Shown: positions 1 through 20,999 of the stretch, in pieces
How positions within the stretch are numbered: position 1 is the first letter of the stretch
Layout of the letters: every line of letters starts with the position of its first letter
Made by a program: the position numbers and the translations under genes
Source: a virus
Virus record (IMG/VR): IMGVR_UViG_3300037342_000014
Location: 1 to 20,999 of that record
Direction: 5' to 3' (one strand)
Length of the DNA: 20,999 nt
The notes under the pieces: generated by a model
Seen by the model: only the letters and a program-made list of their open reading frames with translations
Databases searched by the model: none
What the model was told of the DNA's origin: nothing

Positions 1-603
1 AGTGATCTTATTAAATAACATTCTATCTTGACCGGCCTTTGACATTGCTTCAAAAGCCTCTGGTAATGCCCCTACTGGATTAACAGCCATTGTCGCGGTA
101 AATTCTGCCAGGGTTCCCCATACTGCAGCGGTCTGGTAATTGGTTTTACCGAAGATATGGGGATTCTTCATAATAAACTGGCTTGTGGTGTCAACGCTGT
201 TGGGCTCGTACAGACCGCGCATAGCATTATCCCAAAGTCCGTTCGTAAGGTTCTTGAAATCATCCCCGGACTGTTTGGGCTTTTCTTTATTTGTTTCAAC
301 ACCACGCATCATGTCAACAACGCCAAGACCAGTAAATACGCTTGCAAAGGCTTGTTGATCTGAACTGTACGGCTTTTCTACTTGATTAGCAAATGGTGTG
401 CTTGCGGCTTTATCTATCTTCTGCATCGTTGGGCCAGGGCCTTTCTCAAAGTCACTTTGAGGGCGCTTATACCCGCCTGTGGCTAACTGTTGGGGTGTCT
501 TCAAGGGCTGTGCGTTCTGAATGTCAAACTTAGGCGTTGACGCAATCTGGGGCACGTTCTTTAAGGCATCAGGGGTAACTTGGTCTATTTGCTGATTATC
601 CAC
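1..603 (-). CDS. Probable large internal/ejected virion protein, N-terminal 201 codons (cut by window edge)
   Basis: An open frame runs leftward off the window with no stop. It starts at a GTG that overlaps the end of the preceding gene by 8 bases, with GGAG nine bases upstream inside that gene. The first ~90 residues are rich in Pro, Gln, Lys and Asp and look disordered (for example QPLKTPQQL). A more hydrophobic stretch begins near residue 100 (FASVFTGLGVVDMMRG) and another near 165-190 (TATMAVNPVGALPEAFEAM). Position after the gp14- and gp15-like genes matches where T7-like phages encode their largest ejected protein. No lytic transglycosylase or other catalytic motif is visible in this part. 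Function is inferred from position only. Confidence 0.7.
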   Translation of the reverse strand, partial: MDNQQIDQVTPDALKNVPQIASTPKFDIQNAQPLKTPQQLATGGYKRPQSDFEKGPGPTMQKIDKAASTPFANQVEKPYSSDQQAFASVFTGLGVVDMMRGVETNKEKPKQSGDDFKNLTNGLWDNAMRGLYEPNSVDTTSQFIMKNPHIFGKTNYQTAAVWGTLAEFTATMAVNPVGALPEAFEAMSKAGQDRMLFNKIT

Positions 604-2089
604 CTAATCTATCTCCAAAACTTTCGTTGTCGTCTTCTGGTTGTGTATTCCCATCAGGTGTCGTTACTGACCTATTGCCATCTTCGTCTTGTTCTGTCTG
701 CCCGTTTTCAGGGTATCCAGCTATCTCCGGCCTGTCTAAAAGGTTTTGCTCATTAGAAACTTCATGGGCGGTCTTGATGTAATTCTCTGGAGGTACATTG
801 CCATCCGTGATCTTCTGAATGAAACGTCTGGTCATAGCCAAAGTCTTATCATCAGGCTTTTCTTGCTTAGTAAAGTCCGGCAAGTATTTTGCAAAAGGAA
901 CTGAATTATGAAGCCAATCTAAAGAAGACTTTAAGTGTCTTTGGAAGTTATCCGTTGCGTCCTTCTGGGTTTGTTCTAAACCGATAACATCTTTAACGCT
1001 TCGGTATTTATCACCCATCGGCATGATTCTTAAATTGTAAAGTTTATCCCTATCTTGTGGAGATAACTTATTATCATTAAACTTGTCCATGATAAAGTTT
1101 CTTGCATCTGCTACACCTCCATTGGCAAGATGAGCCACTGCTTCAATATAAGTTTGTCCGTCGGTATCAGGAGATACCATCGTTGTACCTTTAGTCATCT
1201 GATTAAAAGTTTTACCGTTTATCTGTCCAGTAAAGTATTTTTCTTCGGCATGTTGCTCAAGGCTTGGGTCATTGGTTTGTTTCATTAGCATTAGATCTCG
1301 GGCATTAGCTTCTTGAATGTTCTCCATGTTCCGCTTTTGCTGGTTTTGAAGATACGTCTGCTTGCGATCAAGTTTGTTTAAAGCGGATTGCTCGTCAACA
1401 TCACGTAGACTTCCATAATCGCCATTCTCTATTTTTTGCCTTATGGTATCCGCCGCTTTAGGGTCTTTGATGATTGAAATATCATTGAGAGCTTTACCAT
1501 AACCAAAATTGTAATTCTGCAATTCCTTGTGATAGCCAGCCCATTCAGGATTGACACCACCGGATTGAATACGCTCATCAACATAATCATTGTATCTTTT
1601 CTTAATGTCTGCTTCTTGTGTAGGTGACGTGGCATAATTATACTCTTGCTGTGCCGCTGTGGCCCTAGCGTTTATGTCAAACTTTCCCTGTTGAAGAATA
1701 CGCCCCTGAATCATCGTATCAATAGCCGCCTGTTTTGAATCCTTCATGCGCGTGGCTTCTACCATGAACTGATTACGGGCTTCAGGGTCTTTGATGGAGT
1801 CAGCGGCGTTCCGCATATTCTCATCAAGGGCATCTTGTGAGTTTTTAGAGGCATCTGCAAGGTCAGTATCCGTGCGGTACTTGTCATGCGTAGCATCGTT
1901 GGCTTCGGATAATTGAAGTATAGCCTTACTCCGCTCATTTAGTCCTTGAATCTTTTGGACTTTATCGCCAATATCCGAAACTGTATCACCAACACTAGAA
2001 ATCATATTTCCTAAATTAGCGGCAAGCTTCGGGTCTTCAGGTGTTGGATTAAGACTATTTGAACTTGTATATGTTGGGATCTGAACCAT
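596..2089 (-). CDS. Probable internal virion protein (T7 gp15-like position), 497 aa
   Basis: The ATG is preceded by TAGGAGAGTT, a good Shine-Dalgarno site that overlaps the stop region of the upstream gene. The protein is hydrophilic and strongly helical, rich in Gln, Asn, Asp, Lys and Ala, with no signal peptide or membrane segment. Residues ~25-350 look like a long series of amphipathic helices (for instance GDTVSDIGDKVQKIQGLNER). The last ~45 residues are acidic and Gly/Asn-rich, probably disordered. Ejected inner-core proteins of short-tailed phages are typically long, helical and encoded after the nozzle gene, which fits. I see no enzyme motif. The specific gp15 equivalence rests on gene order, not on a recognised sequence signature. 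Confidence 0.7.
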   Translation of the reverse strand: MVQIPTYTSSNSLNPTPEDPKLAANLGNMISSVGDTVSDIGDKVQKIQGLNERSKAILQLSEANDATHDKYRTDTDLADASKNSQDALDENMRNAADSIKDPEARNQFMVEATRMKDSKQAAIDTMIQGRILQQGKFDINARATAAQQEYNYATSPTQEADIKKRYNDYVDERIQSGGVNPEWAGYHKELQNYNFGYGKALNDISIIKDPKAADTIRQKIENGDYGSLRDVDEQSALNKLDRKQTYLQNQQKRNMENIQEANARDLMLMKQTNDPSLEQHAEEKYFTGQINGKTFNQMTKGTTMVSPDTDGQTYIEAVAHLANGGVADARNFIMDKFNDNKLSPQDRDKLYNLRIMPMGDKYRSVKDVIGLEQTQKDATDNFQRHLKSSLDWLHNSVPFAKYLPDFTKQEKPDDKTLAMTRRFIQKITDGNVPPENYIKTAHEVSNEQNLLDRPEIAGYPENGQTEQDEDGNRSVTTPDGNTQPEDDNESFGDRLGG

Positions 2090-2096
2090 AACTCTC

Positions 2097-2657
2097 CTAA
2101 CCTGCCATTAGAGCTAACATTCCTATACCTTCTGCGCCCTGTAATAATGAGCTTGCAGCGCCCATCTCTCCCTGCTGTTGAGCTACTTCTCCAGCATATT
2201 TATCCATATTAGCTTTTGATTCCGCATTATAAGTATTTATCTGCTTATCCATTTCAAATTGACTTGCAGTATTTAAAGCGGTGTCAAGCGGTGATCCGCT
2301 CATCTCTACCCCTGCCTTGGCATACATAGCTTGCTGTGTTGACAGTGTCGATGTTTCGCTAAGGCCTAACTGCTGATTAGCAAATTCCCCCTGCATCAAT
2401 GCCAAGCTTGCGTTATAGTCATCTGCTTGCTGTGACTCATCCCCGGACATGATGTCACCAAAGGCGCTTAATATCGACCCACCCGCTATCAACCCCTGTG
2501 GCAATGTGAGGCTATTGCCGGAAGAGTCAACGGTTGACCATTGGGAAGAGTCAACGGTTGACCCTTGAATCTCCGGTGCTGTTGGCATTGTGTACGGAGA
2601 AACGGAATCAGCACTACCCGTCGCTAACATATTAAATTGTGCTAGTTCATCGCCCAT
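2097..2657 (-). CDS. Probable internal virion protein (T7 gp14-like), 186 aa
   Basis: Length is close to T7 gp14 (196 aa). A hydrophobic Gly/Ala segment near residues 53-70 (LPQGLIAGGSILSAFGDIM) is followed by a long helical, Gln/Ala-rich region (SLALMQGEFANQQLGLSE) with a 'GVEMSGSPLDTAL' turn at about residues 117-129, a pattern seen in gp14-type proteins of podoviruses. The C-terminus is small and hydrophobic (GAEGIGMLALMAG). The start has AAAGG seven bases upstream. Residues ~33-46 contain a tandem STVDSS duplication caused by a 20-bp direct repeat. In T7, gp14 forms part of the ejected channel through the outer membrane; that role is inferred here from length, composition and position. 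Confidence 0.62.
   Translation of the reverse strand: MGDELAQFNMLATGSADSVSPYTMPTAPEIQGSTVDSSQWSTVDSSGNSLTLPQGLIAGGSILSAFGDIMSGDESQQADDYNASLALMQGEFANQQLGLSETSTLSTQQAMYAKAGVEMSGSPLDTALNTASQFEMDKQINTYNAESKANMDKYAGEVAQQQGEMGAASSLLQGAEGIGMLALMAG
2520..2563. repeat. 24-bp-period tandem direct repeat within the gp14-like gene
   Basis: A 20-base unit starting GGAAGAGTCAAC occurs at 2520-2539 and again, identically, at 2544-2563. It duplicates the peptide STVDSS in frame. The unit contains the near-palindrome GGTCAACCGTTGAC, and a related GTCAACCGTTGACCC occurs at 5167-5181 inside the nozzle gene, again encoding STVD. Confidence 0.85.
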
Positions 2658-2661
2658 TAAA

Positions 2662-2784
2662 TTACCTTTGAATGTATTTTTTTATGACAGTTTTCGCAAA
2701 GAGTAGTGCCGTTGGTGGAGAAAGTCTTTTATTTCTTCCAGTCATTCTCAAACTATGTTGTTTTTTTCGTTCTTCTGTCCACAT
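2662..2784 (-). pseudogene. Decayed HNH endonuclease remnant (also an open 40-codon frame)
   Basis: The gap between the nozzle C-terminal gene and the gp14-like gene holds an ATG ORF beginning at the base after the preceding TAA (MWTEERKKQHSLRMTGRNK). Its first ~18 residues resemble the basic, Gly-Arg-containing modules found in homing endonucleases. In a different frame, at about 2659-2712, the same DNA encodes NGTTLCENCHKKIHSK, a close match to the usual end of HNH endonucleases (LC..CH..IH). A stop (TAA) and a frame change separate the two parts. The simplest reading is a frameshifted and truncated free-standing HNH gene. The short ORF could still be translated, but I would not assign it a function. 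Confidence 0.6.
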
Positions 2785-3477
2785 TTATCGATCCTCGGAT
2801 ATTTCGCTGCGCATAATTGATGCAAGAAGCATGAATGGGAGGGGATTCGACCCTGTCAACACCGGCATACAGTACGCATCAAATTGAGAATCGACACCCG
2901 TACCATGAATATCTCCCGTCGCTAAAGGATTGTAATCTGGTGAGATATTTAAATTAAGCTGGTTGTCTGGATTTGTATATGGCAATGCAAATAAGTGATT
3001 CGCGTCCTGTCCAAAGTAACCACCCAAACTCTGCCACACCCTTAACACAATATCGTACAGCTTTCGCTTCTTTCCTTGATTGACCGTCTGACCATCCCCG
3101 CCTAAAGGTAGCCATTGGAGAGTCCATTTGTAAGGCAATCCAACAGAAATATTCCAAGCGGGTGCTGGCAAGCTAACTCCATTGTTGTACGTCAACGACA
3201 AGACATTATGACCGTTTGTAACCACTGCAACCGTCTGACCGTTCAAGTGTGATGGTCCTGACACTGACGAAACGTAAGCATGAATCCGTCCACCCTTTTG
3301 ATACGTCAATGAAACATTTGCGGCAATCTTAAAGTTATTTGAATCCACCACAAAAAGCACGTAGTACGATTGATTATTCAAAGCACCGTTAAATCCATTA
3401 ACGCCCTCAATGAATATCTGCTGACCTACACTTAGGCCGTGGCTTGGGACTGTTAATGTTAGGATGCTAAGAGCCAT
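2785..3477 (-). CDS. Tail nozzle (gp12-like) protein, C-terminal part, separate 230-aa cistron
   Basis: Residues ~8-65 form a small beta domain with the pattern 'tvpsHGLSvGqqIfIeGVnGfngalNnqsYyV' spread over many phage tail proteins. Residues ~78-105 carry HLNGQTVAVVTNG followed by NNGVSLPAPAWNISVGLPY, and the end reads TGD..GTGVDSQFD......GSNPLPFMLLASI. In intact gp12-type nozzle proteins these motifs (HLxGxxV..L.DG, tV..G.i.L..p...v.VGlpY, terminal PlPltvlai) lie in one chain after the domain encoded at 4345-6171. Here they have their own ATG with AGGA four bases upstream, so translation as a separate polypeptide is likely. Combined length with the N-terminal part (608+230) is near T7 gp12 (794 aa). 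Confidence 0.75.
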   Translation of the reverse strand: MALSILTLTVPSHGLSVGQQIFIEGVNGFNGALNNQSYYVLFVVDSNNFKIAANVSLTYQKGGRIHAYVSSVSGPSHLNGQTVAVVTNGHNVLSLTYNNGVSLPAPAWNISVGLPYKWTLQWLPLGGDGQTVNQGKKRKLYDIVLRVWQSLGGYFGQDANHLFALPYTNPDNQLNLNISPDYNPLATGDIHGTGVDSQFDAYCMPVLTGSNPLPFMLLASIMRSEISEDR

Positions 3478-3483
3478 TGTGTC

Positions 3484-4332
3484 CTAAAGTGATTTTTCAA
3501 ATGAAGCTGTTAAGTAAACCTCTGTACCGAAACTGCTTGGGTATCCTTGTCCGTCTACCTGAGATGTTGTCACTTCATACTGAACACTTAAAGCAGACGT
3601 TGAGGCTAGAGTGAATTGTCCTATGATCTGAGAAGGAGCTCCTCCGGCGATGTATACATCTGTCCCGTTTAAAAGAATAGCGCTTCCTGTAACATTATAT
3701 AACCTAGTCTGATTACCGGCTGATCCACCATAGAAAGGTAATGTTATGTTTACGCGATATGTTCCCGCTGGTAAAACAATTTGATTAGCGGCTGTGCAAG
3801 TAGCTACAGGAGTCGCGTTTGCTGTACAGAGGCTCGCTATGCTTGCCGTATCATTATCTTTGGTATTCATTACCGCTACCAGCCATGATCCTGATGTAGT
3901 ATCACCACCTTTAGTTCCAGATGTTTGTGTATTAGTTACCTTCACATAGGGACTGTTTAATGGTCCAGAAAAGCTTGTTGCTCTAACTGTACCTACAACA
4001 TCAAGAGCTTGACCAGGGGTTGCTGATCCTATTCCAACATTTCCCGCTATATAATTAATCGTACTCCCACTTTGGTTCCAGTTGGATGTGGCGCTGATTG
4101 GCGTACCGTTAACTTGATACGTCCCTGAAATATTCACGTTTCCAGTAACAGCAACGGGAACGCCAACCGCAACACTTGTTCCCACAGAATCGCTTATATC
4201 GCTATCTTGTGACGTTGAAGAAACTCCCGACGATGAGCTTGTTGCGGTTACAGCCACTTTTCCCGCCGTCAAATATGCCCATGAGTAACCATTTAACATT
4301 AAAGATAAAATTATTAAAAAAATTACTCTCAT
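3484..4332 (-). CDS. Secreted fibre-like protein with Sec signal peptide, inserted between nozzle parts
   Basis: The first 19 residues form a classical signal peptide (Met-Arg, then FLIILSLMLNGYSWA) with likely cleavage after Ala19. A Ser/Thr-rich stretch follows. Residues ~95-120 carry GNVGIGSATPGQALDVVG and TVRATSFSG, a motif common in bacterial and phage fibre/adhesin proteins. The C-terminal ~120 residues (IVLPAGTYRVNITLPF, ending YLTASFEKSL) look like a beta jelly-roll of C1q/TNF type. An AGGGGG ribosome site sits upstream. Its location between the nozzle halves suggests a tail fibre or receptor-binding role, but the signal peptide argues for export across the inner membrane. Either a secreted envelope protein or a virion fibre is possible. 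Confidence 0.7.
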   Translation of the reverse strand: MRVIFLIILSLMLNGYSWAYLTAGKVAVTATSSSSGVSSTSQDSDISDSVGTSVAVGVPVAVTGNVNISGTYQVNGTPISATSNWNQSGSTINYIAGNVGIGSATPGQALDVVGTVRATSFSGPLNSPYVKVTNTQTSGTKGGDTTSGSWLVAVMNTKDNDTASIASLCTANATPVATCTAANQIVLPAGTYRVNITLPFYGGSAGNQTRLYNVTGSAILLNGTDVYIAGGAPSQIIGQFTLASTSALSVQYEVTTSQVDGQGYPSSFGTEVYLTASFEKSL

Positions 4333-4344
4333 TTAATCCCCCTT

Positions 4345-6171
4345 TTAATCAGTCATTACTTCGCCTGAACTGTCAAACATAAGATTGCCAGCGTCGTCGT
4401 ACATTGCATTGTTAGGCACAACTTCCGTTGTCATTGCTGTGATATTCAATGTATCATTGTACGTCAAAGAAGCGTCAAGTCTAACAGGTTCCCAATAATT
4501 ATTGAAAAGCTCATCGGTGAAAACTTCTACCCAATAAACTTCTACTCCGTTAATCTTCCTTTGGCAAACACACCAAATCTGATCGTCTGCGCCGTCAATA
4601 GGAATAATGTCGAGGCTTACAAATGTCCCTGCTAATCCCCCAGGGATAACTCCATCAGATTGACCTGCTACTATCCTTGACCATCCCTCTACTTGCTGAT
4701 CGGGGTCACGGGTGAATACCGCAATCTGTCCATCCCCACGAACGACCCAAATACGGTCGTAAGGTGATACTTGGGAAGCCATCTGAACCGCGCCACTTCC
4801 ATCCCTCAAAATATGATCCGCTAAAACCATCATGTTTGTGGCTTTGTATTTGCTTGTAATCAAATCGTACGTTAATTGCCTGATCGTAAATGTGTTTGCT
4901 TGAATATAAAATAAATACCCGCCAAGCATGACTGGAGGCTGATACATGACCCCATAGTTATTGTCAAAGGTTATGTTAGGCGGTGTCGTTGGTGAAATCC
5001 CAACAGCAGGGCTTCCATCAGCCGCCGTTATGCTTCCCCCGGATGTTCCTATTTCCAAAGCTGTATCAGATGCCAGCCATCTTCCAGTATTCGCTTGACT
5101 TGCGGCTATCTGATACTGATAAGCGTCTGAATCTGTAGTCGTCCCCGATGAAAAATCATCATACGTGTCAACCGTTGACCCATACAAAGTTTGTCCCATA
5201 AGATAAACCAAACGCCCTTCATGGAACACAACAGCCGAAGGGAATCCCCTATAAGTTGAGAAAGCTCCCTCTGCCCAGAATGTTACGCCGCTCGTTGTCC
5301 CTAGATTTCCAGCCGTGCCATTAGGCTCTGCCTGTACAGTTCCGGTAACGTGCGTACTATCTGTAAATGCAGTTATTTTGACTACCCCGCTATTGGCGAC
5401 ACTCCCATCCGTACCGACCTGCCATAAGCTTCCAACATGGCCAGCATTAAAGATAGCCGTTGACGCGGTTAATGTGGTAGTTCCAGTAGCTGATGACGGC
5501 GTGATCGTTGTTGCTGAAACATTCAAAGGTCTAAAAGGGCCACGCACAAAAGGAACATTGGCTATGTTAAAGGCCGTGGCTGATGTGCGGCTAAGTTTCT
5601 GCGGGAAGTAGTTGGTATTGACCATGTACATAACATCCGCATTTTGCGCTGTCATGATATTAAAAATATCCGCTTGAAGGAATATTGTTGGAATCTCTAA
5701 AATACTTTGCGCTACCCAATCACCAGCGGCCAAGTCTGTCGCAAAAGTTCCTGACGTATGAGCTATGAGGCAATAATAAATAATTGCCGATTGAGTGACG
5801 TAGTTTCCAGGGACATAGGATGTTGATGTTTGCCATGCTGTAGCGGAAGGCACAACAACCTGACCGGGTACGCCATTAAAGTTTGAAAAGAACCTCATAT
5901 AGAGATTACCGATTTCCAGCATATAGGCTTGTGTTACTGAGTAAGTAAATTTACGAAGACATGACGGATAGGTAGTAGAAAACTTTGTGGGAGCAACATA
6001 TTGAGTACCTGGACGATTGGCGACAGAGCAAGCTTGGCCGATAAGCATATTCTCGATGATTGCCGCCCCGGACTTATAAATAGGTTTGGTGTCTTCACAC
6101 CTTCCTAAACTACGGGGACTTATTTCCCCTAAACTCCAATTTGAATGAAGTAAAGTACCTTTATAGCCCAT
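4345..6171 (-). CDS. Tail nozzle / tail tubular protein B (T7 gp12-like), N-terminal part, 608 aa
   Basis: The N-terminus has the family pattern 'NWSLGEISPRSLGR.D...Y.sGa..IeNm.....G...rRPGtqyVa' at residues ~11-60, then FTYSVTQAYMLEIG at ~75-88, 'aqNADVMYMV' near 180 and VPFVRGPF near 210. These are nozzle landmarks. Residues 112-156 are an inserted module shared with the adaptor gene. Family similarity continues to about residue 580 (VRLDASLTYNDTLNITAMT) and then stops; the last ~25 residues are an unrelated tail with a repeated [YF]D[DS][AS]G[NE][LV]M unit. The missing C-terminal domain is found in the cistron at 2785-3477. Only one base separates this ATG from the stop of the HNH gene, and no Shine-Dalgarno site is visible. 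Confidence 0.85.
   Translation of the reverse strand: MGYKGTLLHSNWSLGEISPRSLGRCEDTKPIYKSGAAIIENMLIGQACSVANRPGTQYVAPTKFSTTYPSCLRKFTYSVTQAYMLEIGNLYMRFFSNFNGVPGQVVVPSATAWQTSTSYVPGNYVTQSAIIYYCLIAHTSGTFATDLAAGDWVAQSILEIPTIFLQADIFNIMTAQNADVMYMVNTNYFPQKLSRTSATAFNIANVPFVRGPFRPLNVSATTITPSSATGTTTLTASTAIFNAGHVGSLWQVGTDGSVANSGVVKITAFTDSTHVTGTVQAEPNGTAGNLGTTSGVTFWAEGAFSTYRGFPSAVVFHEGRLVYLMGQTLYGSTVDTYDDFSSGTTTDSDAYQYQIAASQANTGRWLASDTALEIGTSGGSITAADGSPAVGISPTTPPNITFDNNYGVMYQPPVMLGGYLFYIQANTFTIRQLTYDLITSKYKATNMMVLADHILRDGSGAVQMASQVSPYDRIWVVRGDGQIAVFTRDPDQQVEGWSRIVAGQSDGVIPGGLAGTFVSLDIIPIDGADDQIWCVCQRKINGVEVYWVEVFTDELFNNYWEPVRLDASLTYNDTLNITAMTTEVVPNNAMYDDAGNLMFDSSGEVMTD
5704..5838 (-). repeat. 45-aa duplicated module, copy in nozzle gene
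   Basis: Residues 112-156 of the nozzle protein (AWQTSTSYVPGNYV to FATDLAAGDWVAQS) match residues 76-120 of the adaptor protein at 28 of 45 positions by eye, with no gap. The pattern W..st.Y..G.yV......Y.C...HtsG.FaTDLa.GdW resembles small carbohydrate-binding-like modules seen as insertions in phage virion proteins. Confidence 0.85.
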
Positions 6172-6172
6172 A

Positions 6173-6739
6173 TTATTTTACATACCTATTTATATTTTCT
6201 TTAAACTGTTTTCTGTTCATCGTCGGTAAAGATAAGTTACATTTCATACACAACATACCAAAATCACATGATAACCATATCTTTTCATTATCTGGTGTTC
6301 TTGGATGATCTCTTAACCAAGTATGTGGGCCACCTTTTATAATTTCTGTCCCCCCATGTCTATGGTCAAAGCAAATAGCAAGTGATGGATTTTTTCTGTT
6401 AAAGAAAATATCCTTACCACACATCTGACAAGATGTTGTTAATGGAATTAATCCCTCCCAAGATTTTAAACAGTTGTTCCTATTCTTATTTCTTGATATT
6501 TTTTCTGCGTCAGGATTATTTAACTTCCAATTTTTAGCCCTATCAATGTATTCCTGTTTATTTTTTTCATAATGCCGTTTTGAAAGCAAGAAAACTTTCT
6601 CTTTAAATCCTGGTCTTAATTTTTGAATCTCGCGACCACGCTTATTGTAAATCTTAATCCTATCGGGATATTTGTTACGATAATCCTGAAGATACTTCTT
6701 GTGATATTCCCTTCTCTTTTCCAAGTCTTTAAATGGCAT
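6173..6739 (-). CDS. Free-standing HNH homing endonuclease, endonuclease VII-like, 188 aa
   Basis: The first ~95 residues are very basic with repeated KY, NKYPD and KRHYEKN-type units, likely DNA-binding. The catalytic part has C104-x2-C107, then ICFDHRHGG (D125, H126, H128) and FGMLCMKCN (C164, C167, N168), the zinc and His-Me-finger arrangement of the recombination endonuclease VII family. I chose the ATG at 6739, which overlaps the adaptor's stop as TAATG and has a GGGGGG run five bases upstream; a start 27 bases further upstream is open but lies inside the adaptor. The gene sits exactly between adaptor and nozzle genes, typical of an intergenic homing endonuclease. All visible catalytic residues are present, so it may be active. 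Confidence 0.85.
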   Translation of the reverse strand: MPFKDLEKRREYHKKYLQDYRNKYPDRIKIYNKRGREIQKLRPGFKEKVFLLSKRHYEKNKQEYIDRAKNWKLNNPDAEKISRNKNRNNCLKSWEGLIPLTTSCQMCGKDIFFNRKNPSLAICFDHRHGGTEIIKGGPHTWLRDHPRTPDNEKIWLSCDFGMLCMKCNLSLPTMNRKQFKENINRYVK

Positions 6740-7599
6740 TAGAACCCCCCACCAGGAATCCACCACCCAATATTATTATTATCATTTCCAACGCCAACCG
6801 CACCTGTCGCTCCTGATAGTCTTGAACAAAACCATTCATCGGCAACGGCCTGATCTGGACTTGTCGTATTTGAATCTGCGGCAATCGCTGAAATTAACTT
6901 GGCTTGATAATCTTTCTCAAGACCTGCCGCGTACTGTGCCGCTTCTGAAATCTTGAAACACAACTGATATGCCAGTTTAGTTGCCAACGCCTCTAAAGCC
7001 TTTGAGCTGAACTGTGTCAAATCCTGTTGAAGAAAAACATACTTCATTGCAGGGATATTGTTATTGTTTGTAATCATACACTCCGTCGCTGTTGTAAGGT
7101 ACGGAGGTTTGATAAATTCTTTTCGGTAAAAAGCTGGCGCACCGAATAAATAAACACTAACAAAATCCGCTGGAAGATTGTATGGGTTATTACAACCATC
7201 ATTCATTACTGGCAATGGAAGTAATAGCGGAGCCACACCAGTCTGCAAAGTCCAATCACCATTGGCAAGATCAGTGGCAAACACTCCAGAGGTATGTTGA
7301 ATGGCGCAAACATAGATTGACCCTCCTTGCAGTACATACATCCCCACGTTGTAAAGCGTTGATGTAACCCATGCCGAAGGGTTAAGCGGGATCAAAGGCA
7401 CAGTTTGAACCGCAAACGACCAGGGATGTTCTTCCAGAAACTCTTGAATCTCAAAAGGCCAAATATCTGTTAAATATAATGCCGCAGGATTTCCTGACGT
7501 AGAAGGGCTAGAAATATCACTGGCAACAAGACGAGCAGCGCCAATCTTGTACATTGCTTTATTGAATAGGACTAGCTGTGTAAAGAGCGCGTTTGCCAT
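6739..7599 (-). CDS. Tail adaptor / tail tubular protein A (T7 gp11-like), 286 aa
   Basis: The N-terminus (FNKAMYKIGAARLVASD) and 'W.FEIQEFLEEHPWSFA' near residues 47-63 match the gp11-type adaptor that joins portal to nozzle. NPYNLPADFVSVY and a helical C-terminal part with SSKALEALATKLAYQLCFKI at about 190-210 also fit. T7 gp11 is 196 aa; the extra length comes mainly from the 45-residue module at 76-120 and a Gly/Asn-rich tail ending GWWIPGGGF. I placed the start at the ATG at 7599 (MANALF), preceded by AAGGTGG five bases upstream, rather than the ATG three codons earlier. It overlaps the end of the membrane-protein gene by 28 bases. Confidence 0.82.
   Translation of the reverse strand: MANALFTQLVLFNKAMYKIGAARLVASDISSPSTSGNPAALYLTDIWPFEIQEFLEEHPWSFAVQTVPLIPLNPSAWVTSTLYNVGMYVLQGGSIYVCAIQHTSGVFATDLANGDWTLQTGVAPLLLPLPVMNDGCNNPYNLPADFVSVYLFGAPAFYRKEFIKPPYLTTATECMITNNNNIPAMKYVFLQQDLTQFSSKALEALATKLAYQLCFKISEAAQYAAGLEKDYQAKLISAIAADSNTTSPDQAVADEWFCSRLSGATGAVGVGNDNNNIGWWIPGGGF
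7240..7374 (-). repeat. 45-aa duplicated module, copy in adaptor gene
   Basis: Residues 76-120 of the adaptor (AWVTSTLYNVGMYV to FATDLANGDWTLQT) are the partner of the nozzle module at 5704-5838. The flanking adaptor and nozzle sequences are not similar to each other, so the similarity is limited to this module. Confidence 0.85.
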
Positions 7600-8645
7600 A
7601 ATGACCACCTTGTATATGCGAGGAAAACAACCATTAAAGGAACCATGTTGATAAATCGATCAGGAGTGTGTACCATTGCGTCCAGAATGACCATGGTAAG
7701 TCCGGCAAGCTCTGCCCAAAGTTCTGCCTTGTACATCACCCAAGCAAGCCATCCAAGGCCAAAGGCCACGCAAGCTGTAAGAGGGTATCCAATTTCAAAA
7801 CAAAGCTGAATAAGGAAGTTATGAGCTGTTTTCCATTCCATGCAATGAAGTCCGGAAAGACCGAAGAATAAATCTTTATACGTTCCAATCCCCCAACCCT
7901 TCCAAGGGTGTTGATTAGCCAGGCGTATTGATTGTTCCCAAATCCCCATGCGTCCGCTTTCAGTGTTCATGTTCTCCATGATCTTGTGATCTGCTATTGC
8001 CCATCCTATAAATAAGACACAAAGAATCAATAATAATACCCCCGCCTTATTTTTGTTTCTATGTGAAAAATAAACCGCCGTACCAAACGAAGCGCAAAGA
8101 AAAGTCCATGTCGAATGAACGAATAAAGCCACTCCAAAAGAAAAGAATAAATTAAAAATACTAAACGGCAATAAGACTGCCCCAAGGATCGTCCCGAAGC
8201 TCGCCATCCACATGTGATATCCAATGGTCCCGTACTGCTCGATGTCGTGATGTCCGAAGTTTAAAACACCATCTTTGTGAAAATGCTGCATGACCATGAA
8301 TAAAATGTTTAGGAGTACGATTGCTTGAATCGCCTTAAAGACTATTGACCAATCTTCAATCTTTGAACAAATGATATAAAAATAACAACATCCGACGAGG
8401 GATACATACGAAGTAAAAGAAACATACGGGATAGCGCTAAAGAAGCAGTGAATGAATCCAACAATCGCAATGACACGCACAGGCCACGAAGTTTTAATAA
8501 ACAAAGTGAACACGCCTAAGAATCCGGCAATCACGATCATCCAAGGCCAGTAATGACTAGGAGGATTTTTTATTACAATATCGACTGATGGGATTAAAGC
8601 GAGAAGGGTAAATACAAGAATTGCAAAGTATGAATATATTTTCAT
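7572..8645 (-). CDS. O-antigen polymerase/ligase-like (Wzy/WaaL family) membrane protein, 357 aa
   Basis: About ten hydrophobic segments span the inner membrane. The long periplasmic loop after residue 218 carries the family signature: GRMGIWEQSIRL (R232, W236), then HPWKGWGIGTY (P247, G250, G252, G254), then AHNFLIQLCFEIG (H275, N276, E284). Wzy and WaaL proteins polymerise O-units or transfer them to lipid A-core; sequence alone does not separate the two. The length is near the family's lower range. It is placed between virion genes, overlapping the adaptor start, and has no clear ribosome site. In a phage such an enzyme would most plausibly alter the host surface polysaccharide and block further adsorption; that role is inference. 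Confidence 0.8.
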   Translation of the reverse strand: MKIYSYFAILVFTLLALIPSVDIVIKNPPSHYWPWMIVIAGFLGVFTLFIKTSWPVRVIAIVGFIHCFFSAIPYVSFTSYVSLVGCCYFYIICSKIEDWSIVFKAIQAIVLLNILFMVMQHFHKDGVLNFGHHDIEQYGTIGYHMWMASFGTILGAVLLPFSIFNLFFSFGVALFVHSTWTFLCASFGTAVYFSHRNKNKAGVLLLILCVLFIGWAIADHKIMENMNTESGRMGIWEQSIRLANQHPWKGWGIGTYKDLFFGLSGLHCMEWKTAHNFLIQLCFEIGYPLTACVAFGLGWLAWVMYKAELWAELAGLTMVILDAMVHTPDRFINMVPLMVVFLAYTRWSLWQTRSLHS

Positions 8646-8653
8646 ATCAGAAA

Positions 8654-8679
8654 GCAGGGGAATATTTCTACTCCCCCGC
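8654..8679 (-). terminator. Hairpin between secreted-protein gene and Wzy-like gene
   Basis: On the minus strand GCGGGGGA pairs with TCCCCTGC (8 bp with one G-U pair) around a 10-base loop. It is followed by TTTCTGAT, too weak a T run for a confident intrinsic terminator. It could be a leaky terminator or an mRNA-stabilising end. Confidence 0.45.
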
Positions 8680-8688
8680 CATTCCTTT

Positions 8689-9246
8689 TTACAATTTGTA
8701 ATTGATGGTTAATCCAGTACCGTATCCGCTCTGTTTAATCCATCCATTTGTATCATCAAGATAAACAAGAGTGACTGAATCTCCCTTTGCGGTGAACACA
8801 ATACTCTTTAAGGTGAGAGACGTGGTTGGAGTTAATGTATACGTTCCACTACCACCACCGGGAGCAAAACCTATTGCTGTGATGGTTAACATTTGGCCTG
8901 GCGTACCGTTAGCCAAATTACCAGCGGTAAAAGCAGCATTACCATCTGTGTCTAAAACTTTAAGCACATAGGTATAGCTCGGTGAAATCGTTGCACCTGT
9001 CGAAGCCAATGAAACATAACCCGCATTAGCAAAACCAGATTCTGCCAAGTTTGGATTACATCCGATGTTAAAAGTTGATCCATCCGGTGAAATATTTGTC
9101 CCTGTAGTATTTGCACCAGAATTACAGACCACGTTTATATCCGTTGCCTCTCCAGCTAAGATTCCGTTGACTTTAACACCAACAGACGCAAAGGCAGGAG
9201 CGGTCAAAGCCATTAAAGCTAAAACCATTAATAATTTCTTAAGCAT
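8689..9246 (-). CDS. Secreted beta-rich protein of unknown function, Sec signal peptide, 185 aa
   Basis: Residues 1-20 (MLKKLLMVLALMALTAPAFA) are a textbook Sec signal with Ala-x-Ala cleavage before SVGVKV. The mature part is Gly/Thr/Ser-rich and beta-predicted, with two Cys (CNSGANTTGTN and IGCNPN, about residues 41 and 58) that could form a disulfide in the periplasm. The C-terminal half (GQMLTITAIGF, GSGTYTLTPTTSLTLKS, VYLDDTNGWIKQSGYG) resembles beta proteins seen in phage head or tail accessory genes, which normally lack signal peptides. AAGGAG lies six bases before the ATG, implying strong translation. It is framed by hairpins at 8654-8679 and 9265-9300. Function is not recognised; export is well supported. 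Confidence 0.75.
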   Translation of the reverse strand: MLKKLLMVLALMALTAPAFASVGVKVNGILAGEATDINVVCNSGANTTGTNISPDGSTFNIGCNPNLAESGFANAGYVSLASTGATISPSYTYVLKVLDTDGNAAFTAGNLANGTPGQMLTITAIGFAPGGGSGTYTLTPTTSLTLKSIVFTAKGDSVTLVYLDDTNGWIKQSGYGTGLTINYKL

Positions 9247-9264
9247 ACTATCTCCTTAATTAAT

Positions 9265-9300
9265 GCGGGTGAGGTGGCTACCAAGCACACCTTCACCCGC
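9265..9300 (-). terminator. Strong hairpin after the decoration gene
   Basis: The minus strand reads GCGGGTGaAGGTG, an 11-base loop, then CACCTCACCCGC: 12 bp with one bulged A. It lies just after the stop at 9307. It is followed by ATTAATTAAGG rather than a T run, so it is either a partial terminator or a processing/stability element that separates capsid-region transcripts from those of the downstream cargo genes. Confidence 0.55.
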
Positions 9301-9306
9301 TGAACC

Positions 9307-9804
9307 TTAGTCCGTTGTATACTCGACGATTACACCGTAGATCGTACCTGTGCCGAGCGTTGCTCCGCCTGTGGTGATAACGATTTGAGCATCACCTTGG
9401 GTTAAGGAATTTGCGCCTGTACCAGGATTAGTACCGATAACGTACCAACCTGTGGTAGAGCTGATCATACCCGTATAGGTAGTGATCCCTGCCGTGGCTA
9501 TACCTGTACCAGCGCTAACATAGCGCGTGGCTGAGTTAAGATCACCAACGCTCCATGTTAATCCGGATGTTCCCGCGCTAGAAACAACTGACACGCTCAA
9601 CACCATGGCCCCCTGTGGAAGAGGGGCGCACATATTAAGCGTGGAGCCGGACAGCTCCGTGCCTAACCCAACATAATAATCCAACATGATCTTTTTCCGT
9701 CCATCCACATAACCGGCAGTCATCCAGTTGTATGTGGTGGTTGAAGTCACACCCGGAACTGGTGCGCTGCGTTCTGTATAAACTACTCCGTTATAAGCTG
9801 ACAT
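9307..9804 (-). CDS. Probable head decoration or minor head protein, 165 aa
   Basis: This gene lies directly after the capsid gene with GGGAG seven bases before its ATG. The protein is beta-rich, Gly/Thr/Ser-rich and lacks a signal peptide; the visible motifs are NWMTAGYVDGRKKIMLDYYVG, a central PLPQGAMVLSVSVVSSA and an end reading TIYGVIVEYTTD. Proteins of this size and composition next to the capsid are often head decoration or vertex proteins. I recognise no family signature, so the role is inferred from position and composition. Confidence 0.6.
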   Translation of the reverse strand: MSAYNGVVYTERSAPVPGVTSTTTYNWMTAGYVDGRKKIMLDYYVGLGTELSGSTLNMCAPLPQGAMVLSVSVVSSAGTSGLTWSVGDLNSATRYVSAGTGIATAGITTYTGMISSTTGWYVIGTNPGTGANSLTQGDAQIVITTGGATLGTGTIYGVIVEYTTD

Positions 9805-9839
9805 AATATTTCTCCCTGTGAAAAGGTTAATTTAAAAGT

Positions 9840-10718
9840 TTAGAACGCATTTTCAACACATGCGCACTGCACGATCCGAGCCTCCTCTAACCGTGTAGAA
9901 CCCATGCACATCTTGAGATACACTTGCCAGGCCATGTTCTTGTCGATGCGCTCATCAACGCGGCCTTCAATATCCTTCTGGATGGCAAGGATAGAAGCGT
10001 TCTTTTGCCAGAAATAATTTAACCGATGGCTAGAAGCGTCGGTCAAAAGACGTTCGCTATGTAACCATTGGAAACCGCACCATGTACGGACTTCACCTTG
10101 CACCAACGCATGAATCACGTTGTAATCGCTGGAAGTGACTTCTGTGGTGTTAAGCAAGTCTTCCAACTGTGCGGCGGTGTAAGCGGCAAAGCGTTCTGTG
10201 GCATCGACTTCACCAGCATCTAAGATACGTTTGGCAGCCAAGCACTTGGCTTTGCTCATACCGTTTCCGGTCGTGAACTGGTTATAAACAATTTGGTTTG
10301 CAGATGGGAACGTTACTGCTGTGGCCCCGGTCTGTCCTGTGTATGAAGTACCACCCCATGCAGCGATAATCAAATCATCCTTGGTGCGATTAGCGGCGGC
10401 ATGTTTGGCTTGCATCATAGCGGACTTGGGGTCCACGGCTTGCTGCAAAGCATCCTTAGGATCTTCCAAGGTGCTGGAAACGAAATAACGAGGCGTCACC
10501 ATCCGGTTTGCGAAGTTGGCCGGTTGGGTTGGTGTATCGGCAAAACGAGTGGTTAACTCAACCATCGAATCGGTTGCATACTGGGGATAAAATTTAGCAG
10601 CGCCTGTCCAGTTGAAATCTTCAACGATGGCTCCGGCGAAACGATTGTCAAGCTGTTGTGCTAAGAGATAGATAGCAGTATTGTACTGCTGTACATAAAT
10701 TGTGTTAGGGGCTCCCAC
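9840..10718 (-). CDS. Major capsid protein, 292 aa
   Basis: The order scaffold-capsid-decoration and the sequence both support this call. Residues ~30-75 (VEDFNWTGAAKFYPQYATDSMVELTTRFADTP) and the stretch NRMVTPRYFVSSTLED, DPKDALQQAVDPKSAMMQAK, RTKDDLIIAAWGG (about 70-121) follow the pattern of the ~300-residue podovirus capsid proteins, including the D.ii.A..G element and the 'SKAKCLAAKRILDAGEV' helix near 160-175. The start is GTG at 10718, eight bases after a strong AGGAGG. It has its own upstream promoter and a structured leader. HK97-like fold is expected for such capsids but not shown by sequence alone. Confidence 0.82.
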   Translation of the reverse strand: MGAPNTIYVQQYNTAIYLLAQQLDNRFAGAIVEDFNWTGAAKFYPQYATDSMVELTTRFADTPTQPANFANRMVTPRYFVSSTLEDPKDALQQAVDPKSAMMQAKHAAANRTKDDLIIAAWGGTSYTGQTGATAVTFPSANQIVYNQFTTGNGMSKAKCLAAKRILDAGEVDATERFAAYTAAQLEDLLNTTEVTSSDYNVIHALVQGEVRTWCGFQWLHSERLLTDASSHRLNYFWQKNASILAIQKDIEGRVDERIDKNMAWQVYLKMCMGSTRLEEARIVQCACVENAF

Positions 10719-10719
10719 G

Positions 10720-10770
10720 GGATTATCCTCCTGTTAAAGATTAAATTTCTAATTCCTTAACAGATAATCC
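10720..10770 (-). promoter_or_regulatory. Capsid-leader hairpin surrounding the Shine-Dalgarno site
   Basis: In the minus-strand RNA, GGATTATC (10770-10763) pairs perfectly with GATAATCC (10727-10720), and TGTTAA (10762-10757) with TTAACA (10737-10732). The only interruption is the one-sided bulge GGAG (10731-10728), which is the core of the capsid AGGAGG. The loop contains a further ATTA/TAAT pair. The GTG start follows one base after the hairpin. This arrangement could hide or present the ribosome site. Confidence 0.7.
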
Positions 10771-10851
10771 GGTGAAGGGTCTGCTTACTGCGGTTAGGGT
10801 TTGATTACCGTCGGGAGAAGTCCTTGCGGATAATTCCTCCCGACTGCACAT
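10741..10851 (-). CDS. Possible 36-codon leader ORF upstream of the capsid gene
   Basis: ATG at 10851 has AGGA seven bases upstream and opens a 36-codon frame (MCSREELSARTSPDG, ending SVKELEI) that stops with TAA at 10743-10741. That stop lies in the loop of the capsid-leader hairpin, and the ORF's last codons run through the 5' arm. Ribosomes translating it would melt the hairpin around the capsid ribosome site. It is hydrophilic, with no membrane segment and no recognised family. It could be a real small protein, a leader peptide, or a chance ORF. Confidence 0.42.
   Translation of the reverse strand: MCSREELSARTSPDGNQTLTAVSRPFTGLSVKELEI
10810..10844 (-). other. GNRA-capped hairpin in the capsid leader
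   Basis: The minus strand has GTCGGGAG (10844-10837) pairing perfectly with CTCCCGAC (10817-10810). Inside, TCC-GCAA-GGA forms a 3-bp stem closed by a GNRA tetraloop. No T run follows, so it is not a standard terminator. It overlaps the possible leader ORF. Confidence 0.6.
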
Positions 10852-10868
10852 CAAATAATCCTAATTAA

Positions 10869-10897
10869 AATGTAAATCAAAAAAACTGTTGTGTCAA
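10869..10897 (-). promoter_or_regulatory. Sigma70-type promoter for the capsid gene
   Basis: TTGACA (10897-10892) is separated by 17 bases from TACATT (10874-10869) on the minus strand. The -35 box is a perfect consensus and the -10 matches 4 of 6. It lies in the 191-bp gap between scaffold and capsid and would allow capsid expression above the level of upstream genes. Confidence 0.65.
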
Positions 10898-10909
10898 ATA
10901 AAAAACAAT

Positions 10910-11713
10910 TTATTTTGGTTGCATCAGCGCAAAAAGGTCATTCATCTTTTTGCGAGCCGCATCACCCTTGGGGCCGGATAAATAATAATCATGCTTACCA
11001 CCCGTCGCTGAAATCTCCGCTGTGTATTTTGCAATCTCCGCTTGTGCCGCCGTTGCGTCAGTGATCGCCGCCTTTGGTTCTTCGCCCAAAGACTTCAAAG
11101 AATCTTCGGAAAGAAATCCTGTCAACTTTGCAAGGGCTCTGATATTTTCTATTCCGCTCTCTTTGACGTTACCGACACCGCCAACATTTTTCCAAATCTT
11201 CTGCATGTTATCCATGCGAGCATCGTACTCACCACCCCACTCTGTCCTTAATGTGGTTTCATTCTTAGCGAGCATTTCTTTCTTTGCGGTCTCTTGCTGT
11301 ACCATCATGCCTGATAATTGCGTGAGCAGTCCTTGCTGTACGGCATCAGCGGCTTTGTTTCCGACACCAGCCTTTTGAAATATCGGCGCCAGGGCTTTGA
11401 CTATACCTTCCGCTTTGACGTTTGCATGTAGTCCGGTAACTGGATTGAACTTGTATCCTTCGGGTGTTTCGGGAGCGTTCTCGATACTTCCTACCATCTT
11501 CTTGGTTGAAACGTAGCCTTTGGCTAAGTCCGAGATAGTTTTAAAGGGTGTAATCGCGGGATCCTTGGCAAGCTCATCACCTAAGAGATCAACGCCACCG
11601 GCCTTGACTCTGGTATTTAAAGCAACGTAGGCTTGAGCTAAAGAATCTGGCGTATCGAAAGAAGTAAGATCGGCGTTTGTGGCTAATGTCTGATCTGCGT
11701 ATGGTATTGGCAT
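10910..11713 (-). CDS. Scaffolding protein, 267 aa
   Basis: Position between the small-gene cluster and the capsid, size, and composition (Ala, Lys, Glu, Gln-rich, helical, no membrane segment) match phage scaffolds. The sequence shows DSLAQAYVALNTRV and FKTISDLAKGYVSTKKMVG (residues ~22-95), the usual 'sl..laksYv...k.ig' repeats, then PETPEGYKF, then a long charged helical part with NETTLRTEWGGEYDARMDNMQ near 150-170. The C-terminal GGKHDYYLSGPKGDAARKKM is typical of the end of such scaffolds. The start has AAAAAGG six bases upstream. Scaffolds shape the procapsid and leave before DNA fills the head. Confidence 0.8.
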   Translation of the reverse strand: MPIPYADQTLATNADLTSFDTPDSLAQAYVALNTRVKAGGVDLLGDELAKDPAITPFKTISDLAKGYVSTKKMVGSIENAPETPEGYKFNPVTGLHANVKAEGIVKALAPIFQKAGVGNKAADAVQQGLLTQLSGMMVQQETAKKEMLAKNETTLRTEWGGEYDARMDNMQKIWKNVGGVGNVKESGIENIRALAKLTGFLSEDSLKSLGEEPKAAITDATAAQAEIAKYTAEISATGGKHDYYLSGPKGDAARKKMNDLFALMQPK

Positions 11714-11714
11714 A

Positions 11715-12125
11715 TTATCCTTTTTTCAGGGTGCTTCTTGATAAAACTGGTTTGGCCGGAGATGCTACTGCTTCGGGTGCTGGTACTCCTGGGGTCAATG
11801 GGACTTCTTGTCTGTCCCCTGGATTCTTCTCAACGTAGGTGCGACCATCGACTATGACAGCCTTTTGTGCTGTCCTAAAATCGCTCTGTCTTTGTGTCTT
11901 AGGGTCAATCGCTTTAATCTCCGTCTTCTTGATAATCCTCAACAACTGTTTAGGCCAAGCTGTCCGGCGCATGGGTGACGGCTCTTGATGGTCAATATAA
12001 TCAAACCTTGCGAATGATGTCGGGTGTTCGGGGTCTGGCTTGACTTGCAATACTGTAACCGTGTGCGTGTGTCCTAGTTCGTCAATGATGGCGACTGTAT
12101 CGCCTTTTTCTAAGTTAGCTAACAT
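11715..12125 (-). CDS. Small phage protein of unknown function, 136 aa
   Basis: ATG at 12125 overlaps the preceding stop by 11 bases, with AAGGAG ten bases upstream. Residues 1-65 look like a small beta-barrel (LEKGDTVAIIDELGHTHTVTVLQV), resembling in general form an SH3-like or KOW-type fold, though I cannot assign a family. The middle is basic (RRTAWPKQLLRIIKKTE) and the last ~30 residues are Pro/Ala-rich and disordered. It lies immediately before the scaffold (one base between stop and ATG), suggesting co-translation. Function is not recognised. Confidence 0.65.
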   Translation of the reverse strand: MLANLEKGDTVAIIDELGHTHTVTVLQVKPDPEHPTSFARFDYIDHQEPSPMRRTAWPKQLLRIIKKTEIKAIDPKTQRQSDFRTAQKAVIVDGRTYVEKNPGDRQEVPLTPGVPAPEAVASPAKPVLSRSTLKKG

Positions 12126-12387
12126 TTTCTTGCATCTCCTTGGGTTCGAATTTAGAAGTGTCCACCTGTCCTAAAATCGTGTTCTTAATATAAATGAGTA
12201 CCGCTTGAGCCCCGGACTCTCGGTCATTCATTGTGGGCTTAAACTCAAAGAACCTGTCCATCAGGTCAATCAATACCAGCTCACCTTCTGGCATACCGAA
12301 TACTTTTTGGTATGTATAGGTTATGTGTTCGGGTCTTTCTTTGCGTAGTCTATCAAGGTTGTCTAAATGTGAGGGGATATCAAGCAT
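12115..12387 (-). CDS. Small phage protein of unknown function, 90 aa
   Basis: The ATG overlaps the previous stop by 8 bases and has AAGGAG seven bases upstream. The protein is mixed helical and acidic (LDNLDRLRKERPEHITYTY, then GELVLIDLMDRFFEF). No domain is recognised. Tight overlap on both sides shows it is part of a translationally coupled chain. Confidence 0.68.
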   Translation of the reverse strand: MLDIPSHLDNLDRLRKERPEHITYTYQKVFGMPEGELVLIDLMDRFFEFKPTMNDRESGAQAVLIYIKNTILGQVDTSKFEPKEMQENVS

Positions 12388-12673
12388 TTGGATGCTCCTT
12401 TAAATACTTATCAATCCTTCTTTCTTGTTCTTGAATGGAAATATTAATCAAAGGCTTTACAGGGATATCTTCTTGTACCAAAAACATTCTCAACGCCTCT
12501 TTCCGTGAGTGTTCTTTTGCGTCATATAATACCGACCGAACATAGACACGTTCATTTATTCGGATATTCCCAAGCACTTGCCATGCTGGAAGAAATGATT
12601 GATTCCCGTCAAGCATAGGAAAAAATTCTCCAAACATTCTTTCATGGATAGCCAATTTCTCATATTCAAGCAT
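12380..12673 (-). CDS. Small phage protein of unknown function, 97 aa
   Basis: The frame is open for 21 codons further upstream inside the zinc-ribbon gene, but the ATG at 12673 (MLEYEKLAIHERMF) has AGGTGG four bases upstream and overlaps the previous stop by 8 bases, as its neighbours do, so I start it there. The protein is helical and charged at the C-terminus (INISIQEQERRIDKYLKEH). No family is recognised. Confidence 0.68.
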   Translation of the reverse strand: MLEYEKLAIHERMFGEFFPMLDGNQSFLPAWQVLGNIRINERVYVRSVLYDAKEHSRKEALRMFLVQEDIPVKPLINISIQEQERRIDKYLKEHPNA

Positions 12674-13472
12674 ACGCCACCTCAATCTTAGCCTTGCACT
12701 TTCCGCACAATCCCTCGTACTTCCCGCCAACATCAAAACAGCTTACTTCTTGACCGCAACCAACTGATGAGCATTTCTTAATCACTCGGCCTATGTCAAT
12801 ATCTTTCCCGCATGCCTCGCAAGTTCCTTTGAAATCTGTTCCTACCAAAGTCAATGCGTTTAAGGTACGGCAATCAGGACATGGGAGCATTTCTTCAACG
12901 GATTGGGTTTTCTTAATCACTTGGGATAATCGCTTGCTCTTTAACTGAACTTCATCAGGGGTAACAACCATGCGCTCTGGTGTTGGTGCTCTGTCGTCAA
13001 TGACCTCGAAGCCTTGGATGATCTTCTTAATTCCTTTGCCGTCCGGTGTGGGGATTGTCGGGCCTATGACTTTAAGCACTCGGTAATCCATGCCAACGAT
13101 CAGCGGGGAAACTGTGCCGGACTGGAACTCTCTTGGATTTAGTTTGATGAGGGTAACGATGTCCTCTTTGCAAATTACATTTGATAAATCTTCTTGTGCT
13201 TTTGGCTGTGGTCTATTAGTAAATGTGGCAATATGTTCTTTGGGTTTATCTGCCATTCCACCCATTACGACAATATCTTCAATTACTTCTGGCGGTGCTT
13301 CTGCAACTTGCGGCGCTATAGCGTTCAAGTCTTGATACAAAGCACTGATGGTCTTATCAGCCGGATATGGAATACGCTTGGTCTTGCCGTCATCAAACTT
13401 GACAACGAGGATGACTATTTGAGGTACTCCATCGTGGAATAGGCCGTCGTCTTCACAGAGCTGGATTTGCAT
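12666..13472 (-). CDS. Zinc-ribbon-tailed phage protein of unknown function, 268 aa
   Basis: The first ~190 residues include an N-terminal beta region (VPQIVILVVKFDDGKTKRI) and a beta-rich centre (LIVGMDYRVLKVIGPTI), with an acidic linker in between. The C-terminal 75 residues carry nine Cys: C198-x2-C201 and C218-x2-C221 form one zinc ribbon, and C234-x4-C239, C245 and C256-x2-C259 form a second. Such paired ribbons bind nucleic acid or protein partners. The ATG has GGGAG about ten bases upstream and the gene overlaps both neighbours. Its place between portal and scaffold suggests either a head-assembly helper or a late-expression factor; neither is demonstrated. Confidence 0.7.
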   Translation of the reverse strand: MQIQLCEDDGLFHDGVPQIVILVVKFDDGKTKRIPYPADKTISALYQDLNAIAPQVAEAPPEVIEDIVVMGGMADKPKEHIATFTNRPQPKAQEDLSNVICKEDIVTLIKLNPREFQSGTVSPLIVGMDYRVLKVIGPTIPTPDGKGIKKIIQGFEVIDDRAPTPERMVVTPDEVQLKSKRLSQVIKKTQSVEEMLPCPDCRTLNALTLVGTDFKGTCEACGKDIDIGRVIKKCSSVGCGQEVSCFDVGGKYEGLCGKCKAKIEVAYA

Positions 13473-13647
13473 TAATTTTTTTCTCCCAATTAATAACTTC
13501 TTTACCGTTAGAGAACCTACTACATCCTAAATATAATATCAATGAGAAATAAGACCATCCGTAATTTTTATCAGGACGCTCACTGTTAATTAAAAAAGAA
13601 AATCCAAAATTCCTGTTATATGCTCCCGCCACACAATAACACCACAT
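13453..13647 (-). CDS. Small protein of unknown function, 64 aa
   Basis: ATG at 13647 shares a base with the previous stop (TAATG) and has a GGGGGGG run about eight bases upstream. It overlaps the next gene by 20 bases. The protein is rich in aromatics, Ser and Asn (NRNFGFSFLI, DKNYGWSYFSLILYLGCSRF) with three Cys, and is not convincingly membrane-spanning. Supported mainly by translation signals and coupling; no family recognised. Confidence 0.5.
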   Translation of the reverse strand: MWCYCVAGAYNRNFGFSFLINSERPDKNYGWSYFSLILYLGCSRFSNGKEVINWEKKINANPAL

Positions 13648-14150
13648 TAAACATCCCCCCCAATAAAATACATCGGTTTCTTTTTAGGTACTGAATACTG
13701 GTGCGGTTTATCTTCCATGTTGGTCTTTAAAGCGTCTGCACCTTTTTCATAATTACGGCGTGATCTACAATATTCTGGGAATACATCACAAATCCCTGGA
13801 AGCATCCTAAAATCAAGTTTATGCTTTTTAACATTTTCAACTTCATATTCTAAAAGACCCGATTCTTCTTTAACAACAAAATTACACATACCTATCAACT
13901 GATATTTCATTTCATCAATAACGCTTCCTTTTTTACCAACAGGAACGGAAGCCATTAATGGGTCTAATCCGTATTCGTTTAGTTCTCTTTCTTCGTTAAT
14001 CCTTATAAATTCTTTCCACTTCATAAGTTGCTTATCAATAACATCCTTTGTCATGTGCCCACAGGATTTCTTATCATAAGTGAAAGTATATATCAACTGC
14101 CACAAATACTTGATCGGCATCCGGGACGCGTCTTTGAAATTAATCAGCAT
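13647..14150 (-). CDS. Phage protein of unknown function, 167 aa
   Basis: The ATG lies inside the end of the small membrane-protein gene, overlapping it by 11 bases, with no independent ribosome site, so translation is probably coupled. The protein is charged and helical in the middle (KQLMKWKEFIRINEERELNE), with five Cys scattered along it, a basic segment EYCRSRRNYEKGAD near residue 130, and a Pro/Lys-rich end. No recognised domain. Local A+T content is visibly higher than in the portal gene next door, as for the two neighbouring small genes, which may mark later acquisition. Confidence 0.65.
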   Translation of the reverse strand: MLINFKDASRMPIKYLWQLIYTFTYDKKSCGHMTKDVIDKQLMKWKEFIRINEERELNEYGLDPLMASVPVGKKGSVIDEMKYQLIGMCNFVVKEESGLLEYEVENVKKHKLDFRMLPGICDVFPEYCRSRRNYEKGADALKTNMEDKPHQYSVPKKKPMYFIGGDV

Positions 14151-14274
14151 AGTCTACACAATCGTTTGAGTAGCAACGTGCATCGTCGGCGTATAAATAA
14201 AATTGTATTATTAAAATTGAGGTTATTGCAAATATGAGTGTAAAGAGGATTGCTAGGAAGATTTTGTTTTGCAT
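14140..14274 (-). CDS. Small single-pass membrane protein, 44 aa
   Basis: A short ORF six bases after the portal stop encodes MQNKIFLAILFTLIFAITSI and then LIIQFYLYADDARCYSNDC, ending DYAD. Residues ~4-27 form one hydrophobic helix after a single Lys; the acidic tail with two Cys four residues apart would lie outside the cytoplasm. The stop overlaps the next ATG by 11 bases, consistent with a real coupled gene. Small membrane proteins in this position in podoviruses can be holin- or spanin-like, but nothing specific identifies it. Confidence 0.6.
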   Translation of the reverse strand: MQNKIFLAILFTLIFAITSILIIQFYLYADDARCYSNDCVDYAD

Positions 14275-14279
14275 TGTCT

Positions 14280-15932
14280 TTACTTGGTTGCTAAAGCCTC
14301 TTTGTGTTGTTTATGAGCGCCAGCTGCCTTCTGCGCTGTGTCTGCCATTTGATTCTGCTGTTGCATCTTAGCCTGGGCTTGCATGGCTTCCGCGTTCTTC
14401 TTCCGGATTTCCTCTACCTTGCGCTTCTCACGGACAAAGGTTGGGTCAACATTTAAGAAGTCGGCACTTCCCGCGATAATGCGATCACCGTCAACATTGT
14501 CTTTAGCGTCAGGTATGATACCGTTAATTGCGCCCACGATCTGTAACCAAGTGGTAAGGCCTCCAAGAGCGGCAGCACGTTGGGCTTTGGCGAGAGGGGA
14601 CATAAATATAACACCAATGTCCATCTTGTTATTCTTGTCAACTAACTCCCTTGGAGGTGGTGGAAAGACCCCACGGCTGTTTATAATGTCGAAAGCTCTG
14701 AGCTGTGATTGGCCTATCTTCTTGGTCATACGACCAACAACGGGACCAACAAGTTCGAGAGCTTCTGTTATGCGTTGATTAACTTCGGGATTGTTCATGT
14801 CCTTTGATACGTTGGACATGGCTTTAAATAGGTTCAGGAAGAAGCCGCGATCAATTAATTCTTGCTCCATCTGCATCATTTCAACAGATAGCTTGGGGTC
14901 ATTGCCTGTTGGTATCTGAAAATAATCTTCTTTGGTATATTTGGTCTTGTCGTAATAATTCATGGCGTCAGGGTTTTGGGAGAAGCGTCCTAGCCAGAAA
15001 CGTGCCGGCATGGCCGCGGCGCCACCGGCGGCCTTCATAGCAAACTTTAAATTGGTTTTCTTCTGTGCGTTGGCGAGCTTGATTGAAGACAGGACATCCA
15101 TTGCAGGGCTGTAAGCCATGTCATCCCCGGATTGAATCCAGAACTCAAGCACGGCATAAAGATTGGTATTGTATCCCTTCTCATCAAACTTGTGCGCTTC
15201 TTCGGGGTAATACCAGACAGACCTAAATGGCATGTTTACTGAATCTTTCTTTGAAGCGTCCCTAACGTCACGGGGCCCAACGTAATGCTCAATGTCAAAC
15301 AGTTCGAAATACTTATCAGCATCAAGCGCTTCTTTGACGTTCTTGGGGATTGCATTAGGCCATCGCTCTTTGATTTGGATAGCGGTGTACTTGAACCTGC
15401 GGAATAGACCAACGACCTCCCCGCGGTAATCACGCTCATAGCTGCATTGCTGAACTGGTATTGAGGTGTATCTTACGTGATCGCGCCAATCTTCTTCCGT
15501 GGCAATAGGAGCAGAACCGGCCCAAAGATCATCGGTGTACGCTTCCAAGATTGTTTCATTCCAATTTGAGGCATTGTTTATATCGGTCTGAATGTCAGAA
15601 CATTCTTTGAAGTAACGCTGTACGTTTCCGCTCTGGTTCTTCTTAGGGTCAATCGCGGAGAACCCAAGCCACTTATTTACTGAACTGGTAAGCTTGGAAT
15701 GGAATCCTGCGGCAGATTCCCTTAATGCAAGTCTTGCCCGTGAATCGAAAAGGTAAGCGTCATTGAGGCGCATGTCTTCTGTTTTTATGGTGGTAATCCA
15801 TGCTTTGGAAGGGATGCAAAAATTTGCGACATCTTGCAAGTAAGAATAGCGGTTGCCATCCTTGCCTTTGAGATAGATGCTTTTGGCTACTAAGTTTTTA
15901 ATGTCTGTATTTGTGCTTACAATAGGGGGCAT
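14280..15932 (-). CDS. Portal / head-to-tail connector (T7 gp8-like), 550 aa
   Basis: Length is close to T7 gp8 (536 aa). The N-terminal ~95 residues (YLQDVANFCIPSK, then LFDSRARLALRESAAGFHSKL and NKWLGFSAID) show the conserved connector pattern in which the first helices are followed by 'a..lAs.l.s.Ltsp...WF'. Further family elements include SYERDYRGEVVGLFRRFKYTA near 170-190, RSVWYYPEEAHK, and MMQMEQELIDRGFFLNLF plus NQRITEALELVGPVVGRMTKK at ~350-415. The last ~45 residues are a Gln/Ala/Lys-rich tail. Dodecameric portals sit at one head vertex, where they bind terminase during packaging and the adaptor afterwards. Confidence 0.9.
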   Translation of the reverse strand: MPPIVSTNTDIKNLVAKSIYLKGKDGNRYSYLQDVANFCIPSKAWITTIKTEDMRLNDAYLFDSRARLALRESAAGFHSKLTSSVNKWLGFSAIDPKKNQSGNVQRYFKECSDIQTDINNASNWNETILEAYTDDLWAGSAPIATEEDWRDHVRYTSIPVQQCSYERDYRGEVVGLFRRFKYTAIQIKERWPNAIPKNVKEALDADKYFELFDIEHYVGPRDVRDASKKDSVNMPFRSVWYYPEEAHKFDEKGYNTNLYAVLEFWIQSGDDMAYSPAMDVLSSIKLANAQKKTNLKFAMKAAGGAAAMPARFWLGRFSQNPDAMNYYDKTKYTKEDYFQIPTGNDPKLSVEMMQMEQELIDRGFFLNLFKAMSNVSKDMNNPEVNQRITEALELVGPVVGRMTKKIGQSQLRAFDIINSRGVFPPPPRELVDKNNKMDIGVIFMSPLAKAQRAAALGGLTTWLQIVGAINGIIPDAKDNVDGDRIIAGSADFLNVDPTFVREKRKVEEIRKKNAEAMQAQAKMQQQNQMADTAQKAAGAHKQHKEALATK

Positions 15933-15934
15933 AT

Positions 15935-16195
15935 TTAACCGCCGATCAGTGAACTAGATTTAACATCTGCGCCTGTGAGTATCCCCAAACCACCCGTATT
16001 ATCCGTGACCCCACCGCTCGCCAACAACGTAGCCCGTTGATCTGCGACCGTGGCCGCGGCTGTTGTGTTGGCTGTTGATTGACTTGGGGTTGTGGGCGCT
16101 GTTTGAGATGGTGACTTAGGAGATGATGTTAAGGCTGAAACTCCTTCTGTCAACGCACCGCCAACTAATGCCCCTATCAAAACATCAATAGCCAT
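15935..16195 (-). CDS. Small Gly/Ser/Thr-rich protein next to portal, 86 aa
   Basis: ATG overlaps the acetyltransferase stop as TAATG. The N-terminal 22 residues are a small hydrophobic, glycine-containing helix (VLIGALVGGALTEGVSAL), followed by a Pro/Ser/Thr linker and a C-terminal RATLLASGGVTDNTGGLGI and SSSLIGG. Small proteins of this build, often ending in a 'TLLG'-like motif, lie beside portal genes in many podoviruses; their role is not established. It could be a minor structural component. Confidence 0.68.
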   Translation of the reverse strand: MAIDVLIGALVGGALTEGVSALTSSPKSPSQTAPTTPSQSTANTTAAATVADQRATLLASGGVTDNTGGLGILTGADVKSSSLIGG

Positions 16196-16644
16196 TACCT
16201 ATCCAATCTCTTGCAAAGCTGCATATCTGTTTTCTCGTAACCTTGACGTATTAAAGCCTTGCTCCAATCCATTGCAAACTTAATATGGTGAGTGACAATC
16301 TGAACGCCTAAAAGTTTTAACTGTTCATCACACCATTTAATTAAAAACATCCCATATCCACGTTTATTGGGGTCAACGAATATAATATCTTCCGTCGCTG
16401 TTAAACATTTTTTATAGTGAAGGTTTGGACGCACCACGTAAACGGCGTACCCGACAAGTTTCGCATCACCATCACGCATTGAATAAGCGCGAATCATTCC
16501 CATTGACTGCATCTTCAAATACAGTTCATAGTCAGGGTCTAAAGGAATGTCTTTGTAATGTGCAATTTCTTCCCAATGTTTTTCAAGGAGTGGCTTTACT
16601 TCTTCAAGCAGTTCTAATGTGATGGGTTCTTCTGCGAATTTCAT
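16195..16644 (-). CDS. GNAT-family N-acetyltransferase-like protein, 149 aa
   Basis: The fold order beta-alpha-beta of GNAT enzymes can be followed: VGYAVYVVRPNLHYKK (beta2-3, residues ~62-78), ATEDIIFVDPNKRGYGMFLIKW (beta4 with the acetyl-CoA pyrophosphate-binding R-G-x-G-x loop near 92-98 and helix 3), then QIVTHHIKFAMDWSKALIRQGYEKTD (beta5 to helix 4). Phages commonly carry such a gene beside terminase and portal; the acceptor is unknown. Its ribosome site AAGGA lies in a small hairpin at 16653-16671. Confidence 0.75.
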   Translation of the reverse strand: MKFAEEPITLELLEEVKPLLEKHWEEIAHYKDIPLDPDYELYLKMQSMGMIRAYSMRDGDAKLVGYAVYVVRPNLHYKKCLTATEDIIFVDPNKRGYGMFLIKWCDEQLKLLGVQIVTHHIKFAMDWSKALIRQGYEKTDMQLCKRLDR

Positions 16645-16652
16645 TAATTAAT

Positions 16653-16671
16653 ATCCTTATTCTAAAAGGAT
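16653..16671 (-). promoter_or_regulatory. Hairpin covering the Shine-Dalgarno of the GNAT gene
   Basis: On the minus strand ATCCTT pairs with AAGGAT around a 7-base loop. AAGGA is the ribosome site of the GNAT gene. Six A/T-rich base pairs give only modest stability, so this may be incidental. Confidence 0.35.
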
Positions 16672-16677
16672 TAAATG

Positions 16678-16950
16678 TCAAGAGTCTTTTGACTTATTTG
16701 ATAACTGAAACGCATCCCTGGCTTGTTCGAGCATACCATACAAAAGACAAACATCATTCGCCGGTCCCTGTACATGGATATGTGTTGGAGTCTGTCCTGT
16801 CAAGTCTTTTGCGATCACAATAACTTGATGATGGTCACTGATGTTGCCTAACAGTTTGGCGATTGATTCCTTTGATTCTCTGCTTGCTTTGGCGTTCTGA
16901 CCTTCTAATGGCTGACCATCAATGCTTTCAATATTCATTTCTTCTGACAT
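16678..16950 (-). CDS. Small acidic phage protein of unknown function, 90 aa
   Basis: An upstream in-frame ATG exists inside the terminase gene, but the ATG at 16950 (MSEEMNIESIDGQ) follows GGAG at six bases and lies one base after the terminase stop, so I start it there. The protein has an acidic first half and a small alpha/beta part (HQVIVIAKDLTGQTPTHIHV, ending near NDVCLLYGMLEQARDAFQL). This could be a regulatory or structural protein; none is recognised. Confidence 0.68.
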   Translation of the reverse strand: MSEEMNIESIDGQPLEGQNAKASRESKESIAKLLGNISDHHQVIVIAKDLTGQTPTHIHVQGPANDVCLLYGMLEQARDAFQLSNKSKDS

Positions 16951-16951
16951 T

Positions 16952-18523
16952 TTAATCTCCGTATTGTTGTAGGTTGCTGACGTCCTCTTGGCCTGTGCCG
17001 CGCGTGTTGCTGAAATTGTCATCTGCGACTCTTTGCATCTGTTGGCTTACTGGCGCATAAACCAACTCTTTAAAGTTTTGTTCAAATGCCCATTGTAACA
17101 TTTTCCAACAATCCGCTCTACCTGGACTTCTTGGCGGATCTAATTTTTCTTTGATATCTTTTTTTTCAATAAGCTGAATTTGACCAGACTTATTCTCAAA
17201 CCATTCGTCTGCTTCAAGTTCTTCGCATAGATAATCGTCTTTGATGTTAGCCGCCGCTGCTCCTTTAATCCCACGCTCACGAGCAATAAAAGCCGCCTCT
17301 GCCCGTTTGTTAGCGTAGATGCGTTTCTTTTCTTTTCCTGGGCCAGCATCGGTTGTATCAAAAGCCGCACTTGAACCATGAAACTTAATAATCTGAATAC
17401 CAGACAAATATTGTTCAGAAAACTTTGAAAGCTCTTGCCATACACCAATACCAATGCCATCACAATCAACTATAATGAAGTTTCCAGAACAAGCCTTGCA
17501 CATCTCAACGGCTTTGATCGCTGCGACACTTGGCGCAATTGTGGCTGTTGTGTACACATCCGTAACCTCCCCACCCGATCCAGCCATAAATACATTATCA
17601 TCCATTCCTTCACCTGCGCTGTCAACTGCCACCCCCCTATTAAAAGAAAACCTTGCTAAGAACCCATGGCGCTCTTGCATCTTAGACATAACATCAGGAC
17701 CAAATAACTTATTTATTGATTGATTAGGGACCTGTCCTAGCACACGACTGACCCAACGCGGATCACCTTCTCCCCACCTTAAACGCTTGTCTTCTACCCA
17801 TTCATAGGTAACAAGTCCAGGGATTATGATTGAACGGCTCTTGACATTTGGGCTATCCAAGCAACTAAAATGAAACACAATGTTATTCTTTCGGTCTTTC
17901 AACCCCTTGGCGAATCGGCCATCCGTGCGCGTGGGATTACCCATAAACACGATTAAGACATTCTCTCCCGTTGCAATGCCGTCAATTTGATCGTAAATGT
18001 TATCCTCAACGCTTTGGGCTTCGGTGACTAAGATACACTGATTAAAGGCTGATCTGATTCCCTGGAACTTGCCGCCACCGCTTCCGGCGCTTTCTTTTGT
18101 GGTAAATCCTATTAAAAACCACTCACCCTTTCTCATTTCAATATACGGCTCATTTAAAGGATTTCCCTGCTTGATCTTCTTACCATTGTATCGGGTCATT
18201 GTTTCTGCCCACATGATGTACTTGACTTGGCGATCTGTTGGTGCGGTAAGAACCACCTTTGATGGTATGCACGTATCAAGAAACCAGTTAGCTATACAAC
18301 CACCCAGAAAGTCTTTGCCTAATGAATGGCCGGAAGCTATGTAAATAGGCTTGCGCTCTTTCATGGCTATTGGAATTGCATTTAGGACTTCTTCCTGGGG
18401 TTCTGTGATAGGGTAGGGAAGCTGTAGCTGTTCTTCAAGATAGCATTTAATATTCCCATGCCACCTCTTAGCAACCTTAGATGCGATTTCTGACAACTTT
18501 GATTTCTCTTGGCTTTTTTGCAT
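16952..18523 (-). CDS. Terminase large subunit, 523 aa
   Basis: The ATPase part shows a Walker A-like IASGHSLGKDF (residues ~62-72), a Walker B-like CILVTEAQSVED (~163-174, acid at E168) and the coupling element FMGNPTRTDGRF (~193-204). The nuclease part shows the RNase H-like acids in GVAVDSAGEGMDDN (D301) and IIVDCDGIGIG (D353), and a distal SPGRADCWKML element near 480. This motor cuts and pumps DNA into the head through the portal. The Walker A loop has Asp where Ser/Thr is usual. The ATG at 18523 overlaps the small-terminase gene by 47 bases without a clear ribosome site; a TTG nearer that gene's stop is an alternative start. Confidence 0.9.
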   Translation of the reverse strand: MQKSQEKSKLSEIASKVAKRWHGNIKCYLEEQLQLPYPITEPQEEVLNAIPIAMKERKPIYIASGHSLGKDFLGGCIANWFLDTCIPSKVVLTAPTDRQVKYIMWAETMTRYNGKKIKQGNPLNEPYIEMRKGEWFLIGFTTKESAGSGGGKFQGIRSAFNQCILVTEAQSVEDNIYDQIDGIATGENVLIVFMGNPTRTDGRFAKGLKDRKNNIVFHFSCLDSPNVKSRSIIIPGLVTYEWVEDKRLRWGEGDPRWVSRVLGQVPNQSINKLFGPDVMSKMQERHGFLARFSFNRGVAVDSAGEGMDDNVFMAGSGGEVTDVYTTATIAPSVAAIKAVEMCKACSGNFIIVDCDGIGIGVWQELSKFSEQYLSGIQIIKFHGSSAAFDTTDAGPGKEKKRIYANKRAEAAFIARERGIKGAAAANIKDDYLCEELEADEWFENKSGQIQLIEKKDIKEKLDPPRSPGRADCWKMLQWAFEQNFKELVYAPVSQQMQRVADDNFSNTRGTGQEDVSNLQQYGD

Positions 18524-18740
18524 TGATTTCTAAAAGAGCGGTTATGAGATCATCGGCTTTGTGTTCGTGCTTATCGGATATTCCTTTGAGTGCAACTGGA
18601 AGGGCTATCTGTAATTTTTGCTTATCATCGAATTTATACCAATTTGCAATAAGATATGAAGTAGTCATTGCTAACAACGTGCCGTCTTCAAATCTTTCAA
18701 AATTTGTTTTAGGGCCTGACTTACCTTTTACTCCACTCAT
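18477..18740 (-). CDS. Probable terminase small subunit, 87 aa
   Basis: The gene directly precedes and overlaps the large subunit. Its N-terminus VKGKSGPKTNFERFEDG is a basic motif typical of small terminases and other phage DNA-binding proteins, followed by a compact helical part (TLLAMTTSYLIANWYKF, KQKLQIALPVALKGI) and a basic end. It is shorter than most small terminases (usually about 100-180 aa). Assignment rests mainly on position and the DNA-binding N-terminus. Ribosome site GAGAGG lies about nine bases before ATG. It is the first gene of the leftward operon. Confidence 0.65.
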   Translation of the reverse strand: MSGVKGKSGPKTNFERFEDGTLLAMTTSYLIANWYKFDDKQKLQIALPVALKGISDKHEHKADDLITALLEINAKKPREIKVVRNRI

Positions 18741-18780
18741 TTGAAATAACCTCTCTACTTATATGATAGACCTTAATATT

Positions 18781-18816
18781 TTCCTTGCAGTAGGAAGCCA
18801 CATTGGCCTTGCCAAT
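18781..18816 (-). other. Two adjacent small hairpins in the leftward leader
   Basis: ATTGGC-AAG-GCCAAT (18816-18802, 6 bp, 3-base loop) is followed on the minus strand by TTCCT-6-base loop-AGGAA (18796-18781, 5 bp). They lie between the terminator-like hairpin and the small-terminase start and may shape the 5' untranslated RNA or bind a protein as DNA. Confidence 0.45.
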
Positions 18817-18852
18817 ATATTTTGGAACTCTGCTTTGCATATTTGTTAAATA

Positions 18853-18881
18853 CAAAAACTCCCGTCGACAAATACGAGAGT
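18853..18881 (-). terminator. Intrinsic terminator-like hairpin in the leftward leader
   Basis: On the minus strand ACTCTCG (18881-18875) pairs with CGGGAGT (18864-18858), 7 bp with one G-U pair and a 10-base loop, directly followed by TTTTTG. It lies ~40 bases downstream of the predicted leftward start site, so it would act as an attenuator or as a stop for transcripts entering from the right. Confidence 0.55.
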
Positions 18882-18892
18882 CTTGTATACAT

Positions 18893-18905
18893 TCGGTTTG
18901 ACCGA
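18893..18905 (-). other. Small hairpin at the start of the leftward leader
   Basis: TCGGT-CAA-ACCGA is a perfect 5-bp stem with a 3-base loop on the minus strand. As DNA it is an inverted repeat that could also be an operator just downstream of the promoter candidate. Confidence 0.4.
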
Positions 18906-18929
18906 TACTGTGTTAATCTTCATGTTTTA

Positions 18930-18957
18930 ATTTTAGCACCCACAAATTTTATTGCAA
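18930..18957 (-). promoter_or_regulatory. Candidate leftward promoter for the virion operon
   Basis: TTGCAA (18957-18952), a 16-base spacer and TAAAAT (18935-18930) on the minus strand give 4/6 and 5/6 matches to sigma70 boxes. The predicted start falls at or near the ATG at 18923 of a 25-codon ORF, so a leaderless peptide is conceivable but unproven. Confidence 0.45.
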
Positions 18958-18979
18958 TAAAAAATAAATAAAAATTTTC

Positions 18980-19006
18980 TTGACGTCAATTGTACATTGG
19001 TATAAT
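18980..19006 (+). promoter_or_regulatory. Rightward sigma70-type promoter of the replication operon
   Basis: TTGACG (18980-18985) and TATAAT (19001-19006) are separated by 15 bases, slightly short but with a perfect -10. The palindrome TGACGTCA overlaps the -35 box (18981-18988) and could be an operator. Transcription would begin near 19013, exactly at the first arm of the leader RNA's long stem. Confidence 0.7.
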
Positions 19007-19013
19007 ATTTGAA

Positions 19014-19156
19014 TTGCGAGTTAGAAAAAGTGTACGAAACTTTATGATAAATCCAATACAAAAACCAAAGATTGATTTGTTGACCCCGTGCTTGGCTAAC
19101 TCGCAAGTCTGCCTTCCATTGTGTTTCTACACTCTGGGCACGGGGTTCCTTTTTTT
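19014..19156 (+). ncRNA. Structured leader or small RNA with pseudoknot, unrecognised class
   Basis: TTGCGAGTTAG (19014-19024) is perfectly complementary to CTAACTCGCAA (19096-19106). Inside that stem lie AAAGT/ACTTT (19027-19031 with 19039-19043) and AAATC-C-AAT/ATTGATTT (19049-19057 with 19071-19078, one bulged C, extendable). ACCCCGTGC (19083-19091), within the same loop, pairs perfectly with GCACGGGGT (19138-19146) outside it, creating a pseudoknot. Between these are GTGT-TTCT-ACAC (19121-19132) and flanking CCA/TGG. The final arm is followed by TTCC and seven Ts, terminator-like, then GAGG and the ATG at 19165. I do not recognise a known RNA family. A 39-codon ORF (19044-19163) without ribosome site overlaps it. 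Confidence 0.65.
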
Positions 19157-19164
19157 GAGGTAAT

Positions 19165-19773
19165 ATGGCTAAACGATTTACTGAAACAGAAAAATGGAAA
19201 GACCCTTGGTTCTGTGGTTTAAATGAAAAGCAGAAGCTCTTTTGGTTCTACCTTTTAGATACCTGCGATCATGCTGGAATATGGCAGGTTAACTGGCCTT
19301 TAGTGGACTTCTATATTAAAGGATACAAGCATGATTCATATAAGTTTGAAGGGCGTATTCTGTATATATCTGAAAATAAATGGTTTATAAAAAAGTTTAT
19401 TGATTTTCAGTACAAAGGAAAGTTAAATCCCGATAATTCTGCCCATAAATCTGTTATTGACAGGCTTGAAAAAGAAGGGGCTTGGCAGGGGCTAGCTAGC
19501 CCCTTGGCAGGGTCTAAGGATAAGGATATGGATAAAGATAAGGTTAAAGACATGGAAGGGATTGTTAAGGGAAACCAAAAAGAACTTTACCTATCTGCAG
19601 TGTATCTAACCAAAGAAGAACACGCCAAGCTAATCACCCGATTTGGGGATGAAGGAGTTAAACAGCGCATTTATGATCTAAACAACGGCATAATGTCAAA
19701 GGGCTATAAGTATAAAAGCCACTATCACACAATTCTAAGCTGGGAGCGCAGACATGAACGACTCACTAAATGA
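19165..19773 (+). CDS. Probable phage replication initiator / replisome organiser, 202 aa
   Basis: Residues 1-60 (ETEKWKDPWFCGLNEKQKL, FYLLDTCDHAGIW, PLVDFYI) follow the N-terminal winged-helix pattern 'W.dpWf..L....kl.w.YLld.cd.aGiw' of phage replisome proteins. A short linker with repeated Lys-Asp pairs (SKDKDMDKDKVKD, ~117-129) follows, and the C-terminal ~60 residues read VYLTKEEHAKLITRFGDEGV, then YDLNNGIMSKGYKYKSHYHTILSWERR, the DnaD-like/replisome C-terminal motif that recruits helicase loading. GAGG lies four bases before the ATG, directly after the structured leader. The linker DNA contains a palindrome with flanking repeats. Confidence 0.72.
   Translation: MAKRFTETEKWKDPWFCGLNEKQKLFWFYLLDTCDHAGIWQVNWPLVDFYIKGYKHDSYKFEGRILYISENKWFIKKFIDFQYKGKLNPDNSAHKSVIDRLEKEGAWQGLASPLAGSKDKDMDKDKVKDMEGIVKGNQKELYLSAVYLTKEEHAKLITRFGDEGVKQRIYDLNNGIMSKGYKYKSHYHTILSWERRHERLTK
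19481..19512. repeat. Palindrome with flanking direct repeats inside the replication gene
   Basis: CTTGGCAGGG occurs at 19481-19490 and 19503-19512, flanking the perfect 16-bp palindrome GGGGCTAGCTAGCCCC at 19488-19503. A run of GGATAA/AGATAA-type repeats follows at ~19515-19550, coding the charged linker. Replication initiator genes of several phages carry their origin in this linker, so this is a candidate origin or protein-binding site; that function is inference. Confidence 0.6.
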
Positions 19774-20017
19774 AATGCAATCATTTGAAGTTGAACCCTT
19801 CAAAATTGACTTTAACCAACCGCCAAACTTAATTCAAAAGGCAATCTTAAAACTTCCCCTGGAAGAACAGCAATATTGGATCGACAAATGGATGGAACAG
19901 CCAGAAATCCGCGAGGGGATAGAAAAAAAGAATAAAGAAATGCAAGATTTTAAGAAAGCACCTGATCTGGTAAGCAATTATAAAAAAGTTGATCCGGCAC
20001 AAAATTGGACTGACTGA
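19754..20017 (+). CDS. Small acidic protein of unknown function, 87 aa
   Basis: ATG lies 20 bases before the stop of the replication gene, with GGGAG seven bases upstream. The protein is helical and charged (KAILKLPLEEQQYWIDKWME, EGIEKKNKEMQDFKK) with no Cys or membrane segment. Coupling to the replication gene suggests a replication accessory role, unproven. Confidence 0.65.
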   Translation: MNDSLNEMQSFEVEPFKIDFNQPPNLIQKAILKLPLEEQQYWIDKWMEQPEIREGIEKKNKEMQDFKKAPDLVSNYKKVDPAQNWTD

Positions 20018-20035
20018 CTACATGAGGACAACAAA

Positions 20036-20218
20036 GTGGATGCACTAGACAGGCCCAGGGCCGGTAAGTTTGGCAAGAAGGAAAAACAAGAATACGCAAA
20101 GACCAAAAGTGAAGATGAGATGAAGTCTTTTCTTGAGGACAAGGAAAAGGTTAAACAAACGGCGAAGTTGTTTAGGGATAAGGTAGAAGCGGATCGCAAA
20201 CGATTGGGGTTAAAATGA
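20036..20218 (+). CDS. Small highly charged protein, 60 aa, GTG start
   Basis: The only suitable start is GTG at 20036, eight bases after GAGG. Nearby ATGs are in other frames. The protein is almost entirely Lys, Glu, Asp and Arg (KFGKKEKQEYAKTKSEDEMK, ending KVEADRKRLGLK), probably a single long helix. Its stop overlaps the next ATG as ATGA. No family recognised. Confidence 0.58.
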   Translation: MDALDRPRAGKFGKKEKQEYAKTKSEDEMKSFLEDKEKVKQTAKLFRDKVEADRKRLGLK

Positions 20219-20412
20219 GCTTAACATTCGAAGATTTAAAGACTGGAAAAGTAAGGTTGATATTTGGCGACATGGAGCAAATAAATTGCATACGTGCTTA
20301 CCAAAAATCTTTAGAAGATAGGGATACGTTTTGTTCTGAATGTGATGGTGAAGGCGTAATAATGTGTCCGTGTTGTGATGGAGACGGAAAAAGAAAAAAA
20401 CAAAAGGATTAA
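20215..20412 (+). CDS. Small zinc-finger protein with DnaJ-type CxxCxGxG pair, 65 aa
   Basis: ATGA overlap with the previous gene. Residues ~40-58 contain CSECDGEG and CPCCDGDG separated by VIM, i.e. two CxxCxGxG units as in the DnaJ central zinc domain, enough for one zinc site. The N-terminal 35 residues (LTFEDLKTGKVRLIFGD) show no J domain, so this is not a full co-chaperone. It may bind a protein or nucleic acid partner. Confidence 0.7.
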   Translation: MSLTFEDLKTGKVRLIFGDMEQINCIRAYQKSLEDRDTFCSECDGEGVIMCPCCDGDGKRKKQKD

Positions 20413-20413
20413 T

Positions 20414-20611
20414 ATGAGCCAAAAACAAACCATCTTAAATCACCTCAAGCAACACGGACACATCGACACCATGACCGCGATCAAAGAATACTGGATAACA
20501 AGGCTTTCCGAAATGATCCGTTTATTAAGAGCAGAAGGACATGAGATATTTTCCGAACACGTTACAGATGGCAAGAAGCACTGGGTAAATTACCGCTTGG
20601 TGGTCAGATGA
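20414..20611 (+). CDS. Winged-helix/HTH small protein, 65 aa
   Basis: The frame is open further upstream, but ATG at 20414 has AAAGGA about six bases upstream and lies one base after the previous stop, so it is chosen. The sequence SQKQTILNHLKQHGHIDTM, TAIKEYWITRLSEMIRLLRAEGHEI follows the common phage helix-turn-helix pattern 't.k.qIL..L..hG.Itp.eAi..y.i.RLs..I..Lr.eGh.I'. Probable DNA-binding regulator. Confidence 0.75.
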   Translation: MSQKQTILNHLKQHGHIDTMTAIKEYWITRLSEMIRLLRAEGHEIFSEHVTDGKKHWVNYRLVVR

Positions 20612-20805
20612 TAATTCACACACGGATTGGAAAATTAGCCCGTTGCACAAATCGTAATAGAAAAAAGACATCCGGCATTAAATTGCCAGCCAAGTATTTT
20701 GGTCAATTCGTTGTGGTTATTTCTCGTCGAGAGTATAGGGAAATGCTTTGGAAGATTAAGAGGCTTGAAGGACGGCTGGCGAAGATAGTTAAAATATCTT
20801 CTTGA
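20608..20805 (+). CDS. Small basic protein, possible AbrB-like fold, 65 aa
   Basis: ATGA overlap with the HTH gene. The basic N-terminus (RIGKLARCTNRNRKKTSG) leads into IKLPAKYFGQFVVVISRREY, resembling the 'i.LPk.y.gk.V.v' beta hairpin of AbrB-type proteins, then a basic helix. DNA or RNA binding is plausible; the family assignment is tentative. Confidence 0.6.
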   Translation: MIIHTRIGKLARCTNRNRKKTSGIKLPAKYFGQFVVVISRREYREMLWKIKRLEGRLAKIVKISS

Positions 20806-20829
20806 CTTACGTAAATAATCATGTATACT
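20802..20829 (+). promoter_or_regulatory. Sigma70-type promoter with possible operator
   Basis: TTGACT (20802-20807), 16-base spacer, TATACT (20824-20829). TTACGTAA at 20807-20814 is a palindrome that overlaps the -35 edge, GTATAC is embedded in the -10, and a second ACGTA follows at 20833-20837. These repeats could be the binding site of the downstream ribbon-helix-helix-like protein. Confidence 0.65.
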
Positions 20830-20853
20830 TGTACGTAGAAAGGATAACGACAA

Positions 20854-20999
20854 ATGAAAGTTAGAAATTACACAGAGCGTTTTGAAGTCAGATTCACGAA
20901 AGAAGAAATGAAGATTCTAAAAGAGATCGCCAAGAAGTTAAAAACAAGCGATAGTCATGCGGTAAGAATTTGCGTACATGATTATTGGGAAAGAATCTA
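20854..20999 (+). CDS. Ribbon-helix-helix-like regulator, N-terminal 48 codons (cut by window edge)
   Basis: ATG follows AGGA at nine bases. The sequence YTERFEVRFTKEEMKILKEI, then AKKLKTSDSHAVRICVHDYW has the beta strand-helix-helix pattern of CopG/Arc-type repressors (short strand 'ERFEVRFT' followed by two helices). The preceding promoter with palindromes suggests autoregulation. The frame is open at the window end. Confidence 0.7.
   Translation, partial: MKVRNYTERFEVRFTKEEMKILKEIAKKLKTSDSHAVRICVHDYWERI

Follow-up and report, generated by a model that had tools for sequence, protein, structure and literature searches.

A gene for a membrane protein of the O-antigen ligase/polymerase (Wzy_C) family lies in the late operon of a virus, directly behind a gene for a predicted exported protein, and this pairing is near-constant across the phage loci that we compiled, including loci where the pair occupies other genomic sites. 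We consider this pair the strongest new fact of the analysis. Our preferred reading, to which we give an even chance, is that, late in infection, a periplasm-facing phage ligase transfers glycan from a lipid-linked host donor to an exported, fibre-like protein of the phage itself. The window, meaning the whole stretch of DNA that was analysed, is a 20,999-base IMG/VR virus record (IMGVR_UViG_3300037342_000014), a fragment; its relevant features are collected in Table 1.

The late operon is on the minus strand and reads, in order, portal, capsid, decoration-like ORF, exported protein, Wzy_C, tail tubular A, an endonuclease-like ORF, tail tubular B and fibre-like genes. The nearest named relatives of the capsid protein are Pelagibacter phages (best approximately 40% identity). 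The ORF following the capsid gene is probably decoration-like, as its position and conservation suggest; it has no family match in Pfam or PHROG. The original prediction, which placed the Wzy_C gene in a late virion operon between capsid and tail genes, is borne out in this respect, including the overlap with the tail-tube gene: the 3′ end of Wzy_C overlaps tail tubular A by 28 nt (ATG at 7599) or 37 nt (GTG at 7608), and relatives keep an overlap between the two genes. The direct upstream neighbor, in contrast, is not the capsid gene but that of the exported protein, which the decoration-like ORF and capsid gene precede.

Table 1. Features of the window, with positions counted from its first base and the basis for each assignment.
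Feature	Position	Strand	Basis
Portal (head-tail connecting protein)	14280..15932	-	PF12236, E = 3.2e-80
Major capsid protein	9840..10718	-	PF19821, E = 1.4e-57
Putative decoration-like ORF between capsid and partner genes	9307..9804	-	position, conservation
Partner protein, predicted exported, 185 aa, with fibre-like beta C-terminal half	8689..9246	-	signal-peptide rule, homologue alignment, AlphaFold2/Foldseek
Strong RNA hairpin between partner and ligase genes, attenuator-like position	8649..8685	-	folding vs. shuffles
Wzy_C (O-antigen ligase/polymerase family) integral membrane protein, 357 aa	7572..8645	-	Pfam, PDB profile match, dN/dS
Catalytic-type stretch R232...W236...G250xG252...H275-N276-X9-G286	7788..7952	-	19-homologue alignment; hydropathy
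Tail tubular protein A (T7 gp11-like)	6739..7608	-	phrog_394, E = 1.2e-20
Second protein with signal-peptide-like N-terminus, tail/fibre region	3484..4332	-	signal-peptide rule

Two other parts of the operon show signs of exchange or insertion. The ORF at 6173–6766, between tail tubular A and B, encodes 197 aa with a weak Endonuclease_7 match (E = 0.49); in the related contig L003 the two tail tubular genes abut with no ORF between them, so the ORF may be a recent homing-type insertion. Upstream of the portal gene, an ORF at 16952–18523 is terminase-like by position and is approximately 42% identical to its L003 counterpart, as compared with 98% for the capsid protein, which indicates mosaic exchange.

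The Wzy_C reading frame is real and under purifying selection. Its dN/dS between the window and L003 is 0.083, compared to 0.061 for the portal, 0.079 for tail tubular A and 0.035–0.257 over the virion genes tested, and seven residues (R232, W236, G250, G252, H275, N276, and G286) are invariant in all 19 aligned phage homologues, at identities down to 12%. Constraint like that on the portal and tail tubular A, together with the invariant residues, argues that the gene is more than a chance ORF. GRMGIWEQ, HPWKGWGIG and AHNFLIQLCFEIG, the motifs to which the original prediction pointed, are all present in the product. By a simple hydropathy rule, the window protein has 9 hydrophobic segments and close homologues have 7–11, so the ten proposed earlier are a fair description; a GT-C-like fold would have about 10–12 membrane helices. 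The catalytic-type stretch falls in or beside the longest non-hydrophobic loop (by hydropathy, residues 224–276 approximately), and the loop with the conserved Arg and His-Asn probably faces the periplasm. An AlphaFold2 model of the enzyme based on a 5-row alignment had a mean pLDDT of 50.7 and was set aside; the 19-row alignment (A12) was made later.

Profile searches that could have placed the protein outside the O-antigen ligase/polymerase family instead upheld it. The window protein matches Pfam Wzy_C (PF04932) with E = 1.7e-8 and 34.8 bits against a cut-off of 31.7, and same-site homologues score 38.1, 46.5, and 42.6 bits. All five rows of the enzyme alignment (A5) match PF04932; among 10 more phage homologues, six pass its cut-off and four miss it. 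Neither a PHROG match nor an NCBIfam family above cut-off was found for the window protein. Its only convincing solved-structure relative is a ligase of the 7tpg type (E = 0.031 with the 5-row profile, 7.6e-5 with the 19-row profile), whose counterparts align with R232, H275, N276, and G286 of the phage rows. The PDB label of 7tpg is putative cell surface polysaccharide polymerase/ligase, and we take 7tpg and 7tpj to be the WaaL O-antigen ligase of Cupriavidus metallidurans; WaaL is chromosomally encoded with lipid A-core as its acceptor, in which the phage Wzy_C gene differs. By profile score and by its Arg and H[NSQ]-X9-G residues, the window protein is a member of the O-antigen ligase/polymerase superfamily.

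Membership in this family leaves the acceptor to be decided on other grounds. In a profile comparison, PglL_A-bearing proteins ranked below several ordinary surface-polysaccharide ligases/polymerases and also below some exosortase-A-associated ligases. The family of the latter, the exosortase-A-associated putative O-glycosylation ligases (TIGR03097), has its cut-off reached by L066 and L068, with L067 just short; these three are the best gammaproteobacterial profile matches. The phage protein is far below that cut-off, and the homologue in phage L026 matches weakly (E = 0.023). The nearest cellular relatives examined sit in surface-polysaccharide clusters. PF04932 is common to PglL-type protein O-oligosaccharyltransferases and WaaL, which simple comparison cannot separate, according to the part of that source available to us (PMC3643930). 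Because of this shared domain and the profile ranking, family alone cannot settle the acceptor, and the gene pairing carries most weight.

The same gene is found at the same site in related phages, a check that the original prediction proposed: in L002, L003, and L004 (87% identity), L007 (partial, 75%), L008, L009, and L010 (48%), and L026 and L029 (38%). PF04932 was found in eight of 29 related viral records, among which L007 breaks off inside the gene and three others (L027, L028, and L030) stop short of it. Elsewhere, the portal gene directly follows the pair in L194 and L195 (in L194 a terminase end also lies farther upstream); the pair stands behind a phrog_371 capsid protein in L207 and L212, and behind a phrog_334 capsid protein in L224.

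By rule, a Sec signal peptide is predicted for the immediate upstream neighbor of Wzy_C in 43 of the 46 cases that could be evaluated; on reading, the count is 45 of 46. The remaining ORFs on the same strand with a length of 100 aa or more give a background of 32 of 389 across these 47 loci (Fisher p = 3e-35, a value that is indicative since the rows are related). Two upstream ORFs, in L122 and L149, narrowly fail the rule and are positive on reading; the true exception is the first Wzy_C copy in L209, whose upstream gene lacks a signal peptide. The two L209 copies are approximately 3.6 kb apart, with a LamG-like exported neighbor beside the second and none beside the first. Bacterial Wzy_C genes, a small and noisy control, have a signal-peptide neighbor upstream in four of 14 cases.

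The 47 are dereplicated phage loci. L209 holds two Wzy_C genes, and L196 (upstream ORF cut) and L229 (no upstream ORF) are not evaluable, which gives the 46 cases. We dropped near-identical copies (L002, L004, L008, L010, L029, L166, L200, L204, L206, L213, L225, L226, and L227) together with loci that were partial or empty (L007, L172, L211, and L223). Loci were gathered with capsid queries (80 viral loci) or Wzy_C queries (42 loci), never with the exported protein, and do not amount to a census of the Wzy_C genes in phages. For each ORF, whether case or control, the signal-peptide rule allows several ATG starts, so both rates are raised.

The capsid-scan and earlier loci together contain 61 intact capsid-to-tail-tube intervals (listed contig copies removed, near-copies kept). 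Forty of these have a signal-peptide ORF by rule and 20 have Wzy_C by the 5-row HMM; 19 have both. The lone Wzy_C interval failing the rule is that of L122, in which a clear signal peptide is seen when read. L152 and L153 were missed by the 5-row HMM yet are Wzy_C by Pfam, and the L166 product is identical to that of L152. At this home site we saw no ligase that lacked the exported protein, which for its part is often alone, as in L047 and L048. The named relatives T7, HTVC010P, Baldr, and ct3Et533 have neither gene between capsid and tail tube.

A slot behind the capsid gene that tolerates insertions or gives strong expression could bring the two genes together with no joint function, and both the other signal-peptide proteins in these phages and the frequent occurrence of the exported protein by itself would fit such positional hitch-hiking. 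We find it very improbable: the pair also travels together at other sites (L194, L195), signal peptides occur in just 32 of 389 ORFs other than the immediate neighbor, and the catalytic residues are invariant. An enzyme acting on LPS only would not be expected to keep this pairing at other sites, with diverse partners; a ligase that depends on an exported partner would.

The partner in the window begins MLKKLLMVLALMALTAPAFA|SVGV, with a Sec signal peptide in residues 1–20 according to a home-made rule (not SignalP), on which the prediction of export is based. Homologues keep the signal peptide and a mature start like (A/S)VGV. An AlphaFold2 model of the mature protein has a mean pLDDT of 60.1 and is good in the C-terminal half only, with ten-residue blocks at 62–88 from residue 81 on. 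Searched with this moderate-to-low-confidence model, the best Foldseek match in the PDB was tailspike TSP4 of phage CBA120 (E = 1.9e-4, TM 0.40), and many of the matches in BFVD were to phage proteins, in some cases named tail fibres or tailspikes. On the strength of these matches, the partner looks like an exported fibre-like protein. Partner proteins are diverse in sequence while the ligase stays; their mean Ser + Thr content is 24% (31 proteins), a C-terminal motif that we searched for is present in eight of 31, and no common glycosylation sequon was seen among them.

Sec signal peptides also begin several other late-operon fibre-like proteins of up to 2120 aa, ligase-free genomes included: besides the second such protein in the window (3484–4332), examples are L003:11737–12555 and 12566–13054, L104:4411–5232, L031:9700–13161, L035:11326–16512, and L044:3900–10262. 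To judge from these predicted signals, exported fibre-like proteins seem to be a habit of this phage group.

Between the partner and ligase genes, the RNA hairpin has a folding energy of −22.4 kcal/mol (z = −5.18), and none of 200 shuffles was as stable. Hairpins occur at the matching place in L003, L009, and L026, as well as in ligase-free L047 and L048, and the position matches that of the T7 Tphi terminator after gene 10. By analogy, the hairpin would let the capsid, decoration-like and exported proteins be made in abundance and keep expression of the ligase and tail genes lower, an arrangement that may fit an enzyme with an abundant substrate.

The closest parallels that we considered are bacterial pilin pairs (PilO/TfpO with pilin; PglL with ComP), in which a Wzy_C enzyme likewise adjoins an exported-protein gene in the same direction. 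The His of an HN-X9-G motif is common to pilin O-oligosaccharyltransferases and the phage enzyme. As far as the accessible part of the source goes, a possible target-protein gene lies beside most PglL genes, and pilO adjoins its pilin gene in the same orientation; PilO, a pilin oligosaccharyltransferase, is also without PglL motifs (PMC3643930). Unlike PglL-type enzymes, the phage enzyme lacks PglL_A (PF15864) and Wzy_C_2 (PF11846): neither was detected at E ≤ 10 in the five phage members scanned, and both were detected in the Acinetobacter control L065. The partners differ as well, the bacterial one being a type IV pilin and the phage one a fibre-like candidate acceptor with a predicted Sec signal peptide in a virion operon. 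The absence of the PglL hallmarks, the lower scores of PglL_A proteins and the lack of a common sequon weigh against a protein acceptor.

L065 (CAKLQH020000003.1) was deposited as Acinetobacter phage MD-2021a and was the best named-phage hit. It was rejected as a phage relative and kept as an O-oligosaccharyltransferase control only, since it carries rpoZ, spoT, and gmk as well as a pilin and the PglL_A/Wzy_C_2 enzyme that goes with it; by these genes it seems to be a piece of bacterial chromosome submitted under a phage name.

The original prediction favored host-surface remodelling, in which the enzyme would alter polymerisation or ligation of host O-antigen or capsule late in infection, thereby keeping progeny or rivals from re-adsorbing to the cell or debris; the exported protein might then assist, for example by masking a receptor. 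This is possible, and consistent with the Wzy_C family, with the surface-polysaccharide clusters around the nearest cellular relatives examined and with the late placement of the ligase gene behind the hairpin, but it is no longer the best reading and we judge it unlikely. Its precedent is phage D3, whose Wzy-beta is described, in the portion of the source available, as a Wzy_C phage protein that alters LPS, D3 infection leading to superinfection resistance (PMC4815439). According to the same portion, the D3-derived Wzy-beta has 10 membrane segments, and certain of its Arg and His residues are essential (PMC4815439).

The D3 and epsilon15 polymerases are also phage-encoded Wzy_C-type membrane enzymes (386 and 392 aa vs. 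357 here), yet they differ from the window protein in sequence and setting. Comparison by hhalign gave a probability of approximately 0.2% for each, and they have PHROGs of their own whereas the window protein has none, so none is shared. Their genes lie in temperate phages, on the strand opposite to the virion genes and near an alpha-polymerase inhibitor; no such inhibitor is among the window gene's neighbors, which are the exported protein and tail tubular A. Moreover, an independent LPS enzyme would leave the near-constant exported protein upstream unexplained, unrelated sites included. For these reasons we rejected plain serotype conversion as first choice. The D3 O-antigen polymerase (L111:23421–24581) falls in PHROG 19842, whose label "polymerase" stands in the category DNA, RNA and nucleotide metabolism, apparently by misannotation.

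The Wzy_C protein could also polymerise a host glycan into an extracellular matrix, a slime or a virion coat, with the exported protein as a non-covalent lectin, carrier or anchor. The profile closeness to polymerase/ligase types would suit this, as would the L209 partner, which reads by eye as a LamG/concanavalin lectin domain, and CBM5/12-like stretches in tail tubular A (6739–7608; E = 2.6e-4) and B (4345–6171; E = 1.2e-4), both below cut-off. Tail tubular B of L009 (L009:11983–15831) reads as several CBM5/12-like stretches with Ig-like and glycine-rich parts. Polymerases generally need no dedicated exported neighbor, which tells against a matrix, and in the window we saw no further gene for glycan synthesis next to the pair; we regard this reading as quite unlikely.

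In one phylogenetic tree the phage rows form a single clade (99/99) whose sister group has no resolution; this tree omits L083 (no motif), L075, L079, L081, L084, L113, and D3. A tree with 19 phage rows, which omits L083, L075, L084, L113, D3, and epsilon15, gives three phage groups, with a single clade not rejected (p-AU 0.10). L094, taken as a bacterial row that joins a phage group, is a phage contig, identical over the match to viral contig L194, and its placement is thus no sign of a bacterial donor. A peptide scan of genome contigs returned no relative of the Wzy_C protein; in the class to which L047's genome belongs, 44 of 274 sampled genomes had distant homologues by profile search, as did 80 of 193 in the phylum of L048's genome. 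As to the host, a capsid-based search of MAGs gave one Methylococcaceae MAG, one Omnitrophica MAG and weaker others, with binning error possible.

Under the preferred reading, protein glycosylation by the phage ligase, the Wzy_C gene would be the enzyme half of a two-gene cassette in which the exported-protein gene comes first and the ligase gene next. The partner would be made late, beside the capsid proteins, and Sec would carry it into the periplasm. There the membrane-embedded Wzy_C protein, its active site toward the periplasm, would move undecaprenyl-diphosphate-linked host glycan onto the partner, much as PilO/TfpO and PglL act on pilins. The product would be the phage's own glycoprotein, fibre- or knob-like, and might coat the cell envelope, debris or released particles.

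Tailed phages assemble in the cytoplasm, so Sec signal peptides on virion-operon proteins are unexpected. More tentatively, many uncultured tailed phages may carry a self-contained virion-operon glycosylation module: a Sec-exported fibre- or decoration-like protein and a Wzy_C oligosaccharyltransferase dedicated to it, for which the host supplies the lipid-linked glycan. The glycoprotein would be secreted before lysis and at lysis would lend a host-like sugar coat to the virions, by assembly outside the cytoplasm, or to the cell surface, hiding particles or blocking re-adsorption.

We know of no phage-encoded periplasmic protein glycosylation; that proposed for a mycobacteriophage capsid, by glycosyltransferases of the phage, would be cytoplasmic. 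In the accessible parts of the literature on phage O-antigen ligases, oligosaccharyltransferases, signal peptides of structural proteins and virion glycosylation, we found no description of the exported-protein/Wzy_C pair. Within the same bounds, a Halomonas phage "O antigen ligase" has been called an auxiliary metabolic gene (PMC10305713), and phage glycosyltransferases have been suggested to glycosylate a mycobacteriophage capsid (PMC11256854). If our reading is true, the glycoprotein would be built outside the inner membrane, with a bearing on escape from debris, immune recognition of phages and superinfection exclusion, and the diverse ligase/acceptor pairs would be there to test and could be of use in glycoengineering.

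Follow-up and report, generated by a model that had tools for sequence, protein, structure and literature searches.

A pseudoknotted leader RNA between promoter and replication initiator gene in an uncultured phage, and leaders of the same plan in other phages

Between a promoter and the replication initiator gene of an uncultured phage (record IMGVR_UViG_3300037342_000014; the whole stretch of 20,999 bases that was analysed is called the window below) lies a leader whose complementary segments interlock with a terminator-like hairpin directly before the start codon. The preliminary description of this DNA had proposed a structured leader with a pseudoknot in front of the replication gene, and this is supported by phages of unrelated sequence that keep the same topology and the same place between promoter and initiator gene and by pairing that covaries in two large groups of relatives. 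The leader is also indifferent to the initiator that follows. We consider it somewhat better than an even chance, roughly 55%, that the leader acts in cis as a transcription attenuator or terminator, an RNA module that would stay constant through exchanges of the initiator gene that follows.

The leader of the window phage

The window carries a head-tail connector gene and other structural-type genes leftward and a replication operon rightward from 19165. The nearest genes upstream of the leader, at 18740 and lower, also run leftward, so that a terminator here could act only on the transcript of the promoter at 18980. The first gene of the operon (19165-19773, plus strand) encodes a replisome-organizer-like replication initiator of 202 aa. 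Its C-terminal domain (residues 134-193) matches the replisome organizer PHROG 13246 (E 2.3e-10), and its N-terminal 116 residues represent a family beginning M-A-K-R-F-T-D-T that is common in IMG/VR contigs. No significant family was found for the protein in Pfam. Its AlphaFold model (pLDDT 74.5) is mostly helical, the N-terminal half also containing a few strands, and had no significant match in the PDB. Elsewhere in the window, a 197-aa ORF on the minus strand (6173-6766), amid the structural genes, resembles an HNH-type endonuclease (CxxC...CxxC, DHRHGG), and on the minus strand at 18855-18930 a promoter-like site directed leftward was observed, with a terminator-like hairpin after it. That hairpin (18855-18884) was considered as a leftward mirror image of the leader and rejected; in the relative L001 it falls within a coding frame (112-aa ORF), and it is probably the remnant of a gene.

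The promoter found by consensus scan (18980-19008, plus strand) consists of a -35 element TTGACG (18980-18985) and an extended -10 element TGGTATAAT (18998-19006), with an alternative -10 element TAATAT (19003-19008) at a spacing of 17 nt, and an A+T-rich stretch lies immediately 5' of it. These elements predict that transcription starts near 19012-19014, where the first arm of the first helix lies, in agreement with the earlier proposal that transcription from 18980-19006 would begin there. On the minus strand no sigma-70-like site was found by the same kind of scan between 18990 and 20913.

All the elements described earlier, namely the 11-bp stem, two inner hairpins, a crossing 9-bp helix, a hairpin-containing segment, the T run and the ATG, were found on the plus strand. 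The 5' arm of helix a (TTGCGAGTTAG, 19014-19024) pairs perfectly over 11 bp with its 3' arm (CTAACTCGCAA, 19096-19106), which lies inside the loop of the terminator stem P2 and thereby forms a pseudoknot. P2, identified from sequence and folding, has its 5' arm (GACCCCGTGC, 19082-19091) within helix a/a' and its 3' arm (GCACGGGGTT, 19138-19147) beyond it; a perfect 9-bp core (ACCCCGTGC, 19083-19091, with GCACGGGGT, 19138-19146) is extended to 10 bp by the pair G19082-T19147. After the 3' arm, CC and seven T residues (T7, 19150-19156) complete an intrinsic-terminator-like end at 19138-19156, and the T run is followed by a GAGG ribosome binding site (19157-19160) and the start codon ATG at 19165. 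A further pairing, b/b', was absent from the preliminary description: AGTGTA(c)GAAAC at 19029-19040 is complementary to GTTTCTACACT at 19123-19133 over 11 bp with one bulge. Both of its arms are held in local hairpins as well, the 5' arm (AGTGTA, 19029-19034, and GAAAC, 19036-19040) in AAAGT-gtacgaa-ACTTT at 19027-19043 and the 3' arm in GTGT-ttct-ACAC at 19121-19133 (GTGT/ACAC at 19121-19132). A weak, imperfect hairpin in the long loop (TGATAAATC/GATTTGTTG, 19045-19082) is unsupported by the relatives.

The order of the segments is thus a, b, P2, a', b', P2', in which every helix crosses both of the others. Pairings like a/a' occurred in 3 of 2000 dinucleotide shuffles (p = 0.00075 in a second run) and pairings like b/b' in 21 of 2000, while nested folding of the window leader alone, which captures only part of the helices, gave z = -2.3. 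The leader contains no direct (tandem) repeats.

Leaders of the same plan in other phages

Only one relative has a recognisable leader sequence. In L001 (IMGVR_UViG_3300037223_000018, positions 2431-2650 against window 18960-19180), the 200 bases from 5' of the promoter to the ATG differ from the window solely in a run of six T residues in place of seven, and the promoter and all helices are identical. Right after the ATG the two diverge: L001 has a different N-terminal domain (MAKDPAFLFY...), and the C-terminal 72 residues are again 100% identical to those of the window. As judged from the two sequences, leader and C-terminus are retained and the N-terminal domain is swapped exactly at the start codon.

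Other members of the family carry leaders of unrelated sequence and the same design, namely L020, L038, L048, L052 and two large groups. In these two groups the plan begins with the promoter and start, continues with a 5' hairpin A and with a hairpin B that tops the terminator hairpin, and closes with a T run and the ATG; in both, the loops of hairpins A and B form a kissing pair. The T run 3' of the corresponding stem is also present in the related leaders, the ATG lies 0-9 nt past it across very different phages, and the leader measures about 145 nt in the window phage and about 85-100 nt in the relatives. The window leader follows this plan in that a 5' segment pairs with the terminator-hairpin loop, by way of a/a' and b/b', and in that no more than about 10 nt separate the end of the T run from a replication initiator start codon. 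Its position and architecture suggest that it belongs with these Bacteroidetes-type leaders. No sequence similarity to groups 1 and 2 was found, and R1, a covariance model built from group 1, gave no match in the window, L001 or L020. When the strength of pairing between the 5' region and the terminator loop was combined over seven groups, which had first been picked by eye, p was 3e-7; L048 alone was not significant (p 0.25).

In 150 of 155 leaders of relatives, hairpin A is preceded at a near-constant distance by a Bacteroidetes-type -7 box, TAnnTTyG, against a background of 6% in random 60-mers. This box has been placed at -12 to -5 (PMC9723704), and the predicted start would therefore lie 0-2 bases from where hairpin A begins; the position of the window promoter relative to the RNA is the same. 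The type of promoter also points to Bacteroidetes-type hosts for the relatives.

Pairing was assessed mainly in the two large groups, for which DNA-pattern scans of IMG/VR returned at least 120 stretches (group 1, about ten of them chance matches without a leader) and 103 stretches (group 2). Among 60 unique group 1 leaders, all 7 bp of the kissing pair were intact in 59, through 8 different loop sequences, when the register was picked by complementarity, and the remaining leader, L397, is degenerate in its 5' half. When hairpins A and B were located by an automatic parse blind to complementarity, 53 of the 60 leaders had perfect kisses, with 16 ambiguous cases. In the alignment A4 (27 distinct group 1 sequences, linkers removed), 98.6% of the cells were paired as against 75% after shuffling, a percentage inflated by the cutting of the segments to the structure; the diversity of the matching loops is independent of this cutting. 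Both-sided changes were found in 17 of the 21 structure pairs. The covariation score was 0.684 against 0.224, a value reached in none of 500 shuffles, and the signal was abolished by sliding the alignment one column; for the kissing helix alone the score was 0.533 against 0.119. In group 2, where covariation was judged by inspection, an 8-bp kissing pair was present in 33 of 35 leaders, and the other two keep 7 of the 8 bp. With the model R1, leaders were also detected in L147, L145, L105 and L104, at a distance of 350-500 bases upstream of the gene, a small ORF having been inserted between leader and initiator gene. Among these finds were new, perfectly matched loop pairs in L145 and L105 (GTACGAG/CTCGTAC and GTACCAG/CTGGTAC), which at the level of sequence is independent confirmation of the kissing pair. 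The group 1 leaders share an invariant linker AACTTATT and the internal-loop bases TGAA, both absent from the window. The idea that the kissing loop evolves faster than the rest was unsupported, the diversity of the internal loop being similar.

Two leaders outside the large groups deserve mention. L020 has the same a-b...a'-b' order, with the pairings CGGCGGAC/GTCCGCCG and GAAGGATAAC/GTTATCCTTC and with ATCCCCAG/CTGGGGAT as its P2. It also holds a second full intrinsic-terminator-like hairpin (CCGAGAAAGTATTCTCGG and a T run, positions 1240-1300) between the 5' arms and P2, as well as a 17-codon frame that spans both arms, and it may be regulated differently. The Chitinophagaceae contig L289 has, 5' of a relative of the gene, a long branched hairpin (2430-2500) and then a T run immediately before the ATG; this hairpin is nested, without a pseudoknot.

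Behind the leaders, the first ORF is of many types. Among the 212 leaders of groups 1 and 2 (on partly redundant contigs) these types included MAKDPA, MAKRFTD, MNRDFKG, several of the form M..FYFSHD, MKYFLHD, MNTGMIV and others, and representatives matched PHROGs of a replication initiation protein, a primosomal protein, a DnaD-like helicase loader and a replisome organizer; two leaders precede an MKVLIAC ORF. One identical 77-nt leader core stands before five initiator types, some without mutual similarity by BLASTP (L360 and L396, for example), and another identical core precedes the genes of L357, L311 and L363. The initiators themselves are mosaic (L001/window, L311/L324, L357/L417), with N-terminal domains exchanged at the start codon behind a constant leader and C-terminal domains common to different N-terminal types. 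In about 13 cases the first ORF is a small GIY-YIG or HNH endonuclease-type ORF, with endonuclease PHROGs for two of them; in L414 (6966), L467 (2545), L431 (1340) and L349 such ORFs lie directly behind the leader, at the junction of the initiator swap. It is possible that these small ORFs drive the exchange of initiators.

Searches for carriers among sequenced organisms returned little. By blastn, named phages had no match to the window leader region or to group 1, and a short match of group 2 in Aaphi23, which sits among late genes, was taken as chance. Neither a group 1 nor a group 2 leader was found in 16 bacterial genome contigs that carry relatives of the gene. No clear group 1 leader was found in 395 Bacteroidia and three further genomes, one 26-base match (E 7e-4) having been obtained among the 395; most carriers are therefore probably virulent, or else infect hosts that have not been sampled.

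Possible function of the leader

The preferred reading, attenuation or termination in cis, may be laid out as follows. The leader would be the 5' RNA of the replication operon, with transcription beginning at the first helix, as the promoter suggests. The nascent 5' part would pair with the loop of the P2 terminator, as a long-range pseudoknot in the window phage and in kissing-loop form in the relatives. P2 would close before the U run, most polymerases would presumably stop there with the release of a short stable RNA, and the fraction that reads through would be the initiator mRNA. The pseudoknot would set the ratio of stopping to passing and probably allow its regulation, and the attenuator would in this way dose or time the expression of the initiator. 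That the leader is kept through initiator swaps is as expected for a general dose control acting in cis. No alternative antiterminator fold is conserved among the leaders, however, and all the helices are compatible at once, so that the pseudoknot might just strengthen the terminator; termination at a fixed ratio may accordingly take the place of regulation. Among the four roles offered earlier, that of an attenuator, with P2 and its T run before the ATG, agrees best with these observations. For the riboswitch-like form of it, no conserved aptamer or ligand-binding sequence is shared across the groups, and autoregulation by the encoded protein is disfavoured, for the reason given below.

The most serious alternative, and a tentative one, is a stand-alone small RNA that ends at P2 and the T run, acts on trans targets in phage or host, and lets the initiator be expressed by leak-through. 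With a promoter of its own, a hairpin at the start and a closing terminator, the leader resembles a typical stable small RNA, and there is an analogy in the RNA RCd22 and the type III antitoxin RNAs, which are likewise located between a promoter and a gene, the terminator before the gene setting the ratio (PMC12373285). Yet the leader keeps its position 0-9 nt before the initiator start codon in very different phages, which speaks for a function in cis, and the groups share no sequence that could meet a common trans target. By analogy with the put RNA of HK022, the nascent RNA might instead bind the polymerase and carry it past this and later terminators. The leader does begin at +1 of an early operon, with an elaborate fold in cis that is kept whatever gene lies behind it, but a canonical terminator closes this fold just ahead of the first gene, and we regard such processive antitermination as unlikely. 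Less probable again is a primer or origin RNA, whose transcript would end at the T run, stay hybridised and prime DNA synthesis, the origin being next to the initiator gene. Replication initiators of many types always adjoin the leader, the A+T-rich stretch lies just 5' of the window promoter, and the 7-nt kissing loops resemble those of the ColE1 control RNAs; nevertheless, different N-terminal domains should require different origins, whereas the leader is identical, and RNA folding by itself accounts for the covariation.

The remaining explanations carry little weight. Autoregulation by the encoded initiator is a frequent theme among structured leaders, and the window and L001 do share an identical C-terminal domain behind identical leaders. 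The 77-nt core found before five types of initiator, dissimilar ones included (L360, L396), argues that the RNA is independent of the protein behind it, and autoregulation is thereby disfavoured to the point of being quite improbable. Attenuation by a leader peptide would depend on the 39-codon open frame that overlaps the leader (19044-19163, plus strand) and stops beside the ATG. This frame is without a clear ribosome site, its end is altered by the missing T of L001 while every helix stays intact, and no such frame was seen by eye in the Bacteroidetes-type leaders of about 90 nt that start at hairpin A. Conservation of the frame together with broken helices, which had been named as evidence against the RNA, was not seen. 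The frame is thus probably not a functional leader peptide, and this explanation is slightly less credible even than autoregulation. The least probable explanation is an ordinary terminator with complementarities by chance: taken by itself, P2 is a terminator-like stem of an ordinary kind and the nested z is only -2.3, but a/a' and b/b' are rare in shuffles and the plan recurs and covaries in relatives.

On a wider and speculative view, which we hold only tentatively, the leaders could form an undescribed, widespread class of phage RNA, a fixed component of a replication module whose initiator genes are exchanged, in which the RNA (as attenuator, polymerase-binding element or primer) times the entry into replication and the diversified complementary loops serve as a specificity code against cross-talk between co-infecting phages. 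Should attenuation in cis be correct, many uncultured phages would have in common a control of replication onset at the level of RNA, whichever initiator they use. It would explain the clean initiator swaps at the start codon, would add a structured RNA family that is missing from Rfam 15, and would offer a compact natural part that joins pseudoknot and terminator. The fold predicts exact compensatory mutants and is therefore testable. If only termination at a fixed ratio takes place, the interest would be smaller, yet the family would still be new with respect to Rfam 15.

Comparison with known systems

Regulatory leaders that contain a terminator are a known kind, whereas the present family is absent from Rfam 15: no family exceeded the gathering threshold in the window or in 16 relatives, and under permissive settings 18700-19300 had no matches above chance level. 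In the open-access literature no account of a leader of this kind was found. Of the related designs compared below, none agrees in the features examined. In the plasmids pT181 and pIP501, a leader terminator directly before the rep gene doses the initiator and requires a counter-transcribed antisense RNA. The terminator immediately before a replication initiator gene is the common point; here, in contrast, the pairing is within one RNA, and no promoter-like site was found by consensus scan on the minus strand between 18990 and 20913. The put RNA of HK022 also folds where an early phage operon begins and acts in cis on transcription. The leader described here differs in ending in a terminator. 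In the RNAI-RNAII system of ColE1, which is linked to replication, 7-nt loops are fully paired, as are the loops of the replication-linked RNA here; however, both loops are in one RNA in our case, without an antisense partner.

In the P4 CI and the P1-P7 c4 systems, complementary segments on a leader transcript control downstream genes, in P4 the replication operon by termination. Complementary segments on one leader transcript, upstream of the genes presumed to be controlled, are found here as well, but no Rfam match was obtained (C4 RNA is the Rfam family RF01695; PMC2864571), and the a-b...a'-b' order suits intramolecular pairing. Since no clear group 1 leader was present in the 395 Bacteroidia genomes, there is also no sign of prophage immunity of the P4 CI/c4 kind. 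A search for defence and toxin families gave nothing beyond a chance-level match to Csx19 (E 0.012). In the AbiF RNA RCd22 and the type III antitoxin RNAs, a terminator between RNA and gene sets the ratio of the two (PMC12373285). The succession of promoter, folded RNA (with pseudoknots in ToxI), terminator and gene is the same in ToxIN and RCd22 as in the window phage, whereas here the RNA is without tandem repeats, and the gene behind it encodes a replication initiator and not a toxin.
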